A stretch of DNA of 64,000 nt from the NCBI GenBank assembly GCA_022651385.1, contig JALCQR010000001.1, positions 248,001-312,000 of the forward strand, given 5' to 3'. The stretch is from Clostridia bacterium. GTDB taxonomy: Bacteria > Bacillota > Clostridia > Lachnospirales > Anaerotignaceae. The notes under the pieces were generated by a model. The model worked only from the letters and a program-made list of their open reading frames with translations, had not been told where the DNA came from and made no database searches. A program made the translations under genes and the position numbers. This document shows positions 1 through 64,000 of this stretch, piece after piece; positions within the stretch are counted from its first letter, which is position 1, and every line of letters starts with the position of its first letter.

Positions 1-896
1 TTTTCTGTTCAAGAAGTGAAATTGAAGATTATTTAAAGGAAAAATGCCAAGATTTCAGAAACGACAGCACAAATTTTATGGAAGACTATACAAGAAACAA
101 AATTCGGCTTAGGATTTTGCCGTATATTGAAAAAAACATAAACAGCGCGGCCACAAAAAACATTGCCAATGCCGCTACACTGCTTTTGGAAGATGAAATG
201 TATATTGAAAATGCTGCCGTAAGAGCTTTTGAATATGCTTTGCTGGATATATCTGAAAAAAAAGTTACAATTGATTTAGCTAAGTTTTCTGAATTTGACA
301 GAGTTATACAAAAACGAATTGTAAGAAAAGCAGCGTGGAAACTAAAAAGCGGAATAAAAGACGTTTCAAATGTACATGTGGAAGAAGTGCTTAAGCTTTC
401 AAAAATGATTAAAGGACATTTTGACTTGCCTAACGGAATAAAAGCTGACTCAAGATACGGTAAACTTTCATTATCATTAAATGAAAATATAAAAGAAAGT
501 ACAGGTTATTCGTATGAACTTTTGGAAGACAAGATTATTTATGTAAAAGAAGCAGGACTTTTTTTTGAATTAACCAGAAAAAACAAAAAAAATGAAAGTA
601 ATTTAAACAATATGTATACGAAATCATTTGATTATGATAAAATAAGCGGTGTTGCCTATGTTAGGACAAGAAAACAAGATGATAAAATAAGTATTAATAA
701 AAATGGTAATTCAAAAAAAATAAAAAAACTTTTTATCGACTGCAAAATACCTGCTGAAAAACGTGACAGTATACCTTTAATAGCTTTTTCAAATGAGGTA
801 ATATGGGCGGTCGGCATTAGATGCGGAACATACTATGAGGCATCAGAAAATACCAAAAATGTTTGCCATATTAATATTTGGAGGTTAAAAAAATGA
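1..896 (+). CDS. tilS: tRNA(Ile)-lysidine synthase TilS, C-terminal part (5' truncated by window)
   Basis: The reading frame is open from position 3, so the gene starts before the window. The visible part includes the family-typical stretch ending in TRNKIR (codons from 3 to about 115), followed by the helical middle and C-terminal substrate-binding domains. TilS attaches lysine to C34 of the CAU-anticodon tRNA-Ile so that it reads AUA codons. The ATP-binding PP-loop domain lies outside the window. The stop overlaps the hpt start (ATGA at 893-896), so the two genes are translationally coupled. The tilS-hpt-ftsH order is the usual one in Firmicutes and supports the call. Confidence 0.9.
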   Translation, partial: FCSRSEIEDYLKEKCQDFRNDSTNFMEDYTRNKIRLRILPYIEKNINSAATKNIANAATLLLEDEMYIENAAVRAFEYALLDISEKKVTIDLAKFSEFDRVIQKRIVRKAAWKLKSGIKDVSNVHVEEVLKLSKMIKGHFDLPNGIKADSRYGKLSLSLNENIKESTGYSYELLEDKIIYVKEAGLFFELTRKNKKNESNLNNMYTKSFDYDKISGVAYVRTRKQDDKISINKNGNSKKIKKLFIDCKIPAEKRDSIPLIAFSNEVIWAVGIRCGTYYEASENTKNVCHINIWRLKK

Positions 897-1423
897 TTGA
901 GAAAATAAGCACACTTATTTCGAAGGAGGAAATTGAACAGAAGGTCAGAGAAATTGCATCCCAGATTGAAAAAGAATATGAGGGAAAAGATATTCATTTT
1001 ATATGTGTTTTAAAAGGCGGGGTAGTATTTATGGTTGACCTTGCCAGAGCAATCAAGAAAAACGTATACATGCACTTTATGGATGTATCAAGCTACGGAG
1101 ACGATACAGAAAGCAGCGGAAACATAAAAATATTGATGGACCTTGATGAGCCTATAAAGGACAAGCATGTAATAATAGTTGAGGACATTATAGATTCGGG
1201 AAGAACTCTCAGCATACTTAAAAAACTGCTTTTAAGCAGAGGGCCTGCAAGCCTTAAAATTTGTACGCTTCTTGACAAGCCGGACAGAAGGGTTGCCAAC
1301 GTTGATATAGATTACACGGGATTTAAAATACCTGATGAGTTTGTTGTAGGCTGCGGCCTTGACTATGCTCAAAAATACAGGAACCTTGACTACATAGGCA
1401 TCATATCTTTTGAAGAAGAATAA
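893..1423 (+). CDS. hpt: Hypoxanthine phosphoribosyltransferase
   Basis: This cytoplasmic purine-salvage enzyme makes IMP or GMP from hypoxanthine or guanine and PRPP. The PRPP-binding signature VIIVEDIIDSGRT and the flexible-loop region SSYGDDTESSG are present, and 176 residues is normal for the family. The start is ATG 893, because a GGAGG sits at 880-884. An upstream in-frame TTG at 878 would place that Shine-Dalgarno inside the gene. The first codon overlaps the tilS stop. A weak terminator-like hairpin and then the ftsH promoter follow. Confidence 0.95.
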   Translation: MIEKISTLISKEEIEQKVREIASQIEKEYEGKDIHFICVLKGGVVFMVDLARAIKKNVYMHFMDVSSYGDDTESSGNIKILMDLDEPIKDKHVIIVEDIIDSGRTLSILKKLLLSRGPASLKICTLLDKPDRRVANVDIDYTGFKIPDEFVVGCGLDYAQKYRNLDYIGIISFEEE

Positions 1424-1471
1424 AAAATATTGATTTTGGATAAACAATAGATGTTTAAATGTGTTATTGCT

Positions 1472-1503
1472 GACTTTTTACCAATAATGGTATAGTCTTT
1501 TTG
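1472..1503 (+). terminator. Weak terminator-like hairpin after hpt
   Basis: TACCA/TGGTA flank a 4-base loop, with outer GACT/AGTC pairing across a small internal loop, and a T run follows at 1498-1502. It lies between hpt and the ftsH promoter. The stem is short, so termination may be partial. Confidence 0.4.
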
Positions 1504-1532
1504 TTGCCTATTTTTTTTATATATGATAAAAT
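1504..1532 (+). promoter_or_regulatory. Sigma-A-type promoter for ftsH
   Basis: TTGCCT (1504-1509), 17 bases, TAAAAT (1527-1532). Transcription would start near 1540, about 50 bases before the chosen ftsH start. Confidence 0.5.
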
Positions 1533-1590
1533 ATAAAACTGACCGACAGAAGTGTCGGCTTTGCAAAATATTAAACAGGGAGGCAGGATT

Positions 1591-3531
1591 TTGAAAAAAT
1601 ACTGGAAAAGTTTTGGCCTGTATGCCGTTATTTTCATGTTTGTATTAGTAATACTTGCTTTTATAAACAACGGATACACTGCTCCTCAGGTGCAGACGTA
1701 TACATACAGTGACCTTATAGAGAAAATTGAAAAAGGAGACGTTTCTAAATTACAGATAGAAAAAAGTACAGAGGCAAGTGACTACGGCACTGTTACGGCG
1801 CAGCTTAAAGACGGAACAGAAATAAAAACAAATGTTGCAAGTCTAAGCACTTTTTCAGATTATGTCAACAAAAAAATACTTGAAAATGGTCTTAATACAA
1901 CTGTTGAGGATATACCGAGAACAAATATGCTAAGCTCGATACTTCCCTCTGTGGTACTTATGATTCTTGCTGTTGCTCTTTTCTCATTTATGTTCCAAAG
2001 GATGCAGGGCGGCGGAGGAAAAGTAATGAGTTTTGGCAAAAGCAAGGCTAAGGTTAACATTGACGATAAAAACAGAGTGACCTTTGACGATGTTGCCGGT
2101 CTTGATGAGGAAAAAGCCGAACTTTCAGAACTTGTTGAGTTTTTAAAAGAACCTAAAAAATATGTTGACCTTGGTGCAAGAATTCCTAAAGGTGTGCTTC
2201 TTGTAGGCCCTCCGGGTACTGGTAAAACACTTCTTGCAAAAGCTGTTGCCGGAGAAGCAAAAGTTCCGTTTTTCAGCATTTCAGGTTCAGACTTTGTTGA
2301 AATGTTCGTTGGTGTTGGCGCATCACGTGTAAGGGACCTTTTTGATCAGGCTAAGAAAAATTCACCTTGTATAGTTTTCATTGATGAAATTGATGCCGTA
2401 GGCAGACGCCGTGGAGCCGGACTTGGCGGAGGACACGATGAAAGAGAGCAAACTCTTAACCAGCTTCTTGTTGAAATGGATGGTTTTGGAATAAATGAGG
2501 GTGTAATTGTAATTGCGGCAACAAACAGAGCTGATATACTGGACCCGGCTATTTTAAGACCCGGACGTTTTGACAGACAGGTTTATGTTGGCCGTCCTGA
2601 CGTTAAAGGCAGAGAAGCTATACTTAAAGTACATTCAAAGGGCAAGCCTTTTGCTGATGATGTGGATTTGAATGTAGTAGCTAAAACAACATCGGGATTT
2701 ACAGGTGCAGACCTTGAAAACCTCCTTAATGAAGCAGCACTTCTTTCTGCAAGACATGGCAAAAAGAAGATTGATATGGCTGAGATACAGCAGGCTTTTA
2801 TTAAAGTGGGTATTGGTACAGAAAAGAAGAGTCGTATAATAAGTGAAAAAGAAAAAAGAATTACTGCTTATCATGAAAGCGGACACGCTATACTTTTTGA
2901 GGTGCTTAGTGAGCTTGATCCTGTACACAGTATATCAATAATTCCTACAGGTATGGCTGGAGGATATACAATGCCTCTTCCTGGAGAAGATAAAATGTAT
3001 ATAACAAAGAAATCCATGGAGCAGGAAATAATAAGTTTTCTTGGCGGCCGTGCTGCGGAATACATTATATTCAAGGATGTTACAACCGGTGCTTCAAATG
3101 ATATTAAGCGTGCAACGGCAATGGCACGAAGCATGGTTATGAAATATGGTATGAGTGACAAGCTTGGACCAATTCAGTTTGGCGATGACCAAGATGAAGT
3201 GTTCCTTGGAAAAGAAATAGCACATTCGAGAAATTACGGTGAAGATGTTGCTGCTCTTATTGACCAGGAAGTACGTGACATGATGGAATCAGCATATGAA
3301 GAAGCCAAGAGGATTCTTAATGATAATATAAAGGTGCTTCATGCTTCCGCCAAACTTCTTTGTGAGAAGGAAAAGATTACAGGAGCCGAATTTAGGGCGC
3401 TGTTTAAAGATCCTGATTCTGTTCTTGATGAGAATTTAGATAATAATGACAATAAAGTTATAAGACTTGAAAAGAAAACCAATATAGATAATCAAGATAA
3501 ACCGGGCAACAATGGAGACGGAGAACAATAA
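1591..3531 (+). CDS. ftsH: ATP-dependent zinc metalloprotease FtsH
   Basis: A membrane-anchored AAA+ protease that degrades misfolded membrane proteins and short-lived regulators. In order, counting from TTG 1591: TM segment at about residues 8-26, an extracellular domain, a second TM at about 113-135, an AAA domain with Walker A GPPGTGKT near 206 and Walker B FIDEID near 262, and the zinc protease motif HESGH near 428-432. An acidic, Asn-rich tail closes the protein. The TTG start has AGGGAGG at 1577-1583. A GTG at 1552 is possible but has no ribosome binding site. It is 646 residues, normal for FtsH. Confidence 0.96.
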
Positions 3532-3569
3532 TAATTAAAATAAATATTTTTAAGAAAGGATGATTTGCA

Positions 3570-3953
3570 ATGGAATACAACATCAGAGTCGGCATGTCGA
3601 ATGAAATGGAATACATGGTAACAAAAGATCTTACAACAGACCATTTTAGTAAGGCTCATCCGGTTTTTGCAACACCTTCAATGGTTAATCTTATTGAGCA
3701 GACATCACTTAAGATGTGTCAGCAGGTTCTTCCAGAAGGCTATGACACTGTAGGTACATTTGTGAATATCAAGCATATGGCGCCTACGCCTCTCGGAATG
3801 AAAGTAAGGATATGCGTTGAAGTTGCCGAGGTTAACGGAAAACTAATGACACTTAATGTAAAGTGCTATGACGAAAAGACTAAGATTGCTGAGGGCACAC
3901 ACGGCAGAGCCATTGTAAACGTTGAAAAATTTGTTGCAAATCTCGGCAAATAA
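3570..3953 (+). CDS. FlK-type hotdog-fold thioesterase
   Basis: A 127-residue single hotdog-domain protein. It keeps the catalytic residues known from fluoroacetyl-CoA thioesterase FlK (Thr42, Glu50, His76) as T35, E43 and H69, with identical spacing of 8 and 26 residues. The motifs are ATPSM, LIEQTS and NIKHMAPTP. Family knowledge suggests hydrolysis of a short acyl-CoA. The physiological substrate cannot be read from the sequence, and fluoroacetate itself is unlikely. AAGAAAGG at 3551-3558 precedes ATG 3570. The gene lies between ftsH and the carbamoyltransferase and may share their transcript. Confidence 0.8.
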   Translation: MEYNIRVGMSNEMEYMVTKDLTTDHFSKAHPVFATPSMVNLIEQTSLKMCQQVLPEGYDTVGTFVNIKHMAPTPLGMKVRICVEVAEVNGKLMTLNVKCYDEKTKIAEGTHGRAIVNVEKFVANLGK

Positions 3954-3983
3954 CATTGATTTAAAGTAATGGGGGAAATTTTA

Positions 3984-4928
3984 ATGTCAGTTTGTTTAAA
4001 AGGCAGAAGTTTTTTAACACTTAAAGACTATACTGCCGGAGAAATAGAATATTTGATTGACCTTGCCATTGACCTAAAGGCAAAGAAAAAAGCAGGTATT
4101 TTTGAAAACCATCTTGCACATAAAAATGTGGCTTTGATTTTTGAAAAGCCTTCTACAAGAACAAGGAGCTCTTTTACAGTCGGCTGCGTTGATGAGGGTG
4201 CTCATCCGGAGTATCTGGGCAAAAACGACATACAGCTTGGATACAAAGAGACCGTTGAAGACACGGCAAGAGTTCTCGGCAGAATGTTTGACGGTATAGA
4301 GTTTAGAGGATTTTCTCAGGATACTGTAGAAAAACTCGCAAAATACAGTGGTGTTCCTGTTTGGAACGGTCTTACAGATGAGGATCATCCAACACAGGTT
4401 TTGGCTGATTTTATGACGGTCAAAGAAAAATTAGGGCATCTTAAAGGTATTAAATTTGTATACTGCGGTGACGGAAGAAACAATATGTCTAATGCCCTAA
4501 TGATTGGCTGCGCAAAAATGGGGCTTGATTTTGTTGTTGCTTCGCCTGAAAGCCTTTTCCCTGATGAAAAACTTGTTGAGCTTTGCAGGAAGTATGCAAA
4601 AGAAAGCGGTGCCGCAATTACAATTACAGCTAACCCTAAAGAAGCGGTAAAAAACGCTGATGTAATTTATACTGATGTTTGGGTTTCAATGGGCGAAGAG
4701 GAAAAGATTGCTGAAAGAAAAGCAATACTTGGACCTTACCAGGTAAACGCCGAGCTTATGGCAGCTACCGGAAAAGACAGCACAATATTTATGCACTGCC
4801 TGCCAGCGGTAAGAGGCAATGAAGTAACAAACGATGTTTTAGAGGGAAAAGCATCAGTCGTATTTGACGAGGCCGAAAACCGTATGCATACTATAAAGGC
4901 TGTTATGGTTGCAACTCTTGGAAACTAA
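3984..4928 (+). CDS. argF: Ornithine carbamoyltransferase
   Basis: Transfers the carbamoyl group from carbamoyl phosphate to ornithine to make citrulline (the arginine pathway, or the reverse in arginine deiminase catabolism). Carbamoyl-phosphate motif FEKPSTRTR lies at about residues 53-61, the ornithine-side HCLP at 271-274, and HPTQ is present in the middle. The start is ATG 3984, which has GGGGGA at 3971-3976 in front. The in-frame ATG at 3969 lies before that site. No arcA, arcC or arg genes are nearby, so anabolic ArgF and catabolic ArcB cannot be told apart here. A strong terminator follows. Confidence 0.92.
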
Positions 4929-4952
4929 GCAATACATATGAATAGTTTTAAG

Positions 4953-4979
4953 TCCGCAGGCTTTTGTCTGCGGATTTTT
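4953..4979 (+). terminator. Rho-independent terminator after argF
   Basis: TCCGCAG (4953-4959) pairs with CTGCGGA (4968-4974), with an extra G-U pair inside, followed by TTTTT. Confidence 0.85.
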
Positions 4980-5007
4980 AAAAATAGTTGAAAAAAGGTG
5001 AATATAA

Positions 5008-5976
5008 TTGAAAGATGAACTGCTCGAGCTTCTAAAAAATGCAGACGGATATATTTCTGGAGAAGAAATCGGTGAAAAGCTAAAAGTCTCACGCTCTGCA
5101 GTTTGGAAGGAAATAAACGCTTTAAGAGAAGACGGATACATAATTGATGCTGTTACAAACAGAGGCTATATGCTGAAAGAGTCCGCCGATGTACTTAATC
5201 GTGTGGAAATAAAAAACAATATACCCGGAGCGCTTATAGGTACCAATATAGTATGTTTTGATGAAGTTGACTCAACTAATGAGGTATGTAAAAAAATGGC
5301 TTCCGAGGGGCTTGAGGAAGGCTCTGTAATTGTTGCCGAATGTCAGAATGGCGGCAAAGGCAGGCTCGGAAGAAAATGGGTTTCACAAAAGGGCGACGGT
5401 GTGTGGATGAGCATACTTTTAAAACCTGATGTAAATCCTGCCGGCATTTCGTCAATCACTCTTGCTGCCGGACTTGCTGTGTGCTTTACACTAAGAAATG
5501 ATTTTGGGATACAGTCTGACATAAAATGGCCTAATGACATACTTTTAAACAACAAAAAAATTTGTGGTATACTTACTGAAATGAGCGGACAAATAGCTAA
5601 AGTTGATTATGTGGTGGTAGGAATAGGCATAAATGTAAATATAGAAAGTTTCCCAGACGGCATTAAAAATACGGCGACATCTCTTTGTATCGAAACCGGA
5701 AAGAAATTTAAACGAAGCGAAATTGCAAAAAATGTGCTCAAAAATTTTGATTCGGTGTATAAACGTTTTCAAAAAGACGGCTTTAAGTGTATAAAGCAGG
5801 AATATGAAGACATGTGTATAAACATCGGCAAAAGGGTAAGAGTTATAAAACATGATGGCAGTTTTGAGGCTACGGCTTTAGAGGTAAATAACAACGGCGA
5901 ACTTGTTATAATGAAAGATAACGGCGAGATAACAACTGTTTTTTCAGGTGAAGTTTCTGTTAGAGGAGTGTATTAA
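5008..5976 (+). CDS. birA: Bifunctional biotin--protein ligase / biotin repressor BirA
   Basis: The first 60 residues form a winged helix-turn-helix (KLKVSRSAVWKEINALR), followed by the biotin ligase core with GKGRLGR (116-122), KWPND (173-177) and the adjacent active-site lysine region NNKKICGIL. The C-terminal SH3-like domain ends in FSGEVSVRGVY. It makes biotinyl-AMP, biotinylates carboxyl carrier proteins, and as a holo-repressor binds biotin-gene operators. The TTG start at 5008 has AAAAGGTG just upstream. At 322 residues it is the two-function form. No biotin genes are in the window. Confidence 0.94.
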   Translation: MKDELLELLKNADGYISGEEIGEKLKVSRSAVWKEINALREDGYIIDAVTNRGYMLKESADVLNRVEIKNNIPGALIGTNIVCFDEVDSTNEVCKKMASEGLEEGSVIVAECQNGGKGRLGRKWVSQKGDGVWMSILLKPDVNPAGISSITLAAGLAVCFTLRNDFGIQSDIKWPNDILLNNKKICGILTEMSGQIAKVDYVVVGIGINVNIESFPDGIKNTATSLCIETGKKFKRSEIAKNVLKNFDSVYKRFQKDGFKCIKQEYEDMCINIGKRVRVIKHDGSFEATALEVNNNGELVIMKDNGEITTVFSGEVSVRGVY

Positions 5977-5979
5977 ACT

Positions 5980-6345
5980 TTGGATAAGAAAATAATGGCT
6001 GCCGCATCATTTGAGAAACAAAAATTTTTTATTGACCCGGAATTTGCAGCCATTCCTGATGAGGTAAAAAAAGAAGTACAGACAATATGTGTATATCTTG
6101 CGGAAAAGCTTATGTGTACATTTATAATGGGCTTTCACGAAAACGGGGATGTGTATTTCGAGACAATAAAAGGCGAGGACATTTCGGATTTTGATGATAT
6201 AGGTGCAGAGCTTGAAATAAAAGCTTTAAGAAAAGACAAGGCAAAACTTTTAGAGGCATTAAAAATTTGGTATGTGATTTATAAAACACCCGGCGGAGAG
6301 AAAGTAAAAACTGAATTAATTGAAAAATACAAGAAGGAAAAATGA
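5980..6345 (+). CDS. Small conserved protein, DUF6145-like
   Basis: A 121-residue soluble protein with no membrane segment. The opening pattern (MAAASFEKQKFF then DPEFAAIPDEVKKEV) and the place between birA and dusB match what I recall of the DUF6145 proteins of Lachnospiraceae. No function is known to me. The predicted start is TTG 5980 with GAGGAG at 5963-5968. ATG 5995 would be the alternative. It ends in ATGA overlap with dusB, so co-translation with the tRNA enzyme is likely. A profile search would settle the family. Confidence 0.7.
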   Translation: MDKKIMAAASFEKQKFFIDPEFAAIPDEVKKEVQTICVYLAEKLMCTFIMGFHENGDVYFETIKGEDISDFDDIGAELEIKALRKDKAKLLEALKIWYVIYKTPGGEKVKTELIEKYKKEK

Positions 6346-7304
6346 TGTATATTGGAAATGTAGAGCTTAAAAACAATGTGTTTCTGGCACCTATGGCCGG
6401 CATAACAGATAAACCCTACAGACTTATATGTATGGAAATGGGCTGCGGCCTTGCTTATTCTGAAATGGTGAGCGCCAAAGGCCTTTTTTATTCAAGCAAA
6501 AACACGGCTAAGCTTTTGGAATGCGATGAAAAACAAAGGCCCTTTGCCGTACAGCTTTTTGGCTCTGAGCCCGAGATAATGGGAAAAGTTGCAAAAGAAA
6601 TTGAAAATCTTCCATTTGACATAATAGATATAAATATGGGATGTCCGGCACCTAAAATAGTAAAAAACGGTGACGGAAGCGCAATTATGACAAAACCTGA
6701 ATTGGCTGAGAAGATAGTAAGAGCTGTTGCTGAGTCTCAAAAAAAGCCTGTCACTGTTAAAATTAGAAAGGGCTTTGATGATGACAATATCAATGCCGTT
6801 GAAGTTGCACTTATGGCACAAAAAGGCGGTGCGTCGGCTGTAGCCGTACATGGCAGAACAAGACAGCAGTATTACAGCGGAATGGCAGACTGGCAGATAA
6901 TAAAAGATGTTAAAAATGCTGTAGACATACCTGTAATTGGAAACGGCGATATTACTTCACCTGAAAAAGCAAAGGAAATGATTGATTTTACAGGATGCGA
7001 CGCTGTTATGATAGGCAGAGCGGCTGAAGGAAATCCCTGGATATTTAAAAGGACAGTGCATTTTTTGGAAACGGGAGAACTTTTGCCTGAACCGACACCA
7101 AAGGAAAAGGCTGAGCTTATAATGCGTCATGCCCGTATGCTTGTTGATTTTAAAGGCGAATATATAGGAATAAGAGAAATGAGAAGGCATTTTTCATCTT
7201 ACACAAAGGGCATGCCTTCCGCTGCGGAAATGAGAGGACAGATTAATTCTGTTGAAAGTCTCAAAGAAATAGAAAATCTTATTAAAAAGTATTACGTAAT
7301 ATAG
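6342..7304 (+). CDS. dusB: tRNA-dihydrouridine synthase DusB
   Basis: A flavin enzyme that reduces uridines in the tRNA D-loop. It is a TIM barrel with N-terminal FLAPMAGITDKPYR, catalytic Cys101 in NMGCPAPKIVKNGDG, conserved VKIRKGF and AVHGRTRQQYYSG, and the FMN phosphate site GNGDI. The 320-residue length is typical. ATG 6342 overlaps the previous stop by four bases. Its downstream neighbour begins 57 bases later and may be in the same transcript. Confidence 0.94.
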   Translation: MMYIGNVELKNNVFLAPMAGITDKPYRLICMEMGCGLAYSEMVSAKGLFYSSKNTAKLLECDEKQRPFAVQLFGSEPEIMGKVAKEIENLPFDIIDINMGCPAPKIVKNGDGSAIMTKPELAEKIVRAVAESQKKPVTVKIRKGFDDDNINAVEVALMAQKGGASAVAVHGRTRQQYYSGMADWQIIKDVKNAVDIPVIGNGDITSPEKAKEMIDFTGCDAVMIGRAAEGNPWIFKRTVHFLETGELLPEPTPKEKAELIMRHARMLVDFKGEYIGIREMRRHFSSYTKGMPSAAEMRGQINSVESLKEIENLIKKYYVI

Positions 7305-7313
7305 GAGAAGGAT

Positions 7314-7364
7314 ATGCCATACACTTTCAGTATAAGAGATGTTTTAAGGAGGGGTATGGCATGA
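7314..7364 (+). CDS. Possible 16-codon leader ORF
   Basis: ATG 7314 opens a frame coding MPYTFSIRDVLRRGMA and stopping at TGA 7362-7364. That stop overlaps the ATG of the next gene (ATGA at 7361-7364). GGAG at 7304-7307 could serve as its ribosome binding site. The Shine-Dalgarno of the next gene (AAGGAGGGG, 7346-7354) lies inside it. This is the architecture of a translationally coupled leader peptide, but a chance short ORF is not excluded. Confidence 0.3.
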   Translation: MPYTFSIRDVLRRGMA

Positions 7365-8254
7365 ACTTTGCATATATTAATTTTGAAAAGGGAAACACAA
7401 AAAAAGGACACACGCCTGATTTTATAAGACGTTTGTATATAGAAAAATTAAAGAGGGAAAAAATCAAAAAAATAAATATGCTTGGAGCCAAAGGTGATAT
7501 AATAACATTGCCGTTTAAAAAAGATGAACCGGATTTTGAACTTATTTCAAAATATATTGAGGAAATGTTTGTTAGAAATTCTCTCTATAACATTAGAGGA
7601 CTTTCTGTTCAGGATGGATTAAAATGTTTTGTAAAAAATGCCTGCAGCGGTGAACTGTTTTCAGCTTTTTTTGCCGAAGATATAATGAAAAAGATGTGCA
7701 AAGACATTAATGAAGACAGTGAGCTTAAAGTGACAGTAAGTGACGGCGGAGACACGAAAACCAAAGTTGTATTGGAATGTCTTTCAAGACTTCCAGTAAG
7801 GGTAGGTCTTTTAACCGATAACAGGAATGAGGCCGAAAAAACACTTGAGGAAATATATTCGCGTACAGGGCTATGTGTAAGCACATATGCCAGCGAGAAG
7901 AACAGAAATGTTCAAAGCTCAGACGTATTTATAAAATGCCGCAGCTTTGAAAAGAATAATTTTTTTATGAAAAAAAATAGTATATTTATTGATTTTACAG
8001 ATAATTTTGGATATATTTTATCACTTGCAAGGAAAAGAAAAGATTTGAAAATATTTTCGGCACGAAATTTTAAAAAAGGAGATAGGCTTTATTCAGCGGC
8101 ATTTTGTGAGGCTTTGTGCGAGGCTGCCTGCGACGAATTTTTTAAAATATCCAGATACGGTTTTGATACGCAAAGATTTAATGAGTCTTATAGATTTTTA
8201 CACAAGTATTTTTCCGCTAATGACTGTGAAAAGTTGACAATGAGAGAGAGATAA
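7361..8254 (+). CDS. Uncharacterised 297-residue protein
   Basis: I do not recognise this protein. It has a strong ribosome binding site (AAGGAGGGG at 7346-7354) and coding character like its neighbours. The product is soluble, basic and has no signal peptide. The C-terminal half alternates hydrophobic strands and helices (VRVGLLTDN, SDVFIKCRSF, SIFIDFTDNFGYI), loosely like a Rossmann fold, but no nucleotide-binding motif can be named. Cysteines cluster near the end (FCEALCEAACDEF). Its place after dusB and before greA suggests a lineage-specific conserved gene. A hairpin with a T run follows. Confidence 0.75.
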   Translation: MNFAYINFEKGNTKKGHTPDFIRRLYIEKLKREKIKKINMLGAKGDIITLPFKKDEPDFELISKYIEEMFVRNSLYNIRGLSVQDGLKCFVKNACSGELFSAFFAEDIMKKMCKDINEDSELKVTVSDGGDTKTKVVLECLSRLPVRVGLLTDNRNEAEKTLEEIYSRTGLCVSTYASEKNRNVQSSDVFIKCRSFEKNNFFMKKNSIFIDFTDNFGYILSLARKRKDLKIFSARNFKKGDRLYSAAFCEALCEAACDEFFKISRYGFDTQRFNESYRFLHKYFSANDCEKLTMRER

Positions 8255-8289
8255 TATATAATTTTACGATATGATGATTGAGAAATGCG

Positions 8290-8313
8290 GCAGAAAACAT
8301 TGTTTCTGCTTTT
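8290..8313 (+). terminator. Terminator-like hairpin upstream of greA
   Basis: GCAGAAA (8290-8296) pairs with TTTCTGC (8303-8309) around a 6-base loop and is followed by TTTT. It is short and may be leaky. Confidence 0.6.
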
Positions 8314-8337
8314 AAAATGTAAAGGAGCTGAAGCACC

Positions 8338-8814
8338 GTGGCAGAAAAGAAAGTTGTTCTGACATATGAAGGTCTTAAAAAAAGAGAAGAAGAACTTGAA
8401 GAATTAAAAACAGTAAAAAGAAAAGAAGTTGCCGAAAAAATCAAAGAAGCAAGAGGACAGGGCGACCTTTCCGAAAACGCTGAATATGATGCCGCAAAAG
8501 ATGAACAGGCTGAGATTGAGGCAAGAATAGCAACTCTTGAAAAAATGCTCAAAAATGCCGAAGTTATAGATGAGGAAGATGTAAAAGGGGACGTTATCAC
8601 AATCGGAAGCCGCGTACTTGTATATGACAAAGATTTTGAGGAAGAAACAGAGTATTCTATTGTTGGTTCAGCCGAGGCCGATCCTATGGAAAACCTTATT
8701 TCAAACGAGTCGCCTGTTGGACAAGGTCTTCTTGGACATAAAGTCGGTGAGACAGTCCAGATTGAAGTTCCGGACGGTATTATTGAATTTGAGATACGTG
8801 CAATAAATAAATAA
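8338..8814 (+). CDS. greA: Transcription elongation factor GreA
   Basis: Rescues backtracked RNA polymerase by stimulating cleavage of the transcript 3' end. The N-terminal antiparallel coiled coil (about residues 10-75) carries the acidic tip in the segment [20 protein letters not shown]. The C-terminal FKBP-like domain holds [13 protein letters not shown]. The 158-residue length is typical. GTG start at 8338, with AAAGGAG at 8321-8327. lysS follows 35 bases downstream, a common greA-lysS pairing in Firmicutes. Confidence 0.96.
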
Positions 8815-8849
8815 TTGTTAAATGGCAATAAAGCAGGGAGGAAATTTTT

Positions 8850-10352
8850 GTGTCAAATGAAAATACAGAAGAAAAGGTCATTAGTCAGGAGAAAATGAGC
8901 GAGCTTCTTAAGATAAGGCGTGAAAAGCTTGAAAAACTTCAGTCAGAAGGCAAGGATCCTTTTCAGATAGTTAAATATCCGGTTGATACACACACAACAG
9001 ACATTATAAATGATTACGAAAATTATGAGGACAAGACGGTTTGCATAGCTGGTCGTCTTATGGCTAAACGTGTTATGGGAAAGGCAAGTTTCTGTAACAT
9101 TCAGGACAGAAACGGACGTATTCAGTCTTATGTTTCTAAAAATGACATCGGTGACGAAAGTTATGCCGAATTCAAAAAATATGACATAGGAGATATTATA
9201 GGCATAAAGGGTTTTGTATTTAAGACAAAAATGGGTGAAATTACAGTTCATGCAAAAGAAGTTATACTTCTTTCCAAAAGCCTTCGTATACTTCCTGAAA
9301 AATTCCATGGCCTTAAAGACCAAGAAACAAGATACCGCCAAAGATATGTTGACGTTATAGTAAACCCTGAAGTTAAGGAAATTTTCTTTAAGAGAAGCGC
9401 TATTATAAAATCAATAAGAAACATTCTTGATGAAAAGGGATTTCTTGAGGTTGAAACACCGACTCTTCAGACAATTCCCGGCGGTGCTGCTGCAAGACCT
9501 TTTATTACGCACCATAATGCCCTTGATATTGATATGTATTGCCGTATAGCTCTTGAATTACCTCTTAAACGTCTTATTGTAGGTGGATTCGAAAGAGTTT
9601 ACGAAATAGGACGTGTTTTCAGAAATGAAGGCATTGATTTAAGACATAATCCGGAATTTACTCTTTTGGAGCTTTATCAGGCATTTACAGATTATCATGG
9701 CATGATGGACATCGCAGAGGAAATTTTCAGAAGGACATGTCAGAATATAAACGGTACAACACAAATTAGCTATGGCGGATATGAACTTGACCTTGGAAAG
9801 CCTTTTGAAAGAATGACAATGATTGATGCTGTTAAGAAATACTCAGGCGTTGATTTTAATGAGATAAAAGACACCGAGGAAGCAAGAAAAATAGCCAAAG
9901 AAAAGAATGTTGCTTTTGAAGAAAGGCATGTAAAGGGTGATATACTTAATCTTTTCTTTGAGGAATTTGTTGAGAAAAACATTGTTCAGCCTACATTTAT
10001 TATGGATTATCCTGTTGAGGTATCTCCTCTTACAAAGAGAAAACCAGATATGCCTGAATATACGGAAAGATTTGAACTTTTTATAGTTGGAAGAGAATAC
10101 GCAAACGCATATTCAGAGCTTAATGACCCTATTGACCAAAGAAAGAGATTTGAACATCAGGAAGCTATGAGGGCTGCTGGTGACGAAGAAGCCAATATGA
10201 TTGATGAGGACTTTTTGACTGCACTGGAATATGGTATGCCTCCGACAGGCGGTATGGGCATAGGCGTTGACAGATTAGTTATGCTTATGACACAAACAAA
10301 CTCTATAAGAGATGTTATTCTTTTCCCTACTATGCGTCCGCTTGACAAATAA
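8850..10352 (+). CDS. lysS: Lysyl-tRNA synthetase, class II
   Basis: Charges tRNA-Lys. The N-terminal OB-fold anticodon-binding domain (residues about 55-150) is followed by the class II catalytic core: motif 2 RVFRNEG and motif 3 [13 protein letters not shown] near the C-terminus. The stretch [16 protein letters not shown] is family-typical. It is 500 residues, the expected size. The GTG start at 8850 follows AGGGAGG (8835-8841). It is in an operon with greA and ends at a strong terminator. Confidence 0.96.
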
Positions 10353-10365
10353 ATATTGTTAACAA

Positions 10366-10406
10366 AAAAGCGTATCAATAGATAAAAATGTTGACACGCT
10401 TTTCTT
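10366..10406 (+). terminator. Rho-independent terminator after lysS
   Basis: AAAAGCGT (10366-10373) pairs with ACGCTTTT, extended by TCAA/TTGA past one A-C mismatch, and followed by T-rich sequence. Confidence 0.8.
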
Positions 10407-10457
10407 TAATCTTACATGGATTAAATCAATACACGCAAAAGGAAAGGATTTTTATTG

Positions 10458-11108
10458 ATGAAAAAACTTGATTACGATTACATTCTTTTCGACCTTGACG
10501 GTACTTTAACCGATTCTGTTGAAGGAATTGTAAATTCTGTGAAATATGCCTGTGCAAAACTTGGTATAAGAATACCTGAGCAGGAAGAATTGATGGAATT
10601 TATTGGCCCTCCTATGGTAAACTCTTTTGACCGTCATTTTGGACTTAAAGGGGAGAAGCTTGAAAAGGCAATAGAGTATTATCATGTATATTATAAGGAA
10701 AAAGGATGGAGCGAAAACAAAGTGTATCCGGGCGTAATAGATATGCTTGAAGAACTCAAAGACAAGGGAAAACATCTTGCTATGTGCACAAACAAAACTT
10801 TTTTCTATGCCGAATGGATAACGAAGCTTTTTGGGTTTGACAAATATCTTGATTTTGTCGGAGGAAGCGATCCTGATGTGGGAAGAACTGAAAAGCACAT
10901 GGTTATTGACTACACATTAAATAAACTTGGAGCCGACAAAAACAGAACTATAATGATTGGAGACAGGCATTACGATGTAGAAGGTGCATCCAAAGTGGGA
11001 ATAAAGACCATTGGCGTTACATACGGATATGGCTCAAGAGAAGAACTTGAAAAGTGCGGAGCGTTTATTGTAGTTGACACAGCTAAGGAAATCAGTAATT
11101 TATTTTAA
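10458..11108 (+). CDS. HAD-superfamily phosphatase (phosphoglycolate phosphatase-like)
   Basis: The Asp-nucleophile motif FDLDGTLTDS lies near the N-terminus, followed by a helical cap domain (residues about 18-85), motif II MCTNK, a lysine region and the acidic motif GDRHYDVEGA. This is the layout of Gph/PpaX-type phosphatases, which act on small phosphorylated metabolites. The substrate cannot be assigned. ATG 10458 is preferred over the adjacent TTG, with GGAAAGG at 10441-10447. The gene stands alone between the lysS terminator and the cysK promoter. No clear terminator follows. Confidence 0.85.
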   Translation: MKKLDYDYILFDLDGTLTDSVEGIVNSVKYACAKLGIRIPEQEELMEFIGPPMVNSFDRHFGLKGEKLEKAIEYYHVYYKEKGWSENKVYPGVIDMLEELKDKGKHLAMCTNKTFFYAEWITKLFGFDKYLDFVGGSDPDVGRTEKHMVIDYTLNKLGADKNRTIMIGDRHYDVEGASKVGIKTIGVTYGYGSREELEKCGAFIVVDTAKEISNLF

Positions 11109-11190
11109 GTAAAAAATAAGCATAGCTCCAGAACAGTAGCTCTAAAATTCTACATTTGATGATGATTTTAAATTAAAACAACTTTTTATG

Positions 11191-11219
11191 TTTACTAATC
11201 ATGAGTGTTTCAATATAAT
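11191..11219 (+). promoter_or_regulatory. Sigma-A-type promoter for cysK
   Basis: TTTACT (11191-11196), 17 bases, TATAAT (11214-11219). Transcription would start near 11226. A 12-codon ORF with its own GGAG (ATG 11236 to TAA 11274) overlaps the cysK start and could be a leader, but is too short to call. Confidence 0.6.
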
Positions 11220-11263
11220 AATTATAGGAGCATTTATGCCAGAAAACGGAGGGAGTTTAGAAA

Positions 11264-12190
11264 ATGATATATAATGATATCCTTGAGGCCTGCGGAAACA
11301 CACCTATGATAAGGCTTAGGAATATAGCGCCTGAGGATGGTGCGGAAATACTTGTCAAATATGAAGCTGTAAATGTGGGGGGCTCAATAAAGACAAGAAC
11401 GGCGCTTAACATGATTGATGAAGCGGAAAAAAACGGAAAAATAAAAAAAGATACTATTATTGTTGAACCGACAAGCGGAAACCAAGGCATAGGTATTGCG
11501 CTTGTTGGTGCAGTTAAAGGCTACAAAGTAAGAATTATAATGCCCGACTCGGTAAGCGAGGAAAGGCGTAAACTTGTAAATGCATACGGCGCGGAAGTTG
11601 TGCTTATACATGATGACGGAGATATAGGAAAATGTATTGACGAATGTCTTAAAACTGCCGAAAGAATGGGCAGGGAGGACGCAAGGGTTTATGTTCCTCA
11701 GCAGTTTGTAAATCCTGATAACAACAATGCACACAAAAAATACACTGCCAAAGAAATACTGGAACAGGTTAACGGAAAGATCGACGGTTTTTGTTCCGGA
11801 GTGGGCACTGGCGGAACACTTTCCGGTGTCGGAGAAGTACTTAAAGAAAGCAACCCTGACATTTTGATTTGGGCTGTTGAGCCAGAAAATGCCGCTATAC
11901 TTTCGGGACACAAAGTAGGAACTCATATTCAAATGGGTATTGGCGACGGCGTAATACCTGAAAACCTTGACCAGCATATATACAGCGATATATGCATTGT
12001 AACTGACGATGAGGCAATTAATATGAGCAGAAGACTTGCTAAAGAAGAGGGCCTTTTATGCGGAATATCAAGCGGCTCAAATGTTTTTGCGGCAGTAAAA
12101 ATGGCTGAAAAACTTGGAAAGGGCAAGAGAATTGTTACAATCTTACCTGACACAGGGGAAAGATATTTTAGTACAAGGTTATTTGAATAA
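11264..12190 (+). CDS. cysK: Cysteine synthase (O-acetylserine sulfhydrylase)
   Basis: A PLP enzyme forming cysteine from O-acetylserine and sulfide. PLP lysine K43 lies in NVGGSIKTR, where the family more often has KDR. The substrate loop TSGNQG is at 70-75 and the phosphate-binding GVGTGGT follows. GISSGSN and the C-terminal LPDTGERYFST are typical. At 308 residues it is a normal CysK without a CBS regulatory domain. GGAGGGAG precedes ATG 11264. It has its own promoter and ends at a hairpin terminator. No cysE or sulfur transport genes are adjacent. Confidence 0.93.
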   Translation: MIYNDILEACGNTPMIRLRNIAPEDGAEILVKYEAVNVGGSIKTRTALNMIDEAEKNGKIKKDTIIVEPTSGNQGIGIALVGAVKGYKVRIIMPDSVSEERRKLVNAYGAEVVLIHDDGDIGKCIDECLKTAERMGREDARVYVPQQFVNPDNNNAHKKYTAKEILEQVNGKIDGFCSGVGTGGTLSGVGEVLKESNPDILIWAVEPENAAILSGHKVGTHIQMGIGDGVIPENLDQHIYSDICIVTDDEAINMSRRLAKEEGLLCGISSGSNVFAAVKMAEKLGKGKRIVTILPDTGERYFSTRLFE

Positions 12191-12212
12191 TTTATTTTGA
12201 AAATTTTTATTA

Positions 12213-12245
12213 GCCCGGCATATAATAATGTCGGACTGTTTTTTA
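12213..12245 (+). terminator. Terminator after cysK
   Basis: CCGGCAT (12215-12221) pairs with ATGTCGG (12228-12234) around ATAATA. A run of six T's lies at 12239-12244. Confidence 0.75.
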
Positions 12246-12284
12246 AATTCTCGGCTCCTAATTTAAAATGGGGAGGTAATAAAC

Positions 12285-12824
12285 ATAAAGCATATTCCTG
12301 ATATACTTACATTTTCAAGAATTATAGCTGTTTTTTTATTGATTTTTGTAAAACCGATGTCCTATGCATTTTTCACAATATATTCTTTTTGCGGGATAAC
12401 AGATATTTTGGACGGGTATATAGCAAGAAAAATGAATTGCACAACTTTTAAAGGAGCTGTGTTTGACAGTATTGCGGACTTTTTATTTTTTGTAACAATG
12501 CTTGTTATATTTTTACCTATTATAAAAAGAGAAAAATGGGCGATTATTTGGATAGTAATTATAATATTTGTACGCTTTAGTTCAATTTTAATTGGTTTTA
12601 TTAAATATCACAAAATTTCTTTTTTGCATACAATATTGAATAAAATAACAGGTTTTGCATTATTCTTATTTCCGTTTATATATATAACTTTCAATTTTAA
12701 AATATCGGTATTTGTTTTATGTGTGTTGGCAAGCATATCTGCAGTGGAAGAACTAATTATAATAATTAAATCAAAAATTTTAAATCTAAATATAAAAAGT
12801 ATTTTTGAAATAATAAAACAGTAA
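12285..12824 (+). CDS. CDP-alcohol phosphatidyltransferase family protein, apparent ATA start
   Basis: A membrane enzyme that swaps CMP on a CDP-alcohol for another alcohol in phospholipid synthesis (PgsA/cardiolipin-type family). The full signature D-x2-DG-x2-AR-x8-G-x3-D-x3-D is present (from DILDGYIAR to GAVFDSIAD), followed by four or five TM helices. Homologues typically start MKxIPxILTxSRI. Here that conserved opening (KHIPDILTFSRI) is encoded from position 12288. It is preceded by ATA at 12285, with GGGGAGG at 12270-12276 exactly eight bases away. No ATG, GTG or TTG exists between the upstream in-frame TAA (12264) and TTG 12339, which would cut off the first helix. The substrate is not assignable. 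Confidence 0.8.
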   Translation: MKHIPDILTFSRIIAVFLLIFVKPMSYAFFTIYSFCGITDILDGYIARKMNCTTFKGAVFDSIADFLFFVTMLVIFLPIIKREKWAIIWIVIIIFVRFSSILIGFIKYHKISFLHTILNKITGFALFLFPFIYITFNFKISVFVLCVLASISAVEELIIIIKSKILNLNIKSIFEIIKQ

Positions 12825-12852
12825 AAAACGACACCCAAGCGATGTCGTTCTT
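12825..12852. terminator. Bidirectional terminator between CDP-OH transferase and queF
   Basis: AACGACA (12827-12833) pairs with TGTCGTT (12843-12849). T's follow on the plus strand and A's precede (T's on the minus strand), which suits the two convergent genes. Confidence 0.75.
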
Positions 12853-12855
12853 TTA

Positions 12856-13350
12856 TTATCTGTTATCTACTTTTTCGGGATACATATCATGTTTTGTAAG
12901 TCTGTCCCATGCTACCTGTTCCCATTTTGTTCCGGGTTTGCCATAATTGCAGTATGGATCAATAGAAATGCCGCCTCTCGGAGTGAATTTTCCCCAAACT
13001 TCAATATATTTTGGGTCCATAAGTTTTATTAAATCCTTCATTATTATATTCATGCAGTCTTCATGAAAGTCGCCGTGATTTCTGAAGCTGAAAAGATACA
13101 GCTTTAATGATTTACTTTCAACCATTTTTTCAGAGGGTACATAAGATATATATACTGTGGCAAAATCAGGCTGGCCGGTTATGGGACAAAGACTTGTAAA
13201 CTCAGGACAGTTAAATTTTACAAAATAGTCATTATCTGGATGTTTATTTATGAATGTTTCTAAAACTTCCGGAGCATAATCTGTCTTATAGACATTTTTT
13301 TTGCCGAGAAGTGTTAAGCCTTCTGTCTCATTTGCATTTCTTCCTGTCAT
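12856..13350 (-). CDS. queF: NADPH-dependent 7-cyano-7-deazaguanine reductase QueF
   Basis: Reduces preQ0 to preQ1 in queuosine tRNA modification. It is the short unimodular type (164 residues). Catalytic Cys55 lies in [11 protein letters not shown], and the QueF motif [20 protein letters not shown] provides NADPH and substrate contacts. AGGAGAATC precedes ATG 13350. It lies 55 bases downstream of spmB on the same strand and may be read through from that operon, though it shares no function. No queC, queD or queE genes are seen, so preQ0 could be made elsewhere in the genome or salvaged. Confidence 0.95.
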
Positions 13351-13405
13351 TTTGTGATTCTCCTTTACTGATTTTTATAAATTATACTATTTATATAAGC
13401 AAAAC

Positions 13406-13921
13406 TCAAGCGCCCGTAATATATGACGCTATAACGGCGCTTGCTATAACACCTGAAAGTGTTGAAATTGCAGCACATAAAAATGTATACCGTGTTTTTT
13501 TTATGCCGAATGAACCAAAATATATGCTCATTGTGTAAAATATAGTTTCTGTACATCCGAGCATTATTGAGGCGGTCATTCCTTCATATGAATCCGGACC
13601 GAATATTTTAAATATTTGTGAAGCGTATCCTAAGGCCGCCGAAGATGAAAATGCTTTTAAAAAAACAAGTGGCACAAGTTTTGGAGGAAAAGGAAAGTTT
13701 GCCGGAAAAACTTGCGCGCTTACGTCTGCAAGGCCAGACTCGCAAAATATTTTTGATGCGCACATCAAGGCTATAAGCACAGGAAGTATTTTAACTACTA
13801 TCTTTAATCCTTTCATTGCGCCTTCTGAAAAATCATTAAGCAGATTTCTTTTTTTGCGAAGACCGAATATTGTTACAATAAGCACTATTATAGGCATTAC
13901 TGCCGCTGAAAGCGTATTCAT
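13406..13921 (-). CDS. spmB: Spore maturation protein B
   Basis: A membrane protein of about 171 residues with the nucleoside-recognition Gate domain. It acts with SpmA in core dehydration of the spore. Hydrophobic segments include the N-terminal MNTLSAAVMPIIVLIVTIF and the conserved GCTETIFYTMSIYFGSFGIKK. The start is ATG 13921, where ATGA overlaps the spmA stop and a GAGGTG lies just upstream. An earlier in-frame start at 13951 would overlap spmA by over 30 bases and has no support. Its presence marks an endospore former. Confidence 0.93.
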   Translation of the reverse strand: MNTLSAAVMPIIVLIVTIFGLRKKRNLLNDFSEGAMKGLKIVVKILPVLIALMCASKIFCESGLADVSAQVFPANFPFPPKLVPLVFLKAFSSSAALGYASQIFKIFGPDSYEGMTASIMLGCTETIFYTMSIYFGSFGIKKTRYTFLCAAISTLSGVIASAVIASYITGA

Positions 13922-14496
13922 ATTTTGCACCTCTGACAAATTTTTGCGCAAATTATTGCGGTGACAGTTGTGACGATGGTTGCTGCAATTGACGGCATTA
14001 CAACGTCAAAAGGCGCGGCGCTCATATATTTTTGACGCAATATTACCATATTAAGTGGAAGCAGCTGCACAGATGATATGTTAATTATCAAAAACATACA
14101 CATATCGTCTGTTGCGGTATCCTTATGTAAATTTGTTTTTTGCATTTCGTTCATAGCTGCAAGACCGGCAGGAGTGGCAGCCCAGCCGAGACCAAGAAAA
14201 TTGGCGGCTATATTAAGGCAGACAAAGCTAAAAGCTTTTGCATTTTTGCATGTTTCTTTAAAAAGAGGAGCAATTATAGGACGTATTCTTTTTGAAAAAC
14301 TGTCTGTAAGACCGCTCTTTTCAGCAATGTTCATTATGCCGCACCAAAATGATACCGTCCCAGCCATTATAATACATAGCTCAACTGCTTCTTTTGCGCC
14401 GTCAACAAGAGATGTTGCGGCAGTTTCTATGTTTCCGGTTAAAAAGCAAAATAGTATTCCGGCAATTATTGTGAAGCTCCATATAATATCTATCAT
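13918..14496 (-). CDS. spmA: Spore maturation protein A
   Basis: A 192-residue polytopic membrane protein of the Gate family, partner of SpmB. It carries the family-typical NIAANFLGLGWAATPAGLAAM and the following IINISSVQLLP segment. It is the first gene of the minus-strand spmA-spmB(-queF) group. A sigma-E-like promoter lies just upstream (14520-14548), consistent with mother-cell expression as in Bacillus subtilis. It is transcribed divergently from the thioredoxin gene. Confidence 0.93.
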   Translation of the reverse strand: MIDIIWSFTIIAGILFCFLTGNIETAATSLVDGAKEAVELCIIMAGTVSFWCGIMNIAEKSGLTDSFSKRIRPIIAPLFKETCKNAKAFSFVCLNIAANFLGLGWAATPAGLAAMNEMQKTNLHKDTATDDMCMFLIINISSVQLLPLNMVILRQKYMSAAPFDVVMPSIAATIVTTVTAIICAKICQRCKI

Positions 14497-14519
14497 TTTT
14501 TTAAACTCCGTTTTTTACT

Positions 14520-14548
14520 ATTTTATGGCAGCAATGGCTTTAATATTA
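14520..14548 (-). promoter_or_regulatory. Candidate sigma-E promoter for spmA
   Basis: Read on the minus strand: TAATATT, 14 bases, CATAAAAT. This resembles the sporulation sigma-E consensus (about ATATT, 13-15 bases, CATACAAT). It lies 24 bases upstream of the spmA start. Confidence 0.35.
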
Positions 14549-14591
14549 ACAGGCGTTTTTGCAAATGATATATTTATAAGGAGGTGTTTGC

Positions 14592-14915
14592 ATGACAAAA
14601 ACTATTGATATTTCAAATTTTGAAACAGAAGTATCTGCTGCACATTTGCCAATTATGGCAGATTTTTATGCCGAGTGGTGCGGTCCATGCGCCGAAAGCG
14701 CAAAAATGGTGAATGATATTGAGAAAAAAACTGAAGGAAAAATGAAGGTGATAAGAGTGGATGTTGATGAAAATGCAGAAATCTGTGAAAAATACTGTAT
14801 AAAATCAGTCCCAACATTCATTTTTTTCAGTGATGGTGAGATACAAAAACAGCTTACGGGCTGTATGGATGAGGAAGTTTTTGAGTCTGAGGTCGACGAT
14901 TTCTTGGGACTTTAA
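14592..14915 (+). CDS. trxA: Thioredoxin
   Basis: A 107-residue thioredoxin-fold protein with the redox pair in EWCGPC (WCGPC at 29-33) and the cis-proline region KSVPTFIFF. It is a cytoplasmic disulfide reductant, normally recycled by thioredoxin reductase. No trxB is in the window, so TrxA or an accessory thioredoxin is possible. AAGGAGGTG is perfectly placed before ATG 14592. It is monocistronic and ends at a strong hairpin. Confidence 0.92.
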   Translation: MTKTIDISNFETEVSAAHLPIMADFYAEWCGPCAESAKMVNDIEKKTEGKMKVIRVDVDENAEICEKYCIKSVPTFIFFSDGEIQKQLTGCMDEEVFESEVDDFLGL

Positions 14916-14930
14916 TTACTGAAAAAGCAG

Positions 14931-14973
14931 AAACCGTATATATACGTCGTTTTTAATATATATACGGTTTTTT
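14931..14973 (+). terminator. Terminator after thioredoxin
   Basis: AAACCGTATATATA (14931-14944) pairs with TATATATACGGTTT, followed by TTT. The stem is long with a strong base. Confidence 0.8.
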
Positions 14974-15283
14974 ATATGTTATAAAAAACGAACAAAGCTA
15001 TTTAATTTATATATTGAAATGTGATATACCACTGAAAAATATATTTTATTTTTGAAGGTTGTTTTATTGTGCATATTTACTTTTAAAAATAAATTGTCTT
15101 CATTTAAAACATAGTAAAATCAATACTTCTATATTAGTTTAACGTGTTAAATATTGAATACAATTTTAAAAATGAACAAAACAATTTTATATTTACTGGA
15201 AATTTTTTATTTTTAAATAAGTTTTGTATATTTTTATATTTAAAATGTTTGTTAGATTTGTATACTTTTAGAAACCAAAAAAC
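14974..15283. other. AT-rich intergenic stretch, no gene seen
   Basis: About 310 bases with no convincing coding frame. It contains a perfect 14-base palindrome TTTAACGTGTTAAA (15138-15151) of unknown meaning. Nothing else is recognised before the antiporter promoter. Confidence 0.6.
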
Positions 15284-15312
15284 TTGCAAATAGAAGAAAA
15301 TATGGCTATAAT
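15284..15312 (+). promoter_or_regulatory. Sigma-A promoter for the micro-ORF/antiporter operon
   Basis: TTGCAA (15284-15289), exactly 17 bases, TATAAT (15307-15312). The predicted start near 15319 puts both micro-ORFs and the antiporter on one transcript with a leader of about 295 bases. Confidence 0.7.
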
Positions 15313-15361
15313 ACACAATTGCAACTAAATAAAAGTATATGACATAAAGGGGCTGACAGCA

Positions 15362-15478
15362 ATGAAATTACTGAAACACTTTGTTAGAAACCGCAGATCT
15401 TCGAAAAAAGTGCGATCGAACAAAATAACTAAATATACTGCAGGCAATTGCTGCATCAGCTTTTGCGACTGTGTATAA
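15362..15478 (+). CDS. Small ORF, 38 residues, basic with Cys-rich end
   Basis: ATG 15362 has AAGGGGC about ten bases upstream. The product starts MKLLKHFVRNRRSSKKVRSN and ends in a stretch with four cysteines (NCCISFCDCV). It has no membrane segment. It is the first ORF on the predicted antiporter transcript. It could be a true small protein, a leader peptide that times translation, or chance. A second frame in the same stretch reads QAIAASAFATVYK, but a stop precedes it. I know no matching family. Confidence 0.35.
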   Translation: MKLLKHFVRNRRSSKKVRSNKITKYTAGNCCISFCDCV

Positions 15479-15505
15479 ATAATCGTAAACATGAGGTGAA
15501 ACTTT

Positions 15506-15592
15506 ATGGCATTTGTAATTTTAATATTGATTTTTTCTGTACCGTTTATCACGGGATACATTATGTACAGATTGATTAAACAGCACAGTTAA
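15506..15592 (+). CDS. Small single-span membrane protein, 28 residues
   Basis: ATG 15506 follows GAGGTGAAA. The product starts MAFVILILIFSVPFITGYIM and ends in a short basic, polar tail (YRLIKQHS), which is the layout of a single-pass micro-protein with an inside C-terminus. It sits 21 bases before the antiporter start and 27 after the preceding micro-ORF, on the same predicted transcript. By analogy with KdpF and other regulatory micro-proteins it may bind or stabilise the transporter. That is inference from position and shape. Confidence 0.6.
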   Translation: MAFVILILIFSVPFITGYIMYRLIKQHS

Positions 15593-15613
15593 TTGGAATC
15601 GGGAGGAACGTAG

Positions 15614-16834
15614 ATGGAATCGTATAGTTTTTTGCTTATACTTGCGATAATACTTCTTTCTACAAAGATATGCGGCCTTGCAACAGAAAAGGTACATCTT
15701 CCTCAAGTTGTAGGGGCATTAATAAGTGGTATTATCCTTGGACCAAGTTGCCTTGGAATATTGCATGAAACAGACTTTCTTTTAAAATCTTCCGAAATTG
15801 GTGTTATTTTGCTTATGTTTATTGCCGGTCTTGACACAAACATAAGTGAACTTAAAAAAACAGGAGTTGCAAGTCTTTTAGTTGCCGCCATTGGAGTATT
15901 GGTTCCCGTTGTTTTATGCGGCGGACTTTACTATTTCTATTTTGAAACAGGCAGCGATATAGAAGGATTTTTAAGGGCATTATTTGCAGGAGTTGTTTTT
16001 TCAGCAACTTCCGTAAGTATTACCGTTGAAACATTAAATGAAATGGGCAAGCTTAAGACAAAAGCAGGAACCACTATTTTAGGGGCTGCTCTTATTGATG
16101 ATATTATTGGTATTGTACTGCTTTCAGTAGTAACTGGACTTTCATCATCAAGCACCAATAATTCGTCTGTCGGCATTGTTTTACTTAAAATATTGGGATT
16201 TTTTGTATTTACTGCTATTGTTGGATTTGTTGCATATCACTTTTTCAAACGTCTTAGCGTTAATCATGGAAAAAGCAGAAGAGTTGCAGTATGGGCTCTT
16301 GCATTCTGCTTCGTAATGAGTTATTGTGCGGAAACACTTTTTGGAGTAGCTGATATTACCGGAGCATTTTTTGCCGGGGCCATACTTTCTAATGTAACAA
16401 AGTCAAGACAGTTTTTGGCAAAAAAAATGTCGGTCGCATCATATTTGGTCTTTTCACCGGTTTTCTTTGCCGGTATCGGCATAAGAACAGATGTTACAGG
16501 ATTTACATCAAGTATGGTGATTTTTGCATTGCTTCTTACAGCAGTAGCCATTATTACCAAAGTAATAGGATGTGGAATTGGTGCAAAAATATCCAAGCTT
16601 TCAAACAGAGATTCGCTTATTGTAGGTGTGGGCATGATTTCGAGAGGTGAGGTTTCACTTATGACTGCTCAAATCGGCATTACAAGCGGTATGATAAAGA
16701 AATCGGTATTCCCAGCATTTATACTTGCTGTTGTTGCTACAACGCTTATAACACCTATTTTGCTTAGACTTGTTATTCCGGAAGATAAAAAAGAAGCTTC
16801 GCTTGAAACTGCAGGAGCTAAAGAAAGTAATTAA
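15614..16834 (+). CDS. Cation/proton antiporter, CPA2 family (Na+/H+ or K+/H+)
   Basis: A 406-residue membrane protein with about 12 hydrophobic spans (NapA/GerN/KefB-like). The paired acidic residues D162-D163 in GAALIDDIIGIVLL mark the electrogenic ion-binding site of CPA2 exchangers. The preceding FSATSVSITVETL and the later GMISRGEVSL are also family-typical. No TrkA-N or other regulatory domain follows, and the polar tail is only about 20 residues. GGGAGGA at 15600-15606 precedes ATG 15614. It shares its transcript with two micro-ORFs. Ion choice cannot be fixed from sequence, though the DD pair favours Na+/H+. Confidence 0.9.
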   Translation: MESYSFLLILAIILLSTKICGLATEKVHLPQVVGALISGIILGPSCLGILHETDFLLKSSEIGVILLMFIAGLDTNISELKKTGVASLLVAAIGVLVPVVLCGGLYYFYFETGSDIEGFLRALFAGVVFSATSVSITVETLNEMGKLKTKAGTTILGAALIDDIIGIVLLSVVTGLSSSSTNNSSVGIVLLKILGFFVFTAIVGFVAYHFFKRLSVNHGKSRRVAVWALAFCFVMSYCAETLFGVADITGAFFAGAILSNVTKSRQFLAKKMSVASYLVFSPVFFAGIGIRTDVTGFTSSMVIFALLLTAVAIITKVIGCGIGAKISKLSNRDSLIVGVGMISRGEVSLMTAQIGITSGMIKKSVFPAFILAVVATTLITPILLRLVIPEDKKEASLETAGAKESN

Positions 16835-16871
16835 TAGATTTAAAATGATGGATAAGATAAATTCTTAACCC

Positions 16872-16902
16872 TGTGCCGTATACCCAATACGGCACACTTT
16901 TT
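16872..16902 (+). terminator. Terminator after the antiporter
   Basis: TGTGCCGTAT (16872-16881) pairs perfectly with ATACGGCACA (16887-16896) around ACCCA, followed by CTTTTTG. Confidence 0.9.
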
Positions 16903-16953
16903 GTTTATTTTATAGATAAAAGATAAAACTTCCGTAAGGCATGATAAATAAAG

Positions 16954-17000
16954 AAACCGATAATTTCAAATCGTAAAGATTTTGAGATTATCGGTTTTTA
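16954..17000 (+). terminator. Second terminator-like hairpin
   Basis: AAACCGATAATTTCAAA (16954-16970) pairs with TTTGAGATTATCGGTTT (one mismatch), followed by TTATTTT. It is 50 bases beyond the first terminator, so it may be a back-up or may end a small transcript between them. Confidence 0.7.
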
Positions 17001-17010
17001 TTTTAAATAT

Positions 17011-17038
17011 TGAAGGCAATATTAATTTTATAACGTCT
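17011..17038 (+). promoter_or_regulatory. Candidate ECF-type promoter before the sigma gene
   Basis: TGAAGG (17011-17016), 17 bases, CGTCT (17034-17038). The CGTC core and spacing resemble ECF sigma promoters, which are often autoregulated. No good sigma-A promoter is evident here. Confidence 0.35.
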
Positions 17039-17075
17039 TATTGTCAGAATACAAAAAAGAAGGTGAACACAAGAT

Positions 17076-17597
17076 TTGACGGACATTGAATTTGAGAATT
17101 TGATTAAAAAGTATGAAAGACTTGTGTTTACCGTTAGCTTTAAAATTGTAAATAACTACGATGAAGCTCAAAATATTGTGCAGGAGACATTTATATCTGC
17201 ATATAAAAATATAAATTCCTGCAATCCACAAAAGTACAAGCAATGGCTTTGCAAAATTGCAGTTAACAGAGCAAAAGACTGTGTTACAAGTGCTTATGCA
17301 AGGCATACGGTGCTTGTGGATGATAATACTGATTTGGATTTTAAAAAAACAACAAACTTTCAGCCTGAGGAAGACTATATTTCAAATGAAGGTGCAAAAG
17401 AGATTAAACAGATTATATTAAACTTAAAAGAACCTTATAAAAAGGTTTCAGTAAAACACTTTATTGAAGAAAAATCGGCCGCAGAAATTGCACAGGAGCT
17501 TGAAAGGCCGAAAAAGACAGTTCAAACCCAGATTTTAAGAGCCAAAAATATTATAAGAGGCAAAATAAAGGAGGCTGAAAAAAGTGGATTTTTTTAA
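17076..17597 (+). CDS. ECF-family RNA polymerase sigma factor
   Basis: A 173-residue sigma-70-family protein. Region 2 is at about residues 5-70 (ERLVFTVSFKIVNNYDEAQNIVQETFISAY). Region 4 is at about 110-165, with the helix-turn-helix EEKSAAEIAQELERPKKTVQTQILRAK. The linker is short, as in ECF factors. The TTG start at 17076 has AAGGTG at 17060-17065. It overlaps the next gene, a likely zinc-binding anti-sigma factor, so this is a standard sigma/anti-sigma pair. The stimulus is unknown, and a membrane protein completes the operon. Confidence 0.9.
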   Translation: MTDIEFENLIKKYERLVFTVSFKIVNNYDEAQNIVQETFISAYKNINSCNPQKYKQWLCKIAVNRAKDCVTSAYARHTVLVDDNTDLDFKKTTNFQPEEDYISNEGAKEIKQIILNLKEPYKKVSVKHFIEEKSAAEIAQELERPKKTVQTQILRAKNIIRGKIKEAEKSGFF

Positions 17598-18036
17598 CGA
17601 AGACGGACATATCAGCCAATACGGTTTTGAAAAAATAATTAAAGGTACTGCTTCCGAACTGGAAAGGCTGGAATTTTCTGAACATATAGATTTTTGCGAA
17701 AAGTGTTTTAACAAATATTTGGAAGAAGTTGAAAAAAATGAGCTGATTCCTTATAAAAGTGTTAAGCAAGAAGTGATTGCCAAAACAGTAGGCAAAAAGA
17801 AAAAAATACAGGTTGACAGATATTTCAGATTTGCTGTTGCAGCCTCATTTACAATGGTGCTTTGGTTTTCAGGAGCTTTTAATGCTTCTTGGGCGCAGAG
17901 AGACGTATACAATCAAGATGTTTTTGATAGAAAAAGCGAAAAAATCATGAAAATTAGTGATGATTTTTTTAGTGATGTAAATAAGTTTTTGGATTTTGAT
18001 AATTTGAAAGGAGAAATAATAAATGGAAAGAAGTAA
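17584..18036 (+). CDS. Probable membrane-anchored anti-sigma factor (zinc-finger type)
   Basis: A 150-residue protein. The N-terminal part holds H34-x3-C38-x2-C41 (EHIDFCEKC), the core of the zinc-binding anti-sigma (ZAS) fold that holds an ECF factor inactive. One TM span lies near residues 80-98 (FRFAVAASFTMVLWFSG), and about 50 residues follow outside. The GTG start at 17584 has AAGGAGG at 17569-17575 and overlaps the sigma gene by 14 bases, which fits tight stoichiometric coupling. The function is inferred from the motif and position. Confidence 0.8.
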   Translation: MDFFNEDGHISQYGFEKIIKGTASELERLEFSEHIDFCEKCFNKYLEEVEKNELIPYKSVKQEVIAKTVGKKKKIQVDRYFRFAVAASFTMVLWFSGAFNASWAQRDVYNQDVFDRKSEKIMKISDDFFSDVNKFLDFDNLKGEIINGKK

Positions 18037-18616
18037 ATTTTGGACTTTTGTGTTTGCTCTTATGCCTGGTGCTGGAGAAATGTACTTAGGACTTAAAAGA
18101 AGAGGCACTGAGATTATGTTCGTATTTATGTCGATATTTTTCTTTTCGGCATCGCTCAGCGGTCTATTTGCTGTATTTTCGGCTGTAATATGGTTTTACT
18201 CGTTTTTTGATACTCTTGATCTTGGACGTTTAACAAACGAGGAAAGAAAGAAAATACCTGACAAATTTGTATTTGATTTCGACGATGATACATTTGAATC
18301 AATAAACAAAAGTGTTCTTAAGAAAAAGAAGGTTGTAGGCGGAATTCTTATTTTTGTAGGCGTATACTCTCTTTACACAATGTTTTTACGCAAATTTGCA
18401 TATACTTACTTGAGTAATTTTGCATGTGATATTTTAAGATATATCCCTTCGGTTGTATTGGCTGTTTTGATAATAATTTTCGGTATATATCTTTTGAAAA
18501 ACAGAAACTATGAAAATACAGAGGATAAACATGATGAAATTATAGACGATACCAAAGATGACGATAAACATGATGAAATTATAGACGATACCAAAGATGA
18601 CGATAAAGAAAGTTAA
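18023..18616 (+). CDS. Membrane protein in the ECF sigma operon, with duplicated acidic tail
   Basis: A 197-residue protein that begins like TM2-domain proteins (FALMPGAGEMYLGLKRRG). It has hydrophobic segments at roughly 28-62, 103-120 and 137-158. The C-terminal tail is charged and contains the unit DKHDEIIDDTKDD twice, from a perfect 39-base tandem duplication at 18524-18601. It overlaps the anti-sigma gene by 14 bases. It may sense the signal or be protected by the response. No named family can be given. Confidence 0.75.
   Translation: MERSKFWTFVFALMPGAGEMYLGLKRRGTEIMFVFMSIFFFSASLSGLFAVFSAVIWFYSFFDTLDLGRLTNEERKKIPDKFVFDFDDDTFESINKSVLKKKKVVGGILIFVGVYSLYTMFLRKFAYTYLSNFACDILRYIPSVVLAVLIIIFGIYLLKNRNYENTEDKHDEIIDDTKDDDKHDEIIDDTKDDDKES
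18524..18601 (+). repeat. Perfect 39-base tandem duplication
   Basis: Copy 1 is 18524-18562 and copy 2 is 18563-18601, identical base for base and in frame, followed by the first six bases of a third unit (GATAAA). It adds 13 residues per unit to the acidic tail. The copy number is likely to be unstable by slippage. Confidence 0.95.
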
Positions 18617-18668
18617 AAAGACGCATATCATTGCCGGAATTTCAGGTTAATGATATGCGTTTTATTTA
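18616..18668. terminator. Bidirectional terminator between sigma operon and ImmA gene
   Basis: ACGCATATCATT (18621-18632) pairs perfectly with AATGATATGCGT (18649-18660). T's follow on the plus strand, and A's before it give T's on the minus strand. Confidence 0.85.
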
Positions 18669-19228
18669 ATGTTTTTTAAGAAATCTCCTGTTGAGGTTAT
18701 GGGCGGCTCAACTATTTTAAATCCTCGGCGTTTCATCAATCTGAATTTGAAATCAAGCAGTTCGGGGGGAATATTTAAAATTGAGGCGGCATCGAAAAAA
18801 GAAACATCTTCTTTTATTGTATCAAAGACTTCATTGTCACTTACAAGGTAATCAGCCGTAAACATATTTGCCTCATATTCTTTTATGTCCGTGTTATCAA
18901 AAATAGCAAAATCATGAAATGCTGAGCAAAGCGGGCCAAAATGAAGCACAGCATGCGCAATCTCATGCATAAGTATTATGCGCTGTACCTCATATTTTAA
19001 ATCACTGTTTATTGTTATATGTTTTTTTCTGCAAAACACAACAAAAAAGCCCTTGCAGCTTTTATCGGTATTGCCCATGGGTTCATAAGACACAATTATT
19101 CCCATGTCTTTGGCAAGTTTTTTAGGTTCAATTTTTCCGTATTTTTTTTGAACCCAGAGAACCCTTTCATATATATAGTCTCTTTTCAACTTGTTTGCAC
19201 CTCTAAAAGAATTATTGTTTCTTGCCAT
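18662..19228 (-). CDS. ImmA/IrrE-family metallopeptidase
   Basis: A 188-residue protein with the zinc protease motif HEIAH at 88-92 (LMHEIAHAVLH) and the expected third-ligand helix EYEANMFTADYL around residue 119. Members of this family cleave a partner XRE repressor to induce stress, SOS-like or mobile-element genes (ImmA of ICEBs1, IrrE of Deinococcus). It overlaps the end of the XRE gene by 17 bases, so the two are co-translated. The target is probably that repressor. The gene divergent from the pair is a Y-family polymerase. Confidence 0.9.
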   Translation of the reverse strand: MARNNNSFRGANKLKRDYIYERVLWVQKKYGKIEPKKLAKDMGIIVSYEPMGNTDKSCKGFFVVFCRKKHITINSDLKYEVQRIILMHEIAHAVLHFGPLCSAFHDFAIFDNTDIKEYEANMFTADYLVSDNEVFDTIKEDVSFFDAASILNIPPELLDFKFRLMKRRGFKIVEPPITSTGDFLKNIK

Positions 19229-19646
19229 ATGTTTCTTTGGCAGCTTCTTTGCAATCTATGTATGCTTTCATTACAGCCTGAAAAAATGAATCTTTTGCTT
19301 CTTCGCTCAGTTCACCTCCTGCAAAAAGAGCGGTATTTTGTTTTAACAGTTTTTCAACATTAACGGCTTCTTTCTGACCATAAAGTTTCCTTGTCTCTTC
19401 AACATATTCCATTCTCTCAATACCATAGTTTTTATCATCTATATTATCGTTTTTTAGATATTCCGGCGATACACCGAGAGCTTTTGAAAGTTTATAAAGC
19501 TGTGCCGGCTGAGGAATGCGGCCGTCGGTTTCATATGATGTTATTGTACGCTTACCTATTCCTGAACGTTTGCTGAGCTCATTTTGAGTAAGACCAAGTT
19601 CGGCACGCCTATCTATAAGCTTTTCCCTGAATGTTTTCAAAAACAA
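19212..19646 (-). CDS. XRE-family transcriptional repressor
   Basis: A 144-residue protein. The helix-turn-helix is at about 19-45 (LTQNELSKRSGIGKRTITSYE), followed by a C-terminal region of about 80 residues that could hold the protease cut site. It is encoded just before, and overlapping, an ImmA/IrrE peptidase. Clustered half-sites in the 145 bases between it and dinB (19651-19760) are likely operators. It would then repress itself and the polymerase until cleaved. AGGAGG precedes the ATG at 19646. Confidence 0.88.
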   Translation of the reverse strand: MFLKTFREKLIDRRAELGLTQNELSKRSGIGKRTITSYETDGRIPQPAQLYKLSKALGVSPEYLKNDNIDDKNYGIERMEYVEETRKLYGQKEAVNVEKLLKQNTALFAGGELSEEAKDSFFQAVMKAYIDCKEAAKETYGKKQ

Positions 19647-19650
19647 ACCT

Positions 19651-19760
19651 CCTATATTGCTTCTTATTGCGTATTTATATTGAAACTATTGCATATTATT
19701 GCTATAATATATTTAATGAAGTTGCAACTTATAGCAATTATAGGCATATTATAGCATTTT
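19651..19760. promoter_or_regulatory. Clustered half-sites: putative XRE operators between the repressor and dinB
   Basis: ATTGC occurs on the plus strand at 19656, 19666, 19688 and 19698. The inverted form lies at 19731-19738 (ATAGCAAT) and 19750-19757 (TATAGCAT). The pair ATTGCTATAA (19698) and TTATAGCAAT (19729) forms an inverted repeat around a central TTGCAA at 19722-19727. Promoters must lie here for both directions. I cannot fix their exact -35 and -10 boxes. Confidence 0.5.
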
Positions 19761-19791
19761 TATAAATAAGTGTCAATAAACAGGAGGATAT

Positions 19792-21027
19792 ATGGAAAGA
19801 ACTATACTCCACAGCGATATGAACAATTTTTATGCTTCGGTTGAGATTATGCTCAATCCTAAATTAAAAGGAAAAGCTGTAGCAGTATGCGGCTCAACCG
19901 AAACAAGACATGGAATAGTGCTTGCAAAATCCGAAACCGCCAAAAAAGCGGGGGTAAAAACAGGCATGGCAAACTGGGAAGCGGCAAGTTTGTGTCCCGG
20001 GCTTATAACCATACAGCCGCATTTTGAGAGGTATTTGAAATACTCAAAACTGGCAAAAGAAATTTATAATGAATATACAAATCAAGTGGAACCTTACGGA
20101 ATGGATGAGTGTTTTTTAGACGTTACCGGAAGCTATAAAATATTTGGCAGCGGAATGAGCATAGCCCAAAACATAAGAAACGAAATAAAAAATGAGCTTG
20201 GGCTTACGGTAAGCATAGGAGTATCGTTTAACAAAGTGTTTGCCAAACTTGGCTCGGACATGAAAAAGCCGGATGCTGTAACTGAAATAAAAAAAGCTGA
20301 ATTTATGTATAAAATATGGCCTCTTGATGTGTCAAGGCTTCTTTATGTAGGACGCTCTACCGAAAAGAAATTAAAAAATTACGGAATAACAACAATAGGA
20401 GCTTTGGCAAAAGCACAGCCTAATTTTTTAAACCAGATATTGGGCAAAAACGGACTTATGCTCCATAGCTTTGCAAACGGACTTGATACATCGCCTGTAA
20501 TGGAAAGCGATTACAGGTCACCTGTAAAATCAATAGGACATGGCATAACATGCACTTCGGATTTAGTAGATAATGGAGAAGTGTGGAAAGTGATTTTTGA
20601 GCTTTCTCAGGATATAGGACGGAGGCTTATCACAAACAGTCTCAGAGCTGGCGGAGTACAGGTATCTATAAGAGACAGTTCTCTTTTTGTAAAGCAGTTT
20701 CAGGGTAAAATGCCGTATACGACTTTGGCGCCTATAGAAATTGCCAAAAAAGCTTATAATATGTTTATTGAAAACTACAGCTGGAACAAAAATATACGTT
20801 CTGTTACGGTGCGTGCCATAAATCTTGTACCTGAAAACGAAGCACGGCAAATAACGCTTTTTGAAAATGCTTCTGAAAAGCAGGAAAAAGTGTTTAAAAC
20901 AATAGAAGATATACGACGCAGGTTCGGAAAAAACTCAATATGTGCAGCATCGCTTATGGGTGACATAAAAATGCCTGCTTACCGTGACCATGGAATTATA
21001 ATGCCTGGATTAATGAATGGTATATAA
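19792..21027 (+). CDS. dinB: Y-family DNA polymerase (DinB/UmuC type)
   Basis: A lesion-bypass polymerase. The catalytic acids are D9 (HSDMNNFYAS) and D105-E106 (PYGMDECFLDVTGS). The helix-hairpin-helix region follows (RLLYVGRSTEKKLKNYGI), and the little-finger domain ends near residue 370. At 411 residues it is similar to clostridial Pol IV. CAGGAGG at 19781-19787 precedes ATG 19792. It is divergent from the XRE/ImmA pair and probably under its control, which would make it damage- or stress-inducible. A terminator follows. Confidence 0.92.
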   Translation: MERTILHSDMNNFYASVEIMLNPKLKGKAVAVCGSTETRHGIVLAKSETAKKAGVKTGMANWEAASLCPGLITIQPHFERYLKYSKLAKEIYNEYTNQVEPYGMDECFLDVTGSYKIFGSGMSIAQNIRNEIKNELGLTVSIGVSFNKVFAKLGSDMKKPDAVTEIKKAEFMYKIWPLDVSRLLYVGRSTEKKLKNYGITTIGALAKAQPNFLNQILGKNGLMLHSFANGLDTSPVMESDYRSPVKSIGHGITCTSDLVDNGEVWKVIFELSQDIGRRLITNSLRAGGVQVSIRDSSLFVKQFQGKMPYTTLAPIEIAKKAYNMFIENYSWNKNIRSVTVRAINLVPENEARQITLFENASEKQEKVFKTIEDIRRRFGKNSICAASLMGDIKMPAYRDHGIIMPGLMNGI

Positions 21028-21038
21028 TTATAATAAAA

Positions 21039-21084
21039 AACTTTCTGAAAAATGATGTATATTTGTTCAGAAAGTTTTTTTTTA
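21039..21084 (+). terminator. Terminator after dinB
   Basis: AACTTTCTGA (21039-21048) pairs perfectly with TCAGAAAGTT (21067-21076), followed by a run of T's. Confidence 0.9.
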
Positions 21085-21102
21085 TTGGAAAATTAACATT
21101 TT

Positions 21103-21157
21103 TGTCATAAAATGTCATAATAGTTAATTTGATACACTAAATGGATTGTGATAATAT
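21103..21157 (+). promoter_or_regulatory. Direct repeats plus promoter for the ABC operon
   Basis: TGTCATAA occurs at 21103-21110 and 21113-21120 (10-base period, one helical turn). Then TTGATA (21129-21134), 17 bases, TAATAT (21152-21157). Direct repeats one turn apart just before a -35 are typical of OmpR/PhoB-family response-regulator sites, and the unit resembles the E. coli Pho box half-site. Confidence 0.5.
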
Positions 21158-21205
21158 TGAAGTTAAAGGAAATTTTAAGAAGTATTTATAGGAGGAGTGA
21201 ATGAA

Positions 21206-21937
21206 ATGGGGGACCGCAAATCCAAAAGCAATATAGCGATAGAGGTTCGCGGACTTAGAAAAGTATATCCCGTTGGTGATGAGAAGGTTGTGGCTTTAAA
21301 GAAAATCAACTTGAAAGTAACGCGCGGAGAAGTATGCTGTATATTCGGTACGTCGGGTTCAGGAAAAAGTACACTTTTAAATCAGCTTGCAGGAATGGAA
21401 AAACCAACCAAGGGTCAAGTTATAGTAGACGGGGTAAACATATCAAGGCTCAGTGAAAACAAGCTTGCTGCATTCAGGCAAAAACATATCGGTTTTGTGT
21501 TTCAGTCGTATAATTTGCTTGCGTCACTTACGGCAGTTGAAAATGTTGCTTTGCCGCTTATGTTTCGCGGCGTGGAAAAGAAAAAAAGAGAAATACTTGC
21601 AAGAAAAATGCTTAAAAGAGTAGGACTTGCAAACAGATTTGACCATTTTCCAAGTCAGATGTCGGGAGGACAGCAGCAGCGGGCAGGCATAGCGCGTGCT
21701 TTTGTAACGCATCCGGATATAGTTTTTGCCGATGAGCCTACGGGAAACCTTGACTCAAAAACTACTGTTGAAGTAATGAGAATGATAATGGATTTTTCTA
21801 AAAAATATCACCAGACAATCATACTTGTTACCCACGATCCTCAAATGGCGTCATATGCTGACAGGATAGTTACACTTCTTGACGGTGAGATAATAAGTGA
21901 TGAAAAAAGAGAAACGTTTACAAAGGAGAATCAATGA
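21206..21937 (+). CDS. ABC transporter ATP-binding protein, MacB/LolD-like
   Basis: A single nucleotide-binding domain of 243 residues. Walker A GTSGSGKST is at 48-56, the Q-loop at Q100, signature MSGGQ at 152-156, Walker B DIVFADEP at 171-178, and the switch histidine lies in VTHD. The sequence is of the MacB/FtsE/LolD group, which powers mechanotransmission rather than classic solute pumping. ATG 21206 is preferred, with GGAGGAG at 21191-21197. It is the first gene of a three-gene operon with a large exoprotein and a MacB-type permease. Confidence 0.92.
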   Translation: MGDRKSKSNIAIEVRGLRKVYPVGDEKVVALKKINLKVTRGEVCCIFGTSGSGKSTLLNQLAGMEKPTKGQVIVDGVNISRLSENKLAAFRQKHIGFVFQSYNLLASLTAVENVALPLMFRGVEKKKREILARKMLKRVGLANRFDHFPSQMSGGQQQRAGIARAFVTHPDIVFADEPTGNLDSKTTVEVMRMIMDFSKKYHQTIILVTHDPQMASYADRIVTLLDGEIISDEKRETFTKENQ

Positions 21938-21938
21938 A

Positions 21939-24437
21939 ATGAGTAGACTCAAAAAACAGGCGGCTTTTTTAATAGCTTTTTTATTTATTTTTCAGATATC
22001 GACTTTCACAAAAGCGGCTGATAGCAATCCTACAATAACGTCATACAGCGTAGAAGATTCATCGGGTTCGGCTGTAACAATGATAAATAAAGATGATACG
22101 GTGGATATAACTCTTGAAATTGAAGACAGCGGAATAAATGCATCACAATTAAGCTCTGAAAACGATATTGATGTTTCAATTGCTTCAGGAGGTTTTTCAG
22201 GCGGGACAATAAGCAAAACAATTACTTCGTCGGGAAGTGATTTATCATATTCCGTTACGCTTTCGGACGTAACTTATGACGGTAGCGATAATAAACTTTC
22301 TCTTGATATTTCATATAACAATCTTAGTATAAGCTCAGAGGCATCCGTTACAATATCTGAGGGCATAGTGTATGATGAGGAAACTCCTTCGTATAATGAC
22401 AGCACAGGCAATAGTAATAATACTGTTGTGACGGCCCCATATGTAGTTGTAAGCCGCAGTGACATGACAAAGCCAATTGAAGCCGGACAAAAAATAAATT
22501 TAACTGTTTTTATTAAAAACATAGGAACTACTGCTATGAGAACAGTTCTTGTGAATTTCTCATCTTCAGATTCAATAAATATAGTTGACGATACTTCAAC
22601 TGCTATAATAACTCAGATTTCAAAGGGAAGTACAGCAAAAATTAAACTTTCGATACAGGCAAATAATACAATTGCCTCAGCAACTCAGACTATTTCAATG
22701 GATATAAAGTACAATTATGACAACGGTACTTCAATGGATGAAAATACTCTTACAGAACAGGTGACTATACCGTCTAAGATAAAGGAAAGCATACCACAGC
22801 CCAATGTCATAATGAGCATAAGTGATTTTTCACATCCTATAAAAGCCGGAGAAAAAATGACTTTTGATGTTTATTTTAAGAATATAGGCCAGGCTAAAAT
22901 TGAATCTCCTATTGTAACTTTTACACCTTCAGACAGCTTGATTTTAAACGGCGGAAAATCTGCATACCAGCTTCCAAATATATCTGTCGGCAAGACAGTA
23001 AGCACTAAAATTACAGTAACCGGAGGCAATGCTATTTCGTCACCTAATCAGAGTCTTACGGGAGAAATTAAATTCAGTTATGACAGCGGAAACGCTATAG
23101 TTCAGGCTTCGTCTGAAGAAAAAGTAATTATACCGGCTAAAACCAAAAGCAAGGAATCCATGTCGGAGCCTACAATTATAGTAACAAGAAACAGTATAAA
23201 CAAACCTATATCAGCCGGAGAAGCTGAAAGGCTTACTCTTACATTTGAAAATGCGGGAAAAACAAAGGCGATATCACCTGTTGCGGTAATATCAACATCA
23301 GACGGACTTATACTTGAAAATAATACATCAACATTTGTATTAGGCGATATAGAACCGGGAAAAAGCCAAAGTATTCCGGTGAATATAAAAGCCGGAAAGG
23401 AAATTACATCATCAACGCAAAGCGTAACTGCCGAACTTAAATTCAGCTATGATTCGGGAGATGCCATAGCTCAGGCATCGACAACCGAACATGTAAATAT
23501 TTCTGCAAACACCAGCAGTACTGACAGCCCTGTGCCTAATATAATAGTAAGTAACTTTGAGTTTGGCGGTGACTCGGTTGCCGCCGGTGGAAAATTTCCT
23601 CTTACATTCAGTTTTAAAAATACAGGAAAGCTGCCTATTGAAAATATTGTAGCAACTGTTGACGCAGGCGAAAACTTTGCTATGGACGGTGCCACAAACA
23701 CATATTTTTATAATTCGTTGGGGGCAGGAGCAGAGCTTTCACAGAAAATACCTATGCAGGTCATTCCTGCTGCAAAAACCGGAGCTCAGACTATTGGCAT
23801 ATCGTTCAAATATGAATATGTTGACGGGTCAAAGAGAAGTTCATCTACTGCCGATGTTAAAATATCAATACCTATTTATCAGCCGGACCGTTTTGAAATA
23901 GACCTTCCTCAGGTAGACGGAGAAGCAATGGCCGGTCAGGAAGTTAGCATATCGCTTCCATACGTAAATAAAAGCAAAAGTGATATTTACAATGTTGAGG
24001 CCGAAATTGAAGGCGATGTGGATACACTTGTAAAAACACAGAATCTTGGCAATTTCGAGGCGGGAAAAAGCGGAAGCATAGGATTTGTTGTAATACCAAG
24101 TGAAGGCGGCGAAATGAACTTCAGTCTTAAAGTTACATATGAGGATTCAAACCAAGAAGTAAAGACAAAAGAATTTCCTGTAACTCTGCAGGTTCAGGAG
24201 CCGGCTCCTGTAGACGACGGCGCAGAAGATGAACCTGCAGAAGAACCAAGCAGTGTAAATCCGACAATTATAATACTAATATGTATCCTTGCTGTAGTTG
24301 CGGCAGGCATAATTATATTTATAAAGAAAAGAAAGGCAGCAAAAAAAGCAGCAGAATTAGACGACATAGATGATATAGACGATGAATTTGACGATTATGA
24401 TAATGATGACGAAACAAAGGAAAGTGAGAGGAAATGA
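21939..24437 (+). CDS. Large surface protein with tandem Ig-like (CARDB/NEW3-type) repeats, C-terminal TM and acidic tail
   Basis: An 832-residue protein. The N-terminal signal peptide runs to about residue 27 (FLIAFLFIFQISTFTKAAD). At least four tandem beta-sandwich units of about 130 residues follow, each with a shared pattern (KPIxAGxxxxLTxxFKNxGxTxA, then ITTEIKFSYDSGxA). The C-terminal TM at about 775-797 is followed by a basic cluster and a very acidic cytoplasmic tail (DDIDDIDDEFDDYDNDDE). The start is ATG 21939 after AAAGGAG (21922-21928). It is sandwiched between ATPase and permease genes, the place where a MacA-like adaptor stands in Gram-negatives. Confidence 0.85.
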   Translation: MSRLKKQAAFLIAFLFIFQISTFTKAADSNPTITSYSVEDSSGSAVTMINKDDTVDITLEIEDSGINASQLSSENDIDVSIASGGFSGGTISKTITSSGSDLSYSVTLSDVTYDGSDNKLSLDISYNNLSISSEASVTISEGIVYDEETPSYNDSTGNSNNTVVTAPYVVVSRSDMTKPIEAGQKINLTVFIKNIGTTAMRTVLVNFSSSDSINIVDDTSTAIITQISKGSTAKIKLSIQANNTIASATQTISMDIKYNYDNGTSMDENTLTEQVTIPSKIKESIPQPNVIMSISDFSHPIKAGEKMTFDVYFKNIGQAKIESPIVTFTPSDSLILNGGKSAYQLPNISVGKTVSTKITVTGGNAISSPNQSLTGEIKFSYDSGNAIVQASSEEKVIIPAKTKSKESMSEPTIIVTRNSINKPISAGEAERLTLTFENAGKTKAISPVAVISTSDGLILENNTSTFVLGDIEPGKSQSIPVNIKAGKEITSSTQSVTAELKFSYDSGDAIAQASTTEHVNISANTSSTDSPVPNIIVSNFEFGGDSVAAGGKFPLTFSFKNTGKLPIENIVATVDAGENFAMDGATNTYFYNSLGAGAELSQKIPMQVIPAAKTGAQTIGISFKYEYVDGSKRSSSTADVKISIPIYQPDRFEIDLPQVDGEAMAGQEVSISLPYVNKSKSDIYNVEAEIEGDVDTLVKTQNLGNFEAGKSGSIGFVVIPSEGGEMNFSLKVTYEDSNQEVKTKEFPVTLQVQEPAPVDDGAEDEPAEEPSSVNPTIIILICILAVVAAGIIIFIKKRKAAKKAAELDDIDDIDDEFDDYDNDDETKESERK

Positions 24438-25777
24438 AAAAGTCTGACATATTATTTATGTGCATACAAAATCTTAAAAGACGGCGCGCGAGGACTTTTC
24501 TTACTGTACTTGGAGTAGTAATAGGCTGTTGCTCTATAGTGATTATGGTATCTATAGGAATAGGAATGAAAGAGTCTCAGGAAAAAATGCTTGCCCAAAT
24601 GGGTGATTTAACCATAGTAACGGTAATGCCCCAGCAGGGCGGCACAGGCTCTGTAAAACTTGACGACAAGGCTGTTGAGGATTTTAAACAGATTCAAAAT
24701 ACTGTTGCCGTAACGCCTAAAACATCGCTTGATGATTATTCCATTAGACTTTATGCTGGTGAAAATAACAGGTACGTTTGTGATTGGTCAACAGTGGCAG
24801 GACTTGACACGACTGCGTTTGACAACCTTGGATATGACCTTATAAGCGGTAAAGCTATAAAGGACAACGACAATGAAGTTATAGCAGGACAGTATCTTGC
24901 TTATGATTTTGAAGATACTATGCGGCCTGACGGAATGAATATGATTGAACGTTATGGAAATTATGACGAAAACGGAAAAGAGCTTCCACTGCCGGACCCG
25001 TATTTTGATATAATGAATACAAAACTTACAATGGAAATTGATAACGGCAGCGACAAATTTACTATCCCTTTAAAAGTTGAAGGTCAAGTAAAAGAAGACT
25101 ATTCAAAGGGATACGAAACATCCGAAGGCCTTATAATGGGACTTGGCGACATTAAAAAAATAATCGAAAGGGCCCAGAACGGAAGCGTAAGCAAAAAAGG
25201 CTATAACTCGGTTATTGTAAAAGTAAATGATATATCAAATGTATCTCAGGTTGAAGATGAGATTAAAGCAATGGGTTTCAGCACAGATTCTATGGAAAGC
25301 ATAAGAAAACCTATGGAAAAAGAAGCACATCAAAAACAAATGATGCTTGGCGGTCTTGGAGCAATATCGCTCTTTGTTGCTGCTCTCGGCATAACAAACA
25401 CTATGATTATGTCAATATCTGAAAGAATTAAAGAAATAGGAATTATGAAATCCCTCGGATGTTTTGTAAATGACATAAGAATAATTTTTCTAACTGAGGC
25501 CGGAATAATCGGATTTATGGGCGGAATAGTTGGATGTGTGGTAAGCCTGTTAATTTCTTTGATTATAAATATGGTATCCCTTGGAGCATTCAGCCTGTCA
25601 AATATTGTTTTGGCTGTAAGGGGAGGAGAAGATGTATCAAGAGTATCTGTAATTCCTTTATGGCTTCTGGCATTTTCGGTAGTATTTTCGATTTTAATAG
25701 GCCTTTGTTCAGGATATTATCCGGCAAACAGGGCTGTTAAGATATCTGCTCTCGAGGCTATAAAAAATGAACAGTAA
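24434..25777 (+). CDS. ABC transporter permease, MacB/FtsX-type
   Basis: A 447-residue protein with one N-terminal TM (RTFLTVLGVVIGCCSIVIMVSIG), a large extracellular domain (residues about 50-300) and three C-terminal TM helices from about 306 on. The conserved NTMIMSISERIKEIGIMKSLG forms the coupling segment. It ends with the family-typical YYPANRAVKISALEAI. ATG 24434 overlaps the preceding stop (ATGA). With the ATPase it forms a type VII ABC system. The cargo or signal is unknown, and the adjacent Ig-repeat protein is the obvious partner. Confidence 0.92.
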   Translation: MKKSDILFMCIQNLKRRRARTFLTVLGVVIGCCSIVIMVSIGIGMKESQEKMLAQMGDLTIVTVMPQQGGTGSVKLDDKAVEDFKQIQNTVAVTPKTSLDDYSIRLYAGENNRYVCDWSTVAGLDTTAFDNLGYDLISGKAIKDNDNEVIAGQYLAYDFEDTMRPDGMNMIERYGNYDENGKELPLPDPYFDIMNTKLTMEIDNGSDKFTIPLKVEGQVKEDYSKGYETSEGLIMGLGDIKKIIERAQNGSVSKKGYNSVIVKVNDISNVSQVEDEIKAMGFSTDSMESIRKPMEKEAHQKQMMLGGLGAISLFVAALGITNTMIMSISERIKEIGIMKSLGCFVNDIRIIFLTEAGIIGFMGGIVGCVVSLLISLIINMVSLGAFSLSNIVLAVRGGEDVSRVSVIPLWLLAFSVVFSILIGLCSGYYPANRAVKISALEAIKNEQ

Positions 25778-25856
25778 AATGTATATGGCATTATATGCTG
25801 GCTGCAGCGTATAGAAAAACATATATCAAAAATAAAATTGCACAAACGAATAATTT

Positions 25857-25970
25857 AGGGGAGCTTTTTCACTTGCAAAAAGCTCCCCTAACCCTTTAAA
25901 AATGCGCTTATAAGCAAATTGAGACCTTGAGACTCTGTCTCAAACTCTGCCAGCCTTTAAAAAGGCCGGC
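25857..25970. repeat. Hairpin-rich intergenic repeat element
   Basis: There are four inverted repeats in about 115 bases: AGGGGAGCTTTTT/AAAAAGCTCCCCT (25857-25889), GCTTATAAGC (around 25906-25915), TTGAGAC/GTCTCAA (25928-25944) and GCCAGCC-TTTAAAAA-GGCCGGC (25949-25970). None is followed by a T run. The 18 bases CAGCCTTTAAAAAGGCCG (25951-25968) recur, inverted, at the right edge of the window (63983-64000). This looks like a dispersed structured repeat rather than a plain terminator. Confidence 0.6.
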
Positions 25971-25977
25971 TATATCT

Positions 25978-27006
25978 TTATAGTAACTTTATATCTTTTA
26001 CAAGTTCAGAGACATCTTCCTTTTTACTGCTCCAGCTTGTGCAGAAACGCACACAGCTGTGATTTTCGTCTATTTTCATTTCAAATTCATAAATATATTT
26101 TTTGAGTTTTTCCATAGCATCATTTGGCAGTATAACAAACTGCTGATTTGTAAAGCTCTCTATGTATGACGGTATTCCTTTTGATTCAAACGCATTTTTG
26201 ATTTCGAGTGCAAGTTCATCAGCTTTCTTCGTTATATCAAAATACAGTCCGTCTTTGAAAAGAGTATAAAACTGGATTCCCAAAAGCCAGCCTTTAGCAA
26301 GCAAACCGCCGTTTTGTTTAATATAGCTTCTGAAATTTTCTTTAAGCTCGTCATTTGTTATTACAACAGCTTCTCCAAAAAAGGCACCGCATTTTGTACC
26401 GCCTATATAAAATACATCCGTTAATTCGGCAAGGTCTTTCATTGTTATATCACAGCCCTTGGAACCAAGCCCATAGCCCAGTCTTGCTCCGTCAATAAAC
26501 AGATAAAGCTTGTACTTTTTGCATGTTTTGCTTATTTCTTCAAGCTCTTGTTTTGTATATATTGTGCCATATTCAGTAGGAAATGAAATATACACCATTT
26601 TTGGCTGAGTGATATGTTCTTTTACATCGCTTGTATTAAAAAATTCAGCTTCTTTGGCTATCTGTTCGGCTGTAATTTTTCCGTTTTCGGATTTAAGAAC
26701 GTGTACTTTATGTCCAGTGTTTTCAACCGCACCTGTTTCATGAACATTAATGTGACCTGAATCAGCACTAATTACGCCCTGAAACGGCCTTAAAGCTGCT
26801 GCTATTACAGTAAAGTTGGTTTGGGTTCCTCCTACAAGAAAGTGAATATCGGCATTTGCATTGCCAAGATATTTCTTAATTTCATCAGAGGCCTTCAAGC
26901 ACCATTCATCAAGGCCGTAGCCGCAATAACTTTCGTTATTTGTGTTTTCCAAAGCCTTAATAATTTCAGGATGTGCACCGCAATTGTAATCATTGTTAAA
27001 TCTCAT
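25978..27006 (-). CDS. ltaE: Low-specificity L-threonine aldolase-type PLP enzyme
   Basis: A fold-type I PLP enzyme of the beta-eliminating lyase family, 342 residues. PLP lysine K205 is in YIGGTKCGAFFGE, the PLP-contact aspartate in LFIDGARLGYGL, and the HEtGA motif (NVHETGAVE) is family-typical. It cleaves threonine or allo-threonine to glycine and acetaldehyde. The ATG at 27006 overlaps the stop of the GGDEF gene (TGATG) and has AGGGAGAGG upstream, so the two are co-transcribed. Specificity for threonine over related beta-hydroxy amino acids is not certain. Confidence 0.9.
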   Translation of the reverse strand: MRFNNDYNCGAHPEIIKALENTNNESYCGYGLDEWCLKASDEIKKYLGNANADIHFLVGGTQTNFTVIAAALRPFQGVISADSGHINVHETGAVENTGHKVHVLKSENGKITAEQIAKEAEFFNTSDVKEHITQPKMVYISFPTEYGTIYTKQELEEISKTCKKYKLYLFIDGARLGYGLGSKGCDITMKDLAELTDVFYIGGTKCGAFFGEAVVITNDELKENFRSYIKQNGGLLAKGWLLGIQFYTLFKDGLYFDITKKADELALEIKNAFESKGIPSYIESFTNQQFVILPNDAMEKLKKYIYEFEMKIDENHSCVRFCTSWSSKKEDVSELVKDIKLL

Positions 27007-28469
27007 CAATTTGTTCCTCTCCCTCGTTTTTCACAATCTTTATTATAATATGTAATTTTATTTCTTCCATTGTTTTTGGAATAATATAAAGCTTTATCAG
27101 CATTATTCAGAACAGTGTCTATTGAAGCGGATGTTTGGATTTTATATATGCCTACGCTTATAGTTAAAGTTGCACCGTCTTGAATTGAAATATCTGCAAG
27201 AGCAGACATTATTTTATTAAATATTTTTTCAGGATTGCTGCCGTGATATATTATTCCGGCAAACTCATCTCCGCCCCAGCGGGATACTATTCCGTTTCCG
27301 TCTATATATTTATCTGCTGTTTTTGCAACTAACGAAAGTACCTTGTTTCCGAAAATATGTCCCTTGTTGTCATTAATAAGCTTAAAGTGATCGACATCAA
27401 ATACGAAAAAGTAACTGCCCTTGGTCTTGCTTTCGTGCAGCTTTTCAAACATGCTGTAAAAGCGTTTTCTGTTTGGAAGTCCCGTAAGTTCATCTGTATT
27501 TTCTATTTTTATCACCAACTTGTTATATTTAGAAAACACTGAAGCAATAACGGCTATAGAAAAAATCAGAATCATGCATACATAAACCAAATCGTGTTTT
27601 ACTCTTGAAAGAAAAGCGTGTTCTGTTGAGTCCATGTCTTTTTCAACACATACATACCAATCTAAATCATTTATGTAGTTGGCAGTTATACACGTATTCT
27701 CGTTCCTTCCTTTATTCCATACAAAATTTATATCTTTATTTTTATTTAAAAGCTCCTTGTATTTTGTAAGCTGGGGAAGATTTGATATGTCTTTAAAAAA
27801 TTCAGAATTATCGGCGTATACTTTTATATTGTCGGAATTGCTTGTAATATAGGCCTTTAAACCATAATCTTTTTGATATTTCTCGAATATATTATTTACT
27901 TTTGATATATCAAGCCCGACTCCGGTGACTCCAATAAAATTCCCATTTTCATCTTCTATTTTAAAATTTATGAATAAATAAATTTTCCCCGGGTGTATCT
28001 CATCAGTGTCTACTGATATATTAAATTCGTTTTTGCTGTTTTTGAAATCGTAATACCATTTATCATATTTATCTGAAGGCGAAATTACTTTATCCATACC
28101 TCCATTATAATAATAGATATGTGTTTTTTCAGACACAAGGAAAACTTCTTGATATCCATATTTGTTTTTGTAGGCTTTGAGGTATCTTTTTATAAGATCC
28201 AGAGAATTTCTGCTGAATATATTTTCGTTTTTAATCCAATTTTTAAGAAGGGCATCATTAGCCATTGTCTTTGAAACAATAAATGGTTTTGACAAAAAGT
28301 CACAAACTTCATTAGATATATTTTGAGATGTAAGAATAACCATATCTTCAGTAGCAATTTTGGAGTAACTTTGAAATGATAATGTATCGGTATAAACACT
28401 TCCGACAAATCCGACTGTTATTATTATGCTTATTAAAAATACTACGATAGAAAGCCCATGTTTTTTCAT
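27006..28469 (-). CDS. Membrane diguanylate cyclase with Cache sensor domain
   Basis: A 487-residue protein. TM1 is near the N-terminus (LSIVVFLISIIITVGFVGSVY), followed by an extracellular double-Cache-like sensor (about 35-275), a second TM and a GGDEF domain. The catalytic motif is intact (RWGGDEFAG, GGDEF at 399-403). The product-inhibition I-site RxxD is absent at its usual place five residues upstream (IDGNGIVS there). It should make c-di-GMP from two GTP in response to an outside small molecule. The start at ATG 28469 (MKKHGL) is chosen over a longer 5' extension. It is co-transcribed with the threonine aldolase gene. Confidence 0.9.
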   Translation of the reverse strand: MKKHGLSIVVFLISIIITVGFVGSVYTDTLSFQSYSKIATEDMVILTSQNISNEVCDFLSKPFIVSKTMANDALLKNWIKNENIFSRNSLDLIKRYLKAYKNKYGYQEVFLVSEKTHIYYYNGGMDKVISPSDKYDKWYYDFKNSKNEFNISVDTDEIHPGKIYLFINFKIEDENGNFIGVTGVGLDISKVNNIFEKYQKDYGLKAYITSNSDNIKVYADNSEFFKDISNLPQLTKYKELLNKNKDINFVWNKGRNENTCITANYINDLDWYVCVEKDMDSTEHAFLSRVKHDLVYVCMILIFSIAVIASVFSKYNKLVIKIENTDELTGLPNRKRFYSMFEKLHESKTKGSYFFVFDVDHFKLINDNKGHIFGNKVLSLVAKTADKYIDGNGIVSRWGGDEFAGIIYHGSNPEKIFNKIMSALADISIQDGATLTISVGIYKIQTSASIDTVLNNADKALYYSKNNGRNKITYYNKDCEKRGRGTN

Positions 28470-28522
28470 ATGTAAGTCCTCAAATAAAATCGACAATAAA
28501 ATTAACAATAAACCATGATTTT

Positions 28523-28551
28523 ATTTTAAGTTCTTTATAAGATTGAGTCAA
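28523..28551 (-). promoter_or_regulatory. Sigma-A promoter for the GGDEF/aldolase operon
   Basis: On the minus strand: TTGACT, exactly 17 bases, TAAAAT. It lies 54 bases before the GGDEF start. Confidence 0.65.
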
Positions 28552-28638
28552 CATAAACAAAAGTAAAAATCATATTATATAACAAAGATATTTTATATTT
28601 TATAAAATGAAAATTTTTGTCATTAGGGAGGCATCAAA

Positions 28639-28914
28639 ATGGATTGCTGCGGCAGAATAGAAAAACTGAGCTGTTTTAGAAAAAAAGATGTTGTAAATAT
28701 CAGCGACGGATCTAAGCTGGGATTTGTATGTGATATGGAATTTGATGACGTTTCTGGGAAAATATTCACAATAATTGTGTCAAACGGTAGAAATTTATGT
28801 TCTCTTTTTTGCGAAAATCAATGTTTTGTGATACCATGGAATAAAATAGTTCGAGTTGGTGACGATATAATACTTGTAGACGTATGCGTTGAAAAACTGT
28901 CACATGACTGCTGA
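28639..28914 (+). CDS. YlmC/YmxH family protein (PRC-barrel)
   Basis: A 91-residue PRC-barrel protein of the kind linked to sporulation in Firmicutes (YlmC/YmxH). The pattern MDCCGRIEKLSCFRKKDVVNISDGSKLGFVCDM is cut here into motifs: two CC/C positions near the start, then DVVNISDG-x-KLG. AGGGAGG at 28625-28631 precedes ATG 28639. nrdR follows with its own promoter, the same neighbourhood as in many Clostridia. The biochemical role is unknown. Confidence 0.85.
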   Translation: MDCCGRIEKLSCFRKKDVVNISDGSKLGFVCDMEFDDVSGKIFTIIVSNGRNLCSLFCENQCFVIPWNKIVRVGDDIILVDVCVEKLSHDC

Positions 28915-28942
28915 GATTTGTATAGCATACACACATAAAACA

Positions 28943-28987
28943 TTGACTTAAAATGTAATTTATGTATACTGAAAACAGTACTGTTTT
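28943..28987 (+). promoter_or_regulatory. nrdR promoter with palindromic operator at the start site
   Basis: TTGACT (28943-28948), 16 bases, TATACT (28965-28970). A perfect 16-base palindrome AAAACAGTACTGTTTT (28972-28987) covers the predicted transcription start. With no loop room it would act as a DNA site rather than a hairpin. Confidence 0.6.
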
Positions 28988-29020
28988 TATCAAGACGCTT
29001 TACTTAGGAGGTGCTTTAAA

Positions 29021-29488
29021 ATGAAATGCCCTTTCTGCAATAATGACGATACAAAGGTCATAGACTCAAGAAGTCAGGATGACAACACAACAATCAGGCG
29101 CAGAAGGCTTTGTGAAAAATGCGGCAAACGTTTTACTACATACGAACGTATTGACACAATACCAATGACGGTTATAAAAAATAACGGCACAAGAGAGATG
29201 TTTGACAAAGGCAAGATTATGAACGGAATTATGAAAAGCTGCAACAAGAGACCGGTTACGGCAAAACAAATACAGGAAATTGCCGATGATGTGGAAAACG
29301 CGGTAATGAGTTCTATGGAAAAAGAAATATCGAGCCAAGAAATAGGCACCATGGTTATGGAAAGGCTTAAACAGGTTGACGAGGTGGCATATGTTAGATT
29401 TGCATCTGTATACAGACAGTTTAAAGATATAAACACATTCCTTGAGGAACTGACTAAGCTGCTTAATGAAAAAAAGAAAAAAGAATAA
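29021..29488 (+). CDS. nrdR: Transcriptional repressor NrdR
   Basis: The nucleotide-sensing repressor of ribonucleotide reductase genes. The zinc ribbon holds C3-x2-C6 and C31-x2-C34 (MKCPFCNN and CEKCGKRF), followed by the ATP-cone domain (residues about 48-138) that reads ATP and dATP. The 155-residue length is typical. AGGAGGTG precedes ATG 29021. A palindrome over its own promoter may be an operator. It is not like the published NrdR box, so another regulator is possible. Confidence 0.96.
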
Positions 29489-29490
29489 AT

Positions 29491-29523
29491 AAAATCCCCT
29501 GATTTATTTTTACAGGGGATTAC
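29491..29523. terminator. Bidirectional terminator between nrdR and rqcH
   Basis: AATCCCCTG (29493-29501) pairs perfectly with CAGGGGATT (29513-29521) between two convergent genes. T-rich tracts lie on the minus strand side. Confidence 0.8.
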
Positions 29524-29526
29524 TTC

Positions 29527-31296
29527 TTAGTCTGATTTTTTCATATTTTCTACTGCCAGTTCATTAGGCGTAATATAAATTGTACTGTTTGTTTCATAAA
29601 TTACCATACCCGGTTTTGCACCCGACGGCTTTTTTACAAACCGTCTTAAAGTATAGTCTACAGGTACATTGGTACCTGTTTTGGCTTTGCTGTAATATGC
29701 CGCCAGATTAGCGGCTTCCTCAAGAGTTTTATCAGGGGCTTTTCCTGTATCGTTTGTGGATACTATTACGTGAGAACCTGGAATCTTCTTGGTATGCATC
29801 CAGATATCGTTGCTCCTTGCAGTGTGTATTGTGAGCTCGTCATTTTGGGTATTGCTTTTTCCGACGAAAATGTCAAATCCGTCTGAGGAAATATAATGCA
29901 GGGGCTTTGATTTTTTGATTTTCCTGCCTCTGTTTTTTGCAGTACTCTTTTTTTTCATAAGCCCCTGATTTACAAGCTCTGCTTTTATCTCGTCCAAGTC
30001 GGATTCTTCCGTTGAAGAATCAATTGCGCTTAACACACTTTCAAGATAATCAAGCTCGTCATCATTTTGTTTTTTCTGTACTTCTAAAGCAACAAGAGTT
30101 CTCTTTGCCTTATTATATTTATTGTAATAGCGCTGTGCGTTTTCCGATGGGGTAAGGTTTTCATCAAGCGATATCTCAACTTCAGACATATTTTTATCAT
30201 AATAATTTACAGCTTTAAACTTTTTCATGCCTTTTTTGATTGCATAAATATTTGCTGTTATAAGCTCACCTTTAAGCTTCCACTTGTCCATTGAGGAAAT
30301 GTCTTTAAGAGTTTTTGACTGTATCTCTTTTTTCTTTACGCATCTTTCAATGTTTACCACAACAAGATGCCGCATATCATGAGCTTTTTGCTGAATATGA
30401 TAAGCATTATCTTTTTCGCTGTAAAAATCCTCAAGGAGCTCAGATACTGAATTATATGGTATTTCTTCAAAAGATTTATACTGCTGCATATAAAAAGATG
30501 AAAACTCAATAACTTTTCCGTTCTTTGACTCTTTAATAAGATATGGCGAAAAACGTTCGTTTATAATATCCTCTGAAACACTTATAAGTGAGTCAAAAAG
30601 AGCTTTTTTTCCTTTTTCGTCAAGCTGGTCTACATAACATTTATCTATGTTTGCCCTAAAAGATATTTCTGAGGCCATAACGGGGCTTATGCCTGTATAA
30701 TTTTTGTATATAAAAGGTATAATTTTCATGCCGGACGCATTTTCAAATAAAGACATAAATTCGGCATAAGATGTACGAAGCAGATCTTTTTTATTCTGTG
30801 AAGGCGGGTAAACATAATCTTTTCCCGGAAGCACCTCACGTACTGAGCTTACTTCATGTGAAACATGTCTTATAGAATCAAGTATCCTCATATTTTCATC
30901 AGTTAATATGATATTGCTGTATTTTCCCATTATTTCTATTATAAGATGTTTGACTGACATGTCTCCCAGCTCGTTAAGGGATTCAAGGTCAACTATAACT
31001 ATTCTTTCAAGCCCCGGCTGGCGTATATCCGTAATTTTACTTCCTGAAAGATATTTTCTTAAAACCATGCAGAACATTGGGGCGGTAATAGGGTTGTCAC
31101 GCTGTATATTTGTTATATGAATACGCGGATGGCTTGGGTTTGCAGATAATATAATTTTTAAAGCCTTTCCTTTGGAGCGCACAGAAAGAATTATTTCATC
31201 TTTTAGCGGCTGATATATTTTGTCAGTGTGACCTCCTACAATTATTTTTTTAAGCTCGGAAACTATATTTGAAACAGTAATTCCGTCAAGTGCCAT
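29527..31296 (-). CDS. rqcH: Rqc2/NFACT-family ribosome quality control protein RqcH
   Basis: A 589-residue NEMF-family protein that binds split 50S subunits with stalled peptidyl-tRNA and recruits tRNA-Ala to add alanine tails (older name FbpA). NFACT-N starts MALDGITVSNIV, followed by a long coiled-coil middle (about 270-430) and the NFACT-R domain (FVGKSNTQNDELTIHTARSNDIWMH and SHVIV). At the position of the functional D97-R98 pair of B. subtilis RqcH this protein has E97-R98. It is transcribed divergently from yicC through a shared symmetric promoter region. Confidence 0.93.
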   Translation of the reverse strand: MALDGITVSNIVSELKKIIVGGHTDKIYQPLKDEIILSVRSKGKALKIILSANPSHPRIHITNIQRDNPITAPMFCMVLRKYLSGSKITDIRQPGLERIVIVDLESLNELGDMSVKHLIIEIMGKYSNIILTDENMRILDSIRHVSHEVSSVREVLPGKDYVYPPSQNKKDLLRTSYAEFMSLFENASGMKIIPFIYKNYTGISPVMASEISFRANIDKCYVDQLDEKGKKALFDSLISVSEDIINERFSPYLIKESKNGKVIEFSSFYMQQYKSFEEIPYNSVSELLEDFYSEKDNAYHIQQKAHDMRHLVVVNIERCVKKKEIQSKTLKDISSMDKWKLKGELITANIYAIKKGMKKFKAVNYYDKNMSEVEISLDENLTPSENAQRYYNKYNKAKRTLVALEVQKKQNDDELDYLESVLSAIDSSTEESDLDEIKAELVNQGLMKKKSTAKNRGRKIKKSKPLHYISSDGFDIFVGKSNTQNDELTIHTARSNDIWMHTKKIPGSHVIVSTNDTGKAPDKTLEEAANLAAYYSKAKTGTNVPVDYTLRRFVKKPSGAKPGMVIYETNSTIYITPNELAVENMKKSD

Positions 31297-31358
31297 TTAT
31301 ATTTCCTCCATTTCCTGTATACTGAATAGAAAAAAATTTCAATCCATAGTATAATATT

Positions 31359-31395
31359 ACTTGATTATAGTATGTAACTTGTTTTATAATCAAGT
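31359..31395. promoter_or_regulatory. Mirror-symmetric divergent promoter for rqcH and yicC
   Basis: Perfect 11-base inverted repeat ACTTGATTATA (31359-31369) / TATAATCAAGT (31385-31395). Plus strand: TTGATT (31361-31366), 18 bases, TATAAT (31385-31390). Minus strand: the same elements with the same spacing (TTGATT from 31393, TATAAT from 31369). Each arm thus serves as the -35 of one promoter and the -10 of the other. Confidence 0.65.
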
Positions 31396-31423
31396 ATAAC
31401 AAAGAAAAAAGGAATGAATTTAT

Positions 31424-32308
31424 ATGATAAAAAGCATGACAGGGTATGGCAAGGGTGAAAACGAAGCCGACGGACGACGTTTCACAGTTGAAATAAAGTC
31501 TGTTAACCACAGATATAATGACATGTCAATAAAGCTTCCGCGCTTTATGAACAGCCTTGAAGATAAAATAAGAAAACGCTTGTGTGAAAAAATTCTGCGA
31601 GGAAAAACGGACGTATATATTAATTTTGAAACTTTCTCACAAGATGATATTTCGGTAAAGCTTAATGAACAGCTTGCATCGGCCGTGGTTGAAAAGCTTG
31701 ATTTTCTTAAGCAAACCTATTCGCTTACAAGCAACAGTACACTTGACATAGTTTGCAGGTTTCCGGACGTATTGACAAGTGAAAATGTTGATGAAAACGA
31801 AGATATTATTTGGCAGACTCTTTTGCCTGCTCTTGATATGGCTCTTAATAACTTTATATATATGAGAGAGAAAGAGGGCTCAAATCTTAAGACCGATATA
31901 CTTAAAAAAGCAGAGCACATAAAAGAATTGACAGACAAAATAAAAGTGAGAGCGCCAAAGGTACCTGAAGAATACAGAGAAAAGCTTGAAAGCAGGCTTA
32001 ATGAGCTTCTGAGTGACAGTCAGACCGCAATTGATGAACAAAGAATTGCCTCAGAAGTGCTTATATTTGCCGACAGATGCTGCATTGATGAGGAACTGAC
32101 AAGACTTTACAGTCATATTGAGCAGCTTAAAGAAATACTTGACGCAGATGGAACAATAGGAAGAAAGCTTGATTTTCTTATTCAGGAAATGAACAGAGAG
32201 GCAAACACTGTAGCTTCAAAATCAAACGACCTTGAAATAACCAAGGCTTCCATAGAGCTTAAGAGTGAAATTGAAAAAATAAGGGAACAGATACAAAACA
32301 TAGAGTAA
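31424..32308 (+). CDS. yicC: YicC family endoribonuclease
   Basis: A 294-residue YicC/YloC protein. The N-terminal signature [12 protein letters not shown] and [12 protein letters not shown], the middle region, and the C-terminal [24 protein letters not shown] (cut here to its key positions: E, N, R, E, N, T) are diagnostic. Family members cleave RNA and act in small-RNA turnover in E. coli. It heads the classic Firmicutes run yicC-remA-gmk-rpoZ-priA. AAAAGGA precedes ATG 31424. Transcription starts from the symmetric promoter 30 bases upstream. Confidence 0.94.
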
Positions 32309-32318
32309 AGGTGATATT

Positions 32319-32579
32319 TTGGATAACAGTAAGTTTATATCAGTTGGATTCAAAAGTCTTGTAAACTCAAACAGAATAATAGCTGTTGTAAGCCCCGATT
32401 CGGCTCCTATTAAAAGAATAATAAATGACGCCAAAGAAAGCAAAAATTTAATTGACGCAACATATGGCAGAAAAACAAGAAGTGTTGTTGTAATGGACAG
32501 CGGACATGTGCTTTTGAGTCTGATAGCACCTGAAACTATAGCGTCAAGATTAAGTGTTCTTAGGGATGAAGAGGGATAA
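32319..32579 (+). CDS. remA: Extracellular matrix regulator RemA (DUF370)
   Basis: An 86-residue DNA-binding protein of the RemA family, with [25 protein letters not shown] near the start (split: [27 protein letters not shown]) and a [19 protein letters not shown] core. In B. subtilis it activates biofilm-matrix and osmoprotection genes. The start is TTG 32319 after AAAGGTG. It sits 10 bases after yicC and 3 before gmk, so it is firmly in the operon. Confidence 0.93.
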
Positions 32580-32582
32580 ATA

Positions 32583-33179
32583 ATGAAAGACAAAGGAATT
32601 CTTATGGTTATATCAGGGCCGTCCGGTTCAGGAAAGGGAACAGTTGTGAAGGAATTGGTAAAAGAGGAAGACTTTGCTCTTTCAATTTCGGCAACAACAA
32701 GAAAACCGCGTATAGGCGAAAAAGACGGAGTTGAATATTTCTTCAAATCAGAGGAAGAATTTAAACAGATGATAAATGATGGAAAGCTTCTTGAGTGGGC
32801 CAACTTTGTAGGACATTATTACGGTACACCTAAAGATTATGTGCTTTCCAAACTGAATGAGGGAAAAAGTATTGTGCTTGAAATAGAAGTTCAGGGAGCT
32901 GAGCAAATAAAAAAGATATATCCAGATACGGTTTTAATTTTTCTTGTTCCGCCAAGCAGGGCGGAGCTTGAAAAAAGATTAATAGGCAGAGGAACGGAAG
33001 ACATTGAGACAATTAAAAAACGAATTAAGCGTTCCGTTGAAGAAATTAAGCTTATTGATAAATATGATTATGTGGTAATAAATGATGAAGTTGAAAATGC
33101 AGTCAGAAAGATAAAAGAAATAGTCGACGTCTGCAAGATAGAAGGAAGAAGGTTCTGCAATTTTGCTGAAAAATTTTGA
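32583..33179 (+). CDS. gmk: Guanylate kinase
   Basis: Phosphorylates GMP to GDP. The P-loop GPSGSGKGT is at about 12-20, the GMP-binding [18 protein letters not shown] segment follows in the NMP-binding domain (R and Y/E residues present), and the lid has RLIGRGTED. The 198-residue length is normal. It is also the branch point toward ppGpp in Firmicutes. ATG 32583 lies three bases after the remA stop, within one operon with rpoZ. Confidence 0.96.
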
Positions 33180-33207
33180 TAATCAATTTCCAAAGGGAGA
33201 AAAAAAT

Positions 33208-33588
33208 ATGTTAAGACCATCTTACACAGACCTACTTGAAATTATAAACAAAAATGGGAAAAACAATGATGTTACAGGAAGCAGATACTCAATTGTAGTA
33301 GCAACGTCCAAAAGAGCAAGACAGCTTATAGACCATGATGAGCCTCTTGTTGAGACTGGGAAAGACAGTAAGCCTGTTTCTATTGCGGTAGACGAGCTGT
33401 ATCATGAAAAAATAAAAATTGTTGAAGACGGAGACATTTGCTGCGGAGAAAAATATGAAGCAATAGTTGCTGAAAAGAGAGCCAAAGAAGAAAAAGCTAT
33501 TGCAGAAGCAGCGGTCAGAAAAGAAGCTGAGTTATCAGAAGAATCAGTTGAAAAAACTGATGGATATGAGAGCAAAACCAAAGAATAA
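33208..33588 (+). CDS. rpoZ: RNA polymerase omega subunit
   Basis: A 126-residue omega subunit. The conserved core is MLRPSYTDLL, SRYSIVVATSKRARQL and KPVSIAVDELYHEKI, and a Glu/Lys-rich C-terminal extension of about 45 residues follows. The start is ATG 33208 after AAAGGGAG (33192-33199). An earlier in-frame TTG overlaps gmk and lacks a site. Omega helps assembly of RNA polymerase, and the gmk-rpoZ pair is standard. A terminator follows before priA. Confidence 0.93.
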   Translation: MLRPSYTDLLEIINKNGKNNDVTGSRYSIVVATSKRARQLIDHDEPLVETGKDSKPVSIAVDELYHEKIKIVEDGDICCGEKYEAIVAEKRAKEEKAIAEAAVRKEAELSEESVEKTDGYESKTKE

Positions 33589-33616
33589 TATGTTTTTTAG
33601 TTTCAGCATACAAGCA

Positions 33617-33660
33617 AAAGTCACAATTTTCAATTGATTTTGAAAACTGTGGCTTTTTGC
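33617..33660 (+). terminator. Terminator between rpoZ and priA
   Basis: AAAGTCACAATTTTCA pairs with TGAAAACTGTGGCTTT (two G-U pairs) around about eight bases, followed by TTG. It divides the operon, although read-through into priA is possible. Confidence 0.75.
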
Positions 33661-33692
33661 CGTTTAATAAAAGCAGAACGGAGGGATAAAAT

Positions 33693-35894
33693 TTGGCTCT
33701 TTATGGGAATGTTATTTTAAGTATACCATCACCTGAAATTGACAGAGTATTTGATTACGAAATACCATTTGAATATTTGAATATAGCCGAAATCGGCATG
33801 AGAGTCAAAGTGCCTTTCGGAGTTAAAAACAAACTTATTGAGGGATACATAATAGACTTAAGCGAAAGCACTTCTGTTGACAGTGAAAAAATAAAGTATA
33901 TTTCTCAGTTTCCGGACAAAGTGCCTGTGTTTTCGGCTGAAATGATAAATACGGCAAAATGGATGAAAGAAAGATATATGACAACGCTTTCTCAATGCCT
34001 TAAAGCTATGCTTCCGGCCGGAATAAATCTTAAAAACGAGGAAACTTTTGTTAAAGTGTCAACAAAACAGTGTGCCGGTTGTAAGCTTTCACCGAAACAA
34101 AAATCTGTTTTGGATTTTGTGTTTAAAAACGATAAAGTAAAGCCTTCGGTAATTAGAAAAAGTTTAGGAATATCAGCCTCTCCCATTGAAACCCTTGTTA
34201 AAAAAGGTTTTTTGGAATTGGTAAATGCTGATACGGAGCATTTTTTTATAAATTATAATATTTTTGAATATGAAAAGCCGCCGCTGCTTAATGATGAGCA
34301 ATTAAAAGCCTGCAAAAGCATGCTTGATAAAAATGAAAAACGTCCCTTTTTGCTTTTTGGAATAACAGGCAGCGGAAAAACCGAGGTATACCTGAAAATA
34401 ATTGAGGAAATATTAAAAGAAGGCAAACAAGCTATTGTGCTTGTGCCGGAGATTTCACTTACTCCTCTTACAGTAAAACGTTTTGTTTCAAGGTTTGGGA
34501 AAAAAGTAGTTGTATATCACAGCAAAATGAGTGACGGCGAGCGATATGAGGCATGGAAGAAAGCGAGTGACGGACGTGCAAGTATTATGATAGGTCCGAG
34601 AAGCGCAGTTTTTGCACCGTTTAAAAATTTAGGTGCCATAATAATTGATGAAGAACATGAATCGAGCTACCGTTCGGAATTTACGCCTAAATATTCAGCA
34701 AGAGAAGTTGCTGAAAAAAGATGTGATTATTATGGAGCGAAACTAATACTTGGTTCGGCTACACCTTCAATCGAAAGCATGAAAGAAGCAACAGAAGGGA
34801 AATATGTGTTGCTTAAAATGAAAAAAAGAGCCGGAAACGGAAGGCTGCCTATGACTGAAATTGTGGATATGCGAACTGAACTTCAAAACGGGAACAGGTC
34901 GGTATTTAGCTTAAAGCTTCAAGAAGAAATAAAAAATGCTCTTGAAAATAAAAGACAAGTGATGCTGTTTTTAAACAGACGCGGCTATTCAACATTTGTT
35001 TCCTGCCGCAAATGCGGGTATGTAATGACATGTTCCAATTGTTCTGTATCATATAAATATCACTCCGGAAGCAACATACTTATGTGTCATTACTGTGGTA
35101 AAAAAATACCGGTCCCTCATGTGTGTCCCAACTGTGGTTCAAAATACATTAAGTTTTTCGGCACAGGCACTCAAAAAGTCGAGGATGAAGCAAGAAGGCT
35201 TTTTCCTAATGCAAGGATTTTAAGAATGGACATGGATACAACAAAGAAAAAGGGAAGCATAGAAAAAATTCTTTCTCAATTCGGAAGCGAAAATGCAGAT
35301 ATTCTTGTCGGCACGCAAATGATAGCTAAAGGGCATGATTTTAAAAATGTTTCTCTTGTAGGTATTATGGCAGCTGATATTTCGCTTAACAGCGGAGATT
35401 ACAGGGGCAGCGAAAACACATTTCAGCTTATAACACAGGCATCAGGGCGTGCAGGACGTTCCGATGACAGAGGAAAAGTAATAATACAAACCTATCAAAG
35501 TGAAAATCCTGTTATAAAACTTGCGGCAAGACAAGATTATGAGAGCTTTTATGTTCAGGAGTCAGCAGTAAGAAAAGCTATGGGTTATCCGCCGTACGGA
35601 AATATATTTACTTTTCTTTTCACCGGAAAAGATGAAAGAAGCGTTATAGAAAACATATGTCTTTTTTCGGACATAGTTAAAGAAAAACATATATCTAACA
35701 TAACTGTTTTGGGGCCTTCTCAAGCCTACATATCAAAAATAAAAAATGAATACAGATGGCGTCTTATACTTAAAGGCAGTGATGAAAACACACTTCGCAC
35801 TTTGACAAAATCAGCTGTAAGTATATACAAAAACAGTAAAAAAGAAAAAGGAATAACGGCAAATCTTTTTATTAATAGCTTTTCCTCTATTTGA
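33693..35894 (+). CDS. priA: Primosomal protein N', replication restart helicase PriA
   Basis: A 733-residue superfamily 2 helicase that reloads the replisome at stalled forks. The N-terminal 3'-DNA-binding domain starts with VILSIPSPEIDRVFDYEIP. Walker A GITGSGKTEVY is near residue 225, and DEEHESSYR is the DEAH-box equivalent. The cysteine array CRKCGYVMTCSNC / CHYCGKK / CPNCG binds two zincs. TTG start at 33693 after CGGAGGG. The helicase C domain includes GTQMIAKGHDF and ITQASGRAGRSD. It is typical in size and order. Confidence 0.96.
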   Translation: MALYGNVILSIPSPEIDRVFDYEIPFEYLNIAEIGMRVKVPFGVKNKLIEGYIIDLSESTSVDSEKIKYISQFPDKVPVFSAEMINTAKWMKERYMTTLSQCLKAMLPAGINLKNEETFVKVSTKQCAGCKLSPKQKSVLDFVFKNDKVKPSVIRKSLGISASPIETLVKKGFLELVNADTEHFFINYNIFEYEKPPLLNDEQLKACKSMLDKNEKRPFLLFGITGSGKTEVYLKIIEEILKEGKQAIVLVPEISLTPLTVKRFVSRFGKKVVVYHSKMSDGERYEAWKKASDGRASIMIGPRSAVFAPFKNLGAIIIDEEHESSYRSEFTPKYSAREVAEKRCDYYGAKLILGSATPSIESMKEATEGKYVLLKMKKRAGNGRLPMTEIVDMRTELQNGNRSVFSLKLQEEIKNALENKRQVMLFLNRRGYSTFVSCRKCGYVMTCSNCSVSYKYHSGSNILMCHYCGKKIPVPHVCPNCGSKYIKFFGTGTQKVEDEARRLFPNARILRMDMDTTKKKGSIEKILSQFGSENADILVGTQMIAKGHDFKNVSLVGIMAADISLNSGDYRGSENTFQLITQASGRAGRSDDRGKVIIQTYQSENPVIKLAARQDYESFYVQESAVRKAMGYPPYGNIFTFLFTGKDERSVIENICLFSDIVKEKHISNITVLGPSQAYISKIKNEYRWRLILKGSDENTLRTLTKSAVSIYKNSKKEKGITANLFINSFSSI

Positions 35895-35900
35895 TATGTA

Positions 35901-35929
35901 TTGTTAAAATCAGTCGAATGGTGTAAAAT
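35901..35929 (+). promoter_or_regulatory. Sigma-A-type promoter for def-fmt
   Basis: TTGTTA (35901-35906), exactly 17 bases, TAAAAT (35924-35929), 38 bases before the def start. Confidence 0.55.
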
Positions 35930-35966
35930 AAAAATAATATGATTAATTTGGAAGGGGTTTTACATA

Positions 35967-36431
35967 ATGGCCAAAAGAAACATAAGGATTTATCCTGATG
36001 AAGCGCTTAGGAAAAAATGCAGACCTGTAAAAGATATAACAAAAAGCGTAGTAACGCTTATAGATGATATGGCTGAAACTATGTATGGTGCAAACGGCGC
36101 AGGCCTTGCGGCACCGCAGGTTGGAGTACTTAAAAGAATAGTAGTAATAGATGCCGGTGAGGGTTTAGTTGAATTAATAAATCCTGTGTTTTTGGAAAAA
36201 TCAGGTTCACAAATAGGAGATGAGGGATGTCTTAGTCTTCCTGGTAAGTGGGCAACAGTTGAAAGGCCTGATTATGCCAAAGTAAAAGCTTTAAATAAAA
36301 AAGGCGAAACGATTATTGTAGAAGGACATGACCTTATGGCAAGAGCTTTATGCCATGAAATTGACCATCTTGACGGAATACTTTACATTGATAAAGCTAT
36401 TGAGCCGCCTGAAAAGGAGAATGAAAACTGA
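35967..36431 (+). CDS. def: Peptide deformylase
   Basis: An iron/zinc hydrolase that removes the N-formyl group from new proteins. All three motifs are present: GAGLAAPQVG, EGCLSLPG and HEIDHLDG. At 154 residues it is the common short form. AAGGGG precedes ATG 35967. The stop overlaps the fmt start, so the enzymes that add and remove the formyl group are co-translated. Confidence 0.96.
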   Translation: MAKRNIRIYPDEALRKKCRPVKDITKSVVTLIDDMAETMYGANGAGLAAPQVGVLKRIVVIDAGEGLVELINPVFLEKSGSQIGDEGCLSLPGKWATVERPDYAKVKALNKKGETIIVEGHDLMARALCHEIDHLDGILYIDKAIEPPEKENEN

Positions 36432-37357
36432 TGAAAGTGGTTTTTATGGGAACGCCTGAGTTTGCCGACGTGACTTTAAGAGAACTTATAAAATTTCATA
36501 ATGTATGTGCTGTGGTAACTCAAATTGACAAGCCTAAAGGGCGCGGCAAAAAAATAGTTCCTCCTATAGTAAAAAAAACAGCAATTGAGTTTGGCATACC
36601 GGTTTTGCAGCCTAAAAGTGCAAAAGACGATGATTTTGCCGACGAGCTTGAAAAATTTGGCGCCGATATTTTTATTGTTGCGGCATATGGTCAGATACTT
36701 CCGGAAAGAATTTTAAATATGCCTAAACACGGATGTATAAACATACATGGTTCGCTTCTTCCGCTTTTAAGAGGTGCGTCACCAATACAGACTTCAATTA
36801 TTGACGGCTTTGAAAAGACCGGAGTTACAATAATGTATATGGCAAAAGGTCTTGACAGCGGTGATATTATTTCAAAAAAAGAGGTTATTATAGAGAATAA
36901 TGACACATACGGGACTTTAGGCGGCAAACTTGCGCATGCCGGAGCCAATCTTCTTATTGATACTTTAAAAAATATTGAAAACGGAAGCGCAAAAAGAGAA
37001 AAACAGAATGAATCAAAAGCTACGTTCTGCCATGTTCTTGATAAGTCCATAGGACATATTAACTGGAATAAAAGCGCTTTTGAAATTAATTGTCTCCAAA
37101 GAGGTCTTACACCGCAGATGGGAGCATATTGCTATTATAATGATGATATGCTTAAGATATGGAATACAGAGGTTTCAGACAAGGAGTATAATGTCGAAAA
37201 CGGCACAATTGCCGAAATTTTAAAAAAAGGTTTTGCTGTACAATGCGGCAAGGGCAGTTTAAGAGTGCTTTCAGTGCAGGCCAAAGGCGGTAAAATAATG
37301 GATACCGATGCCTATATGCGTGGCCACAGCATAGAAAAAAGCATGATTTTGAAATAA
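36431..37357 (+). CDS. fmt: Methionyl-tRNA formyltransferase
   Basis: Formylates initiator Met-tRNA using 10-formyl-tetrahydrofolate. The N-terminal MGTPEFADVTL, the catalytic INIHGSLLPLLRGASPIQ segment (N, H and D positions) and GVTIMYMAKGLDSGDI are family hallmarks, and the C-terminal OB domain follows. It is 308 residues. ATG 36431 shares its A with the def stop (TGATG). It lies in one operon with the downstream metallopeptidase. Confidence 0.96.
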   Translation: MKVVFMGTPEFADVTLRELIKFHNVCAVVTQIDKPKGRGKKIVPPIVKKTAIEFGIPVLQPKSAKDDDFADELEKFGADIFIVAAYGQILPERILNMPKHGCINIHGSLLPLLRGASPIQTSIIDGFEKTGVTIMYMAKGLDSGDIISKKEVIIENNDTYGTLGGKLAHAGANLLIDTLKNIENGSAKREKQNESKATFCHVLDKSIGHINWNKSAFEINCLQRGLTPQMGAYCYYNDDMLKIWNTEVSDKEYNVENGTIAEILKKGFAVQCGKGSLRVLSVQAKGGKIMDTDAYMRGHSIEKSMILK

Positions 37358-37379
37358 CTTCGCAAAAGGGAGTGATTGC

Positions 37380-38090
37380 ATGTTTTATTTGAGTTTTCAA
37401 TATATTTGGGTACTTATACCGGCAATGATTTTAGCCATTTATGCCCAAAGCAAAGTAAAAAACACGTTTGCCAGATATTCAAAAGTATCAAACAGACGAG
37501 GAATTACGGGAGCTGAAGCTGCAAGAGCACTTCTTCAGGCTTCAGGTATATACGATGTAAAAATAGAAAGAGTAAACGGAAGCCTTACGGATTTTTATGA
37601 CCCTTCACACAAGGTGCTTAAACTGTCTGACCCTGTTTACCGCAGTACATCGCTTTCGGCAGTAGGCGTTGCGGCACATGAGACAGGACACGCCGTACAG
37701 CATAATGTGGGATATGCGCCGCTTATGGTAAGAAGTGCCATGGTGCCTCTTACAAGCATAAGCTCAAGGCTTGCTATGCCTTTTATAATAATAGGCATAA
37801 TTTTGGGCTCAGGCAGAAATTACGGCATGGGAGGAATGCTTATACAGGCTGGAATTTTACTTTTTTCACTGGCTGTATTATTTTCACTTGTTACATTGCC
37901 TGTGGAATTCAACGCCTCAAAAAGAGCTGTAAATATGCTTTATGATTACAATATTTTATCTCAGGATGAAGTTGAACCCGTAAAAAAGGTACTTTCTGCT
38001 GCCGCAATGACTTATGTGGCTGCTGCTGCCTCCGCCATAGCGTCGCTTTTAAGACTTATACTAATTTTCGGCGGAAACAGAAGAAGATAA
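37380..38090 (+). CDS. Membrane zinc metallopeptidase, YugP-like
   Basis: A 236-residue protein with an N-terminal TM (residues about 4-22), the zinc motif HETGH at 100-104 (VAAHETGHAVQH), two central hydrophobic spans (about 125-170) and a hydrophobic C-terminus. Proteins of this neutral zinc peptidase family are common next to def-fmt-rsmB in Firmicutes. Substrates are unknown to me. An in-frame ATG at 37380 follows AAAAGGGAG. A terminator follows. Confidence 0.88.
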   Translation: MFYLSFQYIWVLIPAMILAIYAQSKVKNTFARYSKVSNRRGITGAEAARALLQASGIYDVKIERVNGSLTDFYDPSHKVLKLSDPVYRSTSLSAVGVAAHETGHAVQHNVGYAPLMVRSAMVPLTSISSRLAMPFIIIGIILGSGRNYGMGGMLIQAGILLFSLAVLFSLVTLPVEFNASKRAVNMLYDYNILSQDEVEPVKKVLSAAAMTYVAAAASAIASLLRLILIFGGNRRR

Positions 38091-38097
38091 TTTTTTT

Positions 38098-38128
38098 TAA
38101 CACTGCATTTATATGCAGTGCTTTTTTT
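38098..38128 (+). terminator. Terminator after the metallopeptidase gene
   Basis: CACTGCAT (38101-38108) pairs perfectly with ATGCAGTG (38113-38120) around TTAT, followed by CTTTTTTT. Confidence 0.9.
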
Positions 38129-38147
38129 GCCAAAAAAACAAAATTTG

Positions 38148-38176
38148 TTGCAGATAACTTATATTTGAGGTATCAT
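38148..38176 (+). promoter_or_regulatory. Candidate promoter for the rsmB operon
   Basis: TTGCAG (38148-38153), 17 bases, TATCAT (38171-38176). The transcript would include rsmB, rlmN, the PP2C and PrkC genes, rsgA, rpe and thiN. Confidence 0.45.
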
Positions 38177-38253
38177 TATATATTAGTTTGATGGACTTTC
38201 GGATTTATTATATCTAAATATGTCAAATTTTGAACTATTTTCGGAGGAAAAAA

Positions 38254-39597
38254 ATGAATATTAACCCAAGAGAAATTGTTTCTCAGGTGCTTATGGACAT
38301 CGAAAAAGACGGCAAATTTTCAAACATTGCATTAAAAAAAGCGCTTAAAGCAAACGGAGCAATGCCATCTAAAGACAGGGCATTTGTGACTGAAGTCGTA
38401 AACGGCACGCTGAGAAACATAATTTATATAGATTACTGCGTAAATTCATTTTCATCTGTTAAAACGGAAAATATGAAACCGTGGGTGCTGGCGGTTTTAA
38501 GAAGTGCCGTTTATCAGATAATTTTTATGTCTGTTCCAAAAAGCGCAGCAACAGATGAGGCTGTAAAGCTCATAAAAAGAAAAAATCTCGGCGGACTTTC
38601 AGGTTTTGTAAATGCTGTTTTGAGAAAAATATCGACAAACTGGGATAAAGTTGAGCTTCCTGATGAAGACAAAAATACTGCCGAGTATATAAGCATTAAA
38701 TACTCACATCCGCTTTGGATAGTAAAAATGTGGATAAATGCATACGGAAGTGATTTTACAAAAAAACTGTGTATGGCGGATACACTTCCGGAGCCTGTCA
38801 ATATTTGTACAAACACACTTAAGTGCAAAAGTGACGAGCTTGAAGGTATACTAAAAAAAGATGGCATGAATGTACAAAGAGGACATTTTTTAAAAAATAC
38901 ACTCATAATATCAAAAACAGGAGATATATCTAAAAACAAGGCTTTTGTTGATGGGTATTTTAATGTTCAGGATGAAAGCTCATCATTTGCCGTTGACATA
39001 CTTGCTCCCAAAAGCGGAGAAAATATACTTGATGTATGCGCGGCACCGGGAGGAAAAAGTGTACTTGCCGCAGAGATAATGGAAAACAATGGCAAAATTG
39101 TTGCAAGGGATATTTTTAATCACAGACTTGCGCTTATTGATGATACTGCCGAAAGACTTGGAATAGATATTATAAAGACAGAAAACAAGGACGCAATGGT
39201 TTTTGATAAAAATGATGAATTTAAGTTTGACAGAGTTTTGGTTGACGTACCGTGTTCCGGGCTTGGCCTTATGAGAAAAAAAGCCGACATACGTCTTAAG
39301 AAAAACGGAAATGATATTGATACGCTGCTGCCGCTTCAGAAAAAAATACTTGAAACATCTTCGAGATATGTAAAAAAGGGCGGGATAATGGTTTTCAGTA
39401 CCTGCACCATATGCAAAAAAGAAAATATAGGGAATCTAAAATGGATACTTGAAAACCTGCCTTTTGAGGAATGTGAGCTTAGTCTTCCAAAAGGCATTGA
39501 AACAGTAGACGGATATAAATGTGCTGTGCAGCTTTTTCCTAATATACATGGCACAGACGGCTTTTTTATAGCAAAACTTCGCAGAAAGGAGATTTAA
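38254..39597 (+). CDS. rsmB: 16S rRNA (cytosine967-C5)-methyltransferase RsmB
   Basis: A 447-residue Sun/RsmB protein. The N-terminal NusB-like RNA-binding domain (residues about 1-130) is followed by the methyltransferase core: SAM site DVCAAPGGKS, the PCSGLG motif and the second cysteine in FSTCT. ATG 38254 after CGGAGG is preferred over an upstream in-frame codon without a site. One base separates it from rlmN, so this is a tight rRNA-modification operon. Confidence 0.94.
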   Translation: MNINPREIVSQVLMDIEKDGKFSNIALKKALKANGAMPSKDRAFVTEVVNGTLRNIIYIDYCVNSFSSVKTENMKPWVLAVLRSAVYQIIFMSVPKSAATDEAVKLIKRKNLGGLSGFVNAVLRKISTNWDKVELPDEDKNTAEYISIKYSHPLWIVKMWINAYGSDFTKKLCMADTLPEPVNICTNTLKCKSDELEGILKKDGMNVQRGHFLKNTLIISKTGDISKNKAFVDGYFNVQDESSSFAVDILAPKSGENILDVCAAPGGKSVLAAEIMENNGKIVARDIFNHRLALIDDTAERLGIDIIKTENKDAMVFDKNDEFKFDRVLVDVPCSGLGLMRKKADIRLKKNGNDIDTLLPLQKKILETSSRYVKKGGIMVFSTCTICKKENIGNLKWILENLPFEECELSLPKGIETVDGYKCAVQLFPNIHGTDGFFIAKLRRKEI

Positions 39598-39598
39598 A

Positions 39599-40636
39599 AT
39601 GGCAAAGCCTGATTTAAGATCTATGACTATAGAAGAATTGCAGATTCTTACAGATGAGATTGGAGAACCGAAATTTAGGGCAAAGCAGATTTTTGAATGG
39701 CTCCATAAAAAAAATGTAAATTCTTTTGATGAAATGACTAATATTTCAAAATCCATGCGTGAAAAAATGTCTGAAAAATATAAAATAAGCAATTTGAAAA
39801 TAGTTGAAAAAAAAGAATCAAAAGACGGAACAATAAAATATCTTTTTGCCCTTGATAATGATAACATAATTGAAAGCGTACTTATGCGCTATTCATTTGG
39901 CAATGCTGTATGTGTGTCATCTCAAGCCGGATGCCGAATGGGATGCTCGTTTTGCGCATCTACGCTTAATGGCCTTGAATACAATTTGCTTGCAGGTGAA
40001 ATACTTGAACAGGTATATGAAATACAGAAAGATATAGGCGAAAGAATATCAAATGTAGTTCTTATGGGAAGCGGAGAGCCTCTTGACAATTACAAAAACG
40101 TGCTAAAATTTATTAAAATTATAAATGACGAAAACGGTATTGCAATAGGACAAAGACACATAACCCTTTCTACATGCGGACTTGCCGAAAAAATATTGCT
40201 TTTAAAAGAGGAAAATTTACAGATTACACTTGCTGTTTCGCTTCATGCTCCGAATGATGAAATTAGAAAAAGCATAATGCCTGTGGCAAAAAAATACAGC
40301 ATAGATCAGCTGCTTGGAGCATGCAAGGAGTATTCTGATGCAACTAAAAGGCGCATTACTTTTGAATACGCTCTTATCAAAGATGTAAATGATTCAATTG
40401 AATGTGCAAAGGAACTTTCACACCGGCTTAAAAACATGCTCTGTCATGTTAACCTTATACCGGTAAATGATGTTAAAGAAAAAAATTATAAAAGAAGCAG
40501 CGAAACCACTATTCAGAATTTTGCTGACTATCTTAACTCTAAGGGTATTGAAACAACTGTCCGAAGAAAGCTCGGCAGTGATATAAACGCTGCATGCGGA
40601 CAGTTGAGGAGAGGATATCTCAAAAACAGGGGGTGA
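39599..40636 (+). CDS. rlmN: Dual-specificity 23S rRNA/tRNA adenine-C2 methyltransferase RlmN
   Basis: A radical-SAM enzyme that methylates C2 of A2503 in 23S rRNA and A37 in some tRNAs. The cluster ligands are C112, C116 and C119 (GCRMGCSFC). The C-terminal catalytic cysteine lies in INAACGQLR. SGEPLDNY and SLHAPNDEIR are typical. It is 345 residues. A neighbouring Cfr-type resistance enzyme would look similar, but the housekeeping context and the Q-A-G-C-R-M-G pattern favour RlmN. Confidence 0.95.
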   Translation: MAKPDLRSMTIEELQILTDEIGEPKFRAKQIFEWLHKKNVNSFDEMTNISKSMREKMSEKYKISNLKIVEKKESKDGTIKYLFALDNDNIIESVLMRYSFGNAVCVSSQAGCRMGCSFCASTLNGLEYNLLAGEILEQVYEIQKDIGERISNVVLMGSGEPLDNYKNVLKFIKIINDENGIAIGQRHITLSTCGLAEKILLLKEENLQITLAVSLHAPNDEIRKSIMPVAKKYSIDQLLGACKEYSDATKRRITFEYALIKDVNDSIECAKELSHRLKNMLCHVNLIPVNDVKEKNYKRSSETTIQNFADYLNSKGIETTVRRKLGSDINAACGQLRRGYLKNRG

Positions 40637-40644
40637 TGGCGTAA

Positions 40645-41379
40645 ATGATCGCTGTCGGTAAAAGCGTTATCGGTTTGCAAAGAAAAAACAATGAAGACAG
40701 CATCTTTGTTTCTGACAATGATGGGACGCTAAAAACATTTTTTATTGTCGCTGATGGCATGGGAGGCCACAAGGCCGGAGAAGTGGCCAGCAGTATGGCG
40801 ATTGATATTTTTAAAGAATATATATATTCAAAAGCAGATGATTATTACAGGGAAAATACTCTTGATACTCTTGTTGAGGGACTGACTAAAGCAAACTCAG
40901 AACTTTATGAACTATCACAAAAAAAAGACGAGTATGACGGGATGGGGACTACATTTACCTGTGCTGCCATAAGAGATATGACACTTTATATTGTACATGT
41001 GGGCGACAGCAGGTGCTACCTGTTCAGAAATAGTGTTTTAAAACAACTTACAAGAGATCATTCCTTTGTTATGGAAATGGTTAAACAGGGGAAATTATCT
41101 TTAAGTGAAGCACAGCGGCATCCCAAAAGAAATGTTATAACGCGCGCTGTTGGAACAGAAAAAAGGGTGAAGGCAGATACTGTTATTGAAAGCCTGTATC
41201 AAGGCGACATATTGATTTTATGTACAGACGGACTTACTACAATGATTGATGACAAAACCATACAAGATGAGCTCTCATCCGGTAAAAATGCCAAAGAAAT
41301 GCTTGGTATACTTATAGATAAAGCTAATGAAAATGGCGGCAGTGATAATATTTCCGCTGTAATAATAGATTTGAGGTGA
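40645..41379 (+). CDS. prpC: PP2C-type Ser/Thr protein phosphatase (Stp/PrpC)
   Basis: A 244-residue PPM phosphatase with metal-binding motifs: RKNNEDS near the N-terminus, VADGMGGHKAGE, GDSRCYLFR, and the C-terminal DGLTTMI and GGSDNISAVIID. It reverses PrkC phosphorylation. It starts 8 bases after rlmN and ends 4 bases before prkC, the standard arrangement. Confidence 0.95.
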   Translation: MIAVGKSVIGLQRKNNEDSIFVSDNDGTLKTFFIVADGMGGHKAGEVASSMAIDIFKEYIYSKADDYYRENTLDTLVEGLTKANSELYELSQKKDEYDGMGTTFTCAAIRDMTLYIVHVGDSRCYLFRNSVLKQLTRDHSFVMEMVKQGKLSLSEAQRHPKRNVITRAVGTEKRVKADTVIESLYQGDILILCTDGLTTMIDDKTIQDELSSGKNAKEMLGILIDKANENGGSDNISAVIIDLR

Positions 41380-41383
41380 AATT

Positions 41384-43771
41384 ATGACTCTTAATGTCGG
41401 TACGATACTCGGCGGACGTTATGAAATACAGGAAAAAATCGGAACAGGCGGTATGGCAGTTGTATATAGGGGCCATGATAATAAGCTTGAAAGAAATGTT
41501 ACTATAAAAGTAATGAAAGAAGAATTTACGGGTGATCCGAATTTTAAAAACCGTTTTAATACCGAAGCCCGTTCAGCCGCAAGACTTTCACATCCTAACA
41601 TTCAAAGTATATACGATGTCGGAGAAGATAACGGTATATATTACATAGTTATGGAATATATCCATGGAGATTCACTTAAACATGTTATACAGGAAAAGGC
41701 TCCTTTTGATGAAATTACTACTTTAAGCATCACTGTTCAGATGGCTGCTGCGCTTTCTCATGCACATAAAAAAGGTGTTATACACAGAGATATAAAACCG
41801 CAGAATATACTTGTAAGTGTAGACGGCACAATAAAGATTACTGATTTCGGCATAGCTCGTACGGCAGACGTTTCAACTGCCACTGTAACAACAAATGCTG
41901 TTGGCTCGGTGTATTATTTCTCGCCTGAACAGGCAAGAGGCGGATATGTAGATGAAAAAAGCGATATATATTCCCTCGGCATAACTGTATTTGAAATGCT
42001 AACAGGACACGTTCCGTTTGACGGCAATAATTCTGTTGCAATTGCTCTTAAACACCTTAACAGCGAACTTCCTGACATAAGGCAGTTTAACCCAAATGTA
42101 AGTGATATTATAATTTCAATTGTTAAAAAAGCAACTGAAAAAAGAAAAGATGACAGATATGATTCAATAGATGATATGCTGTCAGACCTTGAAAAAGCAA
42201 TTACTTTTGCGAAAGATAAAAAAACAACCGGCGGAAAATTAAATCCGGGGACGGCTGCCGCATCAGTTATTGCACCTAAAACAGCCAAGGCTGAAGATAT
42301 GAGCTCAGCAGATGGCAGTGGTGCTACAAAAATTGGCTTAAATTCAGTTTCTAATGCAGATGAAAATAAAAACGACAAGATAAAAGTGGAAATACCGGGA
42401 GGAAAAAAGGCAGATGGCAGCAAACCATCGGCTTTTGAAAAATATAATAAATCTATGAAAATAAGCAAAGATGACGATTATGAAAATGATAATTATGAAG
42501 ATGATGATTATAAAGATATGAAAGTAGTAAAAAGAGGCAGAAATAAATATGATACTGTAAAAAAACAGGATTATATGAAAAACAATAAAAGAAAATCAAA
42601 TAATTATGATAACAATAATTATGAAGACGATGAAGACGAATTTTACCGCAGAAAAGAAAAGAAAACAATAATTGCAGCAATTGTAACGGCACTTATTATA
42701 ATAGGCATTATAAGTTTTTTCGGAGCAAAACTTTTTACAGGCGGAGCTCTGTTTTCAGGAAATTCTCAGGTAACTGTGCCTAACTTTACAGGCATGACTA
42801 TTGATGATGCAAAATCTAAGGCTGATAAATTAGGACTCAAGATAAATGATAATGATGATGAATACAGTGACTATGATGAGGGTACAGTGCTTTCACAGGA
42901 AACGGACGAAGGTGAAAAAGTTGCTAAGGGTACGGAAATAAACGTTGCCGTAAGCAAAGGCAAAAAAACATTTTCAATGCCGGATGTGGTTAATGAATCT
43001 AAAGATGACGCAATAAATAAAATTACGTCTCTTGGAGGGTCAAAGCCTGAAATTCAGTATGATTACAGTGACACTATAGATGAAGGAATTGTTATGGAAC
43101 AGAATCCTGCTGCACAGACTGAGTTGGATTCTTCAGAAAGAATAATTTTGGTTGTAAGCAAAGGGCAGGAAAACAGTAAAATTGTTGTGCCTGAATTTGT
43201 TGGGAAAGATATATCTACTGTAAAAAGTGAGATAGACGATGCCGGACTTTCACTTGGAAATATAAGTAAAAAAGATTCAGACGCAGTAAAAGATAAAGTA
43301 ATATCTCAGTCAGTTGCTTCAGGAACTGAGGTTGAGAAGGGCACGTCTGTTGATTTTGTAATTTCGAGCGGAACACAACCTGAGGATAATACACAGGATA
43401 ACACAAACGATAACACAGATAATAACACAAACGATAACACAGAAAACAACAACAAAGACAATACTAAGAATGATAATACAAAAACCGACAACGATTCAAA
43501 TACACAGACGACTACTTCCGACAATGCTGAAAAGAGCTTAGCATTTACCATAGAAGCTCCGTCTTCATTTGACGATAAAAACAGTGTTTCGGTAAAGATG
43601 CTTGAGATTGTAAACGGAAATACTGTAAGTGTAGTTTATAACCAAACAAAAACTTCAGCTGATTTTCCGTTTGACGTTTCAATAAAAGGAACTGGTAAAG
43701 TTGAAATGCAGCTCTATATTGATAATGTATACCAGTGGAGCAAAAAAGTTGATTTTTCGGAGGGCAACTGA
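41384..43771 (+). CDS. prkC: PASTA-domain Ser/Thr protein kinase (PrkC/Stk)
   Basis: A 795-residue membrane kinase. The cytoplasmic kinase domain is at about 12-275 (GTGGMAVVYRG, HRDIKPQN, DFGIA). A long Asp/Asn/Lys-rich linker leads to a TM near 428-448. Three PASTA domains lie outside (starting near 462, 530 and 600), followed by an Asn/Asp/Thr low-complexity stretch (about 664-716) and a C-terminal beta domain of about 80 residues. PASTA domains bind muropeptides or lipid II, which links cell-wall state to growth, and to germination in spore formers. The stop overlaps the rsgA start. Confidence 0.95.
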   Translation: MTLNVGTILGGRYEIQEKIGTGGMAVVYRGHDNKLERNVTIKVMKEEFTGDPNFKNRFNTEARSAARLSHPNIQSIYDVGEDNGIYYIVMEYIHGDSLKHVIQEKAPFDEITTLSITVQMAAALSHAHKKGVIHRDIKPQNILVSVDGTIKITDFGIARTADVSTATVTTNAVGSVYYFSPEQARGGYVDEKSDIYSLGITVFEMLTGHVPFDGNNSVAIALKHLNSELPDIRQFNPNVSDIIISIVKKATEKRKDDRYDSIDDMLSDLEKAITFAKDKKTTGGKLNPGTAAASVIAPKTAKAEDMSSADGSGATKIGLNSVSNADENKNDKIKVEIPGGKKADGSKPSAFEKYNKSMKISKDDDYENDNYEDDDYKDMKVVKRGRNKYDTVKKQDYMKNNKRKSNNYDNNNYEDDEDEFYRRKEKKTIIAAIVTALIIIGIISFFGAKLFTGGALFSGNSQVTVPNFTGMTIDDAKSKADKLGLKINDNDDEYSDYDEGTVLSQETDEGEKVAKGTEINVAVSKGKKTFSMPDVVNESKDDAINKITSLGGSKPEIQYDYSDTIDEGIVMEQNPAAQTELDSSERIILVVSKGQENSKIVVPEFVGKDISTVKSEIDDAGLSLGNISKKDSDAVKDKVISQSVASGTEVEKGTSVDFVISSGTQPEDNTQDNTNDNTDNNTNDNTENNNKDNTKNDNTKTDNDSNTQTTTSDNAEKSLAFTIEAPSSFDDKNSVSVKMLEIVNGNTVSVVYNQTKTSADFPFDVSIKGTGKVEMQLYIDNVYQWSKKVDFSEGN

Positions 43772-44640
43772 TGCTTGAGGGCACAATTATAAAGGGAATA
43801 GGAGGATTTTACTATATTGTCACAAAGATAGGCGTATATGAATGCCATGCGAGAGGAAAATTCCGCAATGAGCATATTACGCCTACTGTAGGAGATTATG
43901 TTGAGATAAGTGTAATTGATGACGAAAATAAAAAGGGCAGTCTTGATGTAATACTGCCGAGAAAAAATAAACTTATAAGGCCTAAGGTGGCTAACGTAGA
44001 CCAAGTAATTATAGTGTTTGCCGCCGTAAGCCCTGAATTTAACGCAGGCCTTCTTGACAGGTTTCTTATTCTTGCGCAGCAGCAGAAATTGGAAATAACT
44101 TTAATCATTAATAAAATAGACCTTGATAAAGAAAAAAAATATGAGAAGTATATAAATATATATCAAGGGGCAGGTTTTAAAGTATTGCCGATTTCAGCTA
44201 ATTTGGGTATTAATACCGAAAAAGCCGCCGAGTGTGTGAAGAATAAAATTTCGGTGCTTGCAGGACCTTCAGGTGTTGGAAAAAGCAGTTTTATTAACAG
44301 TTTAAATAAAAAACTTAACATTAAAACAGGCGAACTGAGCAAAAAAATAAAACGCGGAAAAAATACAACAAGACATGCCGAGCTTATGGAAATTTTTCCT
44401 AACAGTTATATTGTTGACTCTCCTGGCTTTACATCACTTTACATTAACAATGTAAAGCCTGAAGAACTTCAAGATTACTATCCGGAATTTGCGCCATATA
44501 CATGTAAGTGCCGCTTTACAGAATGCATGCATATATCTGAACCGGACTGCATGGTTAAGGAAAATGTCGGTTATGCCATTAGCAAAGAAAGATACGAAAG
44601 CTACAAAGATTTATATGAAGAACTATCAGAACAAAGATGA
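43771..44640 (+). CDS. rsgA: Ribosome small-subunit GTPase RsgA
   Basis: A late 30S assembly factor. The N-terminal OB domain is followed by the circularly permuted GTPase (NKID before P-loop GPSGVGKSS, then DSPGF). The C-terminal zinc site is CKCRFTECMHISEPDC. It is 289 residues. ATG 43771 shares its A with the prkC stop. The prpC-prkC-rsgA-rpe-thiN order is conserved across Firmicutes. Confidence 0.96.
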   Translation: MLEGTIIKGIGGFYYIVTKIGVYECHARGKFRNEHITPTVGDYVEISVIDDENKKGSLDVILPRKNKLIRPKVANVDQVIIVFAAVSPEFNAGLLDRFLILAQQQKLEITLIINKIDLDKEKKYEKYINIYQGAGFKVLPISANLGINTEKAAECVKNKISVLAGPSGVGKSSFINSLNKKLNIKTGELSKKIKRGKNTTRHAELMEIFPNSYIVDSPGFTSLYINNVKPEELQDYYPEFAPYTCKCRFTECMHISEPDCMVKENVGYAISKERYESYKDLYEELSEQR

Positions 44641-44659
44641 TAACGAAAGGAAGAAAAAA

Positions 44660-45325
44660 ATGAGAACGCTTTCACCATCTCTTTTATCAGCTGATTTTTC
44701 AAAGCTCAGTGATGAAATAGAAAGTATAGAAAAAGCAGGAACGCAATATCTACATCTTGATGTTATGGACGGTCATTTTGTGCCGAACATTTCTTTCGGC
44801 GCTCCAATAATCAAGTCTATAAGACCGATAAGCAATATGATTTTCGATGTACATCTTATGATTGAAAACCCTGAAAAATACATTGAGGATTTTGCAAAAG
44901 CAGGCGGAGACATACTTAATGTACATGCAGAAGTCTGTCCTGATTTATCAAAAACAATTGACATGATACATTCTCTTGGCTGCAAGGCAGGAGTAACAAT
45001 AAAACCGGATACGCCTGTTGACGCGGTAATTGATGTGCTTGAAAAAGTGGACATGGTTCTTGTTATGACTGTGTATCCGGGATTCAGCGGGCAGAAGCTC
45101 ATTCCGGAGGCAATGAAAAAAATACCTGAGCTTGTTAAAATAAGAAAAAATAAAAATCTTAATTTTGATGTGCAGATTGACGGCGGTGTTAACATGAAAA
45201 ATATAAGAGAAGTGCTTGAAACAGGAGTTGACAGCATTGTGGCAGGCTCTGCGGTATTTGGTGCCGAAAATCCCGGAAAAGCAGCAGCGGAATTTTTGAA
45301 TATTTTTAAGGAGTATGAAAAATGA
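44660..45325 (+). CDS. rpe: Ribulose-phosphate 3-epimerase
   Basis: A TIM-barrel pentose phosphate enzyme interconverting ribulose-5-P and xylulose-5-P, 221 residues. It shows LSPSLLSADFSKL, the metal-site LHLDVMDGHFVPNISFG (H, D), MTVYPGFSGQ and the phosphate loop DGGV / AGSAVFG. The start is ATG 44660 after GAAAGGAAG. A longer frame running back into rsgA is rejected. The stop overlaps thiN by four bases. Confidence 0.96.
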   Translation: MRTLSPSLLSADFSKLSDEIESIEKAGTQYLHLDVMDGHFVPNISFGAPIIKSIRPISNMIFDVHLMIENPEKYIEDFAKAGGDILNVHAEVCPDLSKTIDMIHSLGCKAGVTIKPDTPVDAVIDVLEKVDMVLVMTVYPGFSGQKLIPEAMKKIPELVKIRKNKNLNFDVQIDGGVNMKNIREVLETGVDSIVAGSAVFGAENPGKAAAEFLNIFKEYEK

Positions 45326-45954
45326 AAGCGGTAGTATTTGGCGGAGCTGATATAAAGGACTACAGCTTTTGTAAAAAATATATTAATGCGTATATTGTGG
45401 CGTGCGACGGAGGCATGAGCCACTGTATGGCGCTTAAAATTAAACCTAATGTTATTGTGGGGGATTTTGACTCTGCAAGGGACGATGTTTTGGAATATTA
45501 CAGAGATAAAAAAATACCGATAAAACAATTTCCATGCAGAAAAGATGAGACTGATATGGAGCTTGGGCTTGAAGCAGCAATTGAGGCAGGTGCGGATGAT
45601 ATTACAATAATCGGCGGAATAGGTTCACGTCTCGACCATACAATGGCAAACTGTCAGCTTTTATACATTCTTTTGAAGAAGGGAATAAAGGCTAAAATTG
45701 TAAACGAAAACAATGAAATTAGGCTTATTGACAAAGATATTGCAATTGAAGGGCACAAAGGGGATATTGTTTCGCTTATACCAATGACTGAAAATGTATG
45801 CGGTGTGACAACAAAAAACCTTGAGTATCCTCTTAATGACGCAAAACTAAATTTCGGCAGCAGACTCATTGCCGTAAGCAATGTCATGACTTCCGACAGG
45901 GCTTTTGTAAGTATAAAAAGCGGGCTGCTTTATGTTATGAAATGTCACGACTAA
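45322..45954 (+). CDS. thiN: Thiamine pyrophosphokinase
   Basis: Transfers pyrophosphate from ATP to thiamine. The N-terminal motifs ACDGGM and VGDFDSA plus the acidic RKDETDMELGLEAA are diagnostic, and GGIGSRLDHTMAN binds substrate. The C-terminal beta domain forms the thiamine pocket. It is 210 residues and last in its operon. An imperfect hairpin follows, but I see no clear T-run terminator. Confidence 0.94.
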   Translation: MKAVVFGGADIKDYSFCKKYINAYIVACDGGMSHCMALKIKPNVIVGDFDSARDDVLEYYRDKKIPIKQFPCRKDETDMELGLEAAIEAGADDITIIGGIGSRLDHTMANCQLLYILLKKGIKAKIVNENNEIRLIDKDIAIEGHKGDIVSLIPMTENVCGVTTKNLEYPLNDAKLNFGSRLIAVSNVMTSDRAFVSIKSGLLYVMKCHD

Positions 45955-46040
45955 GTCTTGAGAGTTATTTTAAAAACTTCACAATAAGCATGAATTTTTT
46001 AGTCATTGTGATGAAAAAATAAAAAAATAGGACAAACCTG

Positions 46041-46069
46041 TTGACAAAATTATATTGCAGTGATAACAT
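46041..46069 (+). promoter_or_regulatory. Sigma-A promoter for the tRNA cluster
   Basis: TTGACA (46041-46046), 17 bases, TAACAT (46064-46069), 27 bases before the tRNA-Leu gene. Confidence 0.65.
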
Positions 46070-46096
46070 GTTTATCGCTGAAACGGTTTTTTGTGT

Positions 46097-46181
46097 GCAG
46101 TCGTGGCGGAATTGGCATACGCGCTAGACTAAGGATCTAGTCCGGGATAACTGGGTAGGGGTTCAAGTCCCCTCGACTGCA
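46097..46181 (+). tRNA. tRNA-Leu (anticodon AAG)
   Basis: Acceptor GCAGTCG (46097-46103) pairs with CGACTGC (46174-46180), discriminator A. The anticodon stem CTAGA/TCTAG encloses loop CTAAGGA, giving anticodon AAG (codon CUU). The long variable arm (TCCGGGATAACTGGG) is that of a class II leucine tRNA. The T-arm GGGG-TTCAAGT-CCCC is intact. The 3' CCA is not encoded. Confidence 0.92.
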
Positions 46182-46187
46182 TTATGT

Positions 46188-46259
46188 GCGCGAATGGCTC
46201 AGAGGTAGAGCATCGCCTTGCCAAGGCGGGGGCCGCGAGTTCGAATCTCGTTTCGCGCT
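46188..46259 (+). tRNA. tRNA-Gly (anticodon GCC)
   Basis: Acceptor GCGCGAA (46188-46194) pairs with TTCGCGC (46252-46258), discriminator T. The anticodon loop TTGCCAA gives GCC. The T-arm CGAG-TTCGAAT-CTCG is intact. The 3' CCA is not encoded. Confidence 0.94.
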
Positions 46260-46265
46260 TTTTAA

Positions 46266-46337
46266 TGGGGTATCGCCAAGTGGTAAGGCAACGGATTCTG
46301 ATTCCGTCATCCGCAGGTTCAAATCCTGCTACCCTAG
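46266..46337 (+). tRNA. tRNA-Gln (anticodon CTG)
   Basis: Acceptor TGGGGTA (46266-46272) pairs with TACCCTA (46330-46336), with the weak U1-A72 pair typical of glutamine tRNAs. Anticodon stem ACGGA/TCCGT with loop TTCTGAT gives CTG, reading CAG. The 3' CCA is not encoded. Confidence 0.92.
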
Positions 46338-46344
46338 GTGGCTT

Positions 46345-46378
46345 AGTCTGATTTTGGATACCAAAATCAGACTTTTTC
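46345..46378 (+). terminator. Terminator after the tRNA cluster
   Basis: AGTCTGATTTTGG (46345-46357) pairs perfectly with CCAAAATCAGACT (46361-46373), followed by TTTTT. It sits eight bases past tRNA-Gln and just before rnz. Confidence 0.9.
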
Positions 46379-46404
46379 TATATTCTGATTATGGAGGTGA
46401 AAAA

Positions 46405-47319
46405 ATGCTGGATGTATCTCTTGTTGGTACAGGAGGCATGATGCCTATGCCCCAGAGGTTTTTGTCATCAATGCTTTTGAGAACTAACGGAAACCTTTTG
46501 CTTGTTGACTGCGGAGAAGGTACTCAGGTATCACTCAAAAATATAGGCTGGGGATTTAAAAACATTGACGCTATTCTTTTTACACATTTTCATGCAGACC
46601 ATATTGCAGGACTGCCGGGAATGCTGCTTGCTATAGCTAACTCCGGCAGAACAAAAGACTTAAAATTGTTTGGGCCAAAAGGGCTTATTTTTATTGTGGA
46701 AGGTCTTAGAAGAATAGCTCAGGAACTGCCTTTTAATATTGTATATACAGAACTTGACGATGATAAGAAAAGCTTATTTTCTATTGACGGTGTGGACATT
46801 ACAGCTATTGGAAGCAAACATTCCGTAAGATGTTTGGCTTATTGCTTTGAAATAAAAAGAAAGGGCCGTTTTGATGTTGAAAAGGCAAATGCTCTTAAGA
46901 TTCCCAAAAATAAATGGTCAATACTTCAAAAAAGCGGAAAACTTGATTTTAATGGAAAGACATATACTTCGGATATGGTAATGGGTAAAAACAGGAAAGG
47001 CATAAAACTGACATATTGTACGGACAGCAGGCCGTTTCCGGCGCTTACTTCTATGGCTGAAAACAGTGACCTTTTTATTTGTGAGGGAATGTATGGCGAA
47101 GATGAGAAAAAGCCTAAGGCAATTGAAAACAAGCACATGCTTTTTTCTGAGGCGGCTAAAATGGCAAAAAAGGCTAACGTCAAAGAACTTTGGCTGACAC
47201 ATTTTTCACCTTCTCTTTCGGAGCCTTCTGAATTTATAGAAAATGCAACTGATATTTTTGAAAACACAGTTGTCGGAACAGACGGCATGAAAAAGAGAAT
47301 ACTCTTTGAAGAACAGTAG
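46405..47319 (+). CDS. rnz: Ribonuclease Z
   Basis: A tRNA 3'-processing endonuclease that cuts precursors lacking an encoded CCA. It has the metallo-beta-lactamase fold with the zinc motif H61-x-H63-x-D65-H66 (FTHFHADHIAGL), GTGG and GEGTQ near the N-terminus, and later histidines (GSKHSV, LTHFSP). It is 304 residues. ATG 46405 follows GGAGGTG. A longer open frame that runs back through the tRNA genes is rejected. tsaD follows within 10 bases. Confidence 0.95.
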   Translation: MLDVSLVGTGGMMPMPQRFLSSMLLRTNGNLLLVDCGEGTQVSLKNIGWGFKNIDAILFTHFHADHIAGLPGMLLAIANSGRTKDLKLFGPKGLIFIVEGLRRIAQELPFNIVYTELDDDKKSLFSIDGVDITAIGSKHSVRCLAYCFEIKRKGRFDVEKANALKIPKNKWSILQKSGKLDFNGKTYTSDMVMGKNRKGIKLTYCTDSRPFPALTSMAENSDLFICEGMYGEDEKKPKAIENKHMLFSEAAKMAKKANVKELWLTHFSPSLSEPSEFIENATDIFENTVVGTDGMKKRILFEEQ

Positions 47320-47328
47320 GAGGATATT

Positions 47329-48354
47329 ATGGAAGAAAGGGATATTTATATTCTCGGAATTGAAAGCTCCTGTGATGAAACGGCGGCGTCGATTGTAAAA
47401 AATGGCAGAGAAATGTTAAGCAATGTAATTTCATCACAAATAGCTCTGCATACACTTTTTGGTGGTGTCGTGCCGGAAATTGCATCGAGAAAGCATATTG
47501 AAAATATTGATGGTGTTATAAGCAAAGCTCTTGAAGATGCAGAAATGTCATTCGATGACATTGACGCAATTGCCGTGACATATGGGCCGGGGCTTGTAGG
47601 GGCTTTGCTTGTAGGAGTTTCTGAGGCAAAAGCTTTGGCATATGCTTTAAATAAGCCGCTTGTAGGCGTAAACCACATTGAGGGGCATATATGTGCCAAT
47701 TATATTCATGACAAAAATTTTGAGCCGCCTTATGTAGCACTTGTTGCTTCAGGAGGGCATTCACATCTTTTATATGTTAAAGACTACGGCAAATACGAAA
47801 TACTTGGCCGGACGCGTGACGATGCTGCAGGAGAGGCATACGACAAAGTGGCAAGAGCAATAGGCATGGGATATCCTGGAGGACCGAAAATTGATGCTGC
47901 TGCAAAGCACGGAAACGCCGACGCAATTGATTTTCCTAAAGTATTTCTTGAAGACGACAGCTATGACTTTAGCTTCAGCGGGCTTAAATCGGCTGTTTTA
48001 AATTATCTTAATAAACAGAAAATGATGAATGAACCTATAAACGAAAATGATGTTGCGGCATCATTTCAAAAATCTGTTGTTGAAGTGCTCACAGCCAAAA
48101 CCATAAGGGCGGCAAAAGAAAAAAATGTTAAAAAAGTGGCAATGGCAGGCGGCGTGTCATCAAACAGTGCTCTCAGATTAAAAATGAAGGAACTGTGTAA
48201 TGATAATGGGTTTTCACTGAATGTGCCGGAACCAATACTTTGTACAGACAATGCCGCAATGATTGCATCGGCAGGTTTTTACGACTTTATTAAAGGTCAA
48301 AGAGACGGCCTTGACCTGAATGCTAATCCAAATCTAAAGCTTGGAGAAAGATAA
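47329..48354 (+). CDS. tsaD: tRNA N6-threonylcarbamoyladenosine transferase TsaD
   Basis: The catalytic subunit that moves threonylcarbamoyl to A37 of ANN-decoding tRNAs. The ASKHA fold has [14 protein letters not shown], the iron-site histidines in [18 protein letters not shown], and the C-terminal [13 protein letters not shown]. It is 341 residues. It has AGGAGG before ATG 47329 and is in an operon with rnz. tsaB and tsaE are not in the window. Confidence 0.96.
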
Positions 48355-48367
48355 TATTTTAAATAGG

Positions 48368-48407
48368 ACTCTGCATTTTTACTGTATTGTAACTGCAGAG
48401 TTTTTTG
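48368..48407 (+). terminator. Terminator after tsaD
   Basis: ACTCTGCA (48368-48375) pairs with TGCAGAGT (48394-48401), with an inner TAC/GTA pairing, followed by TTTTT. Confidence 0.8.
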
Positions 48408-48748
48408 TATATAAAATCGTTAATATATATACAAAAAATGGGAAAAATAAATATATTTTAGTACAATTTCACTCTGGTATAAACAAACTTAATTGCTGAA
48501 TATATAAAAATTGAATATTTAACAGGTTATATGTTACTGATTTTATGCCGTATTATTAGGCTGTTATGTTTGTAGAAAAGTTTATATTACAAACTTCTTG
48601 TAATTTTAGTTTTTTTGGAGTTTAATGCTTTATGAAAGTTAAAAAAATATCAAATAATATGTTTTTTGTTTATAACTAAAATAATATGACGCTTATAACT
48701 AAAATAATATAGTGAAAATCTGAGCATGCCAATAGATTCTCCTTTTTA
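48408..48748. other. AT-rich intergenic stretch, no gene seen
   Basis: No supported coding frame. The only structure I can point to is a 17-base direct repeat, TATAACTAAAATAATAT, at 48671-48687 and 48694-48710 (23-base period, about two helical turns), which lies 39 bases before the ATPase promoter. Confidence 0.6.
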
Positions 48749-48777
48749 TTGACAAAACATATTTATTATTTTATAAT
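48749..48777 (+). promoter_or_regulatory. Consensus sigma-A promoter for the V-ATPase operon
   Basis: TTGACA (48749-48754), exactly 17 bases, TATAAT (48772-48777). The start would be near 48784, which gives an untranslated leader of about 350 bases. The leader holds GATAAAC/GTTTATC (49054-49060, 49072-49078) as an inverted repeat around another TATAAT, possibly a second promoter. Confidence 0.7.
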
Positions 48778-49137
48778 AAGCAGGAATAGAGTTTTCAAAA
48801 AAAAAGTTATTTTTTAACTATTTATATAAATTTTATACAAAATTAATGTAAAAAAATAGAAAAATAATGGTCTTTTACGCAGTTGAATTTGAAGTTAAAA
48901 AATTAACAAAAACATCATATATGTACAGCGCTTTTACTATATAAACAATATGTAAACATTGTGTTTATGAACTGCGATATGGAATAATTTGGATAATCTG
49001 GAATTATTTTGTAGTATATTTTTTCTCATATATTTTATGGGATAAATATAAAAGATAAACCTATAATATAAGTTTATCAAATCAATAAGCCGTGTTTTTA
49101 TTGCAGTAAACGCCGGCAAACAAGAGAGGTGATAATA

Positions 49138-49464
49138 ATGGCTTTTGAGGTTATCAAAAATATCGTTGAAGCTGAAAGCAAAGTCGATTCCATAAAGGCA
49201 CAGGCTGAAGCGAAAGCAAAAACGATAAAAAATGATGCAAAAGCAAAGGCAGATGCCCTGTTGATACAGGCAAAAAAAGATGCCGCGTTACGCAGGACGA
49301 AGGCCGTCGAAGAGGCGGTTGCAAAAAGTAAGCCGCAGGCCGAAAGTATAATTGCACAGGCACAGGAAAAGTGCAAGGAAGTACGACTTGCTGCCGGAAA
49401 GAACAAAGAAGAAGCACTAAAATCGGTTTTAAGAAAGGTTGTGGGAACAAATGGCGATAGTTGA
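49138..49464 (+). CDS. ntpF: V-type ATPase peripheral-stalk subunit (G/H type)
   Basis: A 108-residue, almost wholly helical, Ala/Lys/Glu-rich protein (e.g. EAESKVDSIKAQAEAKAK), as expected for the coiled-coil stator subunit that pairs with subunit E. ATG 49138 has GAGAGGTG at 49124-49131. It is the first gene of the nine-gene operon. The stop overlaps the start of subunit I. Sequence conservation in this subunit is low, so the call rests on composition and position. Confidence 0.85.
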   Translation: MAFEVIKNIVEAESKVDSIKAQAEAKAKTIKNDAKAKADALLIQAKKDAALRRTKAVEEAVAKSKPQAESIIAQAQEKCKEVRLAAGKNKEEALKSVLRKVVGTNGDS

Positions 49465-51397
49465 TCTTGAAAAGCTCAGCGTCATAGCTCTTAATGCCGA
49501 TAAAACCGAAATTCTCAAATCTCTCATGTCACTCGGATTCGTTGAAATGAATGGACAGGATGACAAACTTGCTGATCAGGAATGGAGTTCTCTTATTAAA
49601 AGAGACGGAAATTACGAGAAAAGTGCCGAAGTTGAAAGTAAGCTATCGGAAGTGTCATCTGCTATTGAGGTGCTTGACAAGTACTTCAAAGGCAAAAAAC
49701 CTCTCATTAAATGCAGAAAAGCTGTAAGTGAGTCGGAATTTGCCAAAAAGACTTCAGACAGCAATAAAGCTTTTGAAATGGCCGAACGCATAAATGCTTT
49801 GTACAAGGAAATACATGCGCTTAAAGCTGAAAAAAGCAGACTTGAAACACTTTCGGAAAGTCTCAAGTTATGGAGTGGATACAGTTTTCCTCTCGAAATG
49901 AAAGAGACAAAGTTTACATCCATAGTCCTTGGTACGATACCGGTAACGGCTACTCAATCTGAGATTGAAAGCAGACTTTCGGAAAATACGGAGGGCGCAG
50001 TGCTGTTTGCGGTATCATCTGATGAAAAACAGAGATACTCTGTTGCCGTATCATTAAAAAAGGATACGGATACGATGCTTGACATTTTGCGTCAGGAAGG
50101 TTTTAACCCTGTTTCATTTGAAGATGTTAAGGGCACAGCAGCCGAAAACATAGTCAAATGCGAAAAAGGCATAAAAGACACAGCAACTAAAATTGCCACG
50201 GCTGAGGAAAAAATGAGTGCTGAGGCTGAAAACATACAAATTCTTGAGTTTTTGTATGATAGTCTTTCTATAGAAAAAGAAAGGTACAATGCGCTTAACA
50301 ACATACTTACAACAAAAGAAACATTCTATTTTGACGGCTGGATTCCTAAAAACTGCGAGGAAAAAATAAAAAAAGTCCTTGACAAATACGGATGTTATTA
50401 TGAAATAAAAGAACGTGAAAAAGGCGAGCAGATGCCTATACTTTTAAAGGAAAACTCACTTGTCGAGCCTTTTAGGGCAATTACAGATTTATATTCTACT
50501 CCGTCAATAAATGATATAGACCCAACGCCGTTTCTTGCTCCGTTTTATTTTATTTTCTTTGGAATGATGCTTTCCGATGCAGGTTACGGAATTGTAATAG
50601 CAGTTGCATGCTTTGCATTGCTTAAGATGTACAGACTTGAGGGAATGATGAAACGTCTTATAAAAATGTTTGCATTCTGCGGTATTTCGACAGCTTTTTG
50701 GGGCTTTATGTTCGGAGGCTTTTTCGGCGATATAACGGGACTTAAAGCAATTTGGTTTAATCCTATAAACAACCCTATGAAGCTTCTTATATTCTCGCTT
50801 ATTCTTGGCGCAATACATCTTTTTGCCGGAATGGGAATTAAAGCTTATTTGCTTATAAAAAACGGTCAAATATTAGATGCAGTATGTGACATATTCCTCT
50901 GGTATGATCTTCTTATTGGTCTTGTGCTTTGGGGAATAGGTTCAAGTAGTGCAATACCTGTTTTAAGCTCAATAGGCAAATGGATGTCTATTGTAGGCGC
51001 AATTGGGATACTTGTTACAGGCGGACGACATAAAAAAGGTTTAGGCAAAGTAACAGGCGGCGTTGGAAGTCTTTACGGTATAACAGGATATCTTTCGGAT
51101 GTACTTTCGTATTCAAGACTTCTTGCTTTAGGCCTTGCTACAGGAGTTGTGGCACAGGTTGTAAATACACTTGGTAGGTTGATTGGTAATGGATTTATTG
51201 GCATTATTATTATGATAGTAATATTTATTATCGGTCATATATTTAATCTTATTATAAATACACTTGGATCGTTTGTTCATTCAAGCAGGCTTCAGTACGT
51301 AGAATTTTTCGGTAAATTTTATGAGGGCGGCGGAACAGCGTTTAATCCTTTCAACAGAAAAACTAAATATATGGAAATCATAAAGGAGGAAAAATAA
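49451..51397 (+). CDS. ntpI: V-type ATPase subunit I (a-subunit)
   Basis: A 648-residue protein. The N-terminal cytoplasmic half (to about 340) has coiled-coil segments. The C-terminal half has about seven TM helices with the stator half-channels. The conserved arginine region near YLSDVLSYSRLLALGLATG carries the essential Arg. ATG 49451 (MAIVDLEKL) is chosen over GTG 49439, because homologues start with MAIVxMxK. It overlaps the previous gene by 14 bases. Confidence 0.93.
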   Translation: MAIVDLEKLSVIALNADKTEILKSLMSLGFVEMNGQDDKLADQEWSSLIKRDGNYEKSAEVESKLSEVSSAIEVLDKYFKGKKPLIKCRKAVSESEFAKKTSDSNKAFEMAERINALYKEIHALKAEKSRLETLSESLKLWSGYSFPLEMKETKFTSIVLGTIPVTATQSEIESRLSENTEGAVLFAVSSDEKQRYSVAVSLKKDTDTMLDILRQEGFNPVSFEDVKGTAAENIVKCEKGIKDTATKIATAEEKMSAEAENIQILEFLYDSLSIEKERYNALNNILTTKETFYFDGWIPKNCEEKIKKVLDKYGCYYEIKEREKGEQMPILLKENSLVEPFRAITDLYSTPSINDIDPTPFLAPFYFIFFGMMLSDAGYGIVIAVACFALLKMYRLEGMMKRLIKMFAFCGISTAFWGFMFGGFFGDITGLKAIWFNPINNPMKLLIFSLILGAIHLFAGMGIKAYLLIKNGQILDAVCDIFLWYDLLIGLVLWGIGSSSAIPVLSSIGKWMSIVGAIGILVTGGRHKKGLGKVTGGVGSLYGITGYLSDVLSYSRLLALGLATGVVAQVVNTLGRLIGNGFIGIIIMIVIFIIGHIFNLIINTLGSFVHSSRLQYVEFFGKFYEGGGTAFNPFNRKTKYMEIIKEEK

Positions 51398-51898
<501 letters not shown>

Positions 51899-51915
51899 AA
51901 GGAGGATATACTCCT

Positions 51916-52476
51916 ATGGATAATGGACAGAATCTGATTAATAAAATTTTAGCCGATGCAAATGCACAAGCAGATGAAATAAAGAAAACAGCGCAAAAAG
52001 AAGCTGAACAAATAATAGCTGCAGCTGAGGCTAAGGCAGCTAAAGAAAAAGCGGCAGCCGATAAAATTACAAATCTTGAAGCGGAGAAAGCTGCATCAAA
52101 GGAAATTTCGGGTGCTGATATGCAGGCCAAAAAGCTTATACTTGCCGAAAAACAAAAATGTATTGAGGAAGTTATAGCCGAGGCAGAAAAGAAACTTGCC
52201 TCACTCAAGGGAGAAAAATATAAAAATGTTATTCTCAAAATGATTAAAAATGCTGACTGTAAAGACAGTGAAATAATTTTCTCTGAAAATGACAAAGCTA
52301 CGTTACAGAAAGATGTTGAGGATATGGGACTTAAAGTTTCAGATGAAACAAGAGACATAGAGGGCGGATTTGTTGTAAAGAAAGGTGACATTGAGTACAA
52401 CTATTCCTTTAAGTCTATAATAACTGTTGAAAGGGAAGAAATACAGCAGATTGCAGCAGGTATACTATTTAAATAA
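51916..52476 (+). CDS. ntpE: V-type ATPase subunit E
   Basis: A 186-residue peripheral stalk protein. The N-terminal half is a long Ala/Glu/Lys helix. The C-terminal domain ends GGFVVKKGDIEYNYSF, the usual GGxxxxxxxG-x-I pattern of V/A-type E subunits. AAGGAGG precedes ATG 51916. It lies between K and C in the standard order. Confidence 0.92.
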   Translation: MDNGQNLINKILADANAQADEIKKTAQKEAEQIIAAAEAKAAKEKAAADKITNLEAEKAASKEISGADMQAKKLILAEKQKCIEEVIAEAEKKLASLKGEKYKNVILKMIKNADCKDSEIIFSENDKATLQKDVEDMGLKVSDETRDIEGGFVVKKGDIEYNYSFKSIITVEREEIQQIAAGILFK

Positions 52477-52488
52477 GGAGGTGCCATA

Positions 52489-53463
52489 ATGGCAAAAAAC
52501 AAAATTTATCCTTATGCCGTTGCCCGCATCAGAATGCTTGAAAACTCTCTCCTTTCTCAGAAGAATTATGAACAGCTGGTTGAATCCAAGAGTGCAGCCG
52601 AGATATTTAAGATACTTTCGGAAGCAGGATACGGCGGAGAAAACAGCATAAACGAAAAAAACTATGAAGAGGCGCTTTCAAATCGTCTTTCGAAAGCTTA
52701 TTCGGATGTTGTTGAGCTTGTGCCGGATGAAAACTTCATGGATGTATTTCTTCTGAAAAATGACTATCATAACCTAAAAGTGCTTGTTAAAAGCGAAATA
52801 TCTGGAAAAGACGGTTCAGCTTTTCTTGTGGATGGAGGAACGGTGTCTCTTGAAGCTATGAGGGAAGCTTTTGCGTCAAAAAATTACAGTGCACTTCATG
52901 GATATATGGCGGAAGCTATAGGCAAAGCTCAGGACGAATATGCAAAAACCCAGAGCGGTCAGAGCATAGATATAGTTATGGATAATTATACATTTAAAGA
53001 TATGGTTGATACGGCTAAAAAGTGCGGAAACGAATATGTTAGTCAGTATGTAAACTACCTCATTGATATAACTAATCTCAAAGACTACCTTAGAGTACGA
53101 AATATGAAAAAAGGTACATCTGTCTTTTCGTCGGTTTATATTCATGACGGCTCAATAAGTGAGGATACTTTTTTAAAAGCATTTGGTGGCGACAATCCGG
53201 CAGCCGGATTAAAAAACTGCGGATATGATGTGTTATGCGAAAAAATGACTGATGGCTTTACAGCTTTTGAAAAAAACTGCGATGACTTTATGATGGCGTT
53301 TATAAAAGACGCAAAGTATAAATCACTTACTATGGAACCTATGGTTGCGTATATCTATGCTGTTGAGATGGAAGTTAAAACAGTAAGGATAATAATAAGC
53401 GGAAAAATAAACGGCATTGATACAGATGTTATAAGAGAAAGATTGAGGGATGCCTATGTATAA
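52489..53463 (+). CDS. ntpC: V-type ATPase subunit C (d-type)
   Basis: A 324-residue all-helical protein that joins the central stalk to the rotor ring. It begins YPYAVARIRMLENSLLS and contains FLLKNDYHNLKVLVKSE, both typical. It ends with EMEVKTVRIIISGKING. AAGGAGGTG precedes ATG 52489. It overlaps the next gene by a few bases. Confidence 0.93.
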   Translation: MAKNKIYPYAVARIRMLENSLLSQKNYEQLVESKSAAEIFKILSEAGYGGENSINEKNYEEALSNRLSKAYSDVVELVPDENFMDVFLLKNDYHNLKVLVKSEISGKDGSAFLVDGGTVSLEAMREAFASKNYSALHGYMAEAIGKAQDEYAKTQSGQSIDIVMDNYTFKDMVDTAKKCGNEYVSQYVNYLIDITNLKDYLRVRNMKKGTSVFSSVYIHDGSISEDTFLKAFGGDNPAAGLKNCGYDVLCEKMTDGFTAFEKNCDDFMMAFIKDAKYKSLTMEPMVAYIYAVEMEVKTVRIIISGKINGIDTDVIRERLRDAYV

Positions 53464-53776
53464 AGTAGCGGTTGTGGGTGATAAAGACAGTGTAATGGGC
53501 TTTACCGCTCTTGGACTCGATGTTTTTCCTGTCTATGATGCCGATGAGGTTAAAAAGAAATTGCATGCTCTCGCAGAAGAAGACTATGCGATAATATATA
53601 TTACCGAAAAATATGCAATAGCCGGAAAAGAAGCCATTGACAGATACAAGGATAATGAACTCCCTGCAATAATAGTCATCCCGGGCATAACAGGCAGCAT
53701 GGGCATAGGAATGAACGAAGTAAGAGAATCTGCAAAGAGGGCTATCGGAGCAGACATACTATTTGGCGAAGATTAA
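53456..53776 (+). CDS. ntpG: V-type ATPase subunit F
   Basis: A 106-residue Rossmann-like central-stalk subunit. It begins MYKVAVVGDKDSVMGFTALG and continues IIYITEKYA and PAIIVIPG, the family hallmarks. ATG 53456 is preferred (GAGGGA five bases upstream). ATG 53450 lies inside that site. It modulates coupling of A3B3 rotation. Confidence 0.94.
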   Translation: MYKVAVVGDKDSVMGFTALGLDVFPVYDADEVKKKLHALAEEDYAIIYITEKYAIAGKEAIDRYKDNELPAIIVIPGITGSMGIGMNEVRESAKRAIGADILFGED

Positions 53777-53804
53777 AAAATAAGAATTGAGTGGTGATAA
53801 AATA

Positions 53805-55583
53805 ATGAGTACAGGCACAATAGTTAAGGTGTCGGGACCGCTCGTTGTTGCAGAAGGTATGAGAGATGCCAATATGTTCGACGTTGTTAAGGTTTCTGAC
53901 AAACATCTTATCGGTGAAATTATAGAGATGCACAGCGATAAGGCCTCAATTCAGGTTTATGAGGAAACAAGCGGTCTTGGTCCTGGAGAAAAAGTTGTAT
54001 CAACAGGCCAGCCTATGAGTGTTGAACTTGGACCTGGTCTTATCTCTACAATATATGATGGTATCCAGCGTCCTCTTGAAAAGCTTTACGAGATTTCTGG
54101 ACCTAATATACAAAAGGGTGTTGAGGTTGCGTCTATTGACAGAGAGAAAAAGTGGCACTTTAAGCCTACAGCTAAAGCTGGTGACGCAGTATCTGGCGGA
54201 GATATAATCGGTACTGTTCAGGAAACACCTGTAGTTGAGTGCCGAATAATGATACCTCCTACACTTAAAGGTACTATAAAAGAAATTAAAGAAGGTGACT
54301 TCACAGTTGATGAGGAAGTTGCGGTACTGACAGATGAAAAGGGCAATGACGTAGTTATAACAATGTTGCAGAAATGGCCTGTTCGTAAAGAAAGACCGTA
54401 TAAGTCAAAACAAAGCCCTAATTCACTCCTTATAACAGGCCAGCGTGTTATTGATACATTTTTCCCAATAACAAAGGGCGGAGTTGCAGCAATACCGGGA
54501 CCTTTCGGAAGCGGTAAAACAGTTACTCAGCATCAGCTTGCAAAATGGGCAGATGCCGATATAGTTGTTTATATAGGCTGCGGAGAACGTGGAAACGAAA
54601 TGACGGATGTTCTTCTTGAATTTCCTCAATTAAAAGACCCTCGTACTGGCGAAAGCCTTATGCAAAGGACAGTGCTTATCGCAAATACATCTGATATGCC
54701 TGTTGCAGCACGTGAGGCATCTATATATACAGGTATAACAATTGCCGAATATTACAGAGATATGGGTTATAGTGTTGCTCTTATGGCCGACTCTACATCA
54801 AGATGGGCAGAAGCTCTCCGTGAAATGAGCGGACGTCTTGAAGAGATGCCAGGTGAGGAAGGTTATCCGGCATATCTTGGAAGCCGTCTTGCACAGTTCT
54901 ATGAAAGAGCCGGTATGGTTCATTGCATGAACTCAAAAGAAGACAGAATAGGTTCACTTACTGCTATAGGTGCTGTTTCACCTCCTGGCGGCGATACATC
55001 AGAGCCTGTAAGCCAGGCAACACTTCGTATAGTAAAAGTATTCTGGGGCCTTGATTCAGCACTTGCGTATAAGCGTCATTTCCCTGCTATAAACTGGCTT
55101 ACCAGTTATTCACTTTATCAGGATAAGGTTGACGAATGGACTGACAAAAATGTTGAACCGGATTTTGCTGAGCACAGAGCAGAGGCTATGAGGCTTCTTC
55201 AGGAAGAAGCAAATCTTGAGGAAATTGTACAGCTGGTCGGTGTTGATTCACTTTCTCACAGCGACAGACTTATTCTTGAGGTTACACGTTCAATTCGTGA
55301 GGACTTCCTTCATCAGAACTCATTCCATGAAGTGGATACATACACGTCACTTCATAAACAATATAGAATGCTTAAACTTATTCTAAAGTTCTACGAAGAA
55401 GGCCAGAAAGCTATAAAGGCCGGCGTTTCTATCAACAAAATCTCAAAGCTTAGTGTTTTAGAGTCTATCGGACGTGCTAAATATGTATTAGAAGATAATG
55501 TTGATAAAGAATATGACAAAATAGAAGAAATGATAGTAGATCAGCTTGCCGACCTTGCAAAGAAGGAGGCTGAAGAAGAATGA
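53805..55583 (+). CDS. ntpA: V-type ATPase catalytic subunit A
   Basis: The nucleotide-hydrolysing subunit, 592 residues. It starts [18 protein letters not shown], has the large non-homologous insertion at about 115-190, P-loop [11 protein letters not shown], catalytic GERGNEM, and [19 protein letters not shown] 53805 after GTGGTGA is chosen over an upstream in-frame codon at 53787. Stop overlaps the B start by four bases. Confidence 0.96.
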
Positions 55584-56956
55584 TAAAAGAATACAGATCC
55601 ATCCAGGAAGTTGCCGGCCCTCTTATGCTTGTAACAGGTGTTGAGGGAGTTAAATATGATGAGCTTGGAGAAATAGAGCTTGCCTCAACAGGCGAGATAA
55701 GAAGATGCAAAGTTCTTGAAGTAAACGGCGATACTGCACTTGTACAGCTCTTTGAAAGTGCAACTGGCATTAACCTTTCAGACAGCAAAGTAAGATTTTT
55801 GGGTAAAAGTCTTGATTTCGGCGTTTCGCCTGATATACTCGGCCGTGTATTTGACGGCATGGGCAAGCCTATAGACGGTGGCCCTGAAATTATACCTGAA
55901 AAACGTCTTGATATTAATGGTGCTCCTATTAACCCGGCAGCAAGAGATTACCCTTCTGAGTTTATTCAGACAGGTATTTCGGCAATAGACGGACTTAACA
56001 CACTTGTTCGTGGTCAGAAACTTCCTATATTCTCGGCAGCAGGTCTCCCTCATGCAAACCTTGCCGTTCAGATTGCAAGACAGGCAAAAGTTGTTGGTAC
56101 AGACAGCAAATTTGCCGTTGTATTTGCCGCAGTTGGTATTACATTCGAAGATGCCGATTTCTTTATTAAAGACTTTAAGGAAACAGGTGCTATCGACCGT
56201 TCGGTTGTATTTGTAAACCTTGCAAATGATCCTGCCGTAGAACGTGTCTGCACACCTCGTATGGCACTTACAGCAGCAGAGTACCTTGCTTTTGAACAGC
56301 ACATGCACGTACTTGTTATAATTACTGATATAACAAACTACGCAGAAGCTCTTCGTGAAATTTCAGCAGCCAAAAAAGAGGTTCCGGGACGTCGTGGTTA
56401 CCCTGGATATCTTTACACAGACCTTGCCACAATGTATGAAAGAGCAGGAAGAAAAAGAGGCATAGAGGGTTCTATAACAATGATTCCTATTCTTACAATG
56501 CCTGAAGATGATAAAACTCATCCTATTCCTGACCTTACAGGATATATTACAGAAGGCCAGATAATTTTAAGCCGTGAGCTTTACAAAAAAGGAATTCAGC
56601 CGCCGATTGATGTTCTTCCGTCTCTTAGCCGTCTGAAAGATAAAGGTATAGGAGAAGGCAAAACAAGAGAAGACCATGCTGACACAATGAACCAGCTTTT
56701 TGCGGCATATTCACGTGGTAAAGATGCTAAGGAACTTATGTCTATTCTTGGTGAATCCGCACTTTCAGATGTAGATATTCTTTATGCGAAATTTGCGGAT
56801 GAATTTGAAAAAGAATATGTTTCACAAGGCTTCAGAACAGAGAGAAGCATTGAACAGACTCTTGATTTAGGCTGGAAATTATTAAGCAAGTTGCCTAAGA
56901 GTGAACTTAAGCGTATAGACGATAAATTTATTGAAAAATACATGCCTAAGGAGTGA
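55580..56956 (+). CDS. ntpB: V-type ATPase subunit B
   Basis: The non-catalytic nucleotide-site subunit, 458 residues. It contains [30 protein letters not shown] in place of a P-loop, [20 protein letters not shown] and [22 protein letters not shown] (split: [19 protein letters not shown]). ATG 55580 overlaps the A stop. Confidence 0.96.
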
Positions 56957-56962
56957 TAAGGT

Positions 56963-57640
56963 GTGAGCAGAATTAACGTAAACCCAACCCGTATGGAAAT
57001 GGCACGCCTTAAAAAACAGCTCAAAACGGCTTCAAGAGGTCATAAACTTCTTAAAGATAAGCTTGACGAACTTATGAAACAATTCCTTGAAATAGTTAAA
57101 GATAACAAAAGACTTCGTGAGGAAGCGGAAACTGCTCTTGAAAATGCGTATAAAAGTTTTATTATAGCAAGAGCAGTAATGAGTCAGGAATATCTCGGAG
57201 AGTCTTTGATGATGCCTAAACAGCAAGTTGCCGTTGATGTATCAAATAAAAATGTTATGAGTGTAAATGTTCCTGTTTTTGATTTTAAAACGACAAACAA
57301 TACAGATGACATTTACCCTTATGGCCTTGCATTTACTTCCGGAGAGCTTGACCTTTCAATGGAGGCGTTTTCCAAAGCCATGGAGCCGCTTTTGAAACTT
57401 GCTCAAAGTGAAAAATGTGCACAGCTTATGGCTCAGGAAATAGAAAAAACAAGAAGACGTGTTAATGCCCTCGAAAATATAATGATACCAGATTACGAGG
57501 AGACAATTAAATATATCACCCAGAAGCTTTCTGAAGATGAAAGGTCTTCTAACACAAGACTTATGAAGGTTAAAGACATGATTTTAGAGAAAGCTATAGA
57601 GGAAAAACGATTAAAAGACCTGAAAGCACAGGGCGCATAA
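56963..57640 (+). CDS. ntpD: V-type ATPase subunit D
   Basis: The central rotor shaft, 225 residues, with long N- and C-terminal coiled-coil helices. NPTRMEMARLKKQLKTASRGHKLLK is split into the hallmarks NPTRMEM and RGHKLLKDK, and RRRVNALENIMIPDYEETIKYI into RRVNALEN and IPDYEETI. The GTG start at 56963 follows AAGGAGTG. It is the last gene of the operon. Confidence 0.95.
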   Translation: MSRINVNPTRMEMARLKKQLKTASRGHKLLKDKLDELMKQFLEIVKDNKRLREEAETALENAYKSFIIARAVMSQEYLGESLMMPKQQVAVDVSNKNVMSVNVPVFDFKTTNNTDDIYPYGLAFTSGELDLSMEAFSKAMEPLLKLAQSEKCAQLMAQEIEKTRRRVNALENIMIPDYEETIKYITQKLSEDERSSNTRLMKVKDMILEKAIEEKRLKDLKAQGA

Positions 57641-57658
57641 AAAACACCTTCGTAGTTG

Positions 57659-57714
57659 AAATACATCCCAATGTTTGACATATAAACTAAACATTTTTGG
57701 GATGTATTTTTTAT
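57659..57714 (+). terminator. Terminator after the V-ATPase operon
   Basis: AAATACATCCCAA (57659-57671) pairs with TTGGGATGTATTT (57698-57710), with an inner TGTTT/AAACA extension, followed by TTTT. Confidence 0.88.
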
Positions 57715-57779
57715 GCCATATTTATAATATAACATGGGCCTTTTGAAAAAAATCTACATTTAAAATTGCGAAAACCATA

Positions 57780-57823
57780 AAAAAGAGCCTCAAAACAACT
57801 AATAGTTTTTTGAGACTCTTTTA
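57780..57823. terminator. Second hairpin, possible terminator for the minus-strand gene
   Basis: AAAAGAGCCTCAAAA pairs with TTTTGAGACTCTTTT (one mismatch). A/T tracts flank both sides, so it could act in either direction. It lies about 110 bases past the stop of the secreted-protein gene. Confidence 0.6.
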
Positions 57824-57931
57824 AGTTGAATTTATTTTATTATGTCTAAAACATAACTGAAATTTTATAACTAAAATTATTGATGTCAATTACAATGTAT
57901 TAAACTAAATTATACAGTAAGATAAAAGATA

Positions 57932-58828
57932 TTACTTGCACTCAGTGATGTCAGGCATAAAGTCATAATTATCATGGTTAACAACAATCCAGTTGTCGCC
58001 GAATTTTTGAACAGTTATATTTTCATGGCTATTATACATTGTCTGGGTAGAATCAGTTAGTGTATAGTCTATCTGGTATACATAGGTATTATCATCGATT
58101 TTATTTTTTTCAGTGAAGCTGTAATCTGTAACCCAAGGGCTAGAACCGCCGATAGACCAATTCATATCCTTATATTTTTCATAATCCTGACTTTTAAGTT
58201 TATTTGAGAGAATTGCAAAACGGAAACTGCTATTCCTTTGCTTTAAAGCTTCTGCCCATAAGGCAACAGTTCCTTCTTTGTCCTTCGTAACTAAAGAATT
58301 TTTTTTATTTAACTGCACTTCTGAGAACGGATGAGCAGTGTCTTCGGTAATATCTGGTAAACAATTGTAATTATCATGACCGACAACACACCAGCTATTG
58401 CCAAATCTTTTAACTGTTATGTTTTCGATGCTGTTATACATTGCCTTAGTAGAATCTGTCATTGTATAGCTAATTTGATATACATAGGTATCACTGTCAA
58501 CTTTATTTTTTTCATGTACTGTGTAGCTAACAACCCAAGGACTTGAACCACCAATTACCCAAGACATCTGGTTGTATTCATCATATTCTTTTGCTTTAAG
58601 TTCGTCTGAAAGAAGTGCAAATCTAAATGCACCGTTTCTTTGGCTTAGTGCTTCAGCCCATAAGTTTACCGTTTCAATTTTATCTTGGGTTAAGCTGCTT
58701 TCAATTTTTTGTGTTTGAGATTTGTTTTGAAAATTTTCTCCTTTTGTCATTGCCTGTGCATTTGTCTTTGTAGCACCCAATGATAAAAAACATACGATGC
58801 CAATTAGAATTTTTTTTGAACATATCAT
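57932..58828 (-). CDS. Secreted protein with two near-identical 113-residue repeats
   Basis: A 298-residue protein. The signal peptide (about 1-26) ends TNAQA. A Gln/Lys-rich linker is followed by repeat 1 (about 51-163) and repeat 2 (about 184-297), which match at roughly two thirds of positions. Shared blocks are LWAEAL-x-QRN-xx-FRFA-LS, W-x-IGGSSPWV, DTYVYQI-Y-TDST and FG-W-VV-HDNY. The pattern recalls small NTF2-like or BlaR1-type sensor domains, but I cannot assign a named family. AAAGGAG precedes ATG 58828. It is monocistronic. Confidence 0.8.
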   Translation of the reverse strand: MICSKKILIGIVCFLSLGATKTNAQAMTKGENFQNKSQTQKIESSLTQDKIETVNLWAEALSQRNGAFRFALLSDELKAKEYDEYNQMSWVIGGSSPWVVSYTVHEKNKVDSDTYVYQISYTMTDSTKAMYNSIENITVKRFGNSWCVVGHDNYNCLPDITEDTAHPFSEVQLNKKNSLVTKDKEGTVALWAEALKQRNSSFRFAILSNKLKSQDYEKYKDMNWSIGGSSPWVTDYSFTEKNKIDDNTYVYQIDYTLTDSTQTMYNSHENITVQKFGDNWIVVNHDNYDFMPDITECK

Positions 58829-59034
58829 AGCTATTCTCCTTTTTTATACAACTAAACCACTAAGTAAATATATGCAATTAGTTTCACCTGTAGTTCCTGA
58901 ACATGTATACATTTGAGGTAATAGGTGTGACTGTTTACACTATTTATATTTTGCGATTCAGCTTTTTATCATCATTTTTGATTGCATACATTTTACAATT
59001 ATGGAAAAGTAAAGTCAATAATTTAAAGTAATAA

Positions 59035-59090
59035 TTGACAAAATAGTTTAAATATTTTAAAATATAAACATCAAACATCAAACGTTTAAC
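59035..59090 (+). promoter_or_regulatory. Promoter and candidate operator for the GntR operon
   Basis: TTGACA (59035-59040), exactly 17 bases, TAAAAT (59058-59063). Just downstream, CATCAAA occurs twice and ends in a palindrome TCAAACGTTTAA-like core (AAACGTTT, about 59080-59087). It would be a natural autoregulation site for the GntR protein. Confidence 0.5.
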
Positions 59091-59109
59091 AACTGAGGAG
59101 GCGTAGAAT

Positions 59110-59817
59110 ATGTCTTTTAGCAGTATAGAGGGTAAACAAAAAGGAACAGCTGTCGAATTTGTTATAAATGCTTTTAAAGAACTTCTTGAAAAAAGAGAGC
59201 TTAAACCCGGCGATAGAATTCCTAATGAAACGGAGCTTTCTCAAATACTTTCTGTAAGCAGAGGCTCTGTAAGAGAGGCGCTTAAAATACTTTCCGCTTT
59301 TGGGGTTGTAGACATACAAAGAGGTAACGGAAGTTTTATTTCCGACGGGCAGTCTTCAAATATAGAGCCTGTGCTCTTTAACTTTCTTCTTATGAATCCC
59401 TCTATCAAAGAAGTAAGAGATTTTAGAGAATGTATTGAAAGGAATGTGCTCTTTCTTGGAATAAAATATGCAGATGATGGAGACATTGCGAAAGTAAAAG
59501 AAAATCTTAAAAAATTCGAAACTCTTAATCCAGAAGATGAAAATATACAGAAAAAAAAGCTTGATCTTGATTTGGAATTTCATTCACTTTTGGGAAAAGC
59601 AACTCATAATGGTTTTATTGAAAAAATTTATTCCTTTGCAATGAATTATTTTATTCCAATTATGCTTAAAACATATGAAAATCAGGCCATAGTGCCGAAA
59701 GACTCGGCAAAGGCACATGAAATTTTGTTTGAACCTATTTTGAAAAAAGATACAAGTCTTATTGAAAACGCTATAGAAAAAAGCAATGATATATGGCAGT
59801 ATTTGTCAGGTAATTAA
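59110..59817 (+). CDS. GntR-family (FadR/FCD subgroup) transcriptional regulator
   Basis: A 235-residue protein. The N-terminal winged helix (about 12-78) contains LKPGDRIPNETELSQIL and VSRGSVREALKIL. The C-terminal FCD domain (about 95-225) has metal-site candidates (D-x3-H pattern in DLEFHSLLGKATHN and a later H in KAHEIL). FCD regulators usually bind an organic or sugar acid. ACTGAGGAGG precedes ATG 59110. It heads the operon of the split lyase and LarA-like genes, so the operon substrate is its likely ligand. Confidence 0.9.
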   Translation: MSFSSIEGKQKGTAVEFVINAFKELLEKRELKPGDRIPNETELSQILSVSRGSVREALKILSAFGVVDIQRGNGSFISDGQSSNIEPVLFNFLLMNPSIKEVRDFRECIERNVLFLGIKYADDGDIAKVKENLKKFETLNPEDENIQKKKLDLDLEFHSLLGKATHNGFIEKIYSFAMNYFIPIMLKTYENQAIVPKDSAKAHEILFEPILKKDTSLIENAIEKSNDIWQYLSGN

Positions 59818-59844
59818 TAATTATTCTGCAAAGGAGGAAGGAAT

Positions 59845-60117
59845 ATGTATAATTGTTTGGTAATTAATGAAAAAGATACTGTTGCTACCGTTATCACTCC
59901 TATTAAGGCTGGAGAAGAAGCTGTTTATTTTTTGAAGGGAAGCGAACACAAAGTTAAAGCAATAAGTGACATTATAAAATTTCATAAGATAGCTCTTTGT
60001 GACATAAAAAAGGGGGATACTGTTATTAAATACGGATGCAAGATAGGTTATGCACTTTGCGATATAAAAAAAGGTGAATATGTGCATACACATAATCTTG
60101 ACAGTAAAAAACAATAA
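59845..60117 (+). CDS. SAF-domain small subunit of UxaA/SuyAB-type lyase
   Basis: A 90-residue protein matching the N-terminal SAF domain of altronate dehydratase (UxaA) and the alpha subunit of (2R)-sulfolactate sulfo-lyase (SuyA). It contains DTVATVITPIKAGEEAVYF and two repeats of the phrase ALCDIKKG. AAGGAGG precedes ATG 59845. It is separated by only 14 bases from the large subunit. In the split form SAF and catalytic parts are separate proteins. Substrate is undetermined. Confidence 0.85.
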   Translation: MYNCLVINEKDTVATVITPIKAGEEAVYFLKGSEHKVKAISDIIKFHKIALCDIKKGDTVIKYGCKIGYALCDIKKGEYVHTHNLDSKKQ

Positions 60118-60131
60118 AAGGAGTGAGAAAA

Positions 60132-61298
60132 ATGAAATTTAAAGGATACAGAAGACCCGACGGCAGAGCGGGTATTAGAAATCATATACTTATATTGCCT
60201 TGTTCTCTTTGTGCAAGCGAGACGGCAAGATTCATTGCTTCTCAGGTTCCGGGAGCAGTTTATATACCTAACCAAGGCGGATGTGCAATGGCTGCCGCAG
60301 ACTTGGAAATAACTTTAAAAGTTCTTTCAGGATTTGCTGCAAACCCAAATGTTTTTGGTACGGTTGTTGTGGGAAATACATGTGAAAATGTACAGGCTTC
60401 ACTTCTTTGTGAAAGAATAAAAGAATTAACAAACAAACCTCTTAAAAGCGTTGTTATAAGAGATGTAGGCGGCACAATAAAAGCTGCTGAAATCGGTGTA
60501 AAATATGCAATGGAAATGAGTATGGAAGCATCTAAATGTGAAAAAGAAGATATTGACATGTCTGAGATTGTTTTTGCAACAGAATGCGGCGGAAGCGACC
60601 CTACAAGCGGGCTTGCCGCAAATCCAACTTTGGGATATGTAAGCGATAAAATGGTATCTCTCGGCGCTATAAGCATACTTTCTGAGACATCCGAGCTTGT
60701 AGGAACAGAGGACATACTTGCTCCGCGATGTGTGAACAATAAAGTGTCAGAAAAATTACTTAAGATAATAAAAGACAATGAGGATTATTTTACACTTCAC
60801 GGTGAAAGTCTGAGAGACGGAAATCCTTCAGTAGGCAATAAACAAGGAGGACTTACCACATTGGAAGAAAAATCCCTCGGCTGTATTCATAAATGCGGTA
60901 CTTCAACAATAATGGAAGTTTACGGCTATGGTGAACAAATTGACAGAAACAAAAAAGGTCTGGTTGTAATGGATACGCCGGGACAGGATATTGCTTCCGT
61001 TGCGGCAATGGTAGCCGGAGGAGCTCAGATTGTGGTATTTACAACAGGAAGGGGAACGCCTACCGGAAATGGAATTGTGCCTGTAATAAAAATGACTGGA
61101 AACAGTGAAACTTTTGGCCTTATGAAAGACAACATTGATTTTGACGCAAGTGCAATTATAGATGGAAAAGCCGGAATTGAGGACACGGGAGAAAAACTTT
61201 TTGAGCTTGTAACGGAAGTAATTAACGGCAAAAAAAGCAAAGCCGAAGCATTGGGCTTTAATGATATGTCACTTGCAAGAAAATGCAATTTTTGTTGA
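60132..61298 (+). CDS. UxaA/SuyB-type lyase large subunit
   Basis: A 388-residue catalytic subunit of the UxaA/GarD/SuyB family, iron-dependent dehydratases or lyases acting on 2-hydroxy acids. It contains YRRPDGRAGIRNHILILP, NQGGCAM, VVVGNTCENVQ, FATECGGSDPTSGLAANP and the late TGRGTPTGN. Cysteines at GGC, NTC, ECGG and the final NFC are conserved or plausible iron ligands. ATG 60132 after AAAGGAG is preferred. Altronate, galactarate or sulfolactate chemistry cannot be told apart by eye. Confidence 0.88.
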   Translation: MKFKGYRRPDGRAGIRNHILILPCSLCASETARFIASQVPGAVYIPNQGGCAMAAADLEITLKVLSGFAANPNVFGTVVVGNTCENVQASLLCERIKELTNKPLKSVVIRDVGGTIKAAEIGVKYAMEMSMEASKCEKEDIDMSEIVFATECGGSDPTSGLAANPTLGYVSDKMVSLGAISILSETSELVGTEDILAPRCVNNKVSEKLLKIIKDNEDYFTLHGESLRDGNPSVGNKQGGLTTLEEKSLGCIHKCGTSTIMEVYGYGEQIDRNKKGLVVMDTPGQDIASVAAMVAGGAQIVVFTTGRGTPTGNGIVPVIKMTGNSETFGLMKDNIDFDASAIIDGKAGIEDTGEKLFELVTEVINGKKSKAEALGFNDMSLARKCNFC

Positions 61299-61320
61299 TA
61301 TATGAAGGGAGAAAATACAA

Positions 61321-62628
61321 ATGACATTTATTGATTTTCCGGAAATGAATTTTCCGGTTCAGGGAATTGAAGATGTGCCTATGCCTAAAATGGTTAGGAT
61401 AAAGGAAAAATATGAGGATGATAAAATTGATGACGTGAGAGCACACATTGAAAGTGAAATGGATAACCTTGAAATCGATAAGGCTGCCCTTAAGGGGAAA
61501 TCAATTGCCATAACTGTAGGAAGCCGAGGTATACCAAGCCTTCCGGTACTTGTAAAATCAATATGCGACAAGCTTAAAGAATGGGGAGCAAAACCGTTTA
61601 TAATTCCTGCAATGGGAAGCCACGGAGGCGGTACTGCCGAGGGAAACTTGGAAGTAATAAACGGCTACGGAATAACAGAAGAAGCAATGGAAGTGCCTAT
61701 AAAGGCTTCAATGGACGTAGTTCTTGTAGGACAAATGGAGGATTCCGCACACACACCTATTTACTGTGACAAATATGCGGCAGAAGCAGACGGAATTGTT
61801 CTTTTCAATAAAGTTAAACCGCATACTGATTTCAAAGGTTATAACGAAAGCGGTATATGCAAAATGATTGCCATTGGTATTGCAAAACACACAGGCTGCT
61901 CATGGTTTCACAAACAGGGATTTGACACTTTTGGTGAAAGGATACCGATTGTGGCAAAAGAATTTCTTCAGAAGATGAATGTAATAATGGGAATCGGCGT
62001 TGTGCAGAATGCATATGATGAAATATCAGAGATAAAAGCCTTTCCCAAAGATAAGATAATGGAAGGCGACCACGAACTGCTTCAAATTGCCAAAAGAAGA
62101 CTTCCGAGAATGAAGTTTGACAATATAGATGTACTTATTATAGACAAAATTGGCAAAAATATAAGCGGCGAAGGCGCAGACCCTAATGTAACAGGACGTG
62201 GATTTATGCCGTATTTCAAGGATGATTTCCACTGCAAGAAGCTCTTTATAAGAGGACTTACAGAGCAGAGCCACCACAATGCCTGCGGCCTTGGGCTTGC
62301 GGATATAACAACGAGAAGATGTCTTAATTCCTGTGATTGGGCAAGCACTTGGATAAACCTTTCAACAAACACAATGATAGACGGAGGAAAAATACCTGTA
62401 TATCAGAACAATGACTTTGAGGCACTGCGCCTTGCAATAAGGACATGCACAAAAATTGACTACTCAAAGGCAAGAGTTGCAAGAATACATGATACACTTT
62501 CTTTAAGTGAACTTGAAATATCGGAAAGTCTTATTCCTGATGTCATGAACAGGGACGATGTTGAGATTGTATCTGAGCCTTATGATTTACAGTTTGACAA
62601 AGACGGGTATCTGGAAGATTTTAAATAA
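61321..62628 (+). CDS. LarA-like (DUF2088) nickel-pincer racemase/epimerase homologue
   Basis: A 435-residue protein of the lactate racemase family. Residues equivalent to the key ones in LarA are present: H101 (GSHGGGT), H168 (VKPHTDF), K181 (ESGICKM) and H197 (WFHKQG). The K181-H197 distance of 16 equals that of LarA K184-H200, which bind the nickel-pincer cofactor. It would racemise or epimerise a 2-hydroxy acid. No larB, larC or larE cofactor genes are in the window. It follows the lyase by 22 bases in the same operon. Confidence 0.85.
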   Translation: MTFIDFPEMNFPVQGIEDVPMPKMVRIKEKYEDDKIDDVRAHIESEMDNLEIDKAALKGKSIAITVGSRGIPSLPVLVKSICDKLKEWGAKPFIIPAMGSHGGGTAEGNLEVINGYGITEEAMEVPIKASMDVVLVGQMEDSAHTPIYCDKYAAEADGIVLFNKVKPHTDFKGYNESGICKMIAIGIAKHTGCSWFHKQGFDTFGERIPIVAKEFLQKMNVIMGIGVVQNAYDEISEIKAFPKDKIMEGDHELLQIAKRRLPRMKFDNIDVLIIDKIGKNISGEGADPNVTGRGFMPYFKDDFHCKKLFIRGLTEQSHHNACGLGLADITTRRCLNSCDWASTWINLSTNTMIDGGKIPVYQNNDFEALRLAIRTCTKIDYSKARVARIHDTLSLSELEISESLIPDVMNRDDVEIVSEPYDLQFDKDGYLEDFK

Positions 62629-62651
62629 AATTAAATAAAAATTGAATATAC

Positions 62652-62731
62652 AAAGCAGTATCAAAAATAGAATGATATGAGGTGATTTTTTTGAAAAGAC
62701 TCATAACGTTTGTTTTGATACTGCTTTTTTT
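62652..62731 (+). terminator. Terminator-like inverted repeat enclosing the dacF start
   Basis: AAAGCAGTATCAAAA (62652-62666) is a perfect 15-base complement of TTTTGATACTGCTTT (62713-62727), which is followed by TTTT. The 46-base loop holds the dacF ribosome binding site (GAGGTG, 62679-62684) and start. Positioned 23 bases after the larA-like stop, it could end that operon or control dacF. Confidence 0.6.
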
Positions 62732-63863
62732 GATGAAAATAAGTGCATATGGAGCCGAACTTCCTAAAGTAAAAGCACAGGGTGCATGTCTTATGGATTA
62801 TGAAACAGGCCGTGTTTTATATGAAAAAAATATGAATGAGCCTTTGCCCATGGCAAGCACAACCAAAATTATGACATGTATTATAGCACTTGAATCGGGA
62901 AAGCTTGAAGACATTGTAACTGCATCTTCTAATGCAGCAAAAACACCTAAAGTCAGGCTTGGGCTAAAAAAAGGCGAAAAGCACAGGCTATATGATTTGC
63001 TTTATCCGCTTATGCTGATTTCCGGAAATGACTGTGCAGTTGCAATTGCTGAGCATATAGGAGGAAGCATACAGGGGTTTGCTGATATTATGAACAAGAA
63101 AGCTAAAGAAATTGGGGCTCGTGATACGGAGTTTGTAACTCCAAACGGCCTTGATTCAGGAAATCATCATTCTACTGCTTATGACATGGCCTTAATAACA
63201 CGGTATGCTTTAAAAAATGAAAAATTCAGAAAAATAATTGCAACGCGCCAAATAACCATACCTCTTAAAAACAGTGACGAAAAAAGCTATACTGTTTCAT
63301 CAAAAAACAGACTTCTTAATGAATTTGACGGAGCCATAGGAGTTAAAACAGGTTTTACAGGAAAAGCCGGAAACTGTTTTGTGGGTGCCGCAGAAAGAAA
63401 CGGCCTTACACTTATTTCCGTTAATCTTGCAAGCGGATGGGGCAGCGCCGGCAAACAGCAAAAATGGAGAGACGCGAAAAACATGCTAAACTATGGATTT
63501 GACAACTACAAAAAATATAAAATAGCCGAAAAGGGGAAAATTTTAGGCAATACAAGTGTTACATTTTCAAACACAAAAGAAGTACCGGTTGTATGTGACA
63601 GCGACGGATATGCTGTGATTACCGATGAGGAGTACAAGGACCTGAAAGTACATACTGACTTTAAAAAAAATACGGATGCACCAGTACATACAGGAGATTT
63701 AATGGGTACTATGACTATATCCACAGATTTGGGAGAAACACTGTTTAAGTGCAACGTAGTTGCTGCAAACAATGCGGAAAGGTTTAAATTTAAGGACTCA
63801 TTTAAAAGAATAATGGAAATATGGTTTAAAAACTGGATAAACGATTATTTAAAAAGTGTAAGT
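62691..63863 (+). CDS. dacF: D-alanyl-D-alanine carboxypeptidase (DacF-type penicillin-binding protein)
   Basis: A class C low-molecular-weight PBP that trims the terminal D-Ala of peptidoglycan stem peptides. The signal peptide ends near residue 22. Motifs are S56-T-T-K59, S111-G-N113 and K219-T-G221. The C-terminal PBP5-like domain ends with an amphipathic helix for membrane contact. The start is TTG 62691, six bases after GAGGTG (62679-62684). GTG 62682 lies inside the site. In Bacillus DacF acts in the spore cortex. The hairpin around its start may regulate it. Stop codon TAA ends about 63866. Confidence 0.92.
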
Positions 63864-63868
63864 TAAGC

Positions 63869-63903
63869 AAAAAAGAGTCTTGCCGCATAAAACAGCAAGG
63901 CTC
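63869..63903 (-). terminator. Minus-strand terminator at the right edge
   Basis: GAGTCTTGC (63875-63883) pairs with GCAAGGCTC (63895-63903). The A run just before it (63869-63874) gives a T run on the minus strand only. This predicts a convergent gene beyond the window, although dacF could also end here inefficiently. Confidence 0.55.
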
Positions 63904-63982
63904 AGAATGTCGAAAAAGTTATCGTCAAAAGTAATTTTGCACAATAGTAATTACTTGTGCGAAGCTTATTAAAGTTTAGAGT

Positions 63983-64000
63983 CGGCCTTTTTAAAGGCTG
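63983..64000. repeat. Partial second copy (inverted) of the dispersed repeat
   Basis: CGGCCTTTTTAAAGGCTG is the exact reverse complement of 25951-25968. The copy is cut by the window end. An inverted repeat TTGCACAA/TTGTGCGAA lies just upstream (63937-63963). Confidence 0.5.

Follow-up and report, generated by a model that had tools for sequence, protein, structure and literature searches.

Non-canonical start codons are disfavoured by initiation factor IF3, and infC is itself autoregulated by IF3. In Escherichia coli, pcnB has an AUU start that is inefficient and limits expression. In Staphylococcus aureus, a study that used Ribo-Ret to map starts and reporters to test them names AUA starts for infC, ccpN and citZ and extended Shine-Dalgarno (SD) sequences for infC, ccpN and cvfC1 (PMC13009471). 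The ccpN, citZ and cvfC1 reporters are given there as producing about 10% of AUG output (for ccpN, as much as 30% in rich medium), and the ccpN start as conserved between S. aureus and Bacillus subtilis (PMC13009471). In Streptomyces the GTC start of sigR is described as IF3-repressed, shown with mutants (PMC5472188), and codon-anticodon strength at the third base is reported to be monitored by IF3 (PMC10158994). IF3-discriminated start codons are known in few bacterial genes, and ordinary ORF calling misses such starts. Here we describe a gene for a CDP-alcohol phosphatidyltransferase in a 64,000-nucleotide stretch from the genome of a gut-type Clostridia bacterium (the window, meaning the whole stretch analysed), which probably has a genuine but weak, IF3-discriminated AUA start at 12285 that limits expression; we put the probability of this reading at about 0.82.

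The candidate start and its surroundings

From 12264 onward the forward strand reads TAA AAT GGG GAG GTA ATA AAC ATA AAG CAT ATT CCT, and after the stop the frame translates as NGEVIN-I-KHIPDILTFSRI, running to a stop codon that ends at 12824. The preliminary description had placed an ATA eight bases after a strong GGGGAGG and had found no ATG, GTG or TTG in frame between the upstream stop and a TTG further on; the coordinates bear out the spacing (8 nt, TAATAAAC) and the frame is free of all three codons over that interval (Table 1). The TTG, which is the first in-frame canonical codon, corresponds to residue 18 when Lys 12288 is counted as residue 1. When the 63 window frames of at least 100 codons were screened, four had no NTG preceded by an SD early in the frame. 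Of those four, this gene alone places an ATA, ATC or ATT behind a strong SD (-12.1 kcal/mol), a layout that exceeds chance in the window scan. An out-of-frame mini-ORF (ATG GGG AGG TAA, 12268-12279) overlaps the SD of the AUA start, which is probably a chance occurrence because an equivalent is absent in most of the other ATA/ATC orthologs.

Table 1. Features at and around the candidate AUA start, in window coordinates.
Feature	Position	Strand	Remarks
Probable promoter, TTGAAA, 18-nt spacer, TATAAT	12197..12226	+	consensus scan, 11/12 matches; by itself not functional evidence
Terminator-like hairpin of upstream cysK, then T run	12215..12234	+	fold, TATAAT in loop region
In-frame stop TAA	12264..12266	+	opens frame
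Shine-Dalgarno GGGGAGG	12270..12276	+	duplex TGGGGAGGTA, -12.1 kcal/mol
ATA, probable start codon	12285..12287	+	aligned to ortholog ATG/GTG/TTG/ATA/ATC starts
CDP-alcohol phosphatidyltransferase gene	12285..12824	+	179 codons including start; PF01066, AlphaFold2 model, fold match
Arg11 codon	12318..12320	+	invariant in alignments of 34 and 26 rows; lost with TTG 12339 start
First in-frame canonical codon TTG, rejected as start	12339..12341	+	would remove helix 1 (residues 3-19)

The upstream gene is cysK (TIGR01139, 366.6 bits, above cut-off), whose stop lies 94 nt before the ATA, and the downstream neighbour, on the opposite strand, encodes a QueF-type preQ1 synthase. The interval 12205-12245 folds at -10.7 kcal/mol (z -3.1), and the -10 TATAAT of the promoter-like sequence sits inside the cysK terminator-like hairpin (the two together span 12197-12234), so that a single element may terminate one transcript and start the next; given this overlap, the gene is probably transcribed alone. 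Translational coupling was rejected as a general account because of the gap to cysK with the hairpin between, and because the other ATA/ATC orthologs lie 22-217 nt from the nearest upstream same-strand frame. Sequestration of the SD by RNA structure was also rejected, the folds being ordinary (z 0.14 and 0.50), and no Rfam family was found in the region apart from one sub-threshold chance match.

The product belongs to the CDP-alcohol phosphatidyltransferases, as had been proposed, and is an accessory member, with a match to PF01066 at an E-value of 4.3e-20 (73.1 bits vs a gathering score of 22). Its reading frame is intact and carries DGxxAR...G...D...D, which we take to be the catalytic motif of the PF01066 CDP-alcohol phosphatidyltransferases; D39, D42, G43, A46, R47, G56, D60 and D64 show no or almost no variation among the orthologs. 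Scores fall far under the cut-offs of the named NCBIfam members. The AlphaFold2 model, built from a 26-row alignment, has a pLDDT of 90, with helix 1 predicted at residues 3-19 counted from Lys 12288, and Arg11 is invariant in 34 of 34 aligned ortholog rows. The protein resembles PgsA in its PF01066 domain, the six long helices of the model and the closest solved fold (PgsA 7drj, E 8e-4, TM 0.65), and differs from it in missing the TIGR00560 (PgsA) cut-off (40.6 bits vs 109.1), the genuine pgsA being a separate gene elsewhere in the genome (TIGR00560, 181.3 bits).

Start codons across orthologs and control families

Start codons were compared at codon 0, the ortholog position aligned to the window ATA. 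The set held 119 distinct orthologs including the window gene, one of them truncated (L087), which left 118 usable. Duplicates (L065, L070, L072, L073, L074, L161) and low scorers (L202, L207) were removed and L130 was left unclassified; from one listing of 80 loci, L061-L091 and L130 were used, and L092-L140 except L130, being weaker or partial matches, were left out. Further matches (G233, G158, G193 and nine rows of another listing) lie outside the ortholog set. The ortholog in G070 (L032) is identical to L065 of Anaerotignum neopropionicum, and the family of the window organism appears to include Anaerotignum. The gene is patchy: at E 1e-15, 13 of the 58 genomes of the family have it.

The claim that the conserved N-terminus is read directly after the ATA agrees with the orthologs, which align a start codon there: codon 0 is canonical in 54 of 118 (ATG 41, TTG 8, GTG 5), including an ATG after GAGGTGG in 7/7 rows of one genus (g17) of the same family. 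A nearby canonical codon serves as the start in a further 33/118 and in 4 more despite ATA or ATC at codon 0, and 11/118 have only canonical candidates with weak SDs. Every ortholog has at least one candidate in the interval from codon -15 to +8 (class F is empty), so none required a start equivalent to the TTG; a TTG start in relatives was what the preliminary description had named as counting against the ATA. The AUH class took in rows whose codon 0 was ATA, ATC or ATT behind an SD of -5 kcal/mol or stronger, provided that no canonical codon reached the same SD threshold. This gave 16 rows, from which L055 (ATT) was dropped as it has in-frame ATGs, leaving 15/118 (8 ATA, 7 ATC): the window gene, L044, L057, L061, L063, L064, L066, L067, L088, L141, L143, L147, L162, L192 and L203. 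In five of these (class A: ATA in the window and L162, ATC in L088, L141 and L143) the frame is devoid of NTG from its upstream stop through codon +8; in the other ten (class B) an in-frame GTG or TTG exists, often within the SD. As the SD cut-off was varied from -4 to -7 kcal/mol class A stayed at five, and the ATA and ATC rows of class B numbered 8, 10, 9 and 8. The window gene would therefore count among AUH starts by its sequence layout, with an AUH codon at the family start position behind an SD and canonical starts absent from its vicinity.

The SD energy at codon 0 has a median of -8.8 in the 15 ATA/ATC rows vs -8.0 for the 41 ATG starts, a difference that is not significant (p 0.30), and a stronger SD as general compensation at ATA/ATC starts was rejected on that ground. 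ATT is absent at codon 0 in the 15 AUH orthologs, rows that are not independent, though it is the commonest internal Ile codon of the same genes (152/359). L141 has an out-of-frame ATG ten bases before its ATC, so this row, which was kept in the counts, could reflect a one-base assembly error.

The background rate was taken from two control families, pgsA and infC. The identical start test returned 0/30 AUH for pgsA among genomes carrying the family (30 of the 56 rows listed), with NTG at position 0 in 29/30 and an ATG two codons upstream in the other, and 22/30 AUH for infC (30 of the 51 rows listed), with ATT in 19/22; eight infC rows fall outside class B, and in several of them a one-codon offset from the query is visible. 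A Fisher test of the family against pgsA gave p 0.04, a modest value from rows that are not independent. In the window genome's own infC (L256) an ATT start follows AGGAGGTG / AGGAGGTGCTGAGCT, and infC of most relatives likewise starts with ATT.

A quick tree, with SH-aLRT support only and many open forks, shows the ATA/ATC rows clustering in several parts of the family. L061, L162 and L192 form a clade in which all have ATA (support 99), L063, L064 and L067 one with ATA, ATC and ATA (support 97), and L141 and L143, both ATC, group with L045 (support 100). L044, L147 and L057 lie within one group, and L203, L066, L088 and the window are separate. The 15 rows need 10 tree changes; of 300 label shuffles none needed fewer than 12, and the mean was 14.4. 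For pairs inside each of the first three clades protein identity is 59-91% and dS about 0.16-1.4, and the dN/dS of about 0.15-0.34 indicates that the genes are maintained. The non-canonical start is conserved within the L061/L162/L192, L063/L064/L067 and L141/L143 clades; the window's own genus is one genome in the compared set. L141, L143 and L045 belong to a single genus, and where the first two have ATC at codon 0, L045 reads ATG ATC ATC, so that a canonical codon two triplets upstream has apparently been gained or lost.

Alternative readings

The start picked by mechanical ORF calling is TTG 12339, which would give a 161-aa protein. Such a start is hardly credible: the codon is without a good SD (the best early NTG energy of the frame, -4.1, belongs to another TTG), all orthologs offered a possible start close to the family position, and TTG 12339 was rejected on structure and conservation, since the shorter product would lose predicted helix 1, as had been argued, together with invariant Arg11. 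The relatives might instead truly start at an in-frame GTG or TTG three to five codons upstream, leaving the window nearly a lone oddity. Codons of this kind are present in 10 of the 15 ATA/ATC rows, and the SD motif GAGGTGA itself includes a GTG. Their own SDs are poor, however: in the 10 rows of class B the SD of the best upstream NTG is far weaker than those at ATG starts (Mann-Whitney p 1e-5). Such codons are absent in L162, L141, L143 and L088, infC of the relatives falls into the same classes, and an in-frame GTG at -3 is likewise present in L069 and L178, which start with ATG. We consider this reading unlikely. As for a sequencing or assembly error, with G the true base at 12287, ATA is one base from ATG, but independent assemblies have ATA or ATC at codon 0 (for example L192, in a one-contig genome of 99% completeness) and the window genome, in 19 contigs, has a listed completeness of 99.88%, which makes an error very improbable.

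A recent ATG-to-ATA mutation in the lineage or strain, lowering the expression of a dispensable gene so that ATA is tolerated rather than selected, was the alternative named in the preliminary description. ATG is the commonest codon 0 (41/118), the distribution of the gene is patchy, the ATA is documented in a single genome of its genus, and natural start-codon variants of this type are reported, for example in rpoS of E. coli O104:H4 (PMC12864459). Against it stand the 14 other orthologs with ATA or ATC, kept in three clades over the dS range given above, a window SD stronger than those of 39 of the 41 ATG-start orthologs, and the intact frame with its conserved catalytic residues. As a general account it is the less likely one, ATA/ATC being recurrent and kept in clades. 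A private change could have occurred in the window lineage, as the ATA there rests on one assembly with no congener and L071, the row closest to it at 55% identity, apparently starts at an in-frame ATG that lies five codons upstream; overall we regard a recent mutation as distinctly unlikely.

Initiation at ATA 12285 is well supported by the ortholog start position, the strong and well-spaced SD, the need for helix 1 and the 14 other ATA/ATC orthologs, in agreement with the start that had been proposed. Recurrence of the unusual start in other members of the family makes the case stronger than first put forward, and AUA or AUC in several distant relatives suggests a start that is weak by design and not the product of a sequencing error. 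The strong SD would keep the mRNA on the 30S subunit, where initiator tRNA would read AUA with a third-position mismatch to give an fMet N-terminus; IF3 would disfavour such complexes, keeping output low, and output may rise at low IF3 activity, as for infC, pcnB and ccpN. The data show the position of the codon, its SD, its conservation and purifying selection acting on the encoded proteins; from these we infer that translation does begin at the AUA at 12285, that IF3 acts on it and that low output is its selected purpose. Selection of the weak start is probable given that ATA/ATC recurs and is kept in several clades, and retention points the same way since ATG, one transition away, should initiate far better.

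Comparison with known non-canonical starts

The CDP-alcohol phosphatidyltransferases would add a new gene family to a kind of start that is already known, and a search of the open literature (titles and abstract beginnings, with most subscription journals outside it) found no report of non-canonical starts in them. A family with many interconversions of NTG and AUA/AUC is a natural setting for comparative work on the reason for selecting a weak start and on whether IF3 control extends beyond infC. It is conceivable, if doubtful, that accessory CDP-alcohol phosphatidyltransferases of Bacillota have repeatedly evolved and kept AUA/AUC (apparently not AUU) and form an IF3-sensing regulon with infC, linking head-group synthesis to translation initiation.

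The window gene is like infC in having an AUH start, a strong SD and no SD-supported canonical alternative, the infC of the same genome starting with ATT. The two differ in codon, infC using mostly ATT (19/22) and this family ATA or ATC (ATT 0/15), and in that IF3 autoregulation is documented for infC, whereas the window gene is known from its sequence. The AUA or AUU starts described for ccpN, citZ and cvfC1 of S. aureus are likewise from Bacillota; those starts were mapped experimentally, while the window gene encodes a membrane phospholipid-head-group transferase read from sequence. With the AUU of pcnB and the GTC of sigR it would share an inefficient start that limits an otherwise ordinary gene, although codons, genes and phyla are different and IF3 repression of sigR is reported from mutants. 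Against this background, an AUA codon behind a strong SD in a functional-looking enzyme fits low, IF3-sensitive output, which is the best-supported mechanism for the window gene.

Follow-up and report, generated by a model that had tools for sequence, protein, structure and literature searches.

A predicted two-enzyme sugar-acid module pairing a group 22 nickel-pincer isomerase with a split UxaA/GarD-type dehydratase in a gut-type Clostridia genome

Results

Gene organization of the locus

The window analyzed here, a 64,000-nucleotide stretch of DNA (G000:C1:248001-312000), belongs to a gut-type Clostridia genome of 2.61 Mb in 19 contigs. Between positions 59035 and 62628 lies a co-directional run of four genes on the + strand, which encode a GntR/FCD regulator, a SAF-domain protein, a GD_AH subunit and a LarA-like protein. 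Each gene is preceded by a Shine-Dalgarno-like sequence, and the intergenic gaps are short (27, 14 or 5, and 22 bases). Profile matches confirm the original prediction that a regulator of this type, a split SAF/catalytic lyase and a LarA-like racemase homologue stand together in one run.

The first gene (59110..59817, + strand) encodes a 235-residue regulator of the FCD subfamily of the GntR family (PF00392, 1.1e-14; PF07729, 8.3e-10), with orthologues at the equivalent position in two related genomes, G041 (57%) and G051 (67%). A candidate promoter, TTGACA-17-TAAAAT, is located 5' of this gene (59035..59063, + strand); it agrees with 11 of 12 consensus positions and is the top promoter-like match within 58700-62900, a region that has as many such matches as shuffled sequence would be expected to yield. 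A terminator scan of the region was likewise at chance level, and a repeat search revealed no clear GntR operator site. The gene 3' of the module, at 62682-63866, encodes a D-Ala-D-Ala carboxypeptidase and is outside the unit.

The dehydratase subunits

The second gene (59845..60117, + strand) encodes a 90-residue SAF-domain small subunit (PF08666, 1.4e-08, 35.6 bits) that also matches the N-terminal part of TIGR03248 (1e-10) and whose orthologues adjoin the large subunit in relatives. The large, catalytic subunit (60132..61298, + strand; 388 residues) contains both GD_AH Pfam domains (PF04295, 3.2e-35, 121.6 bits; PF20629, 1e-92, 310 bits), and together with its SAF partner it has the make-up of a split UxaA/GarD-superfamily dehydratase. 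The mechanical call starts this subunit at GTG 60123, but an AGGAG motif is better positioned for ATG 60132, which is also where relatives start. Scores against the GarD equivalog TIGR03248 (214.1 and 40.8 bits) do not reach its cutoff of 730.85, a full-length threshold that is hard for a split protein to attain.

The large subunit has cysteines at positions 27, 51, 84 and 152 that are also found in E. coli UxaA and GarD. Alignment suggests that these are the four cysteines described as conserved across the UxaA/GarD superfamily, sulfolactate sulfo-lyase (SuyAB) excepted (PMC6336799), and we predict that they form the metal site of the subunit. As a SuyB reference we used the Cupriavidus pinatubonensis protein, assigned by its context in a sulfopropanediol operon with hpsN and hpsO; it keeps one of the four cysteines and lacks the other three. 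The examined stretch of the R. pomeroyi megaplasmid contained no suyAB that could serve as a reference.

In our tree, the window's large subunit, two LarA-linked orthologues and two other proteins form a set of five with 100/100 support, and SuyB, UxaA and GarD all fall outside it on long branches. Of the other two members, one is a SAF-GD_AH protein encoded on contig C16 alongside PdxA and a DUF1537 kinase; the second comes from a Salmonella plasmid, where its gene adjoins those for a KDG permease and a DHDPS-family protein. Based on the cysteine pattern and the tree, the window enzyme appears to be of the sugar-acid dehydratase type, and a SuyAB-type lyase was rejected on the same two grounds. 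Because the division into a SAF and a catalytic subunit is common among sugar-acid dehydratases, the layout does not rescue the SuyAB-like character that the original prediction had assigned to the enzyme. Placement against UxaA, GarD and SuyB thus upholds the superfamily and its sugar-acid type; it does not support a sister relationship to SuyB or membership in GarD at the equivalog cutoff.

The LarA-like protein and its cofactor genes

The fourth gene (61321..62628, + strand) encodes a 435-residue member of the LarA superfamily (Lar_N, 38.3 bits), a predicted C2-epimerase/racemase, that passes the NCBIfam equivalog NF052515, "NPN isomerase group 22" (NPN, nickel-pincer nucleotide), at 492.7 bits (7e-148) against a cutoff of 400. 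It falls far below the cutoffs of the racemase models, both for lactate (NF033504, 19.8 vs 460 bits) and for malate (NF052593, 36.7 vs 500; NF052595, 24.1 vs 462). Five residues, R69, H101, H168, K181 and H197, are invariant across 53 sequences and are the counterparts of LarA R75, H108, H174, K184 and H200, the Arg equivalence coming from alignment only; in LarA, His108 and His174 are catalytic and Arg75, Lys184 and His200 contact the cofactor (PMC11770544). In a fold search, the AlphaFold model (pLDDT 93) matched LarA-family structures across 306-332 residues with Z scores of 19-21; the best unrelated chain reached 6.8. A PDB sequence search with the protein gave no match, and our literature search found no characterized group 22 member.

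Of the seven clear LarA-family genes in the genome, group 22 accounts for five; the other two are a canonical LarA and a gene that is nearest to LarAH10 and scores below the LarAH10 cutoff. The same genome has larE, larB and larC consecutively at C7:30812-33657, where larC occupies two frames that overlap (larC1/larC2), so the cofactor genes on which the original prediction depended are all in place. Nor does each gene of the run cluster with an unrelated function.

Recurrence of the gene pair across genomes

Group 22 and GD_AH genes are direct neighbors in 12 of 58 family genomes, against 0.43 expected from random placement; the pairing exceeds chance. Two arrangements occur. Type A, found in the window and in G041 and G051, includes the GntR gene and LarA proteins that are 80-88% identical, and type B, found in nine genomes, mostly carries a divergent IclR gene. 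Pairing is also seen outside the family: Sporomusa has a tripartite transporter, LarA-22, SAF, GD_AH and GntR; Pseudosulfitobacter has a fused SAF-GD_AH, LarA-22 and LarC; and Loktanella has IlvD/Edd, a dehydrogenase, DHDPS, GD_AH, LarA-22, larB and larC. In addition, the canonical LarA of the window's genome shares an operon on contig C17 with a third SAF-GD_AH, an arrangement kept in G041, G043 and G044. Because the LarA-linked dehydratases are scattered over several separate tree positions, the pairing either was established repeatedly or is ancient and has since been reshuffled.

The dehydratase orthologue occurs in 12 of 14 genomes that have the LarA orthologue and in 4 of 44 that do not (Fisher 1.6e-7, or 6e-3 when restricted to genera holding any of the genes), p-values in which shared ancestry among the 58 family genomes is only crudely controlled. 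In most family genomes the two orthologues stand apart, with no regulator or transporter beside them, which makes the operon a local arrangement.

Genomic clues to the substrate

As originally stated, no transporter, aldolase or kinase is attached to the run in the window; relatives, however, do have such genes. In the type B genome G052, a TRAP transporter adjoins SAF-GD_AH, with contig ends hiding the LarA link. In a quick tree, the window's LarA-22 clade (SH-aLRT 100) has members in operons or clusters with a DUF1537 kinase (L065, L066, L067 and L096), mostly together with PdxA, and the nearest other GD_AH branch (the C16 protein and its relatives) likewise has both. The best NCBIfam match of the kinase is the D-threonate type, below cutoff.

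In G048-G051, the LarA-22 gene adjoins genes for an IclR regulator, an acylating acetaldehyde dehydrogenase and a 4-hydroxy-2-oxovalerate aldolase, both enzymes scoring above their equivalog cutoffs, and in G051 the module and this unit form a single row of seven genes. The window's genome has the unit at C2:77987-80670, and its IclR copy matches KdgR best, below cutoff. Both the aldolase and the LarA-22 orthologue are present in 13 genomes, the exceptions being one and two (Fisher 4.5e-10, or 6.9e-5 under the genus restriction), again with only crude control for ancestry. A KDPG aldolase (PF01081) is absent from the window's genome, so a hexonate is unlikely to be processed by the classical Entner-Doudoroff end step.

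Elsewhere, group 22 members are found with uxaC and a reductase (Paenibacillus), with DgoK, KDG kinase and RraA-like genes (G021, the kinases named by eye), with IlvD/Edd, with DHDPS and with (R)-2-hydroxyacyl-CoA dehydratase genes. The common theme of these neighbors is an enzyme that acts on a single C2 epimer. The last-named genes also adjoin members of the close LarA-22 clade, so the substrate range of group 22 is wide. C4 tetronates or (deoxy)pentonates, such as 5-deoxypentonates, are the leading, as yet unproven, candidates.

Discussion

Proposed mechanism

We propose, with a probability of about 0.6, that the four genes constitute a GntR-controlled catabolic module in which an NPN C2-epimerase feeds a SAF + GD_AH sugar-acid dehydratase. 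The group 22 enzyme would first invert C2 of a small sugar acid, a 2-hydroxy acid, by transferring a hydride to and from the nickel-pincer cofactor, with His101 and His168 serving as acid and base. Inversion of 2,3-dihydroxybutyrates at C2 has been documented for LarA homologues (PMC11770544). The SAF + GD_AH heteromer, a putative iron-type dehydratase like UxaA and GarD, would then dehydrate the C2-C3 diol to a 2-keto-3-deoxy acid, and this step would pull the epimerization forward. We infer the reactions, their order and their direction; the protein families, residues, fold, cofactor genes and gene pairing are observed.

A stereochemical purpose for such a pair is suggested by the sugar acids that these dehydratases use. 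By our reading of their configurations, altronate, galactarate, idonate, D-arabinonate, L-fuconate and L-galactonate are all C2/C3-threo. These six are among the known substrates of the UxaA/GarD superfamily, in which the L-fuconate enzyme has two subunits and the configuration of D-arabinonate at C2-C4 recurs in altronate and L-galactonate (PMC6336799). Since the known sugar-acid substrates are all threo, an upstream C2-epimerase would admit erythro acids such as erythronate, ribonate and allonate. As a two-step scheme, the idea of a racemase that feeds a stereospecific lyase has good support from recurrent pairing, co-occurrence, the intact catalytic residues and the full set of NPN genes. 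Its terms need adjusting: the enzyme called a "lyase" is more aptly a dehydratase, and the "racemase" a C2-epimerase, provided that its substrate carries at least two stereocenters.

A more specific extension, which we consider quite unlikely, is that the module and the IclR/dehydrogenase/aldolase unit together salvage erythro (deoxy)aldonates. Once the nickel enzyme had epimerized C2, the dehydratase would yield 4-hydroxy-2-oxopentanoate, which would be cleaved to pyruvate and acetaldehyde, the latter then being converted to acetyl-CoA. 5-Deoxypentonates derived from 5-deoxyribose, a radical-SAM waste product, would fit this salvage route.

Alternative explanations

Among the alternatives, the least improbable, to which we would give somewhat less than one chance in four, is that the two enzymes act in parallel on one acid pool, the NPN enzyme racemizing 2-hydroxy acids in general while the dehydratase has a substrate of its own, with only the regulator in common. 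The distance between the orthologues in most relatives, where SAF-GD_AH stands alone in a conserved housekeeping neighborhood, often near scpAB and dacF, is consistent with such independence, as is the occurrence of group 22 relatives beside other enzyme types. Repeated adjacency to several separate GD_AH branches, the involvement of a second LarA class and the co-occurrence across genomes argue instead for sequential action.

It is very unlikely that the LarA-like protein is a non-isomerase performing other hydride chemistry with a nickel cofactor used differently. Its identity to characterized or canonical LarA members is about 14-21%, and PF21113 does not match its C-terminal domain, both of which leave room for a different reaction; however, the two catalytic histidines are kept in 53 of 53 sequences, unlike in the His-to-Asn LarA homologues of PMC12611868, a group to which the protein can thus be ruled out as belonging. 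Finally, a sulfolactate module, in which the NPN enzyme would invert (S)-sulfolactate and a SuyAB-type lyase would free sulfite, has a negligible chance of being correct, for although the split SAF + GD_AH layout resembles SuyAB, the four cysteines, the separate tree branch and the absence of sulfonate genes beside the module all speak against it.

Significance and relation to known systems

If the C2-epimerase/dehydratase proposal is true, the large NPN-enzyme group 22, with its five copies in the window's genome, would gain its first function, and a substrate prediction for the group would become directly testable. The proposal would also illustrate a general logic in which a nickel epimerase opens a stereospecific dehydratase to further stereoisomers, and the recurrent pairing in related bacteria suggests that sugar acids of the wrong handedness are handled in two steps. 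The parts are known; we did not find the combination described, and a literature search returned no paper joining "UxaA family" and "lactate racemase", though the supplementary context table of PMC7583248 may list it.

With the LarA superfamily (PMC7583248; PMC11770544), the LarA-like protein has in common the fold, the R/H/H/K/H residues and the cofactor genes in its genome, but group 22 is a separate, low-identity branch beneath the lactate and malate racemase cutoffs. The closest parallel in logic is provided by the D-gluconate 2-epimerases GntE2 of Thermotoga maritima and GntE1 of Corynebacterium, likewise NPN epimerases whose gene context assigns them to a sugar-acid pathway; they belong to another LarA group, and the portion of PMC7583248 available to us describes no split UxaA/GarD partner for them. 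The (R)-sulfolactate sulfo-lyase SuyAB has the same two-subunit layout, but SuyB lacks three of the four cysteines and sits on a distant long branch. With the UxaA/GarD dehydratases for D-altronate, galactarate, D-idonate, D-arabinonate and, as a two-subunit enzyme, L-fuconate (PMC6336799), the window enzyme shares the Pfam domains, the SAF component and the four cysteines, whereas it scores below the GarD cutoff and occupies its own branch beside the dehydratase linked to the DUF1537 kinase and PdxA.

Results and discussion

Contig C17 of the window genome holds a second LarA/dehydratase module, an operon of canonical LarA, SAF and GD_AH genes (L017:623-3423 = C17:13923-16723), the latter two encoding the small and large subunits of a split dehydratase. 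The same arrangement (loci L140, L141 and L142) is conserved in three relatives; its neighbours in the window genome include an HpaI-type aldolase, a thiolase and more catabolic genes. On C16, SAF and GD_AH are followed by DUF1537 kinase, PdxA and aminotransferase genes (L018:7785-13227), an order kept in several genomes (L143-L146, with the kinase gene not recognised at L146). Candidate functions for this cluster are tetronate use or a PLP-related route.

At four loci (L071, L072, L078 and L080), genes for group-22 nickel-pincer-nucleotide (NPN) isomerases adjoin those for (R)-2-hydroxyacyl-CoA dehydratase subunits or activase, with acyl-CoA dehydrogenase and CoA-transferase genes also among their neighbours. 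We propose that these NPN enzymes likely provide the racemase step in 2-hydroxy-acid fermentation.

Three group-22 paralogues of the window genome lie in a repeated cassette, at L020:5172-8803 (C4), L021:7219-10964 and L022:6931-9652 (C8), beside genes for proteins of 124-139 aa and 343-349 aa; two of the three also encode proteins of 119-124 aa and 172-185 aa, the larger being MoaB/CinA-like. The proteins of 124-139, 343-349 and 119-124 aa have no significant match in Pfam, and those of them scanned against NCBIfam and the PDB gave none there. The cassettes possibly represent an undescribed system.

The C17 group-22 paralogue adjoins a gene run resembling, by eye, type I CRISPR cas genes (Cas5/Cas7/Cas8/Cas3-like; L016:281-6593). 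Between V-type ATPase genes and the window's GntR-dehydratase-LarA operon, a gene at 57932-58828 (-) encodes a 298-aa protein with a signal-like N-terminus, two similar halves and no convincing family.

The larC gene of the window genome (L024:6352-7658 = C7:32351-33657) is split into two overlapping frames, resembling the larC frameshift known in Lactobacillus plantarum.
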